DNA from: Neomicrococcus aestuarii
GTDB taxonomy: Bacteria; Actinomycetota; Actinomycetes; Actinomycetales; Micrococcaceae
Reading direction: 5' to 3'
DNA: 64,000 nt
Assembly (NCBI RefSeq): GCF_014201135.1
Contig: NZ_JACHDR010000001.1
Coordinates: 1,550,001 to 1,614,000, forward strand
In this document: one piece after another, positions 1 to 64,000 of the stretch
Numbering within the stretch: the first letter of the stretch is position 1
How the letters are laid out: each line of letters opens with the position of its first letter
Translations under genes and position numbers: made by a program
The notes under the pieces: model-generated
Seen by the model: the letters and a program-made list of their open reading frames with translations, nothing else
Databases searched by the model: none
Told to the model about the DNA's origin: nothing

Positions 1-2
1 TG

Positions 3-518
3 GCAATGGCTGCCACGACGCTCGTTGCAGTGCCTTCGAGCGCTCAAGCAGCGCCCTACTGCGGCATCACGTGGGGCTCGCTCGCCGACCGCACCACTTT
101 TGCTTACTCTTCCGCCACTGTGCGCAACGTCCGCGCCGGACAACACACGTGCTACGACCGCCTCGTGATCGATATCAGAGGAAACCTTCGTGGATACGAT
201 GTCCGCTATGTTTCCGCGGTCTATACCGAAGGAGAGGGCCGGCGGGTTCCGCTCTTGGGGGCCGCTGACCTGCAGATTGTGGTGAACGCTCCCGCGTACA
301 ACATCAACACCGGCGCCTCCACCTACAATCCGGTCAACCGGAACAACATCGTGAATCTGGCCGGCTACACCACGTTCCGCCAAGCCGCATATCTGGGCAG
401 CTTCGAGGGACAGACCAGCTTTGGTCTCGGCGTTCGGGCGCGGCTTCCGTTCCGAACCTTCGTCATCAAGGATGCCACCACAACCCGGCTGGTCATCGAC
501 GTTGCCCACCGGTGGTGA
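3..518 (+). CDS. Secreted AMIN-like domain protein (5' end outside window)
   Basis: The reading frame is already open at the left edge, so the true start and the front of the signal peptide lie upstream. The visible part begins with a hydrophobic stretch ending in an AQA|A signal peptidase site around residue 17, so the mature protein is exported. The rest is a beta-rich domain of about 150 residues with phrases such as CYDRLVIDI and a C-terminal TTRLVIDVAHRW, typical of actinobacterial 'AMIN-like domain' (lipo)proteins. That family is thought to bind the envelope, but its function is not known. The TGA stop overlaps the first base of a dispersed 17-base repeat. Confidence 0.7.
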   Translation, partial: AMAATTLVAVPSSAQAAPYCGITWGSLADRTTFAYSSATVRNVRAGQHTCYDRLVIDIRGNLRGYDVRYVSAVYTEGEGRRVPLLGAADLQIVVNAPAYNINTGASTYNPVNRNNIVNLAGYTTFRQAAYLGSFEGQTSFGLGVRARLPFRTFVIKDATTTRLVIDVAHRW

Positions 519-534
519 GCTGCGGCGTCGTACT
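518..534 (-). repeat. Dispersed 17-bp word, copy 1 (one mismatch)
   Basis: AGCTGCGGCGTCGTACT, one mismatch to the window consensus AGCTGCGTCGTCGTACT on the plus strand. It starts on the last base of the preceding stop codon and lies just before a terminator hairpin. In these repeat entries strand '-' marks copies whose plus-strand text is AGCTGCGTCGTCGTACT, and '+' marks AGTACGACGACGCAGCT. Confidence 0.75.
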
Positions 535-550
535 GAAAACCCCGCCAAAA

Positions 551-593
551 AAGTGAGTCCCGCCCACTCAACTGCAGTGGACGGGACTCGCTT
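551..593. terminator. Bidirectional terminator hairpin
   Basis: Two 18-base arms (starting AAGTGAGTCCCG and ending CGGGACTCGCTT) pair with two wobble mismatches around a 7-base loop. The hairpin sits between the convergent AMIN-like gene and the DUF5058 partner gene, with A/T-rich flanks on the left. Confidence 0.7.
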
Positions 594-601
594 CTGAAGC
601 G

Positions 602-1300
602 CTAAGCGCGCTTACGCGCAAACCATGCCACAAGAATCGTGAGAATCACGCAGATAGCGGTGGTCGCCATGCTCAACTTCGGGAAGAGCGGAACCAGGCC
701 GAACTGCACTACCAAAGCCACCGCGAACGCGATGATCGTTGGACGGTACTGACGGAGCGCGAAGATCGCCTGAACAATCACGGCGCCGATGACGGCCGGG
801 AACACGTACAAGCGGACAACGGTGATGACTTCAGCGGGGACCACGCTCAAGAGCCAGGTTCCCAAGAAGCCCACGAACAAAAGCAAAGACACCAAGTGAA
901 CGGATGCTGCGCCGGAAATCGCCATGACTGCCGCCAAGCTACCGCGCGAGGTGCCAGGCTTTGCATCGATCTTGGCCTGCGCGATCATCGCTGCAGGCAG
1001 CAACTTGTTGGAGATGTTGCCGATCATGAACGCCTGATACATGGACGCAGGGCCCAAAATCGGGAAGTACGTGATGGGTTCAATGATCCAGATCAAGAAG
1101 AACGTGCCGGCAACTGCGAGGAACGCGCCCCACAATTGCGACTGCTCAAACTGGATTGACCCTGACATGAGGAGGTAAATGGGGCCGGCGAGAGAAATAA
1201 TCAAGCCGGCGATCATCGTCAGGCGACCCCAACGGGAGGTGGTGCGCTCGAATTACTGCATTCCGGCGTTGACAGCCGTAGGAGCTGAAGACTGTTCCAT
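602..1300 (-). pseudogene. DUF5058-partner membrane protein with in-frame stop codon
   Basis: The natural start is probably the ATG at 1300, which has a good ribosome site (GAAAGGACG) and lies 28 bases after the DUF5058 stop. From it the frame reads 15 codons (MEQSSAPTAVNAGMQ), meets TAA at 1253-1255, and then continues in the same frame for 216 residues. The part after the stop has about six membrane segments and is the usual companion of DUF5058 proteins. Translation could restart at the ATG at 1216, giving 204 residues, but no good ribosome site precedes it. Either the gene is broken at its N-terminus, the base is a sequence error, or the short reading frame is a leader. The function of this pair is unknown; a transporter is plausible. 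Confidence 0.6.
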
Positions 1301-1327
1301 AGTTATTCGTCCTTTCTCAGCCGCCGG

Positions 1328-2083
1328 TTAGGCTGCCGGCCCAATCGAAGAGAAATGCGCGATGTAGGCGACAATGAGGCCCACCACAATCGCAATACCG
1401 AGGCCCCATTCCTTGAGCCAATCCTTCTTGAACTTCTGCGCAAGGAAGACACAGACGCCCATGGTGATACCTGCCGCTAGCAAGGTCACGATGTGCACCG
1501 CGCTCTTTGGGACTTCAGCAATGCCCAGGGAGATGAAGGCAGCAAGCAACGCTGCGGCCGGGATCACGCTCATGATGGCCGGGTTGACCTTCTTGAGCTT
1601 GTGCTCGCCGCGCTGAAGGAGCGGGGTCAGGATCAAGGTAGCGAGCATCCACATAGCGCCGCCAAGGCTCATCGCGAAGAAGGCGACGGCGAAAACGTTC
1701 TGAGTGTAGGTGGGACCGCCAAGGGTGGCGCCCATGGTGGCCGAGGCGATATTCGCCGCACCAGTTTCATAGGACACCGAGCCGATGAGGCCAATGCGCA
1801 CGAGCGTGGCCGGGGTGCCGAAGAGTGCTAGAAGTGCAATGGCGACAATAACAACGGCCAAAGAAGGGCCGATTGCCGCGATAGCGCCAGTCTTGAAAGC
1901 GGTGTTGAGTTCAGTCTGGGTAATCTCAGCCGACTCCGCAGCTTTGCGAGCAGCCTTGATGTAGATCACAGACTGGATGATGATCACCAGGAAAACGCCC
2001 AGTGCCAGCGCCCACAAGACAGGAGCATTAGCTACTGCCAGAATGTCGGTTGATTCACCAACCGCGGTTTGCATAGGACTCAT
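1328..2083 (-). CDS. DUF5058 family membrane protein
   Basis: A 251-residue integral membrane protein beginning MSPMQTAVGES. The start at 2083 is chosen because AAGGAGGG lies seven bases upstream; longer in-frame starts have no such site. It has a short N-terminal region, then about six hydrophobic segments, with the family's IGPS(L/V) phrase and a GSVSYETGAANIASATMG region. DUF5058 proteins occur in Firmicutes and Actinobacteria next to a smaller membrane partner, which is the next gene here (28-base gap, one operon). Their substrate is not known; the architecture suggests a two-subunit transporter, which is inference. Confidence 0.75.
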   Translation of the reverse strand: MSPMQTAVGESTDILAVANAPVLWALALGVFLVIIIQSVIYIKAARKAAESAEITQTELNTAFKTGAIAAIGPSLAVVIVAIALLALFGTPATLVRIGLIGSVSYETGAANIASATMGATLGGPTYTQNVFAVAFFAMSLGGAMWMLATLILTPLLQRGEHKLKKVNPAIMSVIPAAALLAAFISLGIAEVPKSAVHIVTLLAAGITMGVCVFLAQKFKKDWLKEWGLGIAIVVGLIVAYIAHFSSIGPAA

Positions 2084-2780
2084 GTGGTCCCTCCTTACGT
2101 AGTTCACTCGACGGAAACTTCCTGAGTGCACCAGAGAAGCAAAATCGTGAAGCGAAACAGACGGTATTGACGATGACAGGACCACGTTTTCACCGATCAC
2201 GGGTATGGCCATGTGCGTGCATACTACGCAAGAAAGATCACATCAAAACCGCTTTGTTGGCGAAAACTGCGATCAATAGCCCGAATACCAGCTTGATTAT
2301 CCAGCAGCTACCCCACTGCGCGCCGAAAAAGAAGCCCTCCTTCACTCCCCTTGGACGAAACCGCCGTCGATAACTCAGGAGGATTGATATGAAAGAAACA
2401 CTGTGGAGAATGGACACTGGTTCGATCACCTAGCGATAACCGCGGCATGTCGAGGAATCCTCAACATTGAACCTCCGATCCTCCATACGTTTGAAGAACA
2501 TCGGGAAGAACTGTCGTCTCAAATGAAGGATGCGGCACCCCGCAGAATGCCTAGTTGGTCAGATCCTTGGAATCCCGCGAAAATTTGCCTACTAGAAACA
2601 TTGTAGTTTCGTAACAAACGCACCTTCGAGCCAGATCGTCTGGGTTGCGGCAGATTATAGAACCGCTCGATTTGAAGGAGAAACCCCACTTTCCAGTACG
2701 ACGGCGCGCATTCGGCTACCAGCATCGGGCTGCAGTAGGGAGGAATGAGGACGGACTACTGGAACAGTGAAATCCTGGGA
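2084..2780. other. Intergenic region, mostly without recognisable genes
   Basis: About 700 bases between the divergent DUF5058 promoter and the rRNA terminators. Two short items stand out. At 2389-2433 (plus) there is a 14-codon reading frame (MKETLWRMDTGSIT) behind an ideal AGGAGG site. At 2238-2345 (minus) a 35-codon frame encodes one hydrophobic helix. Neither matches a family I recognise. The rest looks like decayed sequence. Confidence 0.4.
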
Positions 2781-2785
2781 ACGCA

Positions 2786-2820
2786 AAAATCCCGCTGGCT
2801 GTTGGGCCGGCGGGATTCTT
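2786..2820 (-). terminator. rRNA operon terminator
   Basis: On the minus strand AATCCCGC pairs with GCGGGATT around a C/A-rich loop and is followed by a T run, the classic intrinsic terminator. It lies about 60 bases after the 5S gene. Confidence 0.8.
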
Positions 2821-2840
2821 GTTTTGGTTGTTAAAGTGTG

Positions 2841-2870
2841 GAAGACCCTCACGTCGTTGTGGGGGTCTTC
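2841..2870 (-). terminator. First hairpin after 5S rRNA
   Basis: GAAGACCC and GGGTCTTC arms form a strong hairpin immediately after 5S rRNA. Together with the hairpin at 2786-2820 it forms a tandem terminator or a 5S processing stem. Confidence 0.6.
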
Positions 2871-2881
2871 CTGTAAGGGTT

Positions 2882-3000
2882 GTCCGGCGGTGTCCTACTC
2901 TCCCACACCCTCCCGGGTGCAGTACCATTGGCGCTGTGGGTCTTAGCTTCCGGGTTCGGGATGGGTCCGGGCGTTTCCCCCACGCTATGGCCGCCGTAAC
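2882..3000 (-). rRNA. rrf: 5S ribosomal RNA
   Basis: The minus strand reads GTTACGGCGGCCATAGCG at the 5' end and ends GGACACCGCC, with the internal CCGAACCCGGAAGCTAAG block. This is a standard actinobacterial 5S RNA of about 119 bases, the last gene of the rRNA operon. Confidence 0.95.
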
Positions 3001-3242
3001 TTTGGCGAACCAGCAACGTTCCACATGTTGTGGTGTTGGGTTCAAGTATTCACACATGGTGTGGTGTCTACCCCTCACTGAATCGTTTGCACGGTTCCCG
3101 TTCACACACACGTGTGTGTTTGGGGGTGGGGGTGGTTTGTTGTTTCGGTGCTGTATGGTGGACGCGGCAGCTTTTCTGCTGGAATGTTCTCCCCCAAATC
3201 TTGGTCCACACTGGTGTGTGGTGTTTGGGGTGTGTTGTAAGT
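3001..3242 (-). other. 23S-5S spacer
   Basis: About 240 bases of GT/AC-rich transcribed spacer with a G-rich run near 3120-3140. I see no tRNA or reading frame worth reporting. Confidence 0.6.
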
Positions 3243-8369
<5,127 letters not shown>

Positions 8370-8520
8370 AAAATACAGACACCACCACACCACACGGGAA
8401 AACGCGTGATCGATGGCACCAAATTCAAACCCAGCAATAAAAAACCAACAACAAACCCAAAACGGATTCATCATCAGCAGTTATTACCGAAAAAACTTCG
8501 GTATCAACAAACATGACACA

Positions 8521-8540
8521 CTATTGAGATCTCAAACAAC
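8521..8540 (-). promoter_or_regulatory. rRNA leader box (boxA-like)
   Basis: GTTGTTTGAGATCTCAATAG on the minus strand, about 150 bases upstream of 16S. It matches the leader element common to Micrococcales rRNA operons and is repeated in the spacer at 6464. Confidence 0.55.
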
Positions 8541-8601
8541 AGACATCAGCCAAACATCCACGGATAATTCTTTTTTCCGTTTCCGCCTTGGCGACTTATC
8601 T

Positions 8602-8630
8602 AATTTACAACCCTTTTTCGTTTCCGTCAA
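8602..8630 (-). promoter_or_regulatory. rRNA operon promoter
   Basis: On the minus strand a TTGACG -35 (8625-8630) and TAAATT -10 (8602-8607) are separated by exactly 17 bases, close to the housekeeping sigma-factor consensus. It lies about 230 bases upstream of 16S, with a C/G-rich discriminator. Confidence 0.7.
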
Positions 8631-8955
8631 ATTCACTTTATGTGAGCCTGACCTCAACGAAAAACCCCGACAATCTCGCCCCCACCACCCATAAAAGGCA
8701 ACAAGAACTCAACCCTCAAAGATTTTTAGTGGATTGGCCACCCGAATCAACAAGCCTTCCGACCCGTTCTCCTCGCGGCGACAGATGAAAACTTTACACG
8801 GATTTCGGGCACTTGCAAAATCGGGGGCTCCTACGCCGTTGGCACTCGGGTGACCATCAAGAAAATCAGCGAGATTGCGCGGGTTTTCCATGTCAGCGCT
8901 CTGGGATCGGTGAGCGGTGGTGGCAGCAAAAGTACGTTTCGGTCAGAATTGGTTT

Positions 8956-9960
8956 ATGAGAAGTGGATCACTTACCAGGCGTCTGAATCTAGAATCCCCC
9001 ATCATCAATGCACCCATGATCGGTGCGGCTGGTGGTGAATTGGCTGCTGCCGTCAGCAAGGCCGGCGGCTTGGGCTTGATTGGTATCGAACCGAAGGGCA
9101 CCAAAGAGTGGTTCGCTCAACAGTTTCGGTGGTGCCATAACCTCAGCACACCATGGGGAGTTGGATTCATTGGCTGGTCCCTTACCGAAGATCTGGCGTT
9201 TCTTCGCCACATCCTGAGCCACCAGCCAAACTTCATGTCCGCGAGCTTTATCTCCGCGAGCGATCGGCGGATGTCAGAAGCCTTCGCGGTGGCGAAAGAT
9301 CTAGGGATTATCACCAGCATTCAAGCGGGCTCCGCCAGAGAAGTGGACGAAGCCCTCACCGCAGATGTAGATGTTGTTGTAGTCCGCGGCAGCGAAGGCG
9401 GCGGACACGGTCGCAACGAGGTCGCCACTCTCCCCCTCCTGCAGTACGCGAAGTCGGCGACCGACAAACCTGTGGTGGCTGCCGGCGGCATCGGTACGGC
9501 ACGAGGAGTGGCGGCGGTGTTAGCCGGTGGCGCTGACGCGGCTTGGATTGGAACTCGATTCATCACGGCGCGAGAGTCTTTGGCTCACCCGACGAAAAAG
9601 TCTGCAGTTGGCCACGCCACCTTGGATGACACCCTCTATACCAACGCATTCGACATCGCTCAAAAGCTTCCGTGGGAGCGCGAATATGGCGGCAGGGCGC
9701 TCAAAAACGCGTTCGCCGAAGAATGGGTCGGCCGCGAAGACGAACTACTGCAAGCCGTCGAGGCCAGCGACAACATCACCCAGAGCGTCAACGAGGCAAT
9801 AGCCTCCGGCAACCTAGATAAGCTCCCGATTTACGCGGGCGAAGCCGCAGCATTCACCACTCACCAGGGTCAGAGCGTCGCAGAGATCGTGGAAGAACTC
9901 GACGAGTTCCGCACCCACCTCGAGCAAGCAAGCACTACCTGGGCAAGGAAGCCTCGCTAA
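8956..9960 (+). CDS. Nitronate monooxygenase (2-nitropropane dioxygenase family)
   Basis: A 334-residue FMN-dependent TIM-barrel enzyme that oxidises alkyl nitronates to carbonyl compounds and nitrite. Barrel strand 1 ([10 protein letters not shown]) is followed by GSEGGGHGR around residue 150, which is the family's G-x-E-x-GGH substrate/flavin site. The phosphate-binding [10 protein letters not shown] and WIGTRFI segments follow near residue 185. ATG at 8956 gives the usual short leader before strand 1; a GTG at 8917 would add 13 residues, and neither has a strong ribosome site. Its stop overlaps the convergent panC stop by three bases. Probably a detoxification enzyme; the true substrate is unknown. 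Confidence 0.85.
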
Positions 9961-10952
9961 GAACCCAACGGCATGTTGTCGATGAGTCGTACTTCGCCAA
10001 CTCGTGCAGCAACCAGCGCTAGAGCGGATCCCGTAAAGGGAGTGTCCTGGCAATTCACGCCAATAGGCTCAAGCGTGGAAGGGTCAACGACTTCCAGATA
10101 GTCCAGTTCTACAAGCGGTTCCGCGTCAATAAGCGCCACAGCATCGTCGATATTGAGCGGTTCATGGGCGTCGGCCCGCGCTTTCAAAAGGAAGAGCGCC
10201 CGCGATAACACCAAGGCTGCTTCTGCTTGAGCCTCGGAAAGGAACTGATTTCGGGAGGAAAGCGCCAGTCCGCGGTCGGATCGGACAATGGGAACGGCCG
10301 CAATTTCCACGTTGTAGGCGAGGTCCTGGACCATTCGTCTGATGATAGCCAATTGCTGCGCATCTTTTTGTCCAAAGAATGCGGTGTAATTCACTTTCTT
10401 GGAAGTCAATAAACTTGGCTGCGCAAAGTTTAGGAGTTTTGAAACTACAGCCAACATTCCATCGAAATGTCCCGGCCGTGAAGCGCCTTCAAACTTTTCA
10501 CCCAGCACACCCGAGGACACCACTACCAACGGGTTCCCGTCCGGATACACCTCAGACTCCTCCGGAGCAAACACCACATCCGCTCCTGCACGCGCAAGCA
10601 ACTCCACATCAGCGTCCAGGGTGCGCGGGTAGCGTTCGTAGTCCACAGGATCGTTGAACTGCAAGCGATTCACGAAGATAGACACCGCCACAATGTCGTT
10701 CCGGGACCGCGCAGTGCGCACCAGCGTCCCATGCCCCTCGTGCAAAGCACCCATCGTGGGGACAAAGCCCACGCCCACGGGCTCATCACCTGAATCGGCC
10801 CCTCCCGGAGGATGCGCTTCAATGAGCTCGCGCAGCGCCGCGCGAAACTCAGTCACTGTTGTGGTGACAATGGGCAACCGAGGCGAGGCTGCGTCGTCGT
10901 TCTGGGAAACGGAACGGAAAACGGAAGGTGCGGGATTTACGTCAGAACTCAC
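9957..10952 (-). CDS. panC: Pantoate--beta-alanine ligase
   Basis: Condenses pantoate and beta-alanine with ATP to make pantothenate, the precursor of coenzyme A. The 331 residues contain the nucleotidyltransferase signature [14 protein letters not shown] (HIGH-like) around residue 64, the FFGQKDAQQ block and the [12 protein letters not shown] loop. The N-terminus carries about 25 extra, poorly conserved residues including QNDDAAS, which is encoded by a copy of the dispersed repeat. It lies 9 bases after the DUF2520 gene in the same operon. That pairing is common in actinobacteria and links DUF2520 to pantoate supply. Confidence 0.93.
10887..10903 (-). repeat. Dispersed 17-bp word, copy 2 (two mismatches)
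   Basis: GGCTGCGTCGTCGTTCT, inside the variable N-terminal codons of panC, where it is read as NDDAA on the minus strand. Confidence 0.65.
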
Positions 10953-10961
10953 GCTCTGATC

Positions 10962-11858
10962 TTACGAGGATTCGCCAGTTCCGAGGGTGAGCGCATCCAG
11001 AATCGCCGAAGTTTGCGCCTCGGTGAGAAGCCCGCGCACCAGAGCGCGCTGAGCGGTAGCCCGCGCCAGCTCACGATACGCGCGGCGAAGATCCGGGGTA
11101 ACGCCGTCCGTTGCGAGCGCGGCAATATGCGCTTCAACCGTGCCCACATCTCCTCGAGCCACCGGGCCAGTCAACGCGGACTCTCCCCCGCTCAAAGCGT
11201 TCTCGAGGGAAGCGCGCATCAGCGGGCCCAAGACGCGGTCTGGTCGTTCCACCCCAATCTGCCGCAACAATTCAGCGGACTGACCGGCAATCGTGACCAA
11301 ATGGTTGGACGCGTGGGCGAGGGCAGCGTGGTACTTGCCACGATCGGCTTCCTCGATGACCGTGCTCTCGGCATCCATCTCCAAGACCAGCGCCTGCGCG
11401 ATAGGAAGCATCATCTTGTCCGCGGTGACGCCGAAGACGCAGTCCCGCAGTCGGCCCAGATCGAGGCTGGTTCCGGTGAAGCTCATGGCCGGGTGAATGG
11501 CGAGCGGGATGGCGCCGGACGCGCGGATGGGGTCCAGAATTCCGGTTCCGAAACGGCCGGCGGTGTGCATTACGAGCTGGCCCATTTGCCAGTGGCCAGC
11601 ATCTGCGAGTCCTTGAACCAGCGGGCCCAACGCATCATCCGGCAACGCCAAGAGCACCAGTTCGGAGCGCTCCACAATGTCCGGAATGTCCAACAACGGG
11701 GCGCCCGGCAAGAGCGCTTCGGCGCGATCTTTCGAGGCCTCGCTGACGGCGTGCACGCCCACCACTTGATGTTCGGCAGCGCGCAGGGCAGCACCCAACA
11801 CGGCACCCACCTTGCCGGCGCCGATGATTCCCAGTCCTAAACGGCCGGGTTTACTCAT
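10962..11858 (-). CDS. Rossmann-like / DUF2520 oxidoreductase
   Basis: A 298-residue cytoplasmic NADP-binding protein. The N-terminal Rossmann fold carries GIIGAGKVG at residues 9-17. The C-terminal DUF2520 helical domain starts near residue 130 with AIHPAMSFTG, followed by the KYHAALAHASNHL helix, a fold like ketopantoate reductase and pyrroline-5-carboxylate reductase. Directly upstream of panC in one transcript. The context suggests a role as ketopantoate reductase (PanE/PanG-like) in pantothenate synthesis; this is inference from position. Its start overlaps the end of the PH-domain gene by 8 bases. Confidence 0.8.
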   Translation of the reverse strand: MSKPGRLGLGIIGAGKVGAVLGAALRAAEHQVVGVHAVSEASKDRAEALLPGAPLLDIPDIVERSELVLLALPDDALGPLVQGLADAGHWQMGQLVMHTAGRFGTGILDPIRASGAIPLAIHPAMSFTGTSLDLGRLRDCVFGVTADKMMLPIAQALVLEMDAESTVIEEADRGKYHAALAHASNHLVTIAGQSAELLRQIGVERPDRVLGPLMRASLENALSGGESALTGPVARGDVGTVEAHIAALATDGVTPDLRRAYRELARATAQRALVRGLLTEAQTSAILDALTLGTGESS

Positions 11859-13338
11859 GGTGTTGCTCCTCGATCAGCCACTGATTTCGATCATGCAAAC
11901 GCCGCGCCGTTGCGGCTTTGTCCGCTTGCATCAAGAACAAGTGTCGCGCATCTTTGACATCCATTTGTTTGACGCGCGCCCGCACCATGCCCATTGTCGA
12001 GGCGAGTTCGACGTCTGCAACACCTACGCGCCGGGCGATGGGACCCTGTTGCAACAGCACGCCTTGCGTGCGCTCGTGCGGAACGTAGGTGACGTGGCGG
12101 GTGAGCCTGCCGCCGCGAATGACGATGCTGGTGTCCGTGCTGAGGTAGCCCTGGCGTTTGTAGGTGAGCGGTGAGAGCCAGGCGGCACGGCGCGGGGACT
12201 GCGTGAAATCACTGCCGCCCTCGTCGGGTACTTCTTGGAGCCCCTTCTCAAGGACCGCGCGCGGATTCTCCGTGCCGGGATCCGGGAGGACAATCGGCAA
12301 CACCGCATACACGTCATCGAGACTTCCCACGCGCAGCAGCACGGAACGCTGCACAGCATTGTCCAGCCCGTAGCCAGCCACGTTCGCGGTGATCCGATGC
12401 CATCCAAAGAGACGCCAAAGCCACGGAGATTCCACGCGAATCGCTTGAATGCGGCCGGGCGGGATGGTCTGGTGGCTGGTATCGGTGAGCCCGTATTTGA
12501 GCCGGAGTCCATCGGGGCTCGAGGAGGCGGTGAACGCGAAGCCCTTATTCAGCTCCGACCACAGCAGTGCGCCCGCGCTCAGTCCGGCCGGCACGAGGGC
12601 CACCAGAGTGATGGGTTCGTTGAGCCACACGCCGGCCACAATGAACGGCACCCCGATTGCGCCGACCACGGACAGCAGCGTGGAATTCAGCAGCGAACTT
12701 CCAATCAGCCGCCCCACCGGCGTAGTTGCCACCACCGTTTCGGGCACGGGTTCCGTGAGTGGGTTTTCCAGGGAGTACGACGACGCAGCCCCGGTTTCGT
12801 CGGCCGCTATGGTCGCGTCTGGGTCGGGTGCCGGTGTTGTGGCTTGGGTGCGAAGGCCCGCTGCCCGGGTCAGGATGGCGCTACGGAGCGCTTGGGCGTC
12901 CTTGTACTTGAGATAGCTCAGGCTCATGGCGGAATCGCCGGAGTCCGCTACTTCGAACTTCAACTCGGCGAGGCCGAAGATGCGCGCGAGCAGCGGCTGG
13001 ACGATGTCGATCGCTTGCACGCGGTCGATTCTTGCTTGGCGGTTTTGGCGGAAAAGAACACCGGTGCGGACACGCACGTGTTCATCCGTCACTTGGTACT
13101 GCGTGAAGCGCCACGACAAGTAGAAGCCCCCGACGATCACCGTCAAGAGTGCGGCGGCGATGCCCACCACGGGCCATAAGACCTCCGTGGGGAGGGCGAA
13201 GATGTTGCTGTTGACGTGACCATCGATCGCGGAATTCAGCACATTTTGTACATAAATGTAGATCGCGCCGGCCACGAGCACCCAGCCGCGAACGAACGGG
13301 GAGACAGGATGAACTCGGTTCCAGTTTTCCTCAGTCAT
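11851..13338 (-). CDS. Multi-PH-domain membrane protein (YdbT-like, larger subunit)
   Basis: A 495-residue membrane protein. Two transmembrane segments (about residues 17-40 and 52-76) precede a bacterial PH domain containing YQVTDEHVRVRTGVLF. An Ala/Pro/Asp-rich linker (about 165-205) encoded partly by the dispersed repeat is next, then two more membrane segments and two further PH-like domains. This is the architecture of YdbT proteins. B. subtilis YdbS/YdbT affect resistance to amylocyclicin-type bacteriocins, but the molecular function is unknown. The adjoining 171-residue gene is the YdbS-like partner, 10 bases upstream. Confidence 0.8.
   Translation of the reverse strand: MTEENWNRVHPVSPFVRGWVLVAGAIYIYVQNVLNSAIDGHVNSNIFALPTEVLWPVVGIAAALLTVIVGGFYLSWRFTQYQVTDEHVRVRTGVLFRQNRQARIDRVQAIDIVQPLLARIFGLAELKFEVADSGDSAMSLSYLKYKDAQALRSAILTRAAGLRTQATTPAPDPDATIAADETGAASSYSLENPLTEPVPETVVATTPVGRLIGSSLLNSTLLSVVGAIGVPFIVAGVWLNEPITLVALVPAGLSAGALLWSELNKGFAFTASSSPDGLRLKYGLTDTSHQTIPPGRIQAIRVESPWLWRLFGWHRITANVAGYGLDNAVQRSVLLRVGSLDDVYAVLPIVLPDPGTENPRAVLEKGLQEVPDEGGSDFTQSPRRAAWLSPLTYKRQGYLSTDTSIVIRGGRLTRHVTYVPHERTQGVLLQQGPIARRVGVADVELASTMGMVRARVKQMDVKDARHLFLMQADKAATARRLHDRNQWLIEEQHHE
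12774..12790 (+). repeat. Dispersed 17-bp word, copy 3 (one mismatch)
   Basis: AGTACGACGACGCAGCC within the flexible linker of the large PH-domain protein, read as GAASSYS on the minus strand. Confidence 0.75.
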
Positions 13339-13348
13339 GATCCGGCGC

Positions 13349-13864
13349 TCACAGTCCGGCGAGCTTCGCTTCGCCGCGCGCCGACAGCTGTTCGCGCAAT
13401 CGTGCGCCTTCGGCCTCCGGGATTCCTGGAATCTCCGGGTTAGCGCTAGGGCTCGCGGTATGCATTTTCACCTTGCACAGACCAAAAGCACGATCGATGG
13501 GCCCGGCCTCAACATCCACGTACTGCATGCGTCCGTAAGGAACCACCATGAGTTTGCGGAACATCACGCCCCCTCGAATCAGCAGATCATCTTCGCGCTC
13601 TGCGTAGCCGATGGCCCTGACCTGACGGGGCATGATGAAGAGAATGTCAACGAGGGCGTAGATCAACCCAGCTGCCGGAAGCGCCCAGACCAGCCACTCG
13701 GCTGGCCATGTCCAAACGCCCAGAAGCCTCAGAATGAGCGGGACGGCCAAGAAAAGCACAAAGAAGAAGTGGCCGATCAGCCCGTTGAGAATGCGGACCT
13801 TCAAGTATTTCGGTGAGACGCGTAACCATTCGATTCCTGCAGGATCAATGGGCTCGTGTGGCAT
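13349..13864 (-). CDS. PH-domain membrane protein (YdbS-like, smaller subunit)
   Basis: A 171-residue protein with two transmembrane segments (about residues 28-50 and 55-78) followed by one bacterial PH domain (DLLIRGGVMFRKLMVVPYGRMQYVDV, given here as a region near residues 100-125). The ATG at 13864 is preferred because the domain starts right after it and purine-rich GGGGGAG lies upstream. The gene overlaps the DUF3180 gene by 20 bases, so the two are translationally coupled. It works with the next gene as a YdbS/YdbT-type pair; the role in the envelope is not established. Confidence 0.8.
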   Translation of the reverse strand: MPHEPIDPAGIEWLRVSPKYLKVRILNGLIGHFFFVLFLAVPLILRLLGVWTWPAEWLVWALPAAGLIYALVDILFIMPRQVRAIGYAEREDDLLIRGGVMFRKLMVVPYGRMQYVDVEAGPIDRAFGLCKVKMHTASPSANPEIPGIPEAEGARLREQLSARGEAKLAGL

Positions 13865-14357
13865 ATCCTTCGGTCTCCCCCTTGGTGTCACGCCGCTGAT
13901 GAGGCGTGCTTGGTCCGTCAGTTTCCTCCGGCGGAATCTTGCAAAAATGCTCCACCACAAAACCAACAATAACCATGACTAGCGCGCCAATCATCATCAC
14001 GATGCACGAAACCAGTGCGGGGCTACCAGTAGATCCGACAGCTAGAAAGTCAACCAGAATACCTAAATGCCACCCACCAATGACGGCCCCACCGTAGGCT
14101 CCGGCCTGCGCCAACACCAGTGTTCTGGCGGCCATGATGGGGTCGATGGGGTTCTTCGACTTGCCCTGGCGGTACCGCAACACTCGAATTCCCAGCACGA
14201 GCGCCAGCAAGGACACCGCGCCCATGGTGATTAAGGAAGTCCAGTGCAGTACGGGCGCGCCGTAGCCGGCACCGGAGGCGAAACGTTGAGCGATCCAACC
14301 ACCGAGCGCGGCAACGGCGACCACAATCGCCAACCACGTAATTTTGAGCGTGGCCAC
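13845..14357 (-). CDS. DUF3180 membrane protein
   Basis: A 170-residue protein with four predicted membrane helices (starting VATLKITWLAIVVAVAALG) and a charged C-terminal tail. DUF3180 is an actinobacterial family nearly always found just after folK. Start: the GTG at 14357 overlaps the folK stop (TAGTG) and has GAGGGG just upstream. An ATG six codons earlier is an alternative. Function unknown; its fixed position suggests a link to the folate operon or to envelope functions of the following PH-domain genes. Confidence 0.8.
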   Translation of the reverse strand: MATLKITWLAIVVAVAALGGWIAQRFASGAGYGAPVLHWTSLITMGAVSLLALVLGIRVLRYRQGKSKNPIDPIMAARTLVLAQAGAYGGAVIGGWHLGILVDFLAVGSTGSPALVSCIVMMIGALVMVIVGFVVEHFCKIPPEETDGPSTPHQRRDTKGETEGYATRAH

Positions 14358-14884
14358 TAGGACCCCTCGTCCCACGCATCGTTGTGAGGGGAATACGGCT
14401 GAAGGTCCTCGGCGTCAACGGCTTTTTGGGCGAGGTCCACGACGGACTCCCCGCGAAGCGTTGCATCCGGATCCATCCAGGCCCACGGCTGCAAAACGAA
14501 GGCGCGTTCGCCCGCGAGCTTGTGCGGGATCGTGAGGCGCTCTTCGTCCATTTCCAGATCGCCGTACGTGATGATGTCGACGTCCAGCGTGCGAGGACCC
14601 CAGTGCACTTCACGCACACGGTGATGCTTGTTCTCCACCGCGTTGCAGTGCGCCAAGAGCTCGTACGGGCTCAACGTGGTTTCCACTTCGATCACCATGT
14701 TCAAGAAGTCCGGCTGATTGGCAGGACCGCCAACAGCCTTCGTCTGGACCACTTGGGAGACCTGGCAAAGACGCACATCGTTGCGGTCCACCAGATCTGC
14801 AACGGCGAGAGACAGGGTATCTGCGCGCTCGCCCAGGTTTGATCCCAAAGCAAGAATCGCTTTGACTGGTGCGGATTCGGTCAT
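14357..14884 (-). CDS. folK: 2-amino-4-hydroxy-6-hydroxymethyldihydropteridine diphosphokinase
   Basis: Transfers pyrophosphate from ATP to the pterin alcohol, the step before dihydropteroate synthase. The 175 residues begin with the family's ALGSNLGER at 11-19, carry the substrate-binding QPDFLNMVIEVET block, and the metal-binding HWGPRTLDVDII near residue 95. It overlaps folB by 4 bases (ATGA) and is the last of four clustered folate genes folE-folP-folB-folK. Confidence 0.95.
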   Translation of the reverse strand: MTESAPVKAILALGSNLGERADTLSLAVADLVDRNDVRLCQVSQVVQTKAVGGPANQPDFLNMVIEVETTLSPYELLAHCNAVENKHHRVREVHWGPRTLDVDIITYGDLEMDEERLTIPHKLAGERAFVLQPWAWMDPDATLRGESVVDLAQKAVDAEDLQPYSPHNDAWDEGS

Positions 14885-15267
14885 GGTCTCTCCCGGTGAA
14901 TCGTGATGGTGACATCCCGAAAGGGAACGGTGATCGGTGCTTGGGGCTTGTGAACCGTCAGATCCAGCGCAACTAAGCGGGCTGCGGCGTCGTCGTAATG
15001 AGAGAAAATCGCGGCAGCGGTGCGCTCCGCAAGAGTCTCAATCAGATCGTACGGACCGGACTGAATCTCGCGAACCACCACTTCGGCCAGCTCGCCATAG
15101 TTCAGCGTGAGGGCAAGATCATCCGTGGCAGCGGCCGGGCGGATGTCCGTATACAGGGTCACATCAATGGTGAACTCCTGGCCGTCACGCTTCTCATGAT
15201 CGAAAACGCCGTGGTAGCCCGTGGCGGACATGCCCGTGACCGTGATGGCATCGCGTGCGTTGCTCAC
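14881..15267 (-). CDS. folB: Dihydroneopterin aldolase
   Basis: Splits dihydroneopterin into 6-hydroxymethyl-dihydropterin and glycolaldehyde. About 128 residues with the family hallmarks GYHGVFDHEKRDGQEF near the start (catalytic region), LNYGELAEVV, and PYDLIETLAER in the middle. GTG at 15267 has AGTAGG about eight bases ahead; another GTG at 15276 adds three residues. The gene follows folP by 12 bases and overlaps folK. Confidence 0.92.
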   Translation of the reverse strand: MSNARDAITVTGMSATGYHGVFDHEKRDGQEFTIDVTLYTDIRPAAATDDLALTLNYGELAEVVVREIQSGPYDLIETLAERTAAAIFSHYDDAAARLVALDLTVHKPQAPITVPFRDVTITIHRERP

Positions 15268-15279
15268 GTGGGACACCTA

Positions 15280-16206
15280 CTACTGCTTCGCTAGCGCGAC
15301 GGTCTCAGGCTTAGTCCACGCAGTTGCAACCTTCACCGCGTCCAACGACTCTTCAATGTTGTGAACGCGGACAGCCCACGCTCCCTGCGCGGCAGACAAC
15401 GTGGTGGTGGCAGCGGTTGCGTGATCACGCTCGGCCGGGGCTGCAGGCTTGCCGTTAGCAGCCAGCAAGGAACCCAAGAAACGCTTACGGGACGTGCCAA
15501 TCAGAACCGGGTGACCCAGTTCCTGCAACTTGTCCAAGTTCTTCAAGAGCTCCCAGTTGTGGCGAGCGTCCTTTGCGAAGCCCAGGCCTGGATCGATGAT
15601 GATCTTCTCCGGCTTCACGCCAGCCTGAAGGAAGGTCTCGCGAACCTGCTTGAGCTCAGCGACAACGTCCTCAAGAACATCCGTGTACTCCGTCAGACCA
15701 GTCATGGACTGCTGGTCCCCGCGGCGGTGCATCAATACATAGGGAACACCGCGTTCAGCGATCAGCGCTGGCATGTCTGGCTCGTGAGTGAGACCGGAAA
15801 CGTCGTTGATGATGTGCGCGCCGGCATCGAGCGCCGCGCGGGCAGTAGAGGTGTGGACCGTGTCAACGCTGACTACTGCGCCAGCCTTCACGAGGGCCGC
15901 CACTACCGGGACTACTCGCTTGGCTTCGTCTTCGGGTGCCACAAAGTCGGCGCCTGGTCGGGTGGATTCGCCACCCACATCAATGATGTCTGCGCCGGCG
16001 TACATCATGCGCAATCCATGCTGGATGGCGTCGTCGAAATTCAAGTACTTTCCGCCATCGGAAAAAGAATCTTCCGTGACGTTCAGAATACCCATGACAA
16101 GCGTTCGATCCTTGGGTAAAGAATCGAACGTCTTGACCGTAGATTTCTTGATGACGGGTAGGGGGCTCGTTGCTGGACCGGTTCCGGGGATGGCGCCGAG
16201 GGACAT
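15280..16206 (-). CDS. folP: Dihydropteroate synthase
   Basis: Joins the pterin pyrophosphate to p-aminobenzoate; the target of sulfonamides. The 308 residues show the two classical signatures: GILNVTEDSFSDGG near residue 40 and DVGGESTRPGA near residue 78. The later IIDPGLGFAKD and IGTSRKRFLG segments complete the TIM barrel. ATG at 16206 is preferred over a TTG six codons upstream because GTAGG lies six bases before it. It follows folE by eight bases in the folate operon. Confidence 0.95.
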   Translation of the reverse strand: MSLGAIPGTGPATSPLPVIKKSTVKTFDSLPKDRTLVMGILNVTEDSFSDGGKYLNFDDAIQHGLRMMYAGADIIDVGGESTRPGADFVAPEDEAKRVVPVVAALVKAGAVVSVDTVHTSTARAALDAGAHIINDVSGLTHEPDMPALIAERGVPYVLMHRRGDQQSMTGLTEYTDVLEDVVAELKQVRETFLQAGVKPEKIIIDPGLGFAKDARHNWELLKNLDKLQELGHPVLIGTSRKRFLGSLLAANGKPAAPAERDHATAATTTLSAAQGAWAVRVHNIEESLDAVKVATAWTKPETVALAKQ

Positions 16207-16213
16207 GTAATAC

Positions 16214-16825
16214 CTACTTTCCAAGAATGAGGCTCATGGCCTCAGCGCGGGTTGCGGGTTGCCGCAATTGCCCACGTACTGCACTCGTGACGGTCATTGC
16301 GCCTGGTTTGCGCACGCCACGCATCGACATACAAAGATGTTCGCACTCCACTACAACGATCGCCCCACGCGGCTCCAACAGGCTCTCGATAGCCTCCACG
16401 ATTTGCGTGGTGAGGCGCTCTTGAACCTGCGGGCGACGTGCGTACATATCAACCAGTCGGGCCAACTTGGACAATCCGGTCACTCGACCGTCATTGCCCG
16501 GAATATAGCCCACGTGTGCTCGTCCGTGGAAGGGCACCAAGTGGTGCTCACACGTCGAGTAGAAGGGGATGTCCTTGACGAGGACCATTTCTTCGTGGTC
16601 AATGTCAAAACTCTTGGACAGAATCTCTTTCGGATCCATGTGCAGCCCGGCGAAGATTTCCGCGTAGGCCTTCGCGACGCGCTTAGGGGTCTCCTGAAGC
16701 CCGTCACGATCTGGATCTTCCCCGATCGCCTCAAGGATTTCCCGTACTGCCTTGGCAATACGTTCTTGATCTATCTGCGGGGCGATGTACTGGCCACGCA
16801 TGACGTCGTCGTCGATTTCGCTCAC
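16214..16825 (-). CDS. folE: GTP cyclohydrolase I
   Basis: Opens GTP to dihydroneopterin triphosphate, the first committed folate step. The 203-residue protein has the zinc-binding [18 protein letters not shown] segment near residue 95, the [19 protein letters not shown] block and the second cysteine region HLCMSMRGV. Starts with GTG behind TAGGATCG. It follows ftsH by 39 bases, the usual actinobacterial order. Confidence 0.96.
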
Positions 16826-16864
16826 TTTTCGATCCTACCGGTAGGCCCCTCTCGGGGTCACAGA

Positions 16865-19132
16865 CTATTTCGATTCCGGGTTATCCGACGTCATGGGGCC
16901 ACCCGTGGTGCCGTGTTCTCCACTGCCAGAACCGCCTGCACCGGGTCCACCGATACCGGGGCCGGGGGTGCCTTCAGCTCCTGGGAATCCAGCGCCGTCA
17001 CCCGGACGAGAGCCCGGAAGTTTTGGAGCTGAACTTGGATCGATCATGACATCCTCGTGACCTTCTTGCTCTTCTGGTGCGTTCTGGTCTGAGTCGCTAG
17101 GCGACGTGCCCTGTCCGTTTCCGTTTGCGTTTCCGTTGCGTTCGGCGTTCTCGCGCGCTTCAATTTCGGCATGCTCCTTCGGCGACTGCACAGGAGGTTC
17201 GGTGTGTACGGGGCGACTGTCCTTGGAAAGCCAGACTTCGCGCGCAGGAGCCTTCACGATGTCGTGGAAGACCTCTTCGAGTTCCCTCTGGTTCAAGGTC
17301 TCGCGCTCAAGCAGAGCGAGGGCCAGACGGTCCAATACGTGACGGTTCTCGGTGAGGATCCAGTACGCCTCGTCGTGAGCCGTGTCGATGAGTCCGCGAA
17401 CTTCCTCATCCACAATCGCTGCGACGCGTTCAGAGTAGTCACGGTCACCGCTCATATCGCGGCCCATGAATGGCTCGGCGTTACCGTTGCCGAGCTTCAC
17501 GGATCCAATGCGATCGCTCATGCCGTACTGAGTGACCATCTTGCGAGCGGTACCCGTGGCCTTCTCGATGTCATTCGAGGCGCCGGTGGAGGGATCGTGG
17601 AAGATGATTTCTTCAGCCACGCGACCACCCATGGCGTATGCCAGCTGATCCAGCAGTTCGTTGCGGGTGATGGAGTACTTGTCTTCGCTCGGAACCACCA
17701 TGGTGTAGCCGAGTGCGCGGCCACGCGGAAGGATGGTGACCTTCGTGACCGGAGCCGAGTGACGCTGAGCCGCAGCCACCAGAGCGTGACCACCTTCGTG
17801 GTATGCGGTGACCTTGCGCTCGTGTTCTTTCATGAGGCGCGAACGCTTCTGAGGTCCGGCCATAACGCGGTCGATTGCCTCGTCCAAAGCACGGTCGTCA
17901 ATGAGCTGCGCGTTGGAACGAGCCGTCAACAGTGCAGCTTCGTTCAAGACGTTTGCAAGGTCGGCACCGGTGTAGCCGGGAGTGTTCTTGGCAACTGCTT
18001 TGAGGTCAACGTTGTTGGCCATCGGCTTACCTTGAGCGTGAACGCGCAAGATCTTCTCGCGGCCGGCAAGGTCCGGTGCTTCAACCGGGATCTGACGGTC
18101 AAAACGACCAGGACGCAACAGCGCCGGGTCCAAGACGTCTGGACGGTTGGTTGCCGCGATCAGGATGACGTTGGTGTTGGCGTCGAAGCCGTCCATCTCC
18201 ACGAGGAGCTGGTTCAAAGTCTGTTCGCGCTCGTCGTTACCGCCGCCCACGCCGGCGCCACGATGGCGGCCCACGGCGTCGATTTCGTCCACGAAGATGA
18301 TGGCTGGGGAGTTGTTCTTGGCCTGCTCGAAGAGGTCGCGCACACGAGATGCACCCACACCGACGAACATTTCCACGAAGTCAGAACCCGAGATCGAGTA
18401 GAAAGGCACGCCAGCTTCACCGGCAACAGCCTTCGCCAGCAGGGTCTTACCGGTTCCCGGAGGACCGTAGAGCAAAACACCCTTAGGAATCTTGGCGCCC
18501 ACTGCCTGGAACTTCGCTGGCTCTTGGAGGAATTCCTTGATTTCGTGGAGTTCTTCCACGGCCTCGTCGGCACCTGCAACGTCGTTGAAGGTCACCTGTG
18601 GCATGTCTTTGGTGATGAGCTTGGCGCGGGACTTGCCGAACTGCATGACCTTGCTGCCGCCGCCTTGAGCGCGGGACATCAGGAACCAGAAGAGCAGCGC
18701 GATGATCAAAAACGGGACGATGAATCCCAGCATGGACAGCAGCCAGTTGCTCTCAACGGGCTGATCCGTGTAACCGTTCAATTCAGCCGAATTGATGGCA
18801 TCCACTACCTCGGGCGCGCGCGCCGTCGAGTAGTAGAAGGTCACGTTCTTGCCCTTGTCGGCACCGTCAAGCGTCAAGCTTTCCTTGAGCTGGAGGTCTA
18901 CTCGTTGATCAGCGTCAAAGATCTTGGCCTCTTCAACCTTCTTGTCCTGCAAAAGCTCCATGCCGACGCTCGTGTCGACGCGTCCGGAGCTTGTGGAAGT
19001 CAGTGAAGGCAGGAAGATAAGCAGCGCGACAGCGCCGATCAACACCCAAAACGGCCAACTATTGAAGATCTTCTTGTTCATTCGCTGGGGAGATATCTCC
19101 CCGTCCCTTCTGGTCGAAAAGTACGACGCCAT
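16865..19132 (-). CDS. ftsH: ATP-dependent zinc metalloprotease FtsH
   Basis: A membrane-anchored AAA+ protease that degrades misassembled membrane proteins and short-lived regulators. The 755 residues contain membrane segment 1 (about 25-43), an extracytoplasmic region, membrane segment 2 (about 130-150), the AAA core with Walker A GPPGTGKT and Walker B IIFVDEID, the SRH, and the protease site HEGGH near residue 445. A long Gly/Pro/Asn-rich C-terminal tail of about 90 residues is typical of actinobacteria. Start uncertain: ATG at 19132 (GCGGGA upstream) or ATG at 19081, which is preceded by a perfect 16-base palindrome. First gene of the folate operon. Confidence 0.95.
19087..19102. promoter_or_regulatory. 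Perfect palindrome at the ftsH start
   Basis: GGGGAGATATCTCCCC, a perfect 16-base palindrome lying 6-21 bases upstream of the second possible ftsH start at 19081. If that start is used, a hairpin here would hide the only purine-rich ribosome site. Confidence 0.35.
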
Positions 19133-19322
19133 TCGTCAATCCCGCTCACAAGCTACTAAAAACTACGCGCGCGAGACGTACGTGAAGTACAAAGTTTAGT
19201 TTCAAGCATTACACCTCACGAACCTTTCACGCTCCACGGGCCCAAAAAGTTCCCTCTCGGCGTAGCGCATGACGATTCCCTCAGTTGCGTAGTCTGTAAG
19301 ACGAACCCACGAAAGGTTTCCG

Positions 19323-20309
19323 TTGAGCCCCACCTCCACGTCCACCGCAGCGTCCACCTCTTCTCGCGGTCTTGCCATTTTCACCGGCCTAGTTCTGGGC
19401 CAAATCGGAACCACGATAGCCCTCTTACCCCACCTTCTCAGCGGCGGACTCATGCTGCTACAGAACTTGTGGATCCGCGAAACCCTGCCCGAGGACATGC
19501 CCTTTTCGATGCTTCCTCTCAGCCAGTACGCGCTGCTGGAATTGGTGGGCATTCTCGCGGTTGCGGCGACGATCACCGGTTGCCTTCCGTACTTTGTGAT
19601 GCCAGCACGACGACGCAGCGTCACCTTGGGTGCCTCGCTCGGCGTTGCGTTGGGCTTACTGATTTCGATCGGCCAATCCTTCTGGGAGATGGCCAAAGGA
19701 CTGGGCATTGGCGCCGGTGCTTCGTCGACTGCCCAGTTGTATTTTTGGGGTCTACTCGCTGGCTTCGTGCTCTTTGCAGCTCTTGCTGCGCTGGTGACCA
19801 TGGTCTTCGCTTCCGGCACGCCCACGTGGAGTGCCCTGATGTGGGCCCTCGTCGCCGTACCCGTGACCTCGTGGATCCTTTCATGGACCTCCCCCAGCGG
19901 ACCCTTTTCGGGCCCATTCTTGATGCCACTGATTGAGTCGTTCACCGGTCCCCTCCCTGACCCTTTCTCCGGCGACTCAACGTTCCTCAATTACGTCTAC
20001 CGCTTCTTGCCCGCGATCATCGTGGGATTGGCGCTGGCTTGGTACGGCTGGAAGCCGCTTGGTCGACTAGCAATCTGGGTCGTTGACCTTGCCCTACTTT
20101 TCTTCATCCCTGTGCTCGCCACAGCCACACAGAGCGCGGCAGGCATGCGTGTTCTGAATGGCAACGTGAGGGACATGTTGGATTACGGCTCTGAGGTCTT
20201 CCGCGCGCAGATGCGTCTGGATAACCCCCAGCTGTGGGTTGTGGGTACTGCCCTCCTCATTGCCGTAGTGGTGGGAATCGTGAGGCGATCCCGCACTCGA
20301 TCACTGTGA
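19323..20309 (+). CDS. Multi-pass membrane protein, unknown function
   Basis: A 328-residue protein with seven or eight hydrophobic segments, a Ser/Thr-rich N-terminus and an Arg-rich end (RRSRTRSL). The TTG start at 19323 is supported by GAAAGG seven bases ahead. Internal hydrophilic loops contain Gly/Pro-rich SGPFSGPF and GPLPDPFSG. I do not recognise a family. It is transcribed against its neighbours and, with the DUF222-HNH gene, splits the otherwise conserved hpt-ftsH junction, so it looks like an insertion into this locus. Confidence 0.65.
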   Translation: MSPTSTSTAASTSSRGLAIFTGLVLGQIGTTIALLPHLLSGGLMLLQNLWIRETLPEDMPFSMLPLSQYALLELVGILAVAATITGCLPYFVMPARRRSVTLGASLGVALGLLISIGQSFWEMAKGLGIGAGASSTAQLYFWGLLAGFVLFAALAALVTMVFASGTPTWSALMWALVAVPVTSWILSWTSPSGPFSGPFLMPLIESFTGPLPDPFSGDSTFLNYVYRFLPAIIVGLALAWYGWKPLGRLAIWVVDLALLFFIPVLATATQSAAGMRVLNGNVRDMLDYGSEVFRAQMRLDNPQLWVVGTALLIAVVVGIVRRSRTRSL

Positions 20310-20429
20310 AGTTTTCAAACAGCTGCGAAATGTTCAAGGAACAGTCGCCCGGGTACCCCGAATAGCCGTGCGGACTCGGGCGTTGGGCCAGAGTAAGCGC
20401 GGACGAACAGGACGATTTCGGATGTGGAT

Positions 20430-22016
20430 CTAGACAGAAAGCGCTAGCTGTTGCGCCTTCTCCGGATGGAAGTAGGCGTTTCGCATGAGGGGTCGTTGGG
20501 CATCCTCCTGCACGGGCGGTTTCCAGAAAGGAACGCCATTGCGCATGACAATCGCCCACGCCGTCTCATGAACCAGATGGTGGTGGTGCGAACACACCAT
20601 CGCCGCGTTTTCTAAAGTGGTGACGCCGCCTTTCGAGTACTCGAGCACGTGATGGGCTTCGCACCGATCCACCCCCGTGGTGCATCCGGGGAACGTGCAT
20701 CCGCGGTCCCTCGCGTAGAGCAACTTGCGCTGCTCGGCGCTAAAGAGTCGCCTTCGGTTGCCTGCGTCCACCACTTGAGAATCTCCACCCAACACCACTG
20801 GCAAGAGTTCAGCGTTGCAGGCTAGTTGCCGGATGATACGAGGGTTGATGGGGCCGGAGTGAACAGCGTCCGAGCGGAACTCGACATCCGAGGCTAGGAG
20901 ATCCCGCTCGAGGCTCTTCTGATCAATGTTGACGATTACTTGCGGGTGGTAGCCGCCGTGCAAAGACACATTTCCGCCTTTCAACCCGGCCGAGAGTGCG
21001 TGGAGAACGCCGTCCAGGCGCTTCTGGGCAAGGGATCGTCCGTCCTTTGGCGCTTCGAGCGGTTTTCCGTTCTCGTCGAGGGCGACGGTTTCCGAGACCT
21101 CGCCTCCCTCCGCTCCGGCTCGAGATCCTGGTCCGGAGTCCAGTCCCGCACCCGAGCCCAGTTGCGTTCCCAGCCCAGAACCCGCATCCTCAGACACCTG
21201 GTTCCGCGACCGCGGGCTCACTTCAGGCGCCATGACGGTCAGGAGGGTCTCATGCTGAAGATCGTCCGCTAGCAAGCTCCACCGATGAAGTCCCATGAAC
21301 CGCCCCAAATAGAACGCTCCCTGAATCTCCTGTTTGACCTGCTGCGTTGGCAGAACACCCATGGAGTTGATGCGGTTCTCCCAGTCCTTGACGCGCCGAT
21401 CTACGGCTTTGGGGATGGAACTCGTCGCCGCTTTAAGCAGGTCAGCTTCCATGCGGTCGGAAAGCAGATCCGCTTCTTCCGCGCTGCCGGTGACTTGCTC
21501 AATAGGCTCCCGAAGTCGATCCACGGCACCGATCATCTTTGCCGCCAAACTCACGGGCAACGCAGCGTCCTCAAACGCCCTACCAATCAACGGATGCGCG
21601 GTTTCCACATCCCCTTCTGGCGACTCCACGGGAGTAATAGCATGGGCAATGTCCAGGCGCTTCTGCACTTCCCCGGGATTCACGTGGAGAACTTGCGAGA
21701 GCCGCTCTTTGGCGGATCGAAATTTGGAGCGCTCCGAACTCAGTTGCACGTCCGAATTTAAGTCCTGAATTGCCTGCTCCATGCGGGCCGCGAAGTTGAC
21801 TTGCAGACGGCCCACCTGATGACTCAGGCGCTCAAACGCGAGCCCAACGTCATCCAGTTCAGAGGCAGACCCCGGGACAACTGTGGCTACTTCCGCGAGG
21901 AAAGCGAGATGGCTTTGCAAGAGCAGCGCGTGCTCACGAAGCGCAGTGACCGAATACTCGGTGGCATCGAAGGTGGATGGTGAATCAAGTTGAGTTGGTT
22001 TGACCCCGACTTCCAT
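20430..22016 (-). CDS. DUF222 / HNH endonuclease-motif protein
   Basis: A 528-residue protein. The N-terminal two thirds is a helical DUF222 region (QVGRLQVNFAARMEQAI and following). A low-complexity Gly/Ser/Ala-rich linker near residue 290-320 precedes the C-terminal HNH nuclease motif: ARDRGCTFPGC, then RCEAHHVLEYSKGG, NAAMVCSHHHHLVH, the Cys/His pattern that binds metal. Such proteins are very common, multi-copy genes in Micrococcales, sometimes called '13E12 repeat' proteins; their role is unsettled. ATG at 22016 follows AGGTGG directly. Together with the preceding plus-strand gene it separates hpt from ftsH. Confidence 0.85.
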   Translation of the reverse strand: MEVGVKPTQLDSPSTFDATEYSVTALREHALLLQSHLAFLAEVATVVPGSASELDDVGLAFERLSHQVGRLQVNFAARMEQAIQDLNSDVQLSSERSKFRSAKERLSQVLHVNPGEVQKRLDIAHAITPVESPEGDVETAHPLIGRAFEDAALPVSLAAKMIGAVDRLREPIEQVTGSAEEADLLSDRMEADLLKAATSSIPKAVDRRVKDWENRINSMGVLPTQQVKQEIQGAFYLGRFMGLHRWSLLADDLQHETLLTVMAPEVSPRSRNQVSEDAGSGLGTQLGSGAGLDSGPGSRAGAEGGEVSETVALDENGKPLEAPKDGRSLAQKRLDGVLHALSAGLKGGNVSLHGGYHPQVIVNIDQKSLERDLLASDVEFRSDAVHSGPINPRIIRQLACNAELLPVVLGGDSQVVDAGNRRRLFSAEQRKLLYARDRGCTFPGCTTGVDRCEAHHVLEYSKGGVTTLENAAMVCSHHHHLVHETAWAIVMRNGVPFWKPPVQEDAQRPLMRNAYFHPEKAQQLALSV

Positions 22017-22114
22017 ACCACCTATTCTAGAACACATCTACGACAATTAGAACAGAAATTCTAAATTGGGGATAACTCCACAACCGCCCTGCCGAAACGG
22101 GACTGCGAAACCCA

Positions 22115-22131
22115 AGCTGCGTCGTCGTACT
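22115..22131 (-). repeat. Dispersed 17-bp word, copy 4 (exact)
   Basis: Exact AGCTGCGTCGTCGTACT in the 188-base gap between the HNH gene and hpt, about 40 bases from the hpt terminator. Confidence 0.8.
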
Positions 22132-22167
22132 GAAGGGAAGTTAGAAGCTGAACGGAAGTTAAAAGAA

Positions 22168-22192
22168 GAAAGCCCCGGACGAACCGGGGCCA
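22168..22192 (-). terminator. Terminator of the tilS-hpt transcript
   Basis: On the minus strand GCCCCGG-TTCGT-CCGGGGC is followed by TTTCTTCTTTT: a compact GC stem and T tract directly after the hpt stop. Confidence 0.85.
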
Positions 22193-22204
22193 ACTTACTG
22201 AGGT

Positions 22205-22756
22205 TTATTCGTAGACGTGGCGCGCGAGCGTGCCCACGAAATCAAGGTTGCGGTACTTCTCAGCGAAGTCCAGGCCGTAGCCCACCACGAACTCGTTCGG
22301 GATCTCTTCACCCACATACTTCACGTCGATCTCAACCTTGGCAGCGTCAGGCTTGCGCAACAAGGTGCAGATTTCCACAGAAGCCGGGCCGCGCGAGCGC
22401 AGGTTGGACTGCAACCAGGACAATGTCAGGCCGGAATCGATGATGTCCTCGACGATCAGCACGTGCTTGCCCAACAAATCCGTGTCCAAGTCCTTCAGAA
22501 TGCGGACAACGCCGGAGGACTGCGTGCCGGAGCCGTAGCTCGAAACGGCCATCCAGTCCATGGTCACGTGCGAGTGCAGTGCGCGCGCGAGGTCGGCCAT
22601 GACCATAACGGCGCCCTTCAAAACACCCACAAGCAGAATGTCGCGGCCCTCGTAATCGGCGTCAATACGCGCCGCAAGGTCCTTGATGCGCTCCTGAATA
22701 TCTTCTTTGCTGAGTAGAACGTTTTCGATATCGCTGGCTACATCTTTGGTATCCAC
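22205..22756 (-). CDS. hpt: Hypoxanthine phosphoribosyltransferase
   Basis: Salvages hypoxanthine and guanine to IMP and GMP using PRPP. The 183 residues include LLVGVLKGAVMVMADLAR (pyrophosphate loop region), the flexible-loop SSYGSG, the PRPP-binding signature VLIVEDIIDSGLTL near residue 100, and the C-terminal VVGYGLDFAEKYRNL purine site. It lies about 70 bases after tilS in the conserved actinobacterial tilS-hpt pair and is followed by an intrinsic terminator, so it no longer reads through into ftsH as in many relatives. Confidence 0.95.
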   Translation of the reverse strand: MDTKDVASDIENVLLSKEDIQERIKDLAARIDADYEGRDILLVGVLKGAVMVMADLARALHSHVTMDWMAVSSYGSGTQSSGVVRILKDLDTDLLGKHVLIVEDIIDSGLTLSWLQSNLRSRGPASVEICTLLRKPDAAKVEIDVKYVGEEIPNEFVVGYGLDFAEKYRNLDFVGTLARHVYE

Positions 22757-22825
22757 GCCGTGCTCCTGTTCCGGTGCAATTGCGCTTGCGCGCGAGTGAG
22801 TCTTGCTGCGTTTAACATTGCCATA

Positions 22826-23857
22826 CTAGTGAGCAGTCTTGGGCCTCGCGGACCGAAATACTAGCCCCCGGGGCATCTCAGTGGTACGAATAACGTCCAC
22901 GTGGCCTTCCAATTGCACGGGACCGGTGGACGGCCCCAGCCGCAGCAGCCCCAAAACGGCGCGGGTCCGCTCGAAATCCGGGGCTTTTCCGCCCACCATG
23001 ATCGCGGCTTGCCGAATAACTCGGCTTGTCAGCGCGCGCGGCAGTTGCGTGAGGCGATTCACGTCCAGTTTCACTTCCGAGGACGACGGCGGAGCCATCA
23101 TCGCGTCCCTCAACACTTCGTCGGCGAGCTCATCGAGATAGTCGGCATCGTCGCGAGCGAGTTCGGCGGTCCTCGCTAGGTTTTCGTAAACGGCGCCCAA
23201 CGTGTCTGCGAGCGCCGGCAAGAGAGTCAAGCGGACCTGATTGCGCAGCGCGTCCGTTTCCAAGTTGGTGGGGTCCACCCAGAAGTCCAGGCGCGCGTGG
23301 TGGCAGATCCACTCAGTGTCTTCACGAGAGAGCGGCAAGAACGGCCGCACGTAGCGCCCGCGAACCGGCGGAATCCCAGCGATGGCTCTAGTTCCGGAGC
23401 CGCGAGCGAGGCCCAGGAGGACTTGTTCGGCTTGATCGTTGAGCGTGTGCGCCAAGAGCACGGGCGAGTTTTGGTACGCAGCGTCCGCCGACAGAAACTC
23501 TTCGATGGCGGCGTATCGCGCCTCACGCGCATAGGCCTCGTTGAGGTTCCCGGACACGTGCGCCTTCAAGACCCGCACAGGCGAAAGTCCAAGGTCGGCG
23601 CACTGCGAAGCGGCCTTCTCCGCTACCTCCGCGCTTCCTGTTTGAAGCCCGTGGTCCACCACGAGCGCACCGACGGAATACCCCTTGCGTTGAGCAAGGA
23701 ATCCCGCGGCCGCGGCTAGCGCCAAGGAGTCAGCTCCCCCGCTACACGCGACAAACGCTTGGGGTGCACCGCCGGAGCGCTGAGCATCAAAAGCGTCCAG
23801 CGCTTCCGCCACTAGATTCCGCGCGCGGGCAACCACGGCGGGCAGGTTTCCGCCCAT
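22826..23857 (-). CDS. tilS: tRNA(Ile)-lysidine synthetase
   Basis: Attaches lysine to C34 of the CAU-anticodon isoleucine tRNA so that it reads AUA; essential. The 343-residue protein has the PP-loop SGGADSLALA at about residue 39, the HTLNDQAEQVLLGLARGSG motif and the PFLPLSRED / CHHARLDFWVDPTN segments. It is short because it ends in the actinobacterial-type small substrate-binding domain. It starts 3 bases after the Zn protease gene, forming an operon with hpt. Confidence 0.94.
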   Translation of the reverse strand: MGGNLPAVVARARNLVAEALDAFDAQRSGGAPQAFVACSGGADSLALAAAAGFLAQRKGYSVGALVVDHGLQTGSAEVAEKAASQCADLGLSPVRVLKAHVSGNLNEAYAREARYAAIEEFLSADAAYQNSPVLLAHTLNDQAEQVLLGLARGSGTRAIAGIPPVRGRYVRPFLPLSREDTEWICHHARLDFWVDPTNLETDALRNQVRLTLLPALADTLGAVYENLARTAELARDDADYLDELADEVLRDAMMAPPSSSEVKLDVNRLTQLPRALTSRVIRQAAIMVGGKAPDFERTRAVLGLLRLGPSTGPVQLEGHVDVIRTTEMPRGLVFRSARPKTAH

Positions 23858-23860
23858 CGG

Positions 23861-25168
23861 TTAGTTGCCGGAAGTGGCGTCAGTCTGCGGGGCGTGTGCG
23901 CCTGCATCTGCATCTGCATCGACGGTCTCCGCGGGCCCAGCACCGCCCTGACCCGCGAGATCACCCTGGCTCGCGAGATCACCCTGACCAGCCTGATTAC
24001 CCGGACCGACCTGACCAGAGCGCATGCGCTCGACCCACTCTTGCGGGTGATGCAGCTCGTGCTCGGTCGGGAGATTCTCCGGGCCTTCCCACACCACGTT
24101 GAACCCGGACATCCCCAGTTCCTTCACGGCGTATTCGACGAAGATCTGTCCGTCTCGGTACTGGCGCATCTTCGCGTCCAGCCCCAAGAGTCGTCGAACG
24201 AAGTTCTCCAGCGAGGACCTGTTCCGGCCGCGATCGTCGAAGCGTCGACGAATCGTCTTCACGCTCGGCACGATGCTCGCGTCAATCGCGTCCATGACCA
24301 CGTTGGCGTGGCCTTCCAACAAGCTCATCACTGCCGTGACGTGGCTGAGAATGGCGCGCTCTTCGGGCGTCTGGATGGCGGACATCAGCGTGCTCTGCGA
24401 AGGCAATTCCTCGCTATCACCACCGGACTTCCGGCCCTTGAAAGCCTCCGAGGCCACCTTCGCGGCGTTCTTGAGTCGGTCTGCAAGCGCGTCCTGCGAG
24501 TCCAACATCCCAGCCGTCAGCTGCGTGATGTTCTCCTGCAAGTAACCTTGCAACCACGGAGCGGCCGCGAACTGCACGCGGTGCGTCTGTTCGTGCAAGC
24601 ACACCCACAACCTGAAGTCCGAAGGCTCCACCATGAGCTCCCGCTCGATGGTCACGATGTTCGGCGCCACCAGCAACAGTCGCCCGTGACGACCCGCGAA
24701 AGGATCAAACTGGCCCAACACATTCGCGGATAGGAACCCGGTGATCACACCGAGTTCGGTACCGGATACGGCCGCGGAGACGGCGGTCGATGCCGGCGAC
24801 ATGGTGTGCCCCTTTGCGTCCCACAACCGGCGCAAAGTTGGCGTCAACATGAACTTGAAAGACTCGATGGTGGCTTTGGACCACGTGGCGCGGTCCACCA
24901 CCAATACCGGCGAATTCCGCAAACCTGCGGCGGCTTCGAGCTGCGTAATGCGTTGCACGTGATCCACGGCTTCGTCGGCGGCAGTGCGCAAAGCGGAAAC
25001 CACGTCCTGGATTTCACGCACAGACAGTTTGGGTCCCGCAGTGGACACCTTGCTGGCGGTGGTGGCTGCGACGCCCCACCCCACTAGGGAATCCCCGATG
25101 TGCGGTGCTGACACGTCACCAGATTCGGCGTTCTGCACTGATTCGCCTGATTCGAGCTTGTTAGACAC
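23861..25168 (-). CDS. Zinc-dependent metalloprotease (DUF2342 family)
   Basis: A 435-residue actinobacterial protein of the 'zinc-dependent metalloprotease / coenzyme F420 biosynthesis-associated' family. The metal motif HEQTHRVQF (HExxH) is near residue 190, with GHANVVMDAID near residue 285 probably giving further ligands. The C-terminal 65 residues are low complexity, with a six-residue repeat (GDLASQ-GDLAGQ) and an Asp/Ala run. The gene sits between dacB and tilS, its usual place in Micrococcales. Substrate and role are unknown; the link to F420 in the name rests on old neighbourhood arguments. Confidence 0.82.
   Translation of the reverse strand: MSNKLESGESVQNAESGDVSAPHIGDSLVGWGVAATTASKVSTAGPKLSVREIQDVVSALRTAADEAVDHVQRITQLEAAAGLRNSPVLVVDRATWSKATIESFKFMLTPTLRRLWDAKGHTMSPASTAVSAAVSGTELGVITGFLSANVLGQFDPFAGRHGRLLLVAPNIVTIERELMVEPSDFRLWVCLHEQTHRVQFAAAPWLQGYLQENITQLTAGMLDSQDALADRLKNAAKVASEAFKGRKSGGDSEELPSQSTLMSAIQTPEERAILSHVTAVMSLLEGHANVVMDAIDASIVPSVKTIRRRFDDRGRNRSSLENFVRRLLGLDAKMRQYRDGQIFVEYAVKELGMSGFNVVWEGPENLPTEHELHHPQEWVERMRSGQVGPGNQAGQGDLASQGDLAGQGGAGPAETVDADADAGAHAPQTDATSGN
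23954..23989. repeat. 18-bp tandem repeat in the Zn protease tail
   Basis: CGCGAGATCACCCTG recurs with an 18-base period, encoding GDLA(S/G)Q units, followed by more degenerate units and nearby TGCATC hexamers (23904-23925). Confidence 0.6.
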
Positions 25169-25257
25169 TGCGCCTCCTGAAGTTCGCGGCGGTCACCGCT
25201 CCCTCTATCCCACCACGCGAATCCCGGATTTACCTGTGGATTTCGTTATGGGTGAAG

Positions 25258-26652
25258 CTAGATCAATTCCGCCACGGCCGCGTCGAGTACGGCCCGAGCG
25301 TCCGTCAAAGAATCCACGTCGCTTGCGAAGAAGGAGAACACCAGTTGCCGACCACTCTCATCCACAAGGGTTCCGGTCAGCGTGGTCACGCCCGTCAACG
25401 TTCCCGTCTTGGCCCGCACTACGCCCGCCACGGACGAATCCGTCAGCCGCGCATCCAACGTTCCGGACAGTCCGGCGATCGGAAACGCATACGGCACATC
25501 CCGCAGCACGGCCTTGCTGGACCTTGAGGCAGCAGACAAAACTCCGGTCAGTTGAGCCGGGCTCACGCGATTCTCCGCGGACAACCCGGACGCGTCCACC
25601 ATGGTCACGCCCTCCGTTGACACACCGATCTCGCCAATCTTTTCCAGGATCGCGGCGGTACCGCCCTCGAACGTCCCCGGCTTCCCGGACTGCAAAGCGA
25701 CGAGTCGGCCCAGTGCTTCGGCAACATAGTTGTCCGATTCCTCGCCCATGAACTCCACGACTTCGGCCACGGTAGCGCCTTCAACCTTGGCCAGTTCCTT
25801 CGCCTCGGCGGCGGTCGTTCCGCGAGAAATACCGCCAGAATCCCCGGAACCGCTCGCCGTCACGCTGATTCCGGATCCATCAAGCGCCGCCACCAGCGCC
25901 TTCTCAAAAGCCTGAGCGGCCGTCAGCGCGGGGTCCGAGACTCGTCCGGCTTTCTCGGCCGAGCTCGAGCGCGCTCCCCACATCGCGATCGGTTGCACCG
26001 CCGAAATATTGCCGCTCGTCATGAGCGAAGAATCCCACGCGGGCAACAGCGCGTCACCCGTGAACAGCGAATCATCCAGGACGATTTTTACGGAAGCCGG
26101 GGCTGCGTCGTCGTTCTTTAAAGCAGTGGCCGTGAGCTTCGCGAGCGACGCAAGTCCCGCCCGCCCCGAAACGGCGGTGGAATTCTCGCCCGAACCCAGC
26201 AAAACATCCCCGCCGCCGCGCAAATACACGGTTCCATCAGCACCCAAAAGTGTGGTGGTGGCGAATCGGTGGGTCGAATCGAACGTCTGCAACGCGGCAG
26301 CAACGGTCAACGTTTTCAAGCTCGAAGCCGGCACTCCCGCAGTCTCACCATTACGCGAAAATACGGTCTCACCACTAGGAACATCCACCACGCTCGCCGT
26401 GAACTCGCCCTGAGCGTCATCGAAAAGTTGCGTGATGGCCTGCGACTTCTGAGAAAAATCCTCAGCTTGCGTGCCGCTCGCAGGCGGGAAAAGAGAGTAC
26501 GACGACGCGGCTTGGGTCGGGCGGTTCAGCGGAGCAAGTGCCTCCGTGCGTGAAGAACCAAGCGCTATGACCAGCCACGTGATCAGCCCCACAACGAGCG
26601 CGACCACGAGAAACACCGCAACGAGGGTAAGCCGACCCCTCTTCCAATTCAT
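25258..26652 (-). CDS. dacB: D-alanyl-D-alanine carboxypeptidase/endopeptidase (PBP4 type, S13)
   Basis: Trims or cleaves peptidoglycan cross-links in the periplasm-like space. The 464-residue protein has an N-terminal membrane anchor (about residues 10-32), a short linker encoded by the dispersed repeat (AASSYS), then the serine-acylase motifs in order: SSLK near residue 112, SDN in [13 protein letters not shown] near residue 310, and KTG in RAKTGTLTG near residue 415. The length and order match the S13 family with its inserted domain. Divergent from ppa. Confidence 0.92.
26101..26117 (-). repeat. Dispersed 17-bp word, copy 5 (two mismatches)
   Basis: GGCTGCGTCGTCGTTCT inside dacB, read as KNDDAAPAS in the inserted domain. 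This is identical to copy 2 in panC. Confidence 0.65.
26496..26512 (+). repeat. Dispersed 17-bp word, copy 6 (one mismatch)
   Basis: AGTACGACGACGCGGCT just after the dacB membrane anchor, read as AASSYS on the minus strand. Confidence 0.75.
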
Positions 26653-26779
26653 GCAAGCCTCTCAAATAGCCGTCAACGTGCCTTGCCTTGTAGCCTTGGC
26701 ACAGCACTTTGTTAACACTAACTGCCGATTCAATCCACGCAGGGTAGTGAAAGTTATTACTGAGGAAAGTCAGGTTTCT

Positions 26780-27304
26780 ATGGAACACGACGTCACCATC
26801 GAGATCCCCGCCGGATCTCGCGTCAAGTACGAAATTGATCACGAGACCCACCGCTTGCGTTTGGATCGCGTGCTCTTCACCCCGATGCAGTACCCCACGC
26901 ACTACGGCTACTTCGAGGACACCCTCGGCGAAGACGGCGATCCGTTGGACGCCATGGTCTGGATCCCAGGCGTGGACCTCATCCCGGGCGTGCTCGTGGA
27001 ATCCCGCCCAGTCGGCGTTTTCAACATGACGGACGACGGCGGCGGAGATGCCAAGCTCATCTGCGTTCCAAAGGACAAGCGCTTCGATCACATCCAGGAA
27101 CTCGAAGATGTGGATCCTTGGCTCATCAAGGAAATCGAGCACTTCTTCACCCGCTACAAGGATCTTGAGCCAGGCAAGTGGGTCAAGGCTGAGGGCTGGG
27201 AAGGCCGCGAAGCTGCCGAAGCCGAGCTCCAGCGCTCCATCGAGCGCTTCATCAAGCACGGCGAAGAGTCTGCAGCGGACGAGCCACAGGGTCGCGACGT
27301 CTAA
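26780..27304 (+). CDS. ppa: Inorganic pyrophosphatase
   Basis: Hydrolyses pyrophosphate and so pulls biosynthetic reactions forward. The 174-residue class I enzyme has [18 protein letters not shown] near the start, [12 protein letters not shown], and the metal-binding signature [10 protein letters not shown] around residue 55. The ATG at 26780 matches the family N-terminus ([18 protein letters not shown]), with CAGG five bases ahead; longer open frames upstream are not coding. A terminator hairpin follows. Confidence 0.96.
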
Positions 27305-27334
27305 TCGTCCTGCCTGGTCAGGTTTTCAAGAAAC

Positions 27335-27380
27335 GCGGAGTGTTTCGGCAAATACGCCGGGGCGCTCCGCTTTTCTATTC
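27335..27380 (+). terminator. ppa terminator
   Basis: GCGGAG and CTCCGC arms with an inner CGGC/GCCG stem, followed by TTTTCTATT. Confidence 0.7.
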
Positions 27381-27701
27381 CCGTTTTCGCCGCGGCCACG
27401 CCCCCACTTCGCGGTTCTCCTGGCTCCAACCGTGTTTCAGCGCCGGCCCACCCCATGCGCGGCCACTTTGCAACGACTTCTTCGAGTTTCCTTGTAGCAA
27501 AGTGTTCTCACAGGGATGGGTTTGTAGAGAAGTGGCCTCACCTGGGTCTAGTGACGGTCAACTTGGGGGTTCCGGGTCGTCAGGGCACCGCCTCAGGGCG
27601 AAGCGGCGCGGGCTCGGGGAGTGACGGCGTCGCCACGGAGACCTCCCGACGGCGTCGCTACGGCGAATAGACCCGGGTCTTGCGGCGTTTCGCGGGGCTA
27701 A

Positions 27702-27721
27702 ATCAACCCAAATCGGTTGAT
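27702..27721. promoter_or_regulatory. Inverted repeat, candidate operator
   Basis: ATCAACC-CAAATC-GGTTGAT, perfect 7-base arms around a 6-base spacer, centred about 30 bases before the SatD-like start. The spacing fits a dimeric repressor site, possibly autoregulation by the downstream HTH protein. Confidence 0.5.
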
Positions 27722-27740
27722 GTGCGGCGAAGATGGAGAA

Positions 27741-28418
27741 ATGTTCGTCCTCACCATCAATCAGCGAGATTCTCGGGAATCTGGCGATCGCGTCGAGGAA
27801 CTCCTTGATCTCTTGAGCGAGCTCCCCACGCTTGTTCCTTTTCAGCGCTCCATCGGCGACGAGGCCATCGGCGTGGTTCAGTCCGCGCACGTGGCGGTTG
27901 AAGTCGCGTTGGCCGCGATCCGCGAGCGCCGCTGGCATATTGGAATCGGCGTAGGTCCGGTAAATCCACCCAGTACGACGACGCAGCTTGAGTCGAGCGC
28001 GCAGCTTGCGGATCAGAGCATCAACGATGCCGAAGGGTTCGGGTTGGTTTACGCGCGTCGCGCTGTGAATCGGGCGCAGCGCAGCACCGAACGAATTCCG
28101 TTGGCCGTCGAGGGCCCCGACGGCGAGGCCGCCGCTCAGGCGGAGGCGGTGTTGAGGCTCATTGCTCAGATTGTTTTCACGCGCACCGAAGCTGAGTGGT
28201 CCGTGCTGGATCTCTTGGTTCCAGGTGTCAGAGGACAGCAAAAGGCCATTGCGTCCGCGCTGGGAATCTCCACTCAAGCGGTCTCGAAGGCGATCGCCCG
28301 ATCCTTCTGGAACGAAGAATGGGCGTGCCGCCCGGCCGCCGCACGATTGCTGGATCTAGTGTCCGGTCCGGAATCGTTGGAGCCGGCCGGCGTTCCGTAC
28401 AACCCGCGTGGCGTCTAA
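27741..28418 (+). CDS. SatD-like protein with C-terminal helix-turn-helix
   Basis: A 225-residue cytoplasmic protein. The N-terminal half (FVLTINQRDSR, then PFQRSIGDEAIGV and WHIGIGVG) resembles the SatD-type family. The C-terminal part has a clear helix-turn-helix (GQQKAIASALGISTQAVSKAI near residues 172-192), so it probably binds DNA. ATG at 27741 follows GGAGAA closely; 8 earlier codons are possible. The middle contains a copy of the dispersed repeat in a low-conservation stretch (STTTQLE). The target and signal are unknown. The inverted repeat upstream suggests self-control. Confidence 0.6.
   Translation: MFVLTINQRDSRESGDRVEELLDLLSELPTLVPFQRSIGDEAIGVVQSAHVAVEVALAAIRERRWHIGIGVGPVNPPSTTTQLESSAQLADQSINDAEGFGLVYARRAVNRAQRSTERIPLAVEGPDGEAAAQAEAVLRLIAQIVFTRTEAEWSVLDLLVPGVRGQQKAIASALGISTQAVSKAIARSFWNEEWACRPAAARLLDLVSGPESLEPAGVPYNPRGV
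27972..27988 (+). repeat. Dispersed 17-bp word, copy 7 (exact)
   Basis: Exact AGTACGACGACGCAGCT inside the SatD-like gene, read as STTTQL on the plus strand. Confidence 0.8.
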
Positions 28419-28441
28419 GCCTCGGAGCAGGTAGCCCGCGG

Positions 28442-29311
28442 CTAGTCCTCGAGCAAAGACTCCAGAACATCGGCCAAGCCATCGGCCTCAACGGCGCCGG
28501 TGACTTCGTTCGCGACGTTCTTGACCTCGTCCGGAGCCTGACCCATGGCCACGCCACGGTCAGCCCACGTGAGCATTTCAATGTCATTACGGCCATCGCC
28601 CACAGCAACGGTCTGAGAGATCTCGTGTCCGGCGCTGATGAGTCGTTCTTGCAGGCCCTGAAGCGCGCTCGCCTTGGAAATGCCCTCGGCGGCGATGTCT
28701 AGCCAGGCGCTGTAGCCCACGGAGTAGGTGACGCCGTGAAGTCCGATCTTCTGGACCGCTTCGCCGAAGTCTTCGGCGGAAGTGTCCGTGGAGAAGACCA
28801 CCAAGCGCACGGTCTCAATATCCAAGAGCTGATCAAAGCTCACTCCGCGTGCGTCCACGCCAAAGCTCATGTCCTGAAAACGCTCCGTGGCAAGGAACTC
28901 GCCCGTCACGGTTTCTAGCGCAAACTTTGCGGTAGGCATTGCATCGCGCAACTTGCGCAACACCTGACCAGGCTGGAAGGTCCGGCGGTCAATGACTTCG
29001 AAACCATTGCTCTGGTTGGCGTCGATGCGCAGGGTCACGCCACCGTTCGAAGCCACCGCATGTCCGCGGTCAATTTCCAAGAGCTCGATGATCGGAAGCG
29101 TCGCCCCCAAGGAACGTCCCGTCGAGACCACCACGTGGTGGCCGGCGTTCACTACAGCCAGCGCCGCTTCGCGCACGCGTGGAGACATGTGGCCGTCGTG
29201 GTTCACCAGGGTGCCATCCACATCGAGGCTCACAAGCTTCTTCGCACCAACACCCTCAAGCGGGGGATGTACGCCATTCAAAATCTTTACGTCAGTATTT
29301 GTCATTGTCAT
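28442..29311 (-). CDS. HAD-superfamily hydrolase (Cof type)
   Basis: A 289-residue phosphatase-like protein of the Cof/IIB branch. Motif I is DVDGTLV near residue 28 (Asp nucleophile and Asp acid/base), motif II is STGRS, and the final metal motif GDGRND with adjoining GVAMGQAP is near residue 245. The long cap between motifs II and III is typical of type IIB enzymes acting on sugar phosphates or flavin/pyridoxal phosphates. ATG at 29311 is favoured by GAGGA five bases ahead. The substrate cannot be told from sequence. It lies close to serS and dagK relatives only loosely and is convergent with the SatD-like gene. Confidence 0.85.
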   Translation of the reverse strand: MTMTNTDVKILNGVHPPLEGVGAKKLVSLDVDGTLVNHDGHMSPRVREAALAVVNAGHHVVVSTGRSLGATLPIIELLEIDRGHAVASNGGVTLRIDANQSNGFEVIDRRTFQPGQVLRKLRDAMPTAKFALETVTGEFLATERFQDMSFGVDARGVSFDQLLDIETVRLVVFSTDTSAEDFGEAVQKIGLHGVTYSVGYSAWLDIAAEGISKASALQGLQERLISAGHEISQTVAVGDGRNDIEMLTWADRGVAMGQAPDEVKNVANEVTGAVEADGLADVLESLLED

Positions 29312-29549
29312 CCGGTCCTCGTTGCCGGTCCATATCTGTGTTGCCATAAGTTCTAGTGAAACACTTCCGCACCGTCTTTGGCGATGAACCGTGCCACACG
29401 CCGCATGAACTCTCGGTAAACAAGTGGTCAACAAGATGAACCGCACGTTTATATCCACAGCCGTTCGCACAGTGTGAGTGTTTACCTAACCCAACAATCG
29501 TGTGTCACCTAGCATTCCACAGGCCCTCCATAGGCTGCCTGCGGGCGTA

Positions 29550-29566
29550 AGCTGCGTCGTCGACCT
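29550..29566 (-). repeat. Dispersed 17-bp word, copy 8 (two mismatches)
   Basis: AGCTGCGTCGTCGACCT, intergenic, 30 bases upstream of the PHO-box-like array. Confidence 0.65.
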
Positions 29567-29594
29567 CCGCGTCAATTACTACCGCAAATCGAGA

Positions 29595-29623
29595 GTTCAC
29601 CCCGAATTTACCTTCCGTCAACC
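29595..29623 (+). promoter_or_regulatory. PHO-box-like direct repeats (PhoP site candidate)
   Basis: GTTCACC (29595), ATTTACC (29606) and GTCAACC (29617) recur at exactly 11-base steps, and ATTTGCA follows at 29628. The actinobacterial PhoP box is built from 11-base direct repeats of GTTCACC. The array lies about 90 bases before the downstream start. Confidence 0.55.
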
Positions 29624-29709
29624 CGTCATTTGCAGTGACGTCACGGGGAAATCACGGGCGAAACGTAGGTTGGCTGAGTTCCCACACGTCACCCGCAAAG
29701 GAATCTCCC

Positions 29710-31491
29710 ATGAATGACTCTGTGAAACTCGGCAGCAAGCGCTCTCGCGCCACCATCGCTACCCTTGCCGCCGTCACCGCGTGCGCAGCCACCGCCCTTC
29801 CCGCATCCGCTTCCGTCATTGCTACCCCGGTCAACTACTCCGCCGAAGACGCTGCGCTGCAGCTGTCCGCTGTGGGCTCCTATGACACCGGAATCTTCGA
29901 CGAATCTGCCGCTGAAATCGTGCAGTTCGTTCCGCGGTCCCAGCGCATCCTCACGGTGAACGCCAACGCTGGCGTGGTGGAGGTCCTCGACGCGAGCGAC
30001 CCCGCCAACCCCGTCAGGGAATTCGACATCAACGCCGCCGGCACCGCAGCCGCAGACGGTTCCGTCATTCCAGAAGGCGCTGTCGCCAACTCGGTAGCTG
30101 TTCGCGCGGACGGCCTCGGCGTGGTCGCCGTGGAAGCTCCGGACAAAACGGACCGCGGCTGGCTGCTCTACGTGGACGCGAACGCAGCAAAGCCAACCAT
30201 CCTCGGCGCAGTGCGCGTGGGATCGCTTCCTGACATGGTCACCATCACCCCGAACGGCGCCACCGCGCTGGTCGCCAACGAGGGCGAACCAGCTGAGGAC
30301 TACTCGATGGACCCTGAAGGTTCCGTGGCCGTCGTGACCTTGCCTAAGGCGCTCACCGCGAAGAACCAGGGCTTCAAGGGCGCCATCTCCCAGGCTCAGG
30401 TCAAGATCGCAGACTTCCACGCTTTCGAAAACAACCTGCCTGAAGGCGTGCGCGTCTTCGGCGGCCGCGAGGACGCCACCGGCGTGATCCCAGAGTTCCC
30501 GGTTTCTGAGAACCTCGAGCCCGAGTACATCACCGTCACCGAGAACGGCTCCAAGGCGTACATCAGCGTCCAAGAAGCCAACGCCGTGGCCGTGCTCAAC
30601 GTGAACTCCGGCGTTATCACCGACCTGCTCCCGCTGGGCACGGTTGATCGCATGGACATCGCTTTGGACGCCTCTGACAAGGACAAGTCCATCAACGTCA
30701 CCACGTGGCCGGTCGAGGGCTTCCGCATGCCGGACGCAATCGGCTCCTACAAGGTGTCCGGCAAGGACTACTTCGTGACCGCTAACGAGGGCGATTCCCG
30801 CGAGTGGGACGGCTACTCTGAGGTGGCCCGTGTGAAGGATCTCGGCAAGGACGGCCTCGCGCCGATCTGCGATTCCGTTGCTGCTGAGGTGGGGTTGACC
30901 GTCAAGCAGTTGCGCGAGGACGCCAAGCTTGGCCGCCTCAACATCACCACCGCGAACGGCCTGAACGCTGACGGCTCCTGCTACGAGAAGCTCTACACCT
31001 ACGGTGGCCGCGGCTTCTCCATCTTCGATCCCAACGGCAACCTGGTCTTCGAGTCCGGCACCGAGTTTGAAGAGATCATCGCCGAGGCAAATCCTGAGTA
31101 CTTCAACTCGAACCACACCGAAGCTTCCTTCGATTCCCGCTCCGATGACAAGGGTCCAGAGCCTGAAGGCCTCGCGATCGGCGAGATCGACGGCCGCACC
31201 TACGCTTTCACCGGCCTCGAGCGCGTGGGCGGCGTCATGGTCTACGACATCACCACCCCCACCGATGCGAAGTTTGTGACCTACGTGAACAACCGCGATT
31301 TCTCCGTCAACGCTGAGGAATTGATTGACGAAGGCTCCGATGAGGCCGCTACCGTCAAGGCGGCTGGCGATCTGGGCCCTGAGGGCTTGGACTTCGTCTC
31401 CGCCACGGATTCCCCAACCGGCCAGCCGCTCTTGGTAGTGGGCAACGAGGTTTCCGGCTCCACGAGCGTCTTCGAGATCACAGTCAACTAG
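29710..31491 (+). CDS. Secreted choice-of-anchor I family protein (phosphatase-like beta-propeller)
   Basis: A 593-residue exported protein. Signal peptide at residues 1-35 with an AxA site (PASASV). The mature part is a beta-propeller of the 'choice-of-anchor I' family (TVNANAGVVEVLDASDPANP, TITPNGATALVANEGEPAEDY, YFVTANEGDSREWDGYSE, GPEPEGLAIGEIDGRTYAFTG as regional hallmarks). Relatives are often labelled alkaline phosphatase, though the activity is poorly proven. No C-terminal anchor is seen. AAGGAA lies seven bases before ATG 29710. The PHO-box-like array upstream fits induction by phosphate starvation. Confidence 0.8.
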   Translation: MNDSVKLGSKRSRATIATLAAVTACAATALPASASVIATPVNYSAEDAALQLSAVGSYDTGIFDESAAEIVQFVPRSQRILTVNANAGVVEVLDASDPANPVREFDINAAGTAAADGSVIPEGAVANSVAVRADGLGVVAVEAPDKTDRGWLLYVDANAAKPTILGAVRVGSLPDMVTITPNGATALVANEGEPAEDYSMDPEGSVAVVTLPKALTAKNQGFKGAISQAQVKIADFHAFENNLPEGVRVFGGREDATGVIPEFPVSENLEPEYITVTENGSKAYISVQEANAVAVLNVNSGVITDLLPLGTVDRMDIALDASDKDKSINVTTWPVEGFRMPDAIGSYKVSGKDYFVTANEGDSREWDGYSEVARVKDLGKDGLAPICDSVAAEVGLTVKQLREDAKLGRLNITTANGLNADGSCYEKLYTYGGRGFSIFDPNGNLVFESGTEFEEIIAEANPEYFNSNHTEASFDSRSDDKGPEPEGLAIGEIDGRTYAFTGLERVGGVMVYDITTPTDAKFVTYVNNRDFSVNAEELIDEGSDEAATVKAAGDLGPEGLDFVSATDSPTGQPLLVVGNEVSGSTSVFEITVN

Positions 31492-31508
31492 CCACTCACT
31501 CCTTCACG

Positions 31509-31573
31509 ACGAGAGGGCGGGATCCGGCTCCATTTTTGGTCCGGGCTCCCGCCCTCTCGTGCGTTATTTTTCT
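31509..31573 (+). terminator. Terminator after the choice-of-anchor I gene
   Basis: Perfect 14-base arms ACGAGAGGGCGGGA / TCCCGCCCTCTCGT followed by GCGTTATTTTTCT. Confidence 0.85.
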
Positions 31574-31590
31574 AGTACGACGACGCAGCT
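31574..31590 (+). repeat. Dispersed 17-bp word, copy 9 (exact)
   Basis: Exact AGTACGACGACGCAGCT directly after the T tract of a terminator, in the convergent gap before the VOC gene. Confidence 0.8.
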
Positions 31591-31644
31591 CGCCTAAGTG
31601 CCCTGGTTGCGGACTGCAGAGACTCAGCCGAGGGCCGAAGAGGG

Positions 31645-32073
31645 TTAATCGGCTAAGGGTGCCGTGCGGTTTCCGGAGATGTTGACAGCCCAAAAGATGC
31701 CGAACTGATCCGTGAGGTCTCCGTAGGAGTCGCCCCACATTTGCTGTGCGAGCGCGGTCTGGACGGTGCCGCCGACTGCTAGCGCGTTGAAGATCTCCGT
31801 CATGCGGACGGAGTCGTCTCCCCAAATGCAGGCTTGGGTGTTGCCGACCTTCGCCGGAGCTTCCTCGTTCGGGTGGTCGCCGGCCATGAGGTCCCAGCCG
31901 AACGGCGTGGAGAGCTGGCCGTGCATGACCCAATCCGGGTGCTCGGTGTTTCCCATGTCGCCATGGCGCATGATGTCGAGGTCGCCGCCGAGAACTTCGT
32001 GATAGAACTCGAGGGCTTGCGTTGCTTGGCCATTGAAAAGCAGGTAGGTGGAAATGTTGATCACGGTGGACAA
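31645..32073 (-). CDS. VOC family protein (PhnB-like)
   Basis: A 142-residue vicinal-oxygen-chelate fold protein of the PhnB/glyoxalase-like group. Paired beta-alpha-beta halves are visible: YLLFNGQATQALEFYHEVLGG at the start (region), and MTEIFNALAVGGTVQTALAQQMWGDSYGDLTDQFGIFWAVN at the end (region). The metal-ligand positions of true glyoxalases are not clearly kept, so catalytic activity is uncertain; DUF1428/PhnB members often lack known function. ATG start with GGGTTG upstream; monocistronic. Confidence 0.8.
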   Translation of the reverse strand: MSTVINISTYLLFNGQATQALEFYHEVLGGDLDIMRHGDMGNTEHPDWVMHGQLSTPFGWDLMAGDHPNEEAPAKVGNTQACIWGDDSVRMTEIFNALAVGGTVQTALAQQMWGDSYGDLTDQFGIFWAVNISGNRTAPLAD

Positions 32074-32142
32074 CCCTTTCTAGCTATCGCCTGACGGCTC
32101 TTGCATCGCAAGCCCTCGCAGAGAACTCTCTCGAGGAAAGTC

Positions 32143-33429
32143 CTAAAGAACTGGCAGAACTTCCAGACCGCCAAGGTATGGACGCAAAGCGGCTGGAACG
32201 TTGACGGAGCCGTCGGCGTTCTGGTGGTGCTCCAACAATGCCACGATCCAGCGGGTGGTGGCGAGGGTTCCGTTCAGGGTTGCTACCGCGCGGGTGCCGC
32301 CCTTCTTGCCCTCGGCGTCAACCTGGCGTTCGCGGATGTTCAAACGACGAGCCTGGAACGTGGTGCAGTTCGAGGTTGAAGTCAGCTCGCGGTAGCGCTC
32401 CTGGGTAGGAACCCAGGCTTCGCAGTCGAACTTACGGGCGGCGCTCATGCCGAGGTCGCCAGCGGCGGTGTCGATCACGCGGTACGGGAGCTCCACCTTG
32501 GCGAGCATCTCTTCTTCCCAGGCCAGCAGCTTGGCGTGCTCAGCTTCGGCCTCTTCGATTGGCGCGTAGATGAACATTTCCAGCTTGTTGAACTGGTGCA
32601 CGCGGATGATGCCGCGGGTGTCCTTACCGGCGGAACCGGCTTCGCGGCGGTAGCACGTGCTCCAGCCCGCATAACGAATGGGCCCGCCCGCCAAATCCAA
32701 GATTTCGTCGGCGTGGTAGCCCGCGAGGGCTACTTCCGAGGTTCCCACCAGGTACAGGTTGTCGCGCTCAAGACGGTAGATTTCGTCGTCGTGCTCCACA
32801 TCAAAACCGGTGCCCTGCATCGTTTCGGGGCGCACCAAGGTGGGGGTAATGACGGGGATGAAGCCGTAGGAAATCGCCTGATCAAGCGCCATGTTCATGA
32901 GCGCAATCTCAAGGCGCGCGCCGACGCCCTTGAGGAAGTAGAAGCGTGAACCGGACACCTTGGCGCCGCGTTCCATGTCGATGGCGCCCAAGAGTTCGCC
33001 CAGTTCAAGGTGGTCGCGGGGCTCGAAGCCCTCGGCCGCGAAGTCGCGAGGCGTGCCCACGGTCTTGACCACGGTGAAGTCGTCTTCGCCACCGGCAGGA
33101 GCGCCCTCGAGAACGAGGTTCGGCATCATGCGGACCAAGCGCTCTTGCTCGGCCTGCGCTGCGTCAGAAGCGGCGGAAGCTTCCTTCACGCGTGCGGACA
33201 ATTCTTTGACCTCCGCGAGAAGCGCTTGCTTCTCTTCACCGCCGGCTTTGCCGACCTTCTTCGAGAAGACATTCTGCTCAGCACGCAGAGACTCGAATTC
33301 CGCGATTGCAGCGCGGCGAGAAGCGTCCGCGGCAATGATTTGATCCACGAGGGATTCATCGGCTTCGCGGTTGCGCTGCGAAGTACGGAAAAGGTCAGGA
33401 TTCTCAGTGAGTTCTTTGACGTCGATCAC
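32143..33429 (-). CDS. serS: Seryl-tRNA synthetase
   Basis: Charges tRNA(Ser) and tRNA(Sec-like) with serine. The 428 residues form an N-terminal coiled-coil arm (about 30-105, [21 protein letters not shown] region) and a class II catalytic core with motif 2 ([22 protein letters not shown] region) and motif 3 ([17 protein letters not shown] region), plus the [17 protein letters not shown] substrate loop. Normal length. Divergent from the diacylglycerol kinase gene. Confidence 0.97.
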
Positions 33430-33497
33430 CGTTACAGGTTACCTGTTCCATGTATTCTCAAAGGAATAGAGCATGTCTTCGGCGGAGGGGCGTCACA

Positions 33498-34481
33498 TTG
33501 AGTACTCGCGAACAGCGTTTTGCGGTGATTTTGAACCCGTCAAAGAACGGGGCCACCAAGCTTCAAACGCAGTTTTCAGCGGCGGTGAAGGATGCTGGTT
33601 TTGAAGAACCCGGCTTCTTCGAGACCACCGTGGATGATCCAGGTCGGCAGATGACCCTCGACGCCATCGAGGCCGGCTACACCGTGATTGTGGCCGCGGG
33701 TGGCGACGGCACGGTCCGCGAGGTCGCCGAAGTGCTCGCCCAGCGGGAGACCCCGGAGGGCGAAGAGCCACTCCAGATGGCGATCCTCCCCCTGGGCACC
33801 GGCAATTTGCTCGCGAGAAACCTTGAAATCAACGTGGATGATCTTCGCGAATCCATCAGCGGCGCCGTTCACGGCGAGGCCCGTGCCATTGACGCCGTGC
33901 GGATCGACCTTGAACGACCCAGTGGCGAGATTGACGAGCACGTGTTCTTGGTGATGGGCGGCGTGGGAATCGACGCCGAAGTCATGGACGACACCCGCGA
34001 TGACCTCAAGAAGAAGGTCGGCCCCCTCGCCTATGTAGAAGCCGGCTTCCGGAAAATTCAGGGCAGCAACGTTCCCATCAGCTTCAAGGTAGGCGACGGA
34101 AACTGGGAAAAGCGCAACGTGCGCTCCGTGATTTTCGCGAACTGCGGCAAGCTTCAAGGCGGATTCGACTTTGTGCCCAACGCCAAAGTGGACGACGGCC
34201 TCATGGACCTCGTAGTCATGACCCCACGATCACCCGTTGACTGGGCCCGCATCTTCGTCAAGACCGTGGTTCGCGTGAAGCGCCGCATCCCTGTCATTGA
34301 ATACTTCCAAGGCGAACAGTTCTCACTTCGCAGCGTGGAACCCATTCTGGCCCAGCTGGATGGAGATCCAGTGGGCGAAGTGATGGGCATCCGTGCGCGC
34401 ATTTTGCCAAACTCGCTCAACGTCCGAGTTGCCGACGCCCCACGGTGGCCCGGCGCCCTCGGCAACGTGTTTCGCCGCTAG
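33498..34481 (+). CDS. Diacylglycerol kinase family lipid kinase
   Basis: A 327-residue DAGK-catalytic-domain protein. NPSKNGATKL near the start and VAAGGDGTVREV with PLGTGNLLARNL near residues 65-110 form the nucleotide-binding loop of the DgkB/YegS family, followed by the beta-sandwich ending with DGDPVGE. It phosphorylates diacylglycerol or a related lipid and recycles membrane lipid; the exact substrate is unproven. TTG at 33498 is chosen because GGAGGGG lies seven bases ahead; no ATG has comparable support. Shares a short divergent promoter region with serS, a conserved actinobacterial arrangement. Confidence 0.88.
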   Translation: MSTREQRFAVILNPSKNGATKLQTQFSAAVKDAGFEEPGFFETTVDDPGRQMTLDAIEAGYTVIVAAGGDGTVREVAEVLAQRETPEGEEPLQMAILPLGTGNLLARNLEINVDDLRESISGAVHGEARAIDAVRIDLERPSGEIDEHVFLVMGGVGIDAEVMDDTRDDLKKKVGPLAYVEAGFRKIQGSNVPISFKVGDGNWEKRNVRSVIFANCGKLQGGFDFVPNAKVDDGLMDLVVMTPRSPVDWARIFVKTVVRVKRRIPVIEYFQGEQFSLRSVEPILAQLDGDPVGEVMGIRARILPNSLNVRVADAPRWPGALGNVFRR

Positions 34482-34781
34482 GTCAATTTATCCGTTACGC
34501 GCCGACGTAACATTCGGCCACATAGTTCAGAAATCATTTGGTGTAGACCTGATTTTCATTGCCGCCTACACCGTCAACCATTTGGTTCCCACCCACAACT
34601 TGATTCATCAGCAATAGCTCCATTTTCACCATTTGCCGAAGATTATTCGATTGCAATTGTGAGAATGGCGTGATTCTCGAACGTCGTTCGGCAAAGTTGT
34701 TACTCACGAGTTCATTTTGTGTACTCCTTCCGCGTAGCTTGAGAGGGCGAACTACTCAAACTTCCAGCCGGAAAGAGCATC
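34482..34781. other. Leader region of metQNI
   Basis: About 300 bases, A/T-richer than its surroundings, holding nested inverted repeats at 34632-34695. No SAM riboswitch core that I recognise. Confidence 0.5.
34632..34695 (+). promoter_or_regulatory. Nested inverted repeats upstream of metQ
   Basis: Outer 9-base arms TTTGCCGAA (34632-34640) and TTCGGCAAA (34687-34695) are perfect. Inside them TTCGA/TCGAA pair, and the centre is GAGAAT-GGCGTG-ATTCTC (34661-34678). The three-level structure could be a leader RNA fold, or the inner palindrome a repressor site for methionine uptake. Confidence 0.4.
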
Positions 34782-35693
34782 ATGACCAAGAAACTTCTCA
34801 TTGCGCGACGCACGGCAGTTGCCGCTCTCGCAATCTCCCTGCTTACCGCTTGCGGCGCCAGCAATGGCGGCAGCCAGAGTTCAGCCTCGGCGCTACCCAC
34901 GGACATCAAGACGGTCAAGATCGGTGTTTCCGACGGCGCTGAGCCGTACTGGCAAGTGTTCAAGAAGGTAGTTCAGGAAGAAACCGGCGTGACCGTGGAA
35001 TTCCAGAACTTCTCTGACTACAACCAGCCAAACCCGGCGCTTGATCAGAAGCAGCTGGACTTGAACGAGTTCCAGCACTTGCAGTACTTGGCGACCTACA
35101 ACGTGGCCAATAACAAGAACCTGCAGCCTATTGGCGCCACCGCGATTTACCCGTTGCCGTTGTACTCGAAGAAGTACAAGTCCACCGAGGAAATCCCTGA
35201 GGGTTCGGAAATTGGTGTCCCGAATGACCCCACCAACCTGTCCCGTTCGCTCATTGTGCTTGAGCAGGCTGGCTTGATCTCCATCAAGGGCGGCGCGAAC
35301 TCCACGTCCACCCCAGCTGAGATCGACACCGCCAACTCCAAGGTCAAGGTAGTCCAGATGGACGCCAAGATGACTGCGCAGAATCTGGATTCGTTGGCTG
35401 GCGCCATTGTCAACAACAACTACGCGACCGCAGCCAAGCTCGGCAAGGACCTGATCATCGCTAAGGATGATCCCGCCGCCGATTCTTCGAAGCCATACAT
35501 CAACGCGTTTGTGGCTCGCGACGAAGACAAGACCAACCCAACGCTCATCAAGATCGCAGAGCTTTACCACGATCCTGAAGTTGAAGCAGCCATTCGCGAG
35601 GACCTCGGAGAGGGTGGAATCTTCAAGACGGATACCCCTGAAGAACTCCAAGAGGCGCTCAGCGTTATTGAAGAAAACAAGAAGAACTCCTAG
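34782..35693 (+). CDS. metQ: Methionine ABC transporter substrate-binding lipoprotein
   Basis: Captures D/L-methionine outside the membrane. The 303-residue MetQ/NlpA lipoprotein has a signal peptide with lipobox LLTACG (Cys about residue 25), then the family blocks KIGVSDGAEPYWQVFKK, LDLNEFQHLQYL, PLPLYSKKYKS and GVPNDPTNLSRSL, and ends with a helical tail. GGAAAGAG lies six bases before ATG. First of three genes metQ-metN-metI, about 80 bases ahead of metN. Confidence 0.95.
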   Translation: MTKKLLIARRTAVAALAISLLTACGASNGGSQSSASALPTDIKTVKIGVSDGAEPYWQVFKKVVQEETGVTVEFQNFSDYNQPNPALDQKQLDLNEFQHLQYLATYNVANNKNLQPIGATAIYPLPLYSKKYKSTEEIPEGSEIGVPNDPTNLSRSLIVLEQAGLISIKGGANSTSTPAEIDTANSKVKVVQMDAKMTAQNLDSLAGAIVNNNYATAAKLGKDLIIAKDDPAADSSKPYINAFVARDEDKTNPTLIKIAELYHDPEVEAAIREDLGEGGIFKTDTPEELQEALSVIEENKKNS

Positions 35694-35771
35694 TACTTCT
35701 TCTGCACTCAGTAGGTGGTTCTGCGATGACGCGTGGAGCCACCTACTTGTGCTTAGCAAAGGATTCTCGCT

Positions 35772-36884
35772 GTGACAGCAATCGTAGAGTTTAGAAACGT
35801 CAGTAAGACGTTCCCGGGAACTAAAAACTCGGACCCCGTCAAGGCCGTCCAGGATGTAACGCTGGATATTGAGGCCGGCTCCATTACCGGAATCATCGGA
35901 TACTCGGGCGCTGGAAAGTCCACCTTGGTTCGCCTGATCAACGCGTTGGAGTTGCCGGATACCGGTGATCTTCGCGTGGACGGTGCAGACCTGACCCGGA
36001 TGAAAGAACGCGAGCTGCGAACGCTTCGTTCGAGCATCGGCATGATCTTCCAGCAGTTCAACCTGTTGAATTCGCGTTCCGTGGCCAAGAACATCGAGTA
36101 CCCGCTCATTGTGGCCGGCGTGAAGGCGGAAGAACGCGCTAAGCGCGTCACTGAATTGCTGCGGTTTGTGGGCATCGAGTCCAAGCGCAATCAGTTCCCG
36201 TCCCAACTTTCTGGCGGTCAGAAGCAACGCGTGGGTATTGCGCGCGCGCTCGCCACGAACCCCAAGATTTTGTTGGCGGATGAGGCCACCTCGGCGCTGG
36301 ATCCAGAAACCACGGCGGAGGTCTTGGACCTCTTGAAGCGTGTGAACACTGAATTCGGCACCACCATTGTGGTCATCACCCACGAAATGCACGTGGTGCG
36401 CAGCATCTGCTCCAACGTGGCCGTCATGGAACACGGCAAGGTTCTCGAATACGGACCGGTCTATGACGTGTTCGCGTTCGCGAAGGAAGAAGCCACCCAG
36501 CGCTTCATCAACTCCACCATCCAGGACCGGCCCAGCCCGGAGACGGTCGCCCGCTTGCAATCGCTTCACCCCGGCACTTTCGTCACGGTGAGCATTGTTG
36601 AGTCTGCGGTTCCGGATCGCAGTGAGTACGACGACGCTGGCTCCAGTTCAGAGGCACCTGCCAGTTCCGGGGTGGCTGATTTACTCAGCCAGGCCAGCAC
36701 GGTTCGAAAGACGGTGGTGTTCGGTTCCATCACGGAGATCGCGCAGCGACCCTACGGTTCGCTCACCTACGTCTTCGACGGCCCGGACGCTGACGTGCAA
36801 CAGCTCATTGAGAGCCTTACAAGGATCACCGCAACGCAAGTCTGGGCCGATCAGCGCAGCATCTTGAAGGGAGACGCATCATGA
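35772..36884 (+). CDS. metN: Methionine ABC transporter ATP-binding protein
   Basis: Energises methionine import. The 370 residues begin with a standard ABC ATPase: Walker A GYSGAGKST near 42, Q-loop IFQQFNLL, signature LSGGQKQRVGIARAL near 146, Walker B ILLADEATSALD, and the switch His in VITHEMH. After about residue 240 comes a linker with a dispersed-repeat copy (SEYDDAGSS) and a C-terminal NIL/ACT-like domain that in MetN binds methionine and inhibits transport. GTG start; the stop overlaps metI by 4 bases. Confidence 0.95.
   Translation: MTAIVEFRNVSKTFPGTKNSDPVKAVQDVTLDIEAGSITGIIGYSGAGKSTLVRLINALELPDTGDLRVDGADLTRMKERELRTLRSSIGMIFQQFNLLNSRSVAKNIEYPLIVAGVKAEERAKRVTELLRFVGIESKRNQFPSQLSGGQKQRVGIARALATNPKILLADEATSALDPETTAEVLDLLKRVNTEFGTTIVVITHEMHVVRSICSNVAVMEHGKVLEYGPVYDVFAFAKEEATQRFINSTIQDRPSPETVARLQSLHPGTFVTVSIVESAVPDRSEYDDAGSSSEAPASSGVADLLSQASTVRKTVVFGSITEIAQRPYGSLTYVFDGPDADVQQLIESLTRITATQVWADQRSILKGDAS
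36625..36641 (+). repeat. Dispersed 17-bp word, copy 10 (core exact)
   Basis: AGTACGACGACGCTGGC: the 12-base core is exact, the end diverges. It is located in the linker between the ATPase and NIL domains of MetN, read as EYDDAG. Confidence 0.65.
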
Positions 36885-37540
36885 TCGACTGGGAGACCAT
36901 GGGGCCCCTGCTGACGCAGTCCCTCCAACAAACTCTCACCATGGTGGTCATCACCATGCTTCTTGGCGGATTCTTCGGCCTGATCATTGGCATCCTGCTC
37001 TATGCCACCCGTCCAGGGAACATCTTGCAGAACGCCGTGGTGTTCAACGTCTTGAACTTCATCATCAACGTGGTGCGACCCATCCCGTTCATCATCTTCA
37101 TCTCCCTCGTAGGACCGTTTAGCCTCTCGCTGATCGGCACGAGTATCGGCACCGAGGCGGCGATTGTCCCCATGACGCTCATGGCGTCCGTGGTGATCGG
37201 CCGCATTGTGGAGCAGAACTTGGTGGGCGTGGATCCGGGCGTGGTGGAAGCAGCTCGCGCCATGGGCTCCTCCCGTGCCCGCGTGCTCTTTGATGTGGTG
37301 TTGAGGGAATCGATTGGCCCACTGATTTTGGGTTACACGTTCGTCTTCATCGGCGTGGTGGATATGTCCGCGGTTGCCGGCTACATCGGCGGTGGTGGAC
37401 TCGGTGATATGGCCATTACGTACGGCTACCAGCAGTTCAACTACGCCGTGACCATCCTGGCCGTCGTGGTGATTGTGCTGCTGGTTCAGTTGGCGCAGCT
37501 CATTGGCAACTGGCTAGCTCGCAAGGCGCTTCACCGCTAA
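36881..37540 (+). CDS. metI: Methionine ABC transporter permease
   Basis: A 219-residue permease with five membrane helices and the cytoplasmic coupling (EAA) loop EAARAMGSSRARVLFDVVL near residue 125-145, which docks onto MetN. Ends with GGGGLGDMAITYGYQQFNY typical of MetI. Starts inside the metN stop (ATGA). Followed by a long bidirectional terminator. Confidence 0.95.
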   Translation: MIDWETMGPLLTQSLQQTLTMVVITMLLGGFFGLIIGILLYATRPGNILQNAVVFNVLNFIINVVRPIPFIIFISLVGPFSLSLIGTSIGTEAAIVPMTLMASVVIGRIVEQNLVGVDPGVVEAARAMGSSRARVLFDVVLRESIGPLILGYTFVFIGVVDMSAVAGYIGGGGLGDMAITYGYQQFNYAVTILAVVVIVLLVQLAQLIGNWLARKALHR

Positions 37541-37570
37541 ACGGACACAGCTAAAAGCTAGCAAGACAAA

Positions 37571-37615
37571 ACAGTGAAGGGACGAGGCCCACAATGGGTC
37601 TCGTCCCTTCACTGT
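37571..37615. terminator. Bidirectional terminator between metI and pheA
   Basis: Two 20-base arms (ACAGTGAAGGGACGAG... / ...CTCGTCCCTTCACTGT) pair with a single wobble around a 5-base loop. A T-rich tract follows on the minus strand. Confidence 0.88.
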
Positions 37616-37705
37616 TCACGCCAATGCTCTGATTCAGTGCGATGCTCGGTTCTCCTGCGATAGCTGGAGTGTCAGAAGCATGCGGCGTCGTCGTCCTTCG
37701 CGAAA

Positions 37706-38722
37706 TTACAGACCGTCCGTCAGCCCGCGCAACCGATCCACCCACGCGCGAGCGTCACGGTACGCTTCCTCCGAATTGTGGCGACCAAAGCTCGGCGAGA
37801 GCTTGTCCGCCGACGGGTAGGAACCCAAGAATCGGATCTCCGGCGTAATGCGGTGCAAGCCCATGAGGGCGTCCGCCATGCGGGATTCGTGCACGTGACC
37901 CTCGGCGTCCACGGAGAAGAAGTAGTTGCCCAGTCCTTCGCCCGTGGGTCGGGATTCAATGCGGGAGAGGTTCACGCCGCGGGACGCGAACTGATCCAGA
38001 ATGTCCATCAGCGCACCCGGGTGATCATCCGGCAGCGGGATGACCACGCTGGTCTTGTCGGAGCCCGTGACGGGCGGCAACGAACCAGGCAAGGACACCA
38101 ACACGAAACGCGTCACGGCGCCCGAGTTATCTTCCACGCCCGTGCGCAACACCGTGAGCGAATTCTGTTGGGCAACTAGGGGCGAGCAGATGGCGGCGTC
38201 GTACGTGACGTCCTCGTCCAGCAAGCCCAGTGCGCCCGCCGCCGTAGAGGAGGCGGGGATGAACTCAGCGTTCGGAGTGTTCTCTTCAGCCCAATAACGG
38301 CACTGCGCCCACGCGTGCGAGTGCGTTGAGATCGCCCGAATCTGCGAGAGCTCGGTAATGCCCGGACGCACGGTCAGCACAAACGTGATGGGGACCAGCG
38401 CCTCGCGTACAATCTGCAGCTTGGAGCCGTTCGCGATCGAATCGAGGGTCGCGGAGACGCCACCTTCCACCGAATTCTCGATGGGGACCATTGCCGCGCT
38501 GACGCGACCTTCGCGCACCATCGTGAGCGCCGAGTTGACGCTGCTGCACGGGAAGAAGTCCGCTTCCGCCGCGTCGGGAACTTGGAGAAGCGCGGCTTCG
38601 GTGAAGGTTCCCGCGGGTCCTAGGAACGCGTAGGAGCGGCGGTTCGCGGCGGGCACGGAAACGCTCGTTGCGGCGCGTTCACCGGGCGCAGTTGATTCGC
38701 TCGGCGCAGTTGAGTCAATCAC
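37706..38722 (-). CDS. pheA: Prephenate dehydratase
   Basis: Converts prephenate to phenylpyruvate for phenylalanine synthesis. The 338 residues hold an N-terminal variable 28-residue leader, the catalytic domain (YAFLGPAGTFTEAAL, IENSVEGGVSATLD, and the catalytic TRFVLV with Thr near residue 205) and a C-terminal ACT domain with ESRP (LSRIESRPTGEGLGNY region), the phenylalanine-binding site for feedback inhibition. Start overlaps the rhodanese stop (ATGA), so the two are cotranscribed. Confidence 0.95.
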   Translation of the reverse strand: MIDSTAPSESTAPGERAATSVSVPAANRRSYAFLGPAGTFTEAALLQVPDAAEADFFPCSSVNSALTMVREGRVSAAMVPIENSVEGGVSATLDSIANGSKLQIVREALVPITFVLTVRPGITELSQIRAISTHSHAWAQCRYWAEENTPNAEFIPASSTAAGALGLLDEDVTYDAAICSPLVAQQNSLTVLRTGVEDNSGAVTRFVLVSLPGSLPPVTGSDKTSVVIPLPDDHPGALMDILDQFASRGVNLSRIESRPTGEGLGNYFFSVDAEGHVHESRMADALMGLHRITPEIRFLGSYPSADKLSPSFGRHNSEEAYRDARAWVDRLRGLTDGL

Positions 38723-39045
38723 CGTACGGTCGGCTCCTGACCATTCTCAGACTCAAGTGGCTTGCCAGCTTCGAGCCAGGCGCCGGATCCGCCAGCGATG
38801 TTGAACGCGGTGTAGCCCTGGCCCGTGAGCCAAGCGGCGGCCTGCGCGGAGCGGCCTCCGGTACGGCAAATCACGTAGGTGTCGACGTCCGGGTCCAGCT
38901 CATCTACGCGCAACGGCAAGTCGCCGAGGGGGATGTGCACGGCGCCGGGAACGTGGCCGTGCACGAACTCGTACTCTTCGCGCACGTCCAGCACCAAGGC
39001 GTCGGCTGGAACCTGGTCCACTGAAACGGTTTCGAATTCACTCAT
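38719..39045 (-). CDS. Rhodanese-like sulfurtransferase
   Basis: A 108-residue single rhodanese domain. The active-site loop CRTGGRS near residue 70 keeps the catalytic cysteine, preceded by DVREEYEFVHGHVPGAVHIPL, the classic CH2A region. It transfers sulfane sulfur to an unknown acceptor. ATG at 39045 has GAGGTG six bases upstream. Coupled to pheA, a frequent arrangement in Micrococcaceae without a proven functional link. Confidence 0.9.
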   Translation of the reverse strand: MSEFETVSVDQVPADALVLDVREEYEFVHGHVPGAVHIPLGDLPLRVDELDPDVDTYVICRTGGRSAQAAAWLTGQGYTAFNIAGGSGAWLEAGKPLESENGQEPTVR

Positions 39046-39113
39046 GGTGGGCACCTCACTGTTCAAAAATTCTCTGAATCATCTAATCACTCAAGCCTAT
39101 AGTTGGATCCATC

Positions 39114-40619
39114 ATGACGAACCACTCGCAGCGCCTTAGTTCCCTTCCCGCCGCGTGGGAACTACGTGATGCGTTGCATCGCGAAGAGACCACGAGCGTC
39201 AAATTATTGGCTCAGTCCCTCGATCTAATCCACTCACTCAATGAAGAGTTGGGGGCTTTCGTTGCCGTAAATGGTGAAAAGGCGCTCACTGCTGCGAAGA
39301 AATACGACGCCGCTCGTTCCAGTTCCGCGCGCGACCTTCTAGGTGGGTTGCCGCTTGCGTGGAAGGACCTCATCGACGTGGCCGGGTTCCCCACCCGGAT
39401 GGGCTCGCGCATCACTCCCGAAACTCCGGTAGATCTCACGCATCCGCTGGTGGACAAGGTGACGCAGGCCGGTTCATTCACGATCGGCAAAACGGCTGTC
39501 CCCGAGTTCGGTCTCAACGCGTACTCCGAAAACGACGCGAACCCTCCGGCTCGCAACCCCTTTGACCCGAACCGCACGCCCGGTGGTTCGAGCGGCGGCG
39601 CGGCTGCCGCGGTCGCGAGCGGCATGCTGGCGGTAGCTCCCGGGAACGACGGCGGAGGTTCCGTCCGCATTCCAGCGGCGGCTTGCGGGCTCGTGGGTTT
39701 GAAAACGAGCCTGGGTTTGATTCGCGAGGACCTCATGAACGGCGCCAGCGAAGGAAAGACCCCGCTCACGGATAAGCGCGGTGCGCCCCGGCTTGCGGTC
39801 ACCGGACCTTTGGGCCGTTCAGCGTTCGATGCCGCCCTGTTGTTGGATGCGATGACCGGCGCTCGCGGATCGAACTCGTACTACGAGGTGGCGCGAACAC
39901 TGGATCCTGTCCACGCGACCTACGCGCCGAAGCACGCGAAGGACAACCCGCAAAGCGCCAAGCTCCACGGCCGCGAAGAGCCACTACACATTGCCGTTTC
40001 CACCGATTCGCCTTTTGATTCCGCCCTCGGCAGCAGCCTCTCCCCCGAATCTCTCACCGCACTCGAAGCCGGCCGCAAGCTGCTCGAGAAGGTGAGCTGC
40101 GTCGTCGTACCGGAAAAATTTGAGTATCCCGAGGACTATCACGCAACGTTCCGCACGGTGTGGACTGGAGGGCTCGCGGAGGCGCCGATTCCGGTAGAAG
40201 CGGAGGCGCTACTGACCCCGCTGGCCCGAGATTTCCGGGAATCTTCGCGCGCACAATCGGAAGAAACCAAGCAGGCTGCGGCCACGCGCTTGAGTGAGAT
40301 CGGGCGCGGATTCCGCGAAGCCTGGGGCAAGTTTGATGTGGTGCTCACGCCCGCGCTCGCATGGGAGCCGCCCGAAATCGGCTTCTTCACACGCGAGGAT
40401 CCCGAACGCGATTACGTCCTGCAATGCCAATTCACGCCGTTCACGTCCATGGTGAACGTGTCCGGGCTGCCGGCGATCGTGGTGCCCGTGAGCATCACGT
40501 CGAACGGCCTGCCGATGGCCGTTCAGCTCATTGGTCGCTTGCATTCGGAGCGGCAACTGCTCACGCTCGCCGCCGCGATGGAAGCCGCGCGCGGGCCGCT
40601 GGTATTCACCCAGAATTAA
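39114..40619 (+). CDS. Amidase signature family protein
   Basis: A 501-residue enzyme of the Ser-cisSer-Lys amidase family (GatA-like fold). The first catalytic Lys lies in LPLAWKDLIDVAGFPT near residue 83; the signature GGSSGGAAAAVASG near residue 160 gives one serine; DGGGSVRIPAAACGLVGLK near residue 185 gives the acyl-acceptor serine. No GatB or GatC neighbour is present, so this is a stand-alone amidase rather than part of tRNA amidation; the substrate is unknown. A dispersed-repeat copy falls in codons for SCVVVP. It precedes the nuclease gene by 23 bases. Confidence 0.88.
   Translation: MTNHSQRLSSLPAAWELRDALHREETTSVKLLAQSLDLIHSLNEELGAFVAVNGEKALTAAKKYDAARSSSARDLLGGLPLAWKDLIDVAGFPTRMGSRITPETPVDLTHPLVDKVTQAGSFTIGKTAVPEFGLNAYSENDANPPARNPFDPNRTPGGSSGGAAAAVASGMLAVAPGNDGGGSVRIPAAACGLVGLKTSLGLIREDLMNGASEGKTPLTDKRGAPRLAVTGPLGRSAFDAALLLDAMTGARGSNSYYEVARTLDPVHATYAPKHAKDNPQSAKLHGREEPLHIAVSTDSPFDSALGSSLSPESLTALEAGRKLLEKVSCVVVPEKFEYPEDYHATFRTVWTGGLAEAPIPVEAEALLTPLARDFRESSRAQSEETKQAAATRLSEIGRGFREAWGKFDVVLTPALAWEPPEIGFFTREDPERDYVLQCQFTPFTSMVNVSGLPAIVVPVSITSNGLPMAVQLIGRLHSERQLLTLAAAMEAARGPLVFTQN
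40095..40111 (-). repeat. Dispersed 17-bp word, copy 11 (16 of 17)
   Basis: AGCTGCGTCGTCGTACC inside the amidase gene, read as SCVVVP on the plus strand. Confidence 0.75.
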
Positions 40620-40642
40620 CCTCGGCGTGTTCGGATCGAGAG

Positions 40643-41512
40643 ATGACCACGGATAACCAGTCACTTTCCGAATCATCGACCACTAGCGGATACCAGCCCG
40701 ATTTTCTGGGCACGGAGACGGTCACGGTGCCGTCCGATCCGCGGCTGACCGTCCTGGATTACACGCACTTTTCCATTCACCAGGACACCGAACGGCGCAT
40801 GCCGGCCATCACCGCCGTGAACATTGACGGCGCGACCTTGGTGACGGACATCGAGCGCGGCAACAACTGGCGCCTGGACCCGCGATTGCCCGCCGAACAC
40901 CAGGCCGGTGAGGAGCTGTACGCGCGCAACGACATTGACCGTGGGCACGTGGTGCGGCGTCGTGATCCCGTGTGGGGTGAGCGGCAGGTCGCGACGCAAG
41001 CGAACGCGGACACCTTCCACTACACGGTCTGCGCGCCACAAGCGGGCTACTTCAACCAGTCCAAGGAGCTGTGGCTGGGCCTCGAGGACCACGTGCTCGA
41101 GCATGCAGCGACCTTCGATCAGCGCTTGTCCGTGTTCACCGGCTGCGTTTTTACAGCCGAAGATCCCAGCTATCGCGGGTTTTTGGTGCCGCGCCAATTC
41201 TTCAAGATCGCCGCGTGGAATCGCGGGGGCGAGCTGGCTGCGAGCGCGTACGTGCTGGATCAGGGCGAGGGTTTGGACATGATTCTGCGCCGCGGGCTGC
41301 GTCCCGGCCAGGAAGCGGGCGAGGACGGGCCGGGCCCGTTCAAGACCTTCCAGATCCCGGTGGCGGACGTGGCAGCGCTGACGGGATTGCCCGTGGATCA
41401 GTTGGCTGCCGCGGACGTTTTGGCGGCGACGCTTGCGCAGCGTCCTGCCTTCCCTGACGTACGACGACGCTGGATCGAGTTGAGCGGGCCGCAAGACCTG
41501 ATCTTGGGTTAG
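40643..41512 (+). CDS. DNA/RNA non-specific endonuclease (NucA/EndA-like), no signal peptide
   Basis: A 289-residue beta-beta-alpha-metal nuclease. The catalytic DRGH is at residues 99-102 (NDIDRGHVVRRRD), with the preceding YARND and the following QANADTFHYTVCAPQ segment supplying the metal-binding Asn region. Most relatives are secreted, but here no signal peptide is visible, and no immunity protein follows directly. ATG 40643 has GGATCGAGAG immediately upstream. It stands between the amidase and the protealysin-like protease in the same orientation with short gaps, so a shared transcript is likely. The C-terminal 15 codons carry a repeat copy (VRRRWIEL). Confidence 0.85.
   Translation: MTTDNQSLSESSTTSGYQPDFLGTETVTVPSDPRLTVLDYTHFSIHQDTERRMPAITAVNIDGATLVTDIERGNNWRLDPRLPAEHQAGEELYARNDIDRGHVVRRRDPVWGERQVATQANADTFHYTVCAPQAGYFNQSKELWLGLEDHVLEHAATFDQRLSVFTGCVFTAEDPSYRGFLVPRQFFKIAAWNRGGELAASAYVLDQGEGLDMILRRGLRPGQEAGEDGPGPFKTFQIPVADVAALTGLPVDQLAAADVLAATLAQRPAFPDVRRRWIELSGPQDLILG
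41458..41474 (+). repeat. Dispersed 17-bp word, copy 12 (core exact)
   Basis: CGTACGACGACGCTGGA near the end of the nuclease gene, read as VRRRWI; 12-base core exact. Confidence 0.6.
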
Positions 41513-41608
41513 GCAGCACATTTGCGTTGGCGGAGTTTTCGCTGGGACTTCTCTGGAGGGTCGGGCCGAACGGTTCTAAATGTCAGTGGGGAAGGTTTAG
41601 ATAGGGAC

Positions 41609-42862
41609 ATGGAGATCTTTTGCACCGTAGTTCCGCCGTACCTCTTGGAGAGCGTGGCGGAGGGAACGCCCGCGCCCACGGATGATCTTCGCGAGGACTC
41701 TGGAAACAGTGGGTCTGGAAACGGTGGTTCTGGAAACGAGGACTCGACTCAGGGTCCCGTTCGGAGCTTGCGACCCTCCCCTACTTCGGCTCCCGAATCT
41801 GGAGCTTCTGGCGCTCAAGGATCTGGCGTTGAAGGTTCTCAGGTCGAGGGTTCTGATTTCGGGCCGGGACTCGAGTTCATTTCGGCGGAGACCTCGGAGA
41901 TTGCTCGTCGCACGCTCGAGATTGACGAGCGGATGCGCCAAGAACGCCGCAATCCACAGCCGGAACCTTCGATCGTTCAGGTGAAGGGCACGCTGGCCCG
42001 CAAGATCTCTGACGCTAAGAACAAGGAAGTACTTCCCGGAACGCTCGTGCGCGCCGAGGGCGACGAACCCACTGAAGATGTAGACGTCAACCGCGTTTAC
42101 GACACGTTCGGCAGCATCTACGCGTTCTTGCAAAAAGTGTTGAACCAGTCCAGCATCGACGGCCACGGAGTGGCTCTCCAAGGAACCGTGCACTTCGGGG
42201 ACCACTATGACAACGCCTTCTGGGATGGCGAACAAATGGTCTTCGGCGATGGCGACGGCGAAGTTTTCGCCACCTTCACGGATTCCTACACCGTGGTGGC
42301 TCACGAACTCGGCCACGGGTTCTTGCAGTACACCACCAACTTCACCTACCAAGGTCAATCCGGCGCCCTCAACGAGTCCTGCGCCGACGTCCTAGGAACC
42401 GTGGCCGAACAGTGGGCACTGGGGCAAAGCGCTGAGGAATCCGACTGGTTCATTGGCCGCGAAGTGTTCACCCCACAGATCGCCGGCGACGCACTACGCT
42501 CCATGTCAGCACCCGGAACCGCGTACGACGACCCCTCACTCGGCGTGGACCCACAACCCGAGCACATGAGCGAATTCGTCACCACGCGCGAGGACAACGG
42601 TGGAGTTCACATCAACTCCGGCATCCCCAACCGCGCGTTCTACCTCGCGGCCACCGCGATCGGCGGAAACGTGTGGGAAGGCGCCGGTCGAGTATGGGCG
42701 GACGTCCTCTTGTCCCAAGAGCTCCCCCTCGATGCCACCTTCGTGGCTTTCGCCGAATCCACCGTGAAGCACGCGGGACGCATCTTCGGTGAAGAGTCCT
42801 CCCAGCAAGCTACTGTCCAGAAAGCCTGGGAAACTGTGGGCGTTCTCCAGCCGACGCCCTAG
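41609..42862 (+). CDS. Protealysin-like M4 metalloprotease
   Basis: A thermolysin-family protease of 417 residues without a signal peptide. It opens with the short protealysin-type precursor motif CTVVPPYLLESVAEG (PPYLL at 9-13), followed by a long Gly/Ser/Asn-rich linker of about 70 residues, unusual for the family. The zinc site is HELGH at 232-236, with the third ligand Glu in NESCADVLG near 256, and the active-site His in GGVHINSGIPN near 330. Protealysin-like proteases act in the cytoplasm or leave by unusual routes; some cleave actin. The next gene encodes a probable specific inhibitor. ATG at 41609 matches the family N-terminus. Confidence 0.9.
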   Translation: MEIFCTVVPPYLLESVAEGTPAPTDDLREDSGNSGSGNGGSGNEDSTQGPVRSLRPSPTSAPESGASGAQGSGVEGSQVEGSDFGPGLEFISAETSEIARRTLEIDERMRQERRNPQPEPSIVQVKGTLARKISDAKNKEVLPGTLVRAEGDEPTEDVDVNRVYDTFGSIYAFLQKVLNQSSIDGHGVALQGTVHFGDHYDNAFWDGEQMVFGDGDGEVFATFTDSYTVVAHELGHGFLQYTTNFTYQGQSGALNESCADVLGTVAEQWALGQSAEESDWFIGREVFTPQIAGDALRSMSAPGTAYDDPSLGVDPQPEHMSEFVTTREDNGGVHINSGIPNRAFYLAATAIGGNVWEGAGRVWADVLLSQELPLDATFVAFAESTVKHAGRIFGEESSQQATVQKAWETVGVLQPTP

Positions 42863-42894
42863 GTCTCCTCAAGCAAGTTCATTAGAGTGAAGCC

Positions 42895-43305
42895 ATGAGG
42901 GTACAAGTGACGCGGTCAGGCGGATTCGCCGGTATTTCGCGCCGCGGTGCCATCGAGTGCTCCAATGAACCAGACCTTTCGGCGCTCGTCGACGCAGCCC
43001 TCCTCGAAGCTCAGCAGAGTCAAGACCAGAACCAAAACCAAAACCAAAACCACGCGGATCATCCCCTACCTGACCCGACGCTCACGGATGATGATGGCGA
43101 GACGGAAGCTGCGTCGTCGTACTCAGAAAGAAACCGAGCCCAGCAGCACCAGCAGCGGGACCGGTACCAATGGAACATTTGGATCGGCGATGAGCAGTTT
43201 GAGTTCCCGGATTCCGAGCTGCCGGAGACGGTGAGGGTGCTCGCGGTCGAGGTTCTTAAGCATCCCGTTACGCGGCCCACAATGGATGGCGACCTGGATC
43301 ACTAA
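42895..43305 (+). CDS. Emfourin-like inhibitor of the protealysin-type protease
   Basis: A 136-residue small protein. Its start (MRVQVTRSGGFAGISRRGAI) is the hallmark of emfourin, the proteinaceous inhibitor encoded beside protealysin. The end (WNIWIGDEQFEFPDSELPETVRVLAVEVL, as a region) matches the family's last strands and helix. Between them lies an insert of about 50 residues with an (AACCAA)n stretch coding NQNQNQN and an exact dispersed-repeat copy (EAASSYS). It lies 32 bases after the protease, so expression is coupled. Expected role: keep the cytoplasmic protease inactive. Whether the insert disturbs binding is unknown. Confidence 0.8.
   Translation: MRVQVTRSGGFAGISRRGAIECSNEPDLSALVDAALLEAQQSQDQNQNQNQNHADHPLPDPTLTDDDGETEAASSYSERNRAQQHQQRDRYQWNIWIGDEQFEFPDSELPETVRVLAVEVLKHPVTRPTMDGDLDH
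43023..43053 (+). repeat. Hexanucleotide repeat in the emfourin gene
   Basis: Four to five AACCAA/AACCAG units encode Gln-Asn pairs. Because the unit is 6 bases, slippage would change length without shifting the frame. Confidence 0.7.
43107..43123 (-). repeat. Dispersed 17-bp word, copy 13 (exact)
   Basis: Exact AGCTGCGTCGTCGTACT inside the emfourin loop insert, read as AASSYS on the plus strand. Confidence 0.8.
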
Positions 43306-43344
43306 AGTGGGCACTTGCGCCGCAACAAGCGCAAAATATTGCAA

Positions 43345-44838
43345 ATGTCCCCTTCCTCAAATTCGATTGATGCGCGCACTGACGCGCCAAATGCGGCCGA
43401 AAACTCGGCATCGCAGCGCGGCTTCCTGGGTCACCCCAAGCCGCTCGCAACGCTTTTCAGCGTAGAAATGTGGGAACGCTTCTCCTTCTACGGAATGCAA
43501 GCGATCCTCGCGTACTACATGTACTACTCCGTCGCCGAAGGTGGACTGGGCATGGATCAAGCCCTCGCCGTGAGCCTTGTGGGCGCCTACGGCGGTGGCG
43601 TGTACCTCAGCACCATCCTCGGAGCATGGCTAGCCGACCGAGTCTTCGGCGGCGAGCGCGTCCTGTTCTACGCGGCCATCATGATCATGTTCGGCCACAT
43701 TGCTTTGGCGCTCTTGCCAGGTGGCGTGGGCCTCGCGATTGGTCTGGTCCTCGTGGCGATCGGATCCGGCGGCCTCAAGGCGAACGCCTCCGCGATTGTG
43801 GGATCCCTGTATTCGCGTGAAGATCCGCGCCGTGACGCCGGATTCTCCATCTTCTACATGGGCGTCAACATCGGTGGCCTGGTAGGCCCGTTGATCACCG
43901 GCTTCCTGCAGACCAGCATGGGCTTCCACTGGGGCTTCGGAGCCGCCGCCGTGGGTATGGCGCTCGGCATTGCCGTGTACGCCTCCGGACGCAAGAACTT
44001 GCCCGCCATTGCCGGCGAAGTCAGCAACCCGTTGCCTGCGAAGGAATACAAGAAGGTCGCCCTCATTGGCATCGCGGCCCTCGTAGTGATTGTTGCCGTG
44101 TTCGCGATTCGCCTCGTGACCCTGGACAACCTGGCCACCGTGATCTCCTACGTAGTGGTCATCGCCGCAATCATCTACTTCACCGTGATCCTGCGCAGCA
44201 AGAAGGTCAACACGGTAGAGCGCAAGCGCGTCTTCGCGTTCATCCCGCTCTTCATTGCGTCCGTGGCGTTCTGGGCACTGTTCCAGCAGCAGTTCACGTT
44301 CATCGCCGTGTACTCGGATGAACGACTTGACCGCAACCTCTTCGGCTGGGAAATGCCGGCCTCGTGGGTGCAATCCATCAACCCCGTCTTCATCATCATC
44401 TTCGCGGGCATCTTCGCGACGATGTGGACCAAGATGGGCCAGCGCCAGCCGTCCACTCCGCTGAAGTTTGCACTGTCTTTGTTCATCATTGGCGTTGCGT
44501 ACTTGATCTTCATTCCCATGGAGTCTTTGGAAAAAACGCCACTCTTGGTGCTCGCTGGCATCTTGCTACTGTGCACCTTCGCTGAGTTGTTCTTGAGCCC
44601 TATCGGCTTGTCCATCTCCACTAAGCTGGCACCGGAAGCTTTCCGCACCCAGATGATGGCCTTGTTCTACTTGTCCGTCTCTTTGGGAACCACGCTTTCT
44701 GGCGTGCTGGCGGCGTACTACCAGCCTGGCCAGGAGATCGCGTACTTCGTGGCTCTGGGCGCTGGCTGCATCATCTTGGGCGTTGCCCTGTTGGTGGCCA
44801 CGCCTGCTATCAAGCGCCTCATGGGCGGCGTGAAGTAG
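43345..44838 (+). CDS. POT family peptide (oligopeptide:H+) symporter
   Basis: A 497-residue major-facilitator transporter with 12-14 membrane segments. The N-terminal LFSVEMWERFSFYGMQAILAYYMYY (region) contains the ExxERFxYY-type proton-coupling motif of POT/PTR transporters (here EMWERFSFYGM). The helix 4-5 region GLKANASAIVGSLY and the later LSPIGLSISTKLAPEAFRTQMM are also family hallmarks. It takes up di- and tripeptides with protons. ATG at 43345 is chosen over a TTG 30 bases earlier; no strong ribosome site precedes either. A terminator hairpin follows. Confidence 0.92.
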   Translation: MSPSSNSIDARTDAPNAAENSASQRGFLGHPKPLATLFSVEMWERFSFYGMQAILAYYMYYSVAEGGLGMDQALAVSLVGAYGGGVYLSTILGAWLADRVFGGERVLFYAAIMIMFGHIALALLPGGVGLAIGLVLVAIGSGGLKANASAIVGSLYSREDPRRDAGFSIFYMGVNIGGLVGPLITGFLQTSMGFHWGFGAAAVGMALGIAVYASGRKNLPAIAGEVSNPLPAKEYKKVALIGIAALVVIVAVFAIRLVTLDNLATVISYVVVIAAIIYFTVILRSKKVNTVERKRVFAFIPLFIASVAFWALFQQQFTFIAVYSDERLDRNLFGWEMPASWVQSINPVFIIIFAGIFATMWTKMGQRQPSTPLKFALSLFIIGVAYLIFIPMESLEKTPLLVLAGILLLCTFAELFLSPIGLSISTKLAPEAFRTQMMALFYLSVSLGTTLSGVLAAYYQPGQEIAYFVALGAGCIILGVALLVATPAIKRLMGGVK

Positions 44839-44872
44839 CCTCTCCGGGGCTTCTCCTCACGCCGCAGAAATG

Positions 44873-44930
44873 ACGTGGGCGGTGTTCTTCATCAGCATTC
44901 ATTGCTGGTGGAGCGTCGCCCACGTTTTCT
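44873..44930. terminator. Terminator between peptide transporter and cupin
   Basis: ACGTGGGCG and CGCCCACGT arms with a T-rich tail on the plus strand; convergent genes on both sides, so it may serve both. Confidence 0.7.
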
Positions 44931-45225
44931 ATTTCTTGAGCTCTATCTCCACGAAGATGATGACTTCATCAGTGTCATTGGCAACGTTGTGCTCCACCCC
45001 AGCAGGCCGCGTGTAGGACTGGCCGGCCTCGATTTGGAACTTATGGCGGAGCGCGTCAGGGGTTTCGATGGTGAGCTCGCCGCTCGTTACGGGAACCACG
45101 ATGTAGTCGGTCTCATGCACGTGCCGCTTCGTCTCCGTGTGAGGTTCGAAGCGCCACTGCGTGACGCGCGCGTTCGCGTCATCTTGTTGCACCGTTGAGG
45201 TTGCTGGAAGTCGAATACTCGTCAT
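44929..45225 (-). CDS. Small cupin-domain protein
   Basis: A 98-residue single-domain cupin. The first motif RHVHETDYIVVPVTSGELTI gives two His metal ligands near residues 34-36, and the second motif YTRPAGVEHNVAND contributes another His near 76. Such small cupins may be isomerases or sensors. ATG at 45225 with GAAGGG upstream is preferred to a start ten codons earlier. No genomic clue to substrate; monocistronic. Confidence 0.8.
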   Translation of the reverse strand: MTSIRLPATSTVQQDDANARVTQWRFEPHTETKRHVHETDYIVVPVTSGELTIETPDALRHKFQIEAGQSYTRPAGVEHNVANDTDEVIIFVEIELKK

Positions 45226-45311
45226 GCCACGGCCCTTCTTTCGCTGAATCACCAATGTACGTCAAGCAACAATTACCTGACTTCCCACCCGATTTCTGAC
45301 AAGCTGAACTT

Positions 45312-46955
45312 ATGAGCCAGAATCGTGCGGGCACTCGTGCCCTTCCAGAAGATCTCATCGATGTTGATGCAGTAGTTTCTGCCTACTACGACGTTCACCC
45401 GGATCCTTCAGAACCCACCCAGCGCGTGGCGTTCGGAACCTCGGGACACCGCGGGTCCTCCTTGAAGACCAGCTTCAACGAAGACCACATCTTGGCCATC
45501 ACCCAGGCGATCGTCGACTACCGCCGCGGTCAAGGCATCACCGGGCCGCTCTTTTTGGGCAAAGACACGCACGCGCTCTCCGACCCCGCGCAAGACAGTG
45601 CCCTAGAAGTTCTTGCCGCGAATGACGTCACGGTTCTCTGGGAGAGCGACGGCGACTACGCACCGACTCCCGCCGTGTCCTTCGCGATCCTCAGCTACAA
45701 CGCCGACCCCGCACACACCTCGCAAGCGGACGGCATCATCATCACCCCCAGCCACAACCCCCCAGCTGACGGTGGCTTCAAGTACAACCCTCCTCACGGC
45801 GGCCCTGCGGATTCGGACGCCACGTCCTGGATTGCCCGCCGCGCCAACGAACTGATCGAGGGCAAGCTCGCTGAAGTAGAGCGAGTGCCGCTGGCTCAGG
45901 CGAAGCTGAGCGACGGCGTCGTACACCATGATTTCCGGGCCCCGTATGTCAATGCGCTGCCGGAAGTACTCAACATTTCCGCGATCAAGGACGCCGGAAT
46001 CCGCATTGGCGCGGACCCGATGGGCGGCGCATCCGTGGATTATTGGGGCGCGATTGCCGAGCATCACCACCTCAACCTGACAGTGGTCAATCCGCTCGTG
46101 GATCCGCGCTGGTCCTTCATGACGCTGGACTGGGACGAGAAGATCCGCATGGACTGCTCCAGCCCGCACGCCATGGCGAGCCTGATTGGGCAGAAGGACA
46201 AGTTCGATATCGCCACCGGTAACGACGCCGACTCGGACCGGCACGGCATCGTCACTCCGGATGGTGGGCTCATGAACCCCAACCACTACTTGTCCGTGGC
46301 GATCGATTACTTGTACCGCAACCGGACGTCCTGGCCGCAGGATGCGGGCGTGGGAAAGACCTTGGTGTCCTCCTCCATGATTGACCGCGTGGCCGCCGGT
46401 TTGGGCCGCAAGCTCGTGGAAGTTCCCGTGGGCTTCAAGTGGTTTGTTCCCGGATTCCTTGATGGGACCGGCGTTTTTGGCGGCGAAGAATCCGCCGGCG
46501 CGAGCTTTGTCCGCTTTGACGGCCGCCCGTGGTCTACGGATAAGGACGGCATCTTGCTAGCGCTCTTGGCGTCCGAAATTCAGGCCGTCACGGGCCAGTC
46601 CCCCAGCCAGCTCTACCGCGGCCTGACGGAGAAATATGGCGAGCCTGCCTACGCTCGCATCGACGCTGCCGCCACGGTGGATCAGAAGGCGCGATTGGGT
46701 AAGTTGAGCCCCTCAGACGTCACCGCCGACCAGCTCGCGGGCGAGACCATCACGGCCAAACTCACTGAGGCGCCCGGAAACGGCGCGTCCATTGGCGGCT
46801 TGAAGGTGACCACCGAGAACGCATGGTTTGCCGCGCGGCCGTCCGGCACAGAGGACGTCTACAAGATCTACGCGGAGTCCTTCAAGGGCGCCGAGCACTT
46901 AGCTGAGGTCCAGCGTGACGCCAAAGCGATCGTGGATTCGGTGTTGGCGGAGTAG
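45312..46955 (+). CDS. pgm: Phosphoglucomutase (alpha-D-glucose phosphate-specific)
   Basis: Interconverts glucose-1-phosphate and glucose-6-phosphate for glycogen, trehalose and cell-wall precursors. The 547 residues show the N-terminal [10 protein letters not shown], the catalytic phosphoserine loop [11 protein letters not shown] near residue 143, the Mg-binding DADSDRHGI near residue 305, the sugar-binding GEESAGASF near residue 393 and the phosphate-binding [12 protein letters not shown] near residue 515. Full length for the family. Confidence 0.96.
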
Positions 46956-46989
46956 TTGACGCGGCCAACCGCGGCCACTCGTCCGGATT

Positions 46990-47028
46990 GTTGCGTGATC
47001 GTACGTTCAGAGACGACGATCACGCAAC
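46990..47028. repeat. Perfect 13-bp inverted repeat after pgm
   Basis: GTTGCGTGATCGT (46990-47002) and ACGATCACGCAAC (47016-47028). It could be the pgm terminator, though no T tract follows. Confidence 0.65.
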
Positions 47029-47324
47029 GCTGGCTACGGGCCGATGAAATGAACCCTGTTAAGGGCAACCGATCGTAGCAATACTTGCGGACTAGAGCTC
47101 GTTTTTCCTAGGAAAACGAGAGTCCAGCGACGATTCCCTCGCTTCACTCTGTGGAAACGCAACAATCGCTACGGGTTTCGGCCGATCAGCCCACCACTCC
47201 GAGTGGGCCAGCGGCATGGAGTGCAACTATCACTACGCCTCGATGGATGCGCTGAGACGGCGACTCAACAATCGCTACGTGTAGATGGCACGGAATCAGG
47301 GAAGCGCGCCCGAAAACAACAATG

Positions 47325-47366
47325 CCCGCCGCAAGACTTCCCAAAAGGGAGTCCCGAAGCGGGCAA
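47325..47366. terminator. Long two-stage hairpin
   Basis: Outer TGCCCGC/GCGGGCA and inner GACTTCCC-AAAA-GGGAGTC stems, with 5-base internal bulges on both sides. It could end transcripts from either neighbour or be a structured RNA. Confidence 0.5.
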
Positions 47367-47661
47367 AGCGGTGACCGCGGACTCCACTGAAAGTGGCCCG
47401 CGTGTGTTGGGGGGTATACACGCGGACCACCATCGGTTGAGTCCGAGATCCTAGGAACGGATAGGAGGCTCATCATCAGCCAAGTGTTCAAAGATCTGCT
47501 GGGATCTGTCCGTTTCCGGCGAACGCTCGTAGATTCAACAATAACAAAACGGCCCCAAAAATCCAAGACTTACACAGTACCGGGCGTACCGCGAGCCTTT
47601 GACTAGGGCTCATTCAGAAAATTTTGCGACAAATAACAGCATTATGGAACTGTATGTTGTT

Positions 47662-49203
47662 CTACAAAGCGCGCTTCACCATGGTGGATTTAGCCCATCC
47701 ATACGGCGGATAAACCGGCTTGAGCGTATCCACCATGGTGGTCTTCGCCAAAGTGGGTCGTAGCTGGGAGAACGTGTCGAACCCATATTTGCCGTGATAG
47801 TTGCCCGTGCCCGAGTTTCCAACGCCGCCAAACGGCAGATTCGTCACGCCAGTTTGCAGGATCGCCACACCAATTCCGATACTGCCGGCGCGCACGTGAT
47901 CCTCGAAGATCGCATGCAAACGAGGCCGCTCGGAGAACAAGTAGGCTGCGAGAGGATCGGAGCGGTTGCCAATGAAATCGATGGCCTCGTCCACGTTCGC
48001 CACACGAATGATCGGCAAGATGGGCCCAAAGATCTCCTCTTGCATCACCGGCGATGCCGGATCAACATTCTTCAGAATGGTAGGCGCCACATAGCGATGT
48101 GCGCGGTCCACGATTCCACCAGCCACCACGTCGCCGTCCGCCAAATACCCGGCGAGACGGTCCACATGGGATTCGTTCACAATCCGTCCGAAGTCCTTTG
48201 AGGAGCTCGGATCCTTGCCATAGAACTCGGCGATGGCCCGCGGCAAGTGCTTTTCCAACTCATCCGCAGCTCGCCCCACGGCAAGCACATAGTCCGGCGC
48301 CACACAGGTCTGGCCGGCGTTGGTGAACTTCGCGAAAGCGATGCGCCGAGCAATCGCCGGCCAGTTTCCGTCAACCACCACCACAGGGCATTTACCGCCG
48401 AGTTCAAGGGTGACGGGCGTGAGCTGCTGCGCGGCAGCCGCGTAGACCTTCCGGCCAATGCGCTCGCTACCGGTGAAGAAGATGTGATCCCACTTCTGCT
48501 CGAGAAGTTCCGCGGCAACGTCGGCGCCGCCAGTCACGACGGCAACCGCACGGTGGTCCAGATACTGCGGAACCAAACGCTCGAGCAAAGCGCTCACGGT
48601 GGGCGCGTTTTCTGACGGCTTGATCACCGCACAGTTTCCCGCGGCAATCGCGGAGACCAGCGGGATGAGCAGGTTGTTCACCGGATAGTTCCACGGCCCC
48701 ATGATCAGCACTAGCCCCAACGGCTGCGGCTCTACCTTGGCGACGGCCGGCTGGAAGGCGATCGGCATGCGCTGATGCTGCGCACCCATCCACTCGGTTA
48801 AGTACAACTGCGCGAGCTTGACCTCGTTGCGGACCATGCTCAGCTCCGTGAGTCGGGCTTCCACGGCGGACTTCCCAAGATCCTGGGCTAAAGCAGTAAC
48901 GAAGTCTGATTCGTGCCGGCTCATCATCCGTTCGAACGCCTTGAGCTGCGCGGCCCGGAACTTGCGAGTCACGGCGATGCGTTCGCGGGCTCCTTCGCGC
49001 AAGTGCGCGACGGTCTCCGCGACGCCCAAATGCTTGGTGGCCTCGGGGACAACGTCTAGCTCCACTTCCTCCGGTGAGGCTTCTGCCTCTTCGTGGATGG
49101 GCGCCAGCTCCGTTTCGATTGGCGTCTCATCGGCCACGCTATCCTCGCGGGTTTCGTGTCCGGAAGCCAGGGTGCGGTCTTGAGCTGCGTCGTCGTACTT
49201 CAT
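47662..49203 (-). CDS. Aldehyde dehydrogenase family protein
   Basis: A 513-residue NAD(P)-dependent aldehyde dehydrogenase of the class 3 / coniferyl-aldehyde type. NAD-binding GPWNYPVNNLLIPLVSAIAAGN and GSERIGRKVYAAAA, the catalytic Glu in LELGGKCPV near residue 275 and the catalytic Cys in FTNAGQTCVAP near residue 308 are all present. A hydrophobic-free acidic extension of about 55 residues precedes the enzyme. ATG 49203 is followed at once by a dispersed-repeat copy (KYDDAA). Likely oxidises fatty or aromatic aldehydes; substrate not fixed. Confidence 0.9.
   Translation of the reverse strand: MKYDDAAQDRTLASGHETREDSVADETPIETELAPIHEEAEASPEEVELDVVPEATKHLGVAETVAHLREGARERIAVTRKFRAAQLKAFERMMSRHESDFVTALAQDLGKSAVEARLTELSMVRNEVKLAQLYLTEWMGAQHQRMPIAFQPAVAKVEPQPLGLVLIMGPWNYPVNNLLIPLVSAIAAGNCAVIKPSENAPTVSALLERLVPQYLDHRAVAVVTGGADVAAELLEQKWDHIFFTGSERIGRKVYAAAAQQLTPVTLELGGKCPVVVVDGNWPAIARRIAFAKFTNAGQTCVAPDYVLAVGRAADELEKHLPRAIAEFYGKDPSSSKDFGRIVNESHVDRLAGYLADGDVVAGGIVDRAHRYVAPTILKNVDPASPVMQEEIFGPILPIIRVANVDEAIDFIGNRSDPLAAYLFSERPRLHAIFEDHVRAGSIGIGVAILQTGVTNLPFGGVGNSGTGNYHGKYGFDTFSQLRPTLAKTTMVDTLKPVYPPYGWAKSTMVKRAL
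49183..49199 (-). repeat. Dispersed 17-bp word, copy 14 (exact)
   Basis: Exact AGCTGCGTCGTCGTACT covering codons 2-7 of the aldehyde dehydrogenase gene, read as KYDDAA. Confidence 0.8.
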
Positions 49204-49267
49204 GAAATGAACTCTACCCACCGCACGTAGGCAACAAGTGTCCGCCTCACGCACTACTCTTAAGCGC

Positions 49268-50590
49268 GTGAATGAACGCAACGCACTGGGATTCGGTTGG
49301 ACACTGCACGGGGATGGGAAAACCATTCGCCCGGGATCGGTGGTGGCACCGGACGAACGTCTGAGCTGGCCGCTGACGGCGAGCATCGGCGTGCAGCACA
49401 TCATGGCGATGTTTGGCGCCACGGTGTTGGTGCCTACGCTGACCGGCTTCCCCGTGACCACCACCATTCTCTTCACGGGTGTGGGCACGTTGCTCTTCCT
49501 TTTGATCACGCAGGGCAAGGTGCCGAGCTACCTCGGTTCGTCCTTCGCGTTCATCGCCCCCATTGGCGCGGCCATGAATCAGCACGGGATTGGCGGTGCG
49601 CTCGGCGGATTGGTCATGTCCGGCGTGGCGCTGTTCTTGGTGGGATTGATTGTTCAGAAATCCGGTGTGGGTTGGATTCACGCTCTCATGCCGCCGGTGG
49701 TGATGGGCACGATCGTGGCTGCGATCGGGCTGAATTTGGCCTCCGCCACCACCACCGCCATGCAGGAAGTCCCTCTGACCACGTTCGTGACGCTGGCCGC
49801 CGTGGTCATTTCTGCCGTGCTTTTCAAGGGCATGCTGGGCCGTTTGTCCATCCTGGTGGGCATTGTGGTGGGTTACATCGTGGCGCTGTTGCAGGGTCAG
49901 GTGGACTTCACGCCCGTGGCCGAGGCCGGCTGGGTGGGCCTTCCGCCGTTCCATTTGCCCGAGTTCCACGCGAGCTTGTTGCCACTGTTCCTTCCCGTGG
50001 TGTTGGTGTTGGTTGCCGAGAATATCGGTCACGTGAAGACGGTGGCCCTGATGACGGGCCGGGATCTGGATGGTAGCTACGGACGGGCTTTGATGTCCGA
50101 CGGCGTGGCCACGGCTCTCGCAGGAAGCTTCGGCGGATCCGGAACTACTACATACGCCGAGAACATTGGGGTCATGGCTTCCTCGAGGGTTTACTCTACC
50201 GCGGCTTACTGGGTTGCGGGCTCGGTGGCCATTTTGCTTGCGTTCTTGCCAAAGTTCGGCGCGCTCATCTCGACGATTCCAGCGGGCGTTTCCGGCGGTG
50301 CCGGCATTGTGCTGTACGGAATGATCGGCATCATGGGTGCACGCTTGTGGGTGCAGAATGAGGTGGACTTCTCCAACCCCATTAACCTCATGACGGCCGG
50401 ATCTGGCCTGATTATTGCCATCGCCAATCCAGTACTCACCCTCGGTGGAGCGCAATACGGTGGCATCGCTCTTGGAACCGCGGCAACGCTTCTCATCTTC
50501 CACGTCATGCGAGCCATCGCTCGAGCACGCGGCACGGAGCCAACTGCCATTGCTGAGGACTCAGGAGTAAATCCGGGCAAGCTCGGCTAA
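49268..50590 (+). CDS. Uracil/xanthine permease (NCS2 family)
   Basis: A 440-residue nucleobase:proton symporter with about 14 membrane segments. Family hallmarks are ASIGVQHIMAMFGATVLVP near the start, PSYLGSSFAFIAPIG, the NAT-signature region VLVAENIGHVKTV near residue 245 (Glu essential in UraA), and SGGAGIVLYGMIG. Most similar to UraA-type uracil carriers. Start uncertain: GTG at 49268 or GTG at 49238. Divergent from the aldehyde dehydrogenase. Confidence 0.9.
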   Translation: MNERNALGFGWTLHGDGKTIRPGSVVAPDERLSWPLTASIGVQHIMAMFGATVLVPTLTGFPVTTTILFTGVGTLLFLLITQGKVPSYLGSSFAFIAPIGAAMNQHGIGGALGGLVMSGVALFLVGLIVQKSGVGWIHALMPPVVMGTIVAAIGLNLASATTTAMQEVPLTTFVTLAAVVISAVLFKGMLGRLSILVGIVVGYIVALLQGQVDFTPVAEAGWVGLPPFHLPEFHASLLPLFLPVVLVLVAENIGHVKTVALMTGRDLDGSYGRALMSDGVATALAGSFGGSGTTTYAENIGVMASSRVYSTAAYWVAGSVAILLAFLPKFGALISTIPAGVSGGAGIVLYGMIGIMGARLWVQNEVDFSNPINLMTAGSGLIIAIANPVLTLGGAQYGGIALGTAATLLIFHVMRAIARARGTEPTAIAEDSGVNPGKLG

Positions 50591-50640
50591 ATTGCTTGCG
50601 CCGTTGAGCGCCTTTCATCCTTACTGCGTATTATCTAAAT

Positions 50641-51648
50641 GTGGCATGGTGGACAAAGCAGTGGGCAGACCCTCAGTGGCGGGCTGACGTCGATGAATGG
50701 ATTGACGCAACCCTTGAAGAATTTGAGGTGTCCCGCACTGAACCCACGCAATGGGGCAGGACTCGACTGTGGAGCACTCAGGCCACCATTCCCACAGATG
50801 CCGGCCAACTATGGTTCAAAGCGCCGTGCCCAGGCCTGAGCGCCGAAGGAAGCATCACCGGCTTCTTCAATTCCATTAATGAGCAACGCTTTGCGTTTCC
50901 GCTCAACGTCAACATGGAAACTGGCTGGTTTTTGCTTCCTGATTACGGCGACAATCTCAAGACGCTGCCGAGCCCGTTCCCAGACCTCTGGGCGCTCATG
51001 CTTCAAGATTTCGGCCGCGCTCAGGTGGAACTCGTCGGCCGGGATGATGAGGTCTTTGATCACGGCATGCCGATTCTGGATCCGGCGTGGATCATGACTC
51101 ACCTTGAGCAACAGCTCATTCTGCACGCGGCCCTGCCAGCGGATCACCCGCTCCACATTCCTGCCGAGACGGCCGAGCAGTTGGACCAGAGCTTCCAGCC
51201 CTTGCACCAGGATGCCGCACTCCTGCACAGTGCAGGAATCCCCCTATCTTTGGACCACAACGACCTTCACCGCGGCAACGTGATGCTTCCGCTCGAAGAG
51301 GGCGATCCGCTCCGCTTCATGGACCTCGCGGATTCCTACTGGGCACATCCTTTCGGAACGCTGTCCGTGCCCGTGCGCTGGATGTGTGACGAGTTCTCGT
51401 GCGAGCCAGACGATGAGCGCATCACGAAAGTCATTCACACCTACCTCGAACAGTGGTCCGATTACGGAACCGTCGACGAACTCTCCGAGCTTGTTGCGCC
51501 GGCCATCCGTTTGAGCGGCATTGCGCAGCACGGCGTGTGGTTGCGGATTCTGGACGACGCCGACGAGCAAGACATGCGCGACTACGGCAACGTCCCCATA
51601 GATATCTTGAAAAACCTCACTCAACCGCTGCGACCCAAGCAAGCGTAG
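50641..51648 (+). CDS. APH-type phosphotransferase, substrate unknown
   Basis: A 335-residue protein of the aminoglycoside phosphotransferase/choline kinase-like fold. The catalytic loop LDHNDLHRGNVML near residue 205 keeps the HxDLHxxN pattern, and FMDLADSYWAHPF near residue 227 supplies the metal-binding Asp (DxD-like). The N-lobe lysine motif is weak. Actinobacterial members are usually of unknown substrate and are not proven resistance genes. GTG start, 50 bases after the permease, so possibly cotranscribed. Confidence 0.8.
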   Translation: MAWWTKQWADPQWRADVDEWIDATLEEFEVSRTEPTQWGRTRLWSTQATIPTDAGQLWFKAPCPGLSAEGSITGFFNSINEQRFAFPLNVNMETGWFLLPDYGDNLKTLPSPFPDLWALMLQDFGRAQVELVGRDDEVFDHGMPILDPAWIMTHLEQQLILHAALPADHPLHIPAETAEQLDQSFQPLHQDAALLHSAGIPLSLDHNDLHRGNVMLPLEEGDPLRFMDLADSYWAHPFGTLSVPVRWMCDEFSCEPDDERITKVIHTYLEQWSDYGTVDELSELVAPAIRLSGIAQHGVWLRILDDADEQDMRDYGNVPIDILKNLTQPLRPKQA

Positions 51649-51693
51649 TCACTGTTGAAATAGCTAGCTTGGGTCGCACGGAATAGTTGGCTT

Positions 51694-52671
51694 TTAGCAG
51701 TGGTAGGTGTCCGTCGGTGCCTCGAAGTGCACATCGAAGCCTTCTGGAACATGCAGGTTGAAGGCGTGGGCGAGGCCCAAAACCTTCTTGGCGCGCGCTA
51801 GGCGTGGAAGATCAGATCCGTTGCGGATCTCGCCGCCGTCAGAGTCGAACTCCTTCAAGAATTCCGTAGCCCAAGACAATTCGGCCAAGGACGGGCTTAG
51901 CCCTTCGTTGACGGTTGCCACCTGCTCGGGCATCAAGCACAGCTTGCCCGTCATCCCGAATTCGAGGCTCACAGCCGTTGACTCTGCGAGCTTAGAACCC
52001 AAGGCTCCCACCGCAGGTCCATCGATAGGACCTGGGAGGTTGGCCGCGCGCGATGCAATCGTGAACTGCGAGCGCGTGTACGCAAGGGTCATGGGGTTTT
52101 CACCAAAGCCGGTGTCTCGGCGGAAGTCACCGAGCCCGAATCCCAAGCGATACGTGGAGCGGGCGGTGGCAATATCCTGCAGGTTTTGCACCCCGCGCGC
52201 CGTCTCCACGAGCGCCACAATCTTGGTGTTCTTGAGCGCCTCAGCGGTCTTGGTCACGTGCTCTGGCGATTCCACCATGGCGAGCATGACGCCATCGAGC
52301 CCTGCAACGCCGGAGAGCTCGCGCAGGTCTTCTTCCCACCACTGCGTACCGAACCCATTGATACGCACCCAGGCGTGACGCTGCCGCCCGTGCTCGTCCG
52401 TAGAATCCAGCCAGGCCGTCACATTGCGGCGTGCTCGCTCTTTGTCTTTGGGGGCCACGGCGTCTTCGATGTCCAAGACCACCACGTCTGCTCCGGAGGC
52501 AACGGCGTGATCGAAGCGATCCGCATGGGTGCCGTTGACGAGCAGCCACGTGCGCGCGAGTTCTGGTCCCACTTCTGGGGCCAGGTCTTGGGCTCGGCGA
52601 GCGGTTGCCTGCTGCGATGCAGTCAAGGAGTTTGAAGACAAAGTTTCTAGGGACAGTGAATCAATAGACAT
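51694..52671 (-). CDS. CoA ester lyase (CitE-like)
   Basis: A 325-residue HpcH/HpaI-fold enzyme related to the citrate lyase beta subunit and to malyl/citramalyl-CoA lyases. It has VVLDIEDAVAPKDKERAR (metal and substrate Glu/Asp near residue 70), RINGFGTQWWEEDL, VALVETARGVQNLQDIA near 155 and GFGLGDFRRDTG near 178. No CitF or CitD partner is present, so it acts alone. A 40-residue N-terminal extension precedes the fold. It lies 200 bases downstream of the GDPD gene, possibly at the end of the Pho-type operon or independent. Confidence 0.85.
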   Translation of the reverse strand: MSIDSLSLETLSSNSLTASQQATARRAQDLAPEVGPELARTWLLVNGTHADRFDHAVASGADVVVLDIEDAVAPKDKERARRNVTAWLDSTDEHGRQRHAWVRINGFGTQWWEEDLRELSGVAGLDGVMLAMVESPEHVTKTAEALKNTKIVALVETARGVQNLQDIATARSTYRLGFGLGDFRRDTGFGENPMTLAYTRSQFTIASRAANLPGPIDGPAVGALGSKLAESTAVSLEFGMTGKLCLMPEQVATVNEGLSPSLAELSWATEFLKEFDSDGGEIRNGSDLPRLARAKKVLGLAHAFNLHVPEGFDVHFEAPTDTYHC

Positions 52672-52870
52672 GAACGTGCCGTTCTAGGGGAAAGTGAGCG
52701 CTCGAGGAGCAGAACCGGAGCCGCCGGGCGCTTTCGATGAAAGCTGCCGAGCCAAGCCTTGCCTCGAAGCATTCCGCGGAGTCAGCGGGGCCTCTGGTTG
52801 CGCTATGTCAGCGCGTGGCAGTTGCGGTGAACCCAGACTAACAGATTGTGACTCACGGCACACCTTGACC

Positions 52871-53743
52871 CTATTGTGGCCAGTACCCTCGCTCATCCAT
52901 GACGGTTGCGAGCACCTCTGCCCGATCCGTCATGATCCCGTCCACACCCAGATCTAGGAGCCGTTCCATTTCGGTGCGCTCGTCGACCACCCACACGTGC
53001 ACTTGCAGCCCGGCCTCGTGCGCGTGCCGCACAAAAGCGGGCGTCACCACCGGCACGCCCACATACCTTGGCGGAACCTGCAACGCCACAATTCCCCGCT
53101 CCCGCAGCTTCAGCAGTCGGTGCGCCCCTACCGTCCCGAAGGCCGTGGAGAGCACGGTGGTCACCATTCCGGACGAGCTCGCCACGCGCTCCCCTGCTGC
53201 CGTCAAAGTACGACGACGCCGCTCATCAGAGAAGGAAGCGGCCAGAACGCGGTGGTTGGCTTTGGCATCGATGACGTGTTGGGCGAAGAGCTCGGCGCCC
53301 GCGGCGTCCTTGATGTCTACATTGAGGTGGATGTCATCCCACTCATTCAAGAGCTCTTCAAAAGTGGGGATGGGGGCAGTTCCTGCCACTTTGATGTCCG
53401 CGATCTGCAGACTGGTCAACTGGCTGATGGGACCCTTGCCATTGGTGACCCGGTCCAGGGTTTCGTCGTGAAAGACGTAGAGCACGCCGTCTTTGGACGT
53501 CCGCACGTCCAGCTCAAGATAGCGAAAGCCGAGGTCCACTGCGCGACGGAACGCGGGCATGGTGTTTTCATCACCCTCCGGCGAGAAGCCTCGGTGGGCA
53601 AACGCGAGCTTGTGCCCTTCCAACGCGTTCCCGCGCTCGTTGAGCAAATACGGAACCGGCTCAAGACCGTGCGTCTTCGGCCCCAGAATCTCATGGGTAC
53701 GACCCAACTCGTTCGTACGGGAGGGACGCTGCTCGGAAGTCAC
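52871..53743 (-). CDS. Glycerophosphodiester phosphodiesterase
   Basis: Hydrolyses glycerophosphodiesters from phospholipids to glycerol-3-phosphate and an alcohol. The 290-residue TIM-barrel protein has FAHRGFSPEGDENTMPAF (catalytic His and metal Glu) near residue 49, LELDVRTSKDGVLYVFHDETLDRVTNG near residues 76-101 (second catalytic His) and VHVWVVDE near the end. No signal peptide: cytoplasmic, like UgpQ. Follows the HAD gene by 38 bases in the ABC transporter operon, so it probably degrades imported diesters. GTG start. A repeat copy lies in codons for RRRTL. Confidence 0.92.
   Translation of the reverse strand: MTSEQRPSRTNELGRTHEILGPKTHGLEPVPYLLNERGNALEGHKLAFAHRGFSPEGDENTMPAFRRAVDLGFRYLELDVRTSKDGVLYVFHDETLDRVTNGKGPISQLTSLQIADIKVAGTAPIPTFEELLNEWDDIHLNVDIKDAAGAELFAQHVIDAKANHRVLAASFSDERRRRTLTAAGERVASSSGMVTTVLSTAFGTVGAHRLLKLRERGIVALQVPPRYVGVPVVTPAFVRHAHEAGLQVHVWVVDERTEMERLLDLGVDGIMTDRAEVLATVMDERGYWPQ
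53207..53223 (+). repeat. Dispersed 17-bp word, copy 15 (one mismatch)
   Basis: AGTACGACGACGCCGCT inside the GDPD gene, read as ERRRRTL on the minus strand. Confidence 0.75.
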
Positions 53744-53781
53744 ATGCTCATTCTATGGAATCTGCGCAGGTGAGCGGGCAC

Positions 53782-54579
53782 TTAGCCTAGGAGGTCCTCG
53801 ATGACTTGAGCTACGCCGTCGTCCTCCACGGATTGCGCCTGAAATTCGCACGCCGCGAGCGCCGAAATATGCCCACCGGCCATCGCGTAGCCTCGCCCGG
53901 CCCAACCGAGCATTTGAATGTCATTGGGCATATCACCGAACGCCACCACATCCTTGGCCTCAATGCCCAACAACTCGGCATGCCGGGCGAGCGCCGCAGC
54001 CTTGTTGACGGAGGGATGAGCCATTTCCAGCAAAGTCATATTGAAGGCCGAATGCGTGACGGACACCAGATCCTGCACATGCGGTTCCACCAGCTCGTGG
54101 AACGTCTCCGGGCTCAAAGTGCGGGACTTGGCAAGGAGCTTAACCACGCCCTCTTCACCCAGCAGCACCGGGTCAAAAGGCGCGGGAATCACTTCTTTGA
54201 GGTGCCGCGAATCGCCCGGCTCCGGGAAGGTCTCTTCGAGGTGCAGGCGTCGGATGGTTTCCGCAGCAAACGTGGCCTCCGACTCCAAACCGAGGATCAG
54301 TTCGCGGGTCTGCATGACGTCTTGGGCAGGAATGGTCTGAGCTTCGAGGACCTTTTCCGTTTCGAAGTCGTAGACCACGGCGCCGTTTGAACAGATAACG
54401 GACCCAATGGAATCGAACGCCTCACGAATGGGCTGCAGCCAGCGCGTGGGACGGCCGGTCACGAAAACAATCTGCACACCCTCGTTACGGGCCCTACGGA
54501 ACGCTTGAATGGTGCGCTCAGAAATGGAACCGTCTCTGCGGACAATGGTTCCATCGAGGTCACTTGCAATCAGGCGCAT
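53782..54579 (-). CDS. HAD-superfamily phosphatase (Cof type)
   Basis: A 265-residue type IIB HAD enzyme. DLDGTIV at residues 7-13 (Asp nucleophile), VTGRPTR near 41, and the terminal GDMPNDIQML near residue 215 with YAMAGGH. It sits between the transporter ATPase and the glycerophosphodiesterase in the same direction, so a phosphatase acting on products such as glycerol phosphate is a fair inference; the sequence alone does not fix the substrate. A 99-base gap to the ATPase holds an inverted repeat. Confidence 0.87.
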   Translation of the reverse strand: MRLIASDLDGTIVRRDGSISERTIQAFRRARNEGVQIVFVTGRPTRWLQPIREAFDSIGSVICSNGAVVYDFETEKVLEAQTIPAQDVMQTRELILGLESEATFAAETIRRLHLEETFPEPGDSRHLKEVIPAPFDPVLLGEEGVVKLLAKSRTLSPETFHELVEPHVQDLVSVTHSAFNMTLLEMAHPSVNKAAALARHAELLGIEAKDVVAFGDMPNDIQMLGWAGRGYAMAGGHISALAACEFQAQSVEDDGVAQVIEDLLG

Positions 54580-54626
54580 TCACCCAGTTTAGTTGGACAA
54601 ATTTACGAGCCAAACCCGGTGGGCCA

Positions 54627-54674
54627 TGACTGGTCGACTCCGGCCGAGCCTTAAGCCAGCCCTAGTACCAGTCA
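54627..54674 (-). other. Intercistronic inverted repeat in the transporter operon
   Basis: TGACTGGT (54627-54634) and ACCAGTCA (54667-54674) can pair across 32 bases between the ATPase and HAD genes. There is no T tract; it may stabilise or attenuate the mRNA. Confidence 0.35.
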
Positions 54675-54678
54675 CTCA

Positions 54679-55794
54679 CTAATCCACCGCGAGCACGGGC
54701 ACCTTGTCCACGCCGATCTCCACGCGATCCCCGCGTTTGAGGGCCTCGGCCACGCGGGCGTGGACCTGGGCAACGATGATCGTGGCGTCGTCCAACTCAA
54801 CGTTCACAGTGGCGTAGTCGCCCAAGAAGGACGTGGACACCACGGTTCCACGCGGGTCCACTGCGGCAGTGTTGGAGGCTGCAGAATCGTTGGCCCCGAG
54901 CGGCTCAACATTCAAGCGCTCAGGTCGCACCAGCACAAAAGCGTCCGGACCGGCCTCAGAACCAGGCAGCAGCGGAACGCGCGTGCCCAAAACGGTGGCT
55001 TCCCCGGCCTCGATCTTGGCAGGCAAACGGTTGGTGTTGCCCACAAAGGCGGCCACGAAGGCGTTCGTGGGACGGTCATACACTTCGCGTGGAGCGCCGA
55101 TCTGCGAAAGCTTGCCGGACTGCATCACGCCCACGCGGTCCGCGACCGCGAGAGCCTCAGACTGATCGTGCGTCACGAACAGCGCCGTAGTCCCGAGCTC
55201 GAGCTGCAGGCGGCGGATCTCGTCGCGCAATTGCACGCGCACTTTCGCATCCAGCGCGGAGAGCGGCTCATCAAGCAACAACACGTCCGGCTGCACGGCG
55301 AGCGCCCGGGCCAAAGCAACGCGCTGCTGCTGGCCGCCGGAGAGTTCGCTCGCGTAGCGATCGTGATGCTGGCCCAAGCCCACCAGTTCCAGGTAGGTGT
55401 CCACGGTCTTTTTGCGCAGCGCAGTGGACTGCTTGCGCAAGGACAGCGGGAAGTCCACGTTCTGCGCCACGGTCATGTGCGGAAACAGCGAATAGCTCTG
55501 GAACACGGTTGCCATGTTGCGCTTGTTCGCGGGAACATCCGTGAGATCGCGGCCATCGACGGTCACGGTGCCGGCGTCCACTTCTTCGAGCCCGGACAAG
55601 GCGCGGAGAGCGGTGGTTTTACCGCAACCGGATGGACCCAAGAGCGCCACAAACTCGCCCGGGGCCATTTCCAAGTTGAAGTTATCCAGCGCCCGGACGG
55701 ATCCGTAATAGCGGCTGAGTCCGCGCATGGACACGGCAACGCCGTCGCGCGTCTGGGTCAGCGCAGCCGTCGAAATAAGGTTCTGCTCAGTCAC
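54679..55794 (-). CDS. ABC transporter ATP-binding protein (PotA/FbpC/UgpC class)
   Basis: A 371-residue import ATPase. Walker A GPSGCGKTT near residue 51, Q-loop VFQSYSLFPH, signature SGGQQQRVALARAL near 153, Walker B LLLDEPLSALD, switch His in FVTHDQSEA, followed by a C-terminal TOBE domain (FVLVRPERL, then ATVNVELDD). This class drives uptake of Fe3+, polyamines, 2-aminoethylphosphonate or glycerol-3-phosphate-type substrates. GTG start overlaps the permease stop (GTGA). Fourth gene of the operon. Confidence 0.9.
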   Translation of the reverse strand: MTEQNLISTAALTQTRDGVAVSMRGLSRYYGSVRALDNFNLEMAPGEFVALLGPSGCGKTTALRALSGLEEVDAGTVTVDGRDLTDVPANKRNMATVFQSYSLFPHMTVAQNVDFPLSLRKQSTALRKKTVDTYLELVGLGQHHDRYASELSGGQQQRVALARALAVQPDVLLLDEPLSALDAKVRVQLRDEIRRLQLELGTTALFVTHDQSEALAVADRVGVMQSGKLSQIGAPREVYDRPTNAFVAAFVGNTNRLPAKIEAGEATVLGTRVPLLPGSEAGPDAFVLVRPERLNVEPLGANDSAASNTAAVDPRGTVVSTSFLGDYATVNVELDDATIIVAQVHARVAEALKRGDRVEIGVDKVPVLAVD

Positions 55795-56738
55795 GAGAGA
55801 TCTTTCTGTTGAGCCAAAGAAGAGGGCTTCGCCGAAGCCGCGGGGGCTGGGCCGGTGAGCGCCGAGTCCGTAAGGGAGGCAGGGTTGGTGAGCTGCGTCG
55901 TGGTACTGGAGGCGGAATCGCCCACGGCGGGCCGCGAAGTGCGCCGACCGCCGCGATCCAACAATCCCAAGCCCACCAACAGGACCACACCAAAAATCAG
56001 CACCAAGAGGGACACCGCGGCGGCAACCTGAGGATCGGCTTGATTGACCAAGAAAACGCCAGTCTGCAGGGTTTCGCGGTTGAGCAAGCGGGCGATCGTG
56101 AACTCGCCCAACACCACGGCCACGGCAATGAAGCTCGCGGAGGCAATAGCGGTGCGAATATTCGGCAAAATCACGCGCCACAGCACGGTGAACCAGCTGG
56201 CGCCGAAGGATCGAGCGGTCTCGGAGAGCGTCTTGACATCAATCGCGGACAGGCCGGCATCGAGGGCTCGGTAGGAGAACGGCAGCACCAGAATCACGTA
56301 TGCGAAGGACAGCCAAATGGCATTGGTGTCCAGTACGTAAATGGCAATAAACCGGTACACCGGCGCGAGTCCCACCACCAACACCACAGCGGGAATGGTG
56401 AGCGGGAGCAAGCAAATGAACTCCACCCACCGTTTGATCCGCGGCACGCGCAAGCGCACCCACACCATGGTGGGAATCAGGAGCACCAGCATGATCGCCA
56501 CGGTAATCAGCGCGATCACCAAAGAGTTCACAAAACCGTTGCGCAACGGTTCGAGCCGAGACTGCGAGCCATCGACGAGGCGCGTCCAGCTGGACCAGTC
56601 ATACGCGCCGGTCAGCGGGAAACGAATCGAAAACTCAAACAGCGCATAGAGCGGGTAGAGCATGAAGATGAGGACGAGCCCCAGAACAATCAGCCGGAAA
56701 ATCCGCTGATTGCGCGCACGTTTTTCGCTGCGTTTCAT
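55791..56738 (-). CDS. ABC transporter permease 2
   Basis: A 315-residue permease with six membrane segments. The coupling loop SETARSFGASWFTVLWRVILPNIR (region) near residue 178 matches the EAA motif that contacts the ATPase. The C-terminal 50 residues after the last helix are a Ser/Thr/Ala/Pro-rich tail absent from most relatives; a dispersed-repeat copy encodes its SSTTTQL. ATG 56738 overlaps the preceding permease stop (ATGA). Confidence 0.88.
   Translation of the reverse strand: MKRSEKRARNQRIFRLIVLGLVLIFMLYPLYALFEFSIRFPLTGAYDWSSWTRLVDGSQSRLEPLRNGFVNSLVIALITVAIMLVLLIPTMVWVRLRVPRIKRWVEFICLLPLTIPAVVLVVGLAPVYRFIAIYVLDTNAIWLSFAYVILVLPFSYRALDAGLSAIDVKTLSETARSFGASWFTVLWRVILPNIRTAIASASFIAVAVVLGEFTIARLLNRETLQTGVFLVNQADPQVAAAVSLLVLIFGVVLLVGLGLLDRGGRRTSRPAVGDSASSTTTQLTNPASLTDSALTGPAPAASAKPSSLAQQKDLS
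55891..55907 (-). repeat. Dispersed 17-bp word, copy 16 (one mismatch)
   Basis: AGCTGCGTCGTGGTACT inside the low-complexity tail of permease 2, read as STTTQL on the minus strand. Confidence 0.7.
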
Positions 56739-57643
56739 GCGCCCAACCACCTCGACGTGCGCTTCTGGAGCAAGGCGTACGCGATCATCACGATCGCCAC
56801 CACCACAATCATGCCGAGCGCGAGCGCTTGCGCATAGGAATCCATGCCCGGGTTATTTTCGTTGCGCAAGGCACCTTCGATGGCCATGGGGACAATGATG
56901 TTCTGTTGCGAAATCAGGGCCGCGGCGGTTGCGTACGCGGAGAAGGCATTCGCGAACAGGAGCAAGAAGGATCCAAAGAACGACGGCGCCAGCAGCGGTC
57001 CCGCAATTTTCGTCCAGTACGTCCAGGTTCCGCCGCCGAACGATTCATTGGCTTCGCGCCACTGCTGACGCAGTCCGTCGAGGGCGGGGAGAAACACGAT
57101 CACCATGAGTGGGATCTGGAAGTAGCAGTACACGAGCACGAGTCCGGGGACGGAGCTGAGGAAGCCGCCGGGAATCTGAGTCTCGAAGACGTCACGCATG
57201 AGGCGCGAGAGCGTGCCGTTTCTGCCGATCAGCGCAATAAACGCGAACGCGAGCATCACGCCGCCGAACTGCGCGAGCACGGAGCACAGTGCCGTATAGA
57301 CGCGGCGCAGGACGCTACCTTCGGGGCTCGTGGCGAGGGCGTAGGACGCGAGTGCCCCTACGACGGCGCCGATTGCGGCCGTGATCAAGCTCAGGTAGGT
57401 GGTGGTCCAGAAAATTTGGAGGGTCTGTTGCGAGAACACCAGATTGATGCCCGCAAGAGAGAAGTTTCCGTTGCGATCACGGAACGCACCAATGACCACC
57501 AAGAGGGTGGGCAGAAGCAAGAAGATGCCGGTGTACAAGAAGAACGGCACGGAGCCGAGCCAAGCAAACCGGCGGCCCCGGCTCACGCGGGCAGGATCAT
57601 CCTGCTGTGGGGCGTGAGCCGGGGCATCCGAGAGTGCAGTCAT
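56735..57643 (-). CDS. ABC transporter permease 1
   Basis: A 302-residue permease with a leading Ala/Gln-rich cytoplasmic stretch, six to seven membrane segments and the coupling loop DGLRQQWREANESFGGGTWTYWTKI (region) near residue 190, consistent with a binding-protein-dependent permease of the spermidine/phosphonate type. It starts six bases after the binding-protein stop and overlaps permease 2. Confidence 0.88.
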   Translation of the reverse strand: MTALSDAPAHAPQQDDPARVSRGRRFAWLGSVPFFLYTGIFLLLPTLLVVIGAFRDRNGNFSLAGINLVFSQQTLQIFWTTTYLSLITAAIGAVVGALASYALATSPEGSVLRRVYTALCSVLAQFGGVMLAFAFIALIGRNGTLSRLMRDVFETQIPGGFLSSVPGLVLVYCYFQIPLMVIVFLPALDGLRQQWREANESFGGGTWTYWTKIAGPLLAPSFFGSFLLLFANAFSAYATAAALISQQNIIVPMAIEGALRNENNPGMDSYAQALALGMIVVVAIVMIAYALLQKRTSRWLGA

Positions 57644-57649
57644 GATTGA

Positions 57650-58831
57650 CTACTGACCGATCGTCTTATCCCAGTTATCAGCCAAGAACTTGTTCATCTT
57701 CTCAGCCTGATCTGCGGTAGGAGTTTGTGGGTCCGTCACAGCTGGAACGTTCTTTGCGAACTCTTCGTTCAAGGTTCCGGCCTTCTTCATCTCAGCGGCG
57801 AGCACTGGGGAAGCGCCACCCTTGAGCCACAGGTTCTGAGCCTCGTCAGAGAAGAGGTATTCCTGCCACAAGCGAGCTGCTGCCGGGTGAGGAGCATCCT
57901 TGTTGATGGCCTGGTTGTAGTAGGACACCACGCTGATGTCATCTGGAACGAACGTTGCCCACTCGACACCCTTTTCCTTGAGGGAAGAGGTGTAGGAAAG
58001 CTGGTTGTAGGTCCAGTCAAAGACCACACCGTGCTCGCCGGACTCGATGGTGCCCTTGGTGACATCCGTCTGGTTCAACGTGCCAGCGTCCTTGAGCTCC
58101 TTGAAGTACTCAAGGCCCTTGGTGCCGTCATCGAGCGTTCCGCCGTTGGCGAGGTTAGCCAAAAGGAAGCCGTTGAAGGCAGCGCCAGCTTCTGCAGGCT
58201 TGCCGTTGACGGCCACTGCGCCATCAAACTTGGCGTCCGTGAGCTGGTCAAGCGAGGTGATTTCGCCGAAGAGAGTCTTGTTGTAGCCAACCACCATGAC
58301 GCCGGTGTAGTCGTTGACCCACTTGCCTTCGGTATCCTTGTTCTCGGTTGGGATCTTGTCGAAGTTCTCAACCTTGTAAGGAGCGAAGTAATCCGTGCTC
58401 TCCAAAGCAACCGTGGTGCCGAGGTCAAAGACGTCCGGAGCCTTGTCCGTGCCCTTGTTGGCGTCCGCTGCCTGGATTTCTTCCTTTGAGGAAGCATCCG
58501 GGGTGGCTTCGTTGACGGTGATGCCGTACTTGGTCTTGAAGCCCTCGATGATCTCGCCGTAGTTGGCCCAGTCGTGAGGAAGTGCAATGACGTTGAGCTG
58601 GCCTTCAGCCTTAGCAGCTTCAACGAGCTTGTCCATGCCACCCAGCTCTTCAGCGGAGGTGGCGGTCTTAGCTGCGTCGGTGGACGCACCGCTAGCGCTC
58701 GAGCTGGCCGAGGAAGCGGAAGAAGACGAGGAGGAAGGGGTGGAGGAAGGGGTGGAAGAACCACAAGCGCTCAGTGCGAGCGCGGTGACGGCCAAGCCGG
58801 CCACGAGTGAAGAACGCATAGCAATGCGCAC
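57650..58831 (-). CDS. ABC transporter substrate-binding lipoprotein
   Basis: A 393-residue periplasmic-binding-type lipoprotein: signal peptide with lipobox ALSACG (Cys near residue 23), a 35-residue Ser/Pro/Ala spacer, then a class II binding fold of the putrescine/iron/phosphonate group (AEGQLNVIALPHDWANYGEIIEGFKTKYGI region, WVNDYTGVMVVGYNK, DWTYNQLSY). First gene of the operon. Upstream on its strand lies a PHO-box-like array. With the downstream glycerophosphodiesterase this points to an organophosphate such as a glycerophosphodiester; 2-aminoethylphosphonate is an alternative. GTG start at 58831; ATG four codons later possible. Confidence 0.88.
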   Translation of the reverse strand: MRIAMRSSLVAGLAVTALALSACGSSTPSSTPSSSSSSASSASSSASGASTDAAKTATSAEELGGMDKLVEAAKAEGQLNVIALPHDWANYGEIIEGFKTKYGITVNEATPDASSKEEIQAADANKGTDKAPDVFDLGTTVALESTDYFAPYKVENFDKIPTENKDTEGKWVNDYTGVMVVGYNKTLFGEITSLDQLTDAKFDGAVAVNGKPAEAGAAFNGFLLANLANGGTLDDGTKGLEYFKELKDAGTLNQTDVTKGTIESGEHGVVFDWTYNQLSYTSSLKEKGVEWATFVPDDISVVSYYNQAINKDAPHPAAARLWQEYLFSDEAQNLWLKGGASPVLAAEMKKAGTLNEEFAKNVPAVTDPQTPTADQAEKMNKFLADNWDKTIGQ

Positions 58832-58959
58832 GGTGTTCTCATTTCTGACGACGCGATAGAAATAGGAGTTCGGTGCCGTTGACGAGGAATGAAGAGACCT
58901 CGGTCAGTACAGTACCTCCAGAACCTTAGGCGCGGTCAGTAACCAGTTGGGGAGTGCAA

Positions 58960-58987
58960 GGTGAACAGTGGGTATCACGAGGTGAAC
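58960..58987 (-). promoter_or_regulatory. PHO-box-like repeats before the ABC transporter operon
   Basis: On the minus strand: GTTCACC (58987-58981), GATACCC (58976-58970), GTTCACC (58966-58960). The steps are 11 and 10 bases, and two units are perfect matches to the actinobacterial PhoP-box unit. The array is about 130 bases upstream of the binding-protein start, in the right orientation. Confidence 0.6.
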
Positions 58988-59064
58988 TCCGCGTAAATCG
59001 CGTGTGAGATCTACCTCTTTAGGTGCCTGACTAGGGTATATATGCGGTCAGACAAAACTACCGG

Positions 59065-59979
59065 TTAGGAAATCTCGCGGCGGTACGGCGGGTTAGCGCC
59101 CGCGCGGGACACCGTGATGGCCGCGGCTTTAGCTGCGAAGTCAATAACGTCGTTGACCGTGTTGGAGTCGATCGCGCGCAGCTTGTCACGCTGAGCGGCG
59201 CCCACGAGTTCGCGCTCAACCAGTGCGGAGATCAGCGCGGACATGAAGGAGTCGCCGGCACCCACGGTGTCTTCAACCTCAACGGCAACCGCGTTGGCGC
59301 GGGCTTCTCCCCCGGCCACAACGGCCCACGGGCCACCGCTGCCGTACGTCACACACACGAGCGCGGCACCGAGTTCGCGCCACGCTTTGGCGGTGTCGCG
59401 GGCATCGCGGTCCGGGTAGAGCCACTCGAGATCAGAGTCCGAAGCGCGGACCACATCAGACATGCTCACGATGTGCTCGATCTTGGCGATCGCAGCGTCT
59501 TTGTCATCGATGAGGGCAGAGCGAACGTTGGGGTCGTAAGAGATGGTGGCGTGACCGCGAGCGCGCTCGACCGCGTCGATAACGGCCGCGGCCCCTGGGT
59601 CTAAAAAGGAACCGATGGAACCCACATGCAGAACTTGGGCTTCTTCAAGCGCAGTGGCGGCCTCGCCCTCGAGTGGCTGAAGATCCCAAGAAATATCAAA
59701 GGAATAGGTGGCCGAACCGGCAGGATCCAGCTGCCCCTTAGCGGTGGAAGTCTCGCGCTCAGTGCGCGGAGCTAGCTCCACCACGGAGTTGTCGCGCAAG
59801 TGCCGGTGGATCATGTCACCGTATTCGTCCTGACCATATTGGCCCACGAACCCAACCGAGTGACCCAAACGGGCAAGGCCGACGGCAACGTTCATGGGGC
59901 TACCGCCCACGTATGCCTCAGGCGCTGAAATGCCTCCGGACAATACGTCCACCAGGGCTTCTCCGATGACCAGCAGCAT
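59065..59979 (-). CDS. PfkB-family carbohydrate kinase (fructokinase-like)
   Basis: A 304-residue ribokinase-fold sugar kinase. MLLVIGEALVDVL at the start, the substrate-binding YVGGSPMNVAVGLARLG near residue 30 (PfkB signature 1), and the ATP/anion-hole signature DTVGAGDSFMSAL near residue 245 with the catalytic Asp. Most like fructokinases. ATG 59979 has AAGGAA some eleven bases ahead. It is cut off from the transporter operon by the regulatory region, and no sugar transporter adjoins it. Confidence 0.88.
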   Translation of the reverse strand: MLLVIGEALVDVLSGGISAPEAYVGGSPMNVAVGLARLGHSVGFVGQYGQDEYGDMIHRHLRDNSVVELAPRTERETSTAKGQLDPAGSATYSFDISWDLQPLEGEAATALEEAQVLHVGSIGSFLDPGAAAVIDAVERARGHATISYDPNVRSALIDDKDAAIAKIEHIVSMSDVVRASDSDLEWLYPDRDARDTAKAWRELGAALVCVTYGSGGPWAVVAGGEARANAVAVEVEDTVGAGDSFMSALISALVERELVGAAQRDKLRAIDSNTVNDVIDFAAKAAAITVSRAGANPPYRREIS

Positions 59980-60052
59980 AATGTTGGGGTTCCTTCGCAA
60001 ATCAGCTTGTGCTTTTTAATCCTACCGAGCCTCTAGTGCATGCCGCACCAGA

Positions 60053-60295
60053 TTATTTAGCACTCCACCGTTGCCACGCCGCTTGTCGTGAGGTTCCCGC
60101 AACCTGGGCTACAGCAGCCCATGATCCGTTCTCCGCCAAGGTGCGCGCCGATTCGCCGAGGGACTCACCAATTTTTGCTTGGAGTCGCAACAGCGCCTGA
60201 AACGCCTCGATGTCTGGGACGCTCGCCAAGTCGCCCAAGAGCGATTCGGCTTGAGCTTCAATTCCAGCGACGTCGATGGATTCAGATGAGTTCAC
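60053..60295 (-). CDS. Small protein with HTH-like C-terminus
   Basis: An 80-residue acidic protein. The second half, GSWAAVAQVAGTSRQAAWQRW, is a helix-turn-helix pattern common in short actinobacterial proteins of unknown function; the first half is a predicted amphipathic helical region. GTG at 60295 is the only possible start, and GGGGAG abuts it directly, closer than ideal. It may be a DNA-binding accessory protein; no partner is evident. Confidence 0.55.
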   Translation of the reverse strand: MNSSESIDVAGIEAQAESLLGDLASVPDIEAFQALLRLQAKIGESLGESARTLAENGSWAAVAQVAGTSRQAAWQRWSAK

Positions 60296-60348
60296 CTCCC
60301 CATTCTTTCATCACCAGCACGCCGTCGCGACCATGACAGCGCAACGCA

Positions 60349-60365
60349 CGCTGCGTCGTCGTACT
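60349..60365 (-). repeat. Dispersed 17-bp word, copy 17 (one mismatch)
   Basis: CGCTGCGTCGTCGTACT, intergenic, ending on the stop codon of the molybdopterin oxidoreductase gene. Confidence 0.75.
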
Positions 60366-61939
60366 TACTGAATACTGAACTGCAAGCGATGCCAGCCGGA
60401 GGAACCATCCGGGGCGGGGGGCGCAACCTCATCAGCTTGGAGCTCACCGTTCGCATCGGTGGCCCGGACGGTCGCGGAATGGCTGCCAGAGGTGGCGTCA
60501 TTCCACTCGTAGCGCCACTGCCGCCACGTGTCCGCGGAAACGTTGGAGGACAGCTCCGCCTCCTGCCACGGGCCGTCGTCGATGCGCAGTTCCACGCGAG
60601 CAATGCCCGTGGTTTGCGCCCACGCGGTCCCGCCGAACACCACTTTTCCCGCGGGGAGGTTCGCGAAAGAGCGCGGGGTTTCAATGCGGGAGGACATCTT
60701 GATGGGGCCGCGCTCAGACCACCCACGCGTGGTCCAGTATGCGGTCTTGTCCTGGAACCTCGTGACTTCGAGATCCACCACCCACTTGGTGGCCGAGACA
60801 TAGCCGTACAGCCCGGGAACCACCATGCGCACGGGGAAACCATGCTCAAGCGGCAGCGGCTCATCATTCATTCCGATCGCCAACAGCGCTTCACGGTTAT
60901 CCGTGAGCACTTCGAGCGGCGTGGACGCACTGAACCCGTCCTGTGAGGTGGACAGCACCATATCTGCCCCGGGCAGCGGAACCGCTTGCTTCAGTAGCTC
61001 CCGCAGCGGGTAGCCGAGCCACTTAGCATTGCCCACCAGATCCCCGCCCACGGGGTTAGAAACGCAGGTCAGCGTCAGGTAGTGCTCCACGAGGTCCTTG
61101 CTCAAGAGCTCGTCGAAGGTGAGCGTGAACTCGTTCTCCACCATGCCGTGGACCTTGAGAACCCACTCTTGCGGGTCGATGCGCGGCACGGAAAGCGCAG
61201 TATCGATGCGGTAGAACTCCTCATTGGGCGTGATGAACCGAGAGACGCCCACGGTGTTCAGGTCCTCGCCCTTCGGGAGCTCAGGCACGGTGACTTTCGC
61301 GGCCGGCAGACCCAGCGCCGAGCGGGCTGCCTCCACCGCGTTACTCGCGCCTCGCAGGGCTTGGGAAGCACCGGCTGCGATCACGCTCAGCACCACCGTT
61401 CCCGCAGTGCCCAGCAGGAAGTGTCGCCGCGCGGCGGCTCGGCTTGAATCGGGTGCGGAAGCGCTGCCGGCTTCCGGCGCCGATGATGATTTTCGAGCCA
61501 AGTGAGTCAGCAGCCTCAAAGCACTAAGACCCAACACGGTGCCCAGAGCAGTGGGAACCAGATCCGTGAGGGTAGTCGACGAGCGCGTCATCACTGACGC
61601 GGCGAGGACTGCCGCCAACAAGAGCACCAGCGCGGATCCGGCCATCATGCTGCGCTTGGCAACCAATCCCACGATGCCTGCGAGCGCGGCGGCCACCACG
61701 CCCAGGGTGATGAACAAGAACAGCTTGTCATTGGTACCGAACAGCCCGATCGCCCAGTCTTTGAGCCAAGCCGGAGTGAAGTCGATAATCGTGGACCCCA
61801 ACGCCACCATGGGCGCGGAAGCGCTCGAGAAAAACCCCGAGATCGCCTGTGCGGTGGTGAAAAGTACTAGCGCCGAGCAGACTCCTGCCACGGCGTACCG
61901 CCACGGGAAACTGGCTCGTGCGCTGTTCGACGTATCCAT
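60365..61939 (-). CDS. Membrane-anchored molybdopterin-dependent oxidoreductase (sulfite oxidase family)
   Basis: A 524-residue protein. Four membrane helices in the first 145 residues are followed by ARRHFLLGTAGTVVLSV near residue 170, a further helix with an RR-like front. The external molybdenum-cofactor domain spans about 230-400, with the cofactor-binding Cys at about 292 (LTCVSNPVGGDLVGNAKW), and ends in a Mo-co dimerisation domain (about 420-524). Probably oxidises or reduces a sulfur compound such as methionine sulfoxide outside the membrane; the acceptor is unknown. Next to sigK/rskA, a common pairing, and preceded by a possible SigK promoter. Confidence 0.88.
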   Translation of the reverse strand: MDTSNSARASFPWRYAVAGVCSALVLFTTAQAISGFFSSASAPMVALGSTIIDFTPAWLKDWAIGLFGTNDKLFLFITLGVVAAALAGIVGLVAKRSMMAGSALVLLLAAVLAASVMTRSSTTLTDLVPTALGTVLGLSALRLLTHLARKSSSAPEAGSASAPDSSRAAARRHFLLGTAGTVVLSVIAAGASQALRGASNAVEAARSALGLPAAKVTVPELPKGEDLNTVGVSRFITPNEEFYRIDTALSVPRIDPQEWVLKVHGMVENEFTLTFDELLSKDLVEHYLTLTCVSNPVGGDLVGNAKWLGYPLRELLKQAVPLPGADMVLSTSQDGFSASTPLEVLTDNREALLAIGMNDEPLPLEHGFPVRMVVPGLYGYVSATKWVVDLEVTRFQDKTAYWTTRGWSERGPIKMSSRIETPRSFANLPAGKVVFGGTAWAQTTGIARVELRIDDGPWQEAELSSNVSADTWRQWRYEWNDATSGSHSATVRATDANGELQADEVAPPAPDGSSGWHRLQFSIQ

Positions 61940-62026
61940 TCCTCATTCACCCCACTGCTTGCCGGCCGCTAGATGTTGACCGCGGCCCCATGATTTCGGA
62001 CCGTTAATTCCAGCCCATTGCCACTA

Positions 62027-62054
62027 GTTCGGAGCCGGTCAGGCTTTAGATTGG
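62027..62054 (-). promoter_or_regulatory. Possible SigK-type promoter for the molybdopterin oxidoreductase
   Basis: On the minus strand CCAATC (62054-62049), 16 bases, CCGAAC (62032-62027). From memory, the mycobacterial SigK consensus is CCATCC-N16-CCGAAT; each hexamer here departs by one or two bases. The site is 88 bases from the start codon. Confidence 0.3.
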
Positions 62055-62093
62055 AGTGCTCTGCCGTGGAGCTGGAATTTGCAGGGCCTTCCA

Positions 62094-62918
62094 CTAGAGC
62101 GCCTGCAAAATGATGGGATCCGAGGTAGGAGCGTCCGATCCCCCGGCCGGTTCAACCGTGATTCCGAAATGGGTGACATCGGACATCGAACCGGAGATCA
62201 TCTTCATGCCCTCAGCCTCCGAAGTATCAAGCATTCCCGCCGGCGTTGCCCCCTCGGCGGAGATCAGCCAGAGCTCATAGCCCTTGTCCTCAGGCAGATC
62301 CGGCATACCGGTGGTGGAAACGGCCATCATCCCGGAAGCCACCGAGTAGGACAGCCTGACAGTTGCACCGTCATCGAGGGTCTGCAACTTCGACTTCATG
62401 TCCGGTGCGCTCAGAATCTGCATCATGCCGTCGCGCTCGGTGGCCAGAGCCGTGGCGCGCTCGTTGAGCGCTTGTTGCTGCTCATTCAGATTCCACGCAA
62501 CCACTCCCAGCCCACCCGCGGTCACGAACAGAACGCTCGCGGCGAGAGCGAAAAACTTTTGGTGCGAGTTTTTCGGGGGCTCAGTTCGGGCTTCAGGCTT
62601 AGTTTGGATTTCGGTCTCGGCTTGGATTTCAGGCTCGGCTGCGGCGGTGGGTTCAGCAGGAACCTGTACGACGCCGGAGATTGCGTTCATGAGGTTGGCC
62701 TTGAGCCGTGCGGGTGGTTCCGTAGGCGTAGTGCCAAGGCTCAAGAGGGCGGCCGTTTCTTGGAACGAATCGAATTCCTGGCGCGCGGTCTCCGATTCTT
62801 CGGCCTGACGCAGTACTTGTTCCCGCTCGGCATCACTGAGCGCGTTGAGAGCGTTCAACGCATTCAAAGAGCTGGGCTCGAAGTCGCTTGATAGCTCGTC
62901 GTTGTTCTTGTCCATCAC
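62094..62918 (-). CDS. Anti-sigma factor (RskA family)
   Basis: A 274-residue single-pass membrane protein. The cytoplasmic N-terminal part (about 1-125), rich in Glu/Gln, should hold SigK; one membrane helix FFALAASVLFVTAGGLGVVAWNL near 125-148; the external RskA C-terminal domain includes MPDLPEDKGYELWLIS and ATPAGMLDTSEAEGMK. RskA-type factors are released by regulated proteolysis in response to envelope or redox cues. Starts inside the sigK stop (ATGA overlap), so the two are made together. Confidence 0.9.
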   Translation of the reverse strand: MMDKNNDELSSDFEPSSLNALNALNALSDAEREQVLRQAEESETARQEFDSFQETAALLSLGTTPTEPPARLKANLMNAISGVVQVPAEPTAAAEPEIQAETEIQTKPEARTEPPKNSHQKFFALAASVLFVTAGGLGVVAWNLNEQQQALNERATALATERDGMMQILSAPDMKSKLQTLDDGATVRLSYSVASGMMAVSTTGMPDLPEDKGYELWLISAEGATPAGMLDTSEAEGMKMISGSMSDVTHFGITVEPAGGSDAPTSDPIILQAL

Positions 62919-63496
62919 GCGACTCCCATCAGATCTCGAAGTTTCTTCATGCCATCCCGTATTCGGGTTTTCACAGTCCCTAAGGGAAGTTGAAGCCTGT
63001 CGGCAACCTCTCCGTAGGTGAGGCCACCAAAATACGCCAGTTGTATGGCCTGACGCTGTGGATCGCTGAGCTGTTTCATAGCGTCCGTCATGCGCTCACT
63101 CTCATCGTGAAGAATCGCGCTGTCTTCCACATCGTCATAGCTCTCTTGAAATTCTTGAATTCCCACCTTGAGATCCCGTTGACGGCTGGCTTGGCTTGCC
63201 CTGATCCTATCGACGGCGCGACGATGCGCAATTGTCAACAGCCAGGTAGCGGCACTGGCTCGTTGGGGATCGAATCGGGCGGCGTTCTGCCACGCTTCAA
63301 CGAAAATTTCCTGAGTGACTTCTTCGCTTTGTGCCTCATCGCGCAAAAGATGCCGCACAAGACCGAAAACTCTGGGAGCAAGGCGGTCATAGAGATGAGC
63401 GAACGCAGCTTCATCCCCTTGTGCCACTTGGGACACAAGAGCTTCCATGCTCGGAGTGAATTCCGACGTTGATTCACTCGATCGATTCGGAATCAT
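62915..63496 (-). CDS. sigK: ECF RNA polymerase sigma factor, SigK-like
   Basis: A 193-residue ECF sigma factor. Region 2 spans about residues 25-95 (DRLAPRVFGLVRHLLRD, SEEVTQEIFVEAWQ, TWLLTIAHRRAVDRIR); region 4 covers 130-190 (LSDPQRQAIQLAYFGGLTYGEVADRLQ then GTVKTRIRDGMKKLR). The call SigK rests on the RskA-type partner and on the flanking fasciclin and molybdopterin genes, as around mycobacterial and other actinobacterial sigK. Note a 63-aa shorter overlap region with no other gene. It probably controls the fasciclin and oxidoreductase genes. Confidence 0.88.
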   Translation of the reverse strand: MIPNRSSESTSEFTPSMEALVSQVAQGDEAAFAHLYDRLAPRVFGLVRHLLRDEAQSEEVTQEIFVEAWQNAARFDPQRASAATWLLTIAHRRAVDRIRASQASRQRDLKVGIQEFQESYDDVEDSAILHDESERMTDAMKQLSDPQRQAIQLAYFGGLTYGEVADRLQLPLGTVKTRIRDGMKKLRDLMGVA

Positions 63497-63540
63497 ACGC
63501 TCAAGGGTCTCATAGCGTTTGGGCCTCTATTCATGCTCAC

Positions 63541-63582
63541 GTCAGCGGCGGACGAATGATTGTTCACCCGTCCGCCACTGAC
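63541..63582 (-). terminator. Terminator after the fasciclin gene
   Basis: GTCAGCGGCGGACG and CGTCCGCCACTGAC arms (one mismatch) with a 14-base loop, between the fasciclin stop and the sigK start. T tract weak. Confidence 0.65.
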
Positions 63583-63605
63583 CTGCCTTCGTACTGAGAG
63601 AGCAA

Positions 63606-64000
63606 TTACTTCTTTGCCGGCGGCATCAGCACCGTGTCCACCAAGTAGACCGTGGCGTTGGCGGTCTGAACACCACCGCAAATGACGCTGGCACCGTTGA
63701 CCATGAGCTTGTCACCACTGCCGCTGATCTTGACGGTGTCCCCTTCGACCGTTTTAAGGTCACCCTTCAAGTCATCGGGTGTGATTTGGCCAGGAACCAC
63801 GTGGTAGGTCAGGACCTTGGTGAGCGTGTCCGCATCATCCGTCACGGCCTTCAAGTCCTTGGCTGGAATCGCAGCGAACGCTTCATCGACGGGAGCGAAC
63901 ACCGTGAACTCGTCACCGTTGAGCGTGTCCACCAAGTTGACGTCCTTGTTGAGCCCACCGGAGACAGCCTTCGTTAGCGTGGTGAGAAGCGGATTGTTCG
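63606..64000 (-). CDS. Fasciclin-domain secreted protein (N-terminus outside window)
   Basis: The frame stays open to the right edge, so the start and signal peptide are missing. The visible 131 residues are the core of a fasciclin (FAS1) domain: LTTLTKAVSGGLNKDVNLVDTLNG (region), FTVFAPVDEAFAAIP, VLTYHVVPGQ and the final NATVYLVDTVLMPPAKK. It closely resembles the MPT70/MPT83 family, whose genes are SigK targets in mycobacteria. It lies just upstream of sigK on the same strand, with a terminator hairpin between them. Confidence 0.92.
   Translation of the reverse strand, partial: NNPLLTTLTKAVSGGLNKDVNLVDTLNGDEFTVFAPVDEAFAAIPAKDLKAVTDDADTLTKVLTYHVVPGQITPDDLKGDLKTVEGDTVKISGSGDKLMVNGASVICGGVQTANATVYLVDTVLMPPAKK

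Follow-up and report, generated by a model that had tools for sequence, protein, structure and literature searches.

A predicted nuclease-protease-emfourin gene triad in Neomicrococcus aestuarii

In Serratia, protealysin is encoded in the same operon as emfourin, an inhibitor described as binding the protease in a 1:1 complex, and protealysin is reported to cleave its substrates, FtsZ and RecA among them, only when emfourin is absent (PMC9505478). According to a further account, protealysin accumulates as an inactive precursor that is activated or processed after cell lysis, and a PPL motif in a short propeptide serves as the criterion for protealysin-like proteases (PMC6778150). The role of these proteases is unsettled, with virulence, competition and self-digestion all under consideration. 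Proteases have also been linked to nucleases: a proteolytic cascade deploying NucA was proposed where NucA is encoded with a trypsin-like peptidase (Kaur et al. 2020, PMC7159879), and activation of an MBL nuclease, a proenzyme opened by its partner trypsin-like protease, is presented as shown by Tuck et al. 2025 (PMC12799240).

Here we analyzed a locus within the window, that is, the whole stretch of 64,000 nucleotides of Neomicrococcus aestuarii DNA. A preliminary description had treated a protease gene and an emfourin-like gene as the unit. The pairing of these two stood, but the adjoining upstream Endonuclease_NS gene had been overlooked, and the unit is larger in 10 of the 295 genomes of the organism's family that were searched.

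Table 1. Coordinates of the three genes and their features in the window
Feature	Position	Strand	Basis
Endonuclease_NS (NucA/EndoG-like) nuclease, 289 aa, predicted	40643..41512	+	Pfam PF01223; PDB; tree of triad nucleases
Protealysin-like M4 metalloprotease, 417 aa, predicted	41609..42862	+	Pfam M4/M4_C; PDB 2vqx
PPYLL, protealysin-type propeptide motif, residues 9-13	41633..41647	+	No change at either Pro or either Leu across 11 aligned sequences (window included)
Gly/Ser-rich linker, residues 24-95, from PPYLL to the catalytic part	41678..41893	+	Longest among 158 distinct sequences
HELGH zinc site, residue 232	42302..42316	+	No variation in the His-Glu-Leu-x-His columns across 11 aligned sequences
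Emfourin-family protein, predicted protealysin inhibitor, 136 aa	42895..43305	+	PF20242; profile match to proteobacterial emfourins
RSGGFAGI, emfourin motif, residues 7-14	42913..42936	+	Sequence and alignment
Variable-length loop with NQ repeats, residues 46-89	43030..43161	+	pLDDT blocks 55-74, residues 51-90
Genus-specific dispersed word GCTGCGTCGTCGTACT in the emfourin loop, read in frame	43108-43123	+	Window and genome word counts

The protease and its emfourin-family neighbour

As judged from its sequence, the protease is a protealysin-like M4 enzyme. Pfam reported M4 (PF01447, E 6.6e-23) and M4_C (PF02868, E 4.2e-50), both above the cut-off, and the closest solved structure was PDB entry 2vqx (E 2.5e-94; named a metalloproteinase in the entry), which we take to be protealysin. 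The reading frame was found as first described, with an ATG at 41609, PPYLL at residue 9 and HELGH at residue 232. The PPL motif of protealysin-like proteases is thus present, within a propeptide that is itself lengthened by the linker. By reading, neither a signal peptide nor a hydrophobic N-terminal stretch was evident. The propeptide family PF16485 (43 positions) was not listed for the protease at E up to 10; the linker splits the propeptide, and the HMMER filters drop weak matches.

This linker of 72 residues contains 15 Gly, 14 Ser, 5 Pro and 3 Asn, which agrees in length with the 70-residue Gly/Ser/Asn linker noted initially, but in composition it is a Gly/Ser linker with little Asn. The distance from PPxLL to HExxH is 224 residues here, the largest in a pattern search that gave 158 distinct sequences (minimum 147, median 159, runners-up 192), giving approximately 65 extra residues; near relatives have lengthened linkers as well, with distances of 192 in L034 and 179 in L032. 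As a side observation, emfourin matches of genus g6 (L003, L005, L008, L012) adjoin M4 proteases with a longer C-terminal part, and the PPxL pattern was not found in these four proteases, the frames of which are cut by the locus edge. M4 proteases were also met in plasmids and phages, and nucleases on plasmids.

The emfourin ATG, at 42895, lies 32 bases after the protease stop, as had been noted. Its product was assigned to the emfourin family as a weak member: hmmscan gave a significant PF20242 match (E 1.8e-8, 35.1 bits against a cut-off of 27), the outcome on which the preliminary description had made its reading depend. The match falls in two stretches, the best at residues 5-55, while a six-frame search of the genome with PF20242 did not report the gene, probably because the long loop splits the match. 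When a profile of 27 actinobacterial emfourins led by that of the window was aligned by hhalign with a profile of 10 proteobacterial ones, the two matched with a probability of 94.5 and E 8e-8; a Pectobacterium member of the latter profile matched both PF20242 and the solved structure 6zyg (E 3.2e-32), the entry name of which is "Protealysin-associated protein". RSGG contributes its Arg and its two Gly to the five columns that were invariant among the 27 sequences, and the Asp preceding the third strand is another. The RSGGFAGI motif is present, although it does not open the protein as had been claimed but lies at residues 7-14. Pfam, PDB and hhalign upheld both identities, and a chance resemblance was rejected since Pfam, PDB and the conserved neighbourhoods agree.

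The AlphaFold model of the emfourin-family protein had a mean pLDDT of 81 and a pTM of 0.65. Confidence was high in the core (pLDDT 89-96 by ten-residue block over residues 1-50 and 91-120), lower in the loop (pLDDT 55-74) and weak in the tail. Its elements follow the order strand-strand-helix-helix-strand-strand-helix, as in the modelled emfourin half of a natural fusion. Searches with the model returned a best E of 0.35 in Foldseek and a best Z of 5.1, to an unrelated protein, in VIA-align 2; the solved emfourin 6zyg was in neither list, an outcome that speaks neither for nor against the fold.

The loop that separates the RSGG motif from the third strand has 74 residues and ranks third in length among 126 distinct emfourins matched by pattern (median 38; L140 and L141 reach 76). 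Three other emfourins (L140, L141, L035) have loops in the range of 71-76 residues. The NQ repeats and the dispersed word of the reported insert are present, but the excess is about 36 residues rather than 50. Both spots vary in length across relatives, which contradicts the earlier view that both members are remodelled, and special remodelling was rejected as a novelty for this reason. The linker and the loop appear by these comparisons to be extremes of variable spots, at the long end of ordinary variation, and most likely serve as flexible tethers, not as new functions.

The word in the loop, GCTGCGTCGTCGTACT, was found at 23 places in the window at up to 3 mismatches, compared with 0.78 expected by chance. 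Across genomes, exact 15-mer copies of GCTGCGTCGTCGTAC(T) numbered 80 in this genome and 30 in the sister species, against at most 2 in each of 37 other genomes searched, and a reversed control of the word had 0 copies in both the window genome and the sister species. The copies showed no clear strand bias (37 vs 43) and were more frequent near 1.5 Mb on the contig of 2.83 Mb (Rayleigh p ~8e-4). Two genome copies match 33 and 58 bases around that of emfourin. A mobile-element origin of the emfourin insert was found unsupported, as 20 window copies of the word share little past approximately 16 bases by eye. A further copy, at window 40096-40111, falls inside the amidase gene, and the sister species conserves it (L060 832-847).

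Distribution of the pair and of the triad

In total, PF20242 matches were found in at least 80 of the 295 family genomes, a lower bound since this search misses the window's own gene, and a protease relative at E 1e-30 or better was found in 136. A separate named scan gave at least 542 stretches encoding a protease relative; among the best 80 of these, which were kept as named loci, emfourin adjoins the protease in 76. Sixty-six of the 80 were identified by an HMM seeded with motif-bearing locus sequences, and 10 further loci, all proteobacterial by record title, by a second profile; 9 of these 10 built that profile and match it by construction, and L156, the sole one run against Pfam, was confirmed. 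Emfourin was not shown in the remaining four of the 80 (L153, L185, L200, L209). Carriers of the pair include Streptomyces, Pseudomonas, Agromyces and Actinomadura, and in L001 (147-1770) the order is reversed, with emfourin upstream of the protease. Its frequency in family genomes and named loci indicates that the protease-emfourin pair is ordinary and already known in kind.

Protease and emfourin share one open frame in seven relatives: L038, L042, L148 (Humibacillus), L162 (Micropruina), L176 (Agrococcus), L202 (Knoellia) and L205 (Nostocoides). M4, M4_C and Emfourin all scored above the Pfam cut-off in the six fusions scanned; L162, the translation of which contains an unknown residue, was left out. 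The halves are mostly joined by Gly/Ser/Pro/Ala-rich linkers. Fusion of proteins that are neighbours elsewhere supports direct contact within a cognate pair. The model of the L205 fusion (pTM 0.65) had a low-confidence linker and left the docking of inhibitor on protease unplaced; the fusions are nevertheless ready-made single-chain complexes for structural work.

The gene upstream of the protease matched PF01223 in Pfam (E 2.6e-41, scanned from 40652), and its product resembles EndoG/EXOG distantly in PDB (E ~1e-3); no obvious signal peptide was seen. Relatives of this nuclease occur in 55 of the 295 family genomes. By coordinates, a nuclease lies directly upstream of the protease in 10 of the 295, from three genera (G000, G132, G147, G081, G007, G234, G206, G134, G103, G037), and emfourin lies directly downstream in all ten by an HMM built in this analysis. 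For the nine other triad emfourins Pfam listed PF20242 alone, in four cases above and in five below the cut-off (22.6 to 30.2 bits). On this basis of gene order and homology, the nuclease, protease and emfourin are regarded as a conserved triad in these ten genomes. In G081, nuclease and protease occupy a single open frame of 809 aa (L225 4134-6560), apparently through a frameshift close to the C-terminus of the nuclease, whether genuine or introduced by sequencing.

No other nucleases of the family are as similar as those of the ten triads, at 57% or more identity; elsewhere in the order, identity reached up to 58% over shorter stretches, and the protease was found in none of the 24 newly fetched order loci (some from the family itself) within 1.5 kb flanks. 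In a tree of 32 rows, all ten were placed on one side of a 99/94 branch, opposite 20 solo homologues, and seven alignment columns fully separate the two groups. Most strikingly among these columns, triad nucleases have a private Val-Cys in place of Asn-Ala before PQ: among 47 distinct nuclease segments found by pattern, Val-Cys occurred in 6, all from triads, and Asn was kept in 41. The replaced Asn presumably corresponds to Asn110 of Serratia nuclease. The DRGH box and a later Asn and Glu, which we take to be the active-site residues, are invariant in the nuclease alignment, window included. As a further observation, four long family proteins carry an Endonuclease_NS C-terminus (L243 2243-4501, L244 2399-4603, L245 619-2685, L246 696-2813); Pfam placed a Trypsin_2 domain on L243 and L245, and L244 and L246 are alike by reading.

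Among the best 80 of at least 542 stretches, a nuclease was found within the fetched flanks of only 1. Since most pairs have no nuclease beside them, the nuclease is dispensable for the pair. A nuclease joined to protealysin and emfourin was not found in the literature at title and abstract level, in a search that left the main emfourin papers outside; the partner looks like an undescribed addition to a known pair.

The chromosomal slot was compared with the sister species and with other genera. In the only same-genus genome compared, none of the three genes was found. The sister genome aligns with the window as far as 40600 and picks up again at 43420; 164 bp separate the two matches there vs approximately 2.8 kb in the window, and, judged by eye, similarity returns in the final codons of emfourin. 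Because the match skips the whole block, the two species differ in having or lacking the three genes as a set. Twelve genes of the window were compared with 20 loci taken from other genomes, of which 18 (g4, g7 Sinomonas, g23 Paeniglutamicibacter) kept at least one window neighbour near the protease, by Pfam names prephenate dehydratase, rhodanese, amidase, transporter, phosphoglucomutase or aldehyde dehydrogenase, usually in the order prephenate dehydratase, rhodanese, amidase, protease and then phosphoglucomutase; window neighbour genes were in neither L241 nor L242. Seven of the loci (L232-L234 of g4, L235-L238 of g7) have the pair in this neighbourhood without the nuclease. That the slot is common to other genera makes loss in the sister likelier than gain here; loss of the whole block from the sister is most likely, and horizontal gain by the window species is, with one sister genome compared, the less likely course.

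By Pfam, the nine flanking genes scanned in the window (35772-49518) belong to metabolism or transport, and none is a sensor, delivery or STAND gene. PADLOC gave no match for the nuclease, protease or emfourin; Rfam over 39000-46000 and a scan for sigma-70 promoters and terminators gave nothing informative, and PHROGs nothing beyond a weak nuclease match.

Proposed working and rival readings

The arrangement suggests a three-gene operon that would yield a NucA-type nuclease, a protealysin-like zymogen and emfourin, none with an obvious export signal. In the living cell, emfourin would bind the protease 1:1 and keep it silent, as expected from its family, so that the protease would be silenced by its propeptide and emfourin together and be freed when the cell breaks. 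Upon lysis or damage, the protease would mature and escape emfourin, and protease and nuclease could then jointly degrade protein and nucleic acid of the cell itself or of a neighbour. We infer co-transcription, inhibition, timing and the cooperation of nuclease and protease, and we consider it somewhat probable that a cytosolic zymogen protease held by emfourin is deployed together with the nuclease after lysis or damage. This model is favoured because the triad is conserved, its nucleases group together, fusions exist and the sister species has no such block. It is weakened by the emfourin's weak fit to its family, by the scores below the cut-off in five of the nine other triad emfourins, by the lack of a nuclease in most pairs and by the lack of window neighbours in L241 and L242. 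A nuclease added to a protease and its inhibitor suggests that protein and nucleic acid are destroyed together, and the triad could put two self-destructive enzymes under one brake.

A possible, though in our judgement doubtful, explanation is that the protease and emfourin alone are functionally linked and that the nuclease is a passenger of an old gene order. The seven g4 and g7 loci that keep the pair in the same neighbourhood without a nuclease are what such a history predicts. However, the family sample contained no triad-type nuclease apart from the pair, the triad nucleases have private residue changes near the active site, and all three genes are absent together from the sister species.

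Rather unlikely, in our estimate, is a gated nuclease, in which the protease would cleave and thereby activate the nuclease as a suicide or antiphage effector with emfourin as the safety catch. The triad-group nucleases, found beside protease and emfourin in ten of ten cases in the family sample, are consistent with this, as are the NucA cascade and the proenzyme nuclease of another type cited above and the fusion of Trypsin_2 to nuclease relatives. On the other side, inspection by eye of 9 aligned triad nucleases and 20 solo homologues showed no large insertion specific to the triad that might serve as a gate, PADLOC recognized none of the three proteins, and the flanking genes include no sensor. 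The specific version, in which a metalloprotease zymogen, in place of a trypsin or caspase, gates a NucA-type nuclease in a suicide or defence module with emfourin as the co-encoded brake, is less likely again; if true, it would give bacteria an equivalent of a protease-nuclease death pathway that has its own inhibitor.

Delivery of the protease to neighbouring bacteria, with emfourin protecting kin as an immunity protein, has been proposed for Serratia protealysin (PMC9505478), but it seems improbable here, as reading showed no export signal and Pfam identified none of the nine flanking genes scanned as a delivery gene. Least credible is that emfourin has drifted and lost inhibition, the long loop being a mark of decay: the modest family score and the NQ repeats and DNA word in the loop would fit, but the frame is intact, the Arg and two Gly of RSGG and the Asp are invariant in all 27 sequences, the predicted core is confident and ordered as in the fused relative, and other triad emfourins score lower still.

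Comparison with known systems

The order of a nuclease gene upstream of a protease gene is shared with the Hachiman, AVAST and canu pro-nuclease pairs (Tuck et al. 2025). Those pairs, as described in PMC12799240, combine an MBL nuclease with a trypsin-like or caspase protease, whereas Endonuclease_NS stands beside M4 here and, by eye, the nuclease has no large gate insertion. Assignment to the protease-gated MBL nuclease pairs was rejected on the basis of these enzyme types and the PADLOC result.

System 3 of Kaur et al. 2020 likewise has an Endonuclease NS nuclease adjoining a peptidase, and trypsin-nuclease fusions occur among the family relatives of our nuclease. The peptidase of the present locus is M4, however, with a predicted dedicated inhibitor, and the nine flanking genes include no STAND gene; membership in System 3 was rejected because the partner is M4 and not trypsin-like.

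With the protealysin-emfourin (pln-m4in) operon of Serratia proteamaculans the locus shares an M4 protease with a PPL-type precursor and no evident signal peptide, followed directly by an emfourin-family gene. It differs from pln-m4in in the nuclease gene upstream and in that inhibition is here a prediction, and its linker and emfourin loop exceed those of the median relative by approximately 65 and 36 residues, respectively. The triad could offer a compact system for testing how emfourin is used in soil-type actinobacteria such as Sinomonas.
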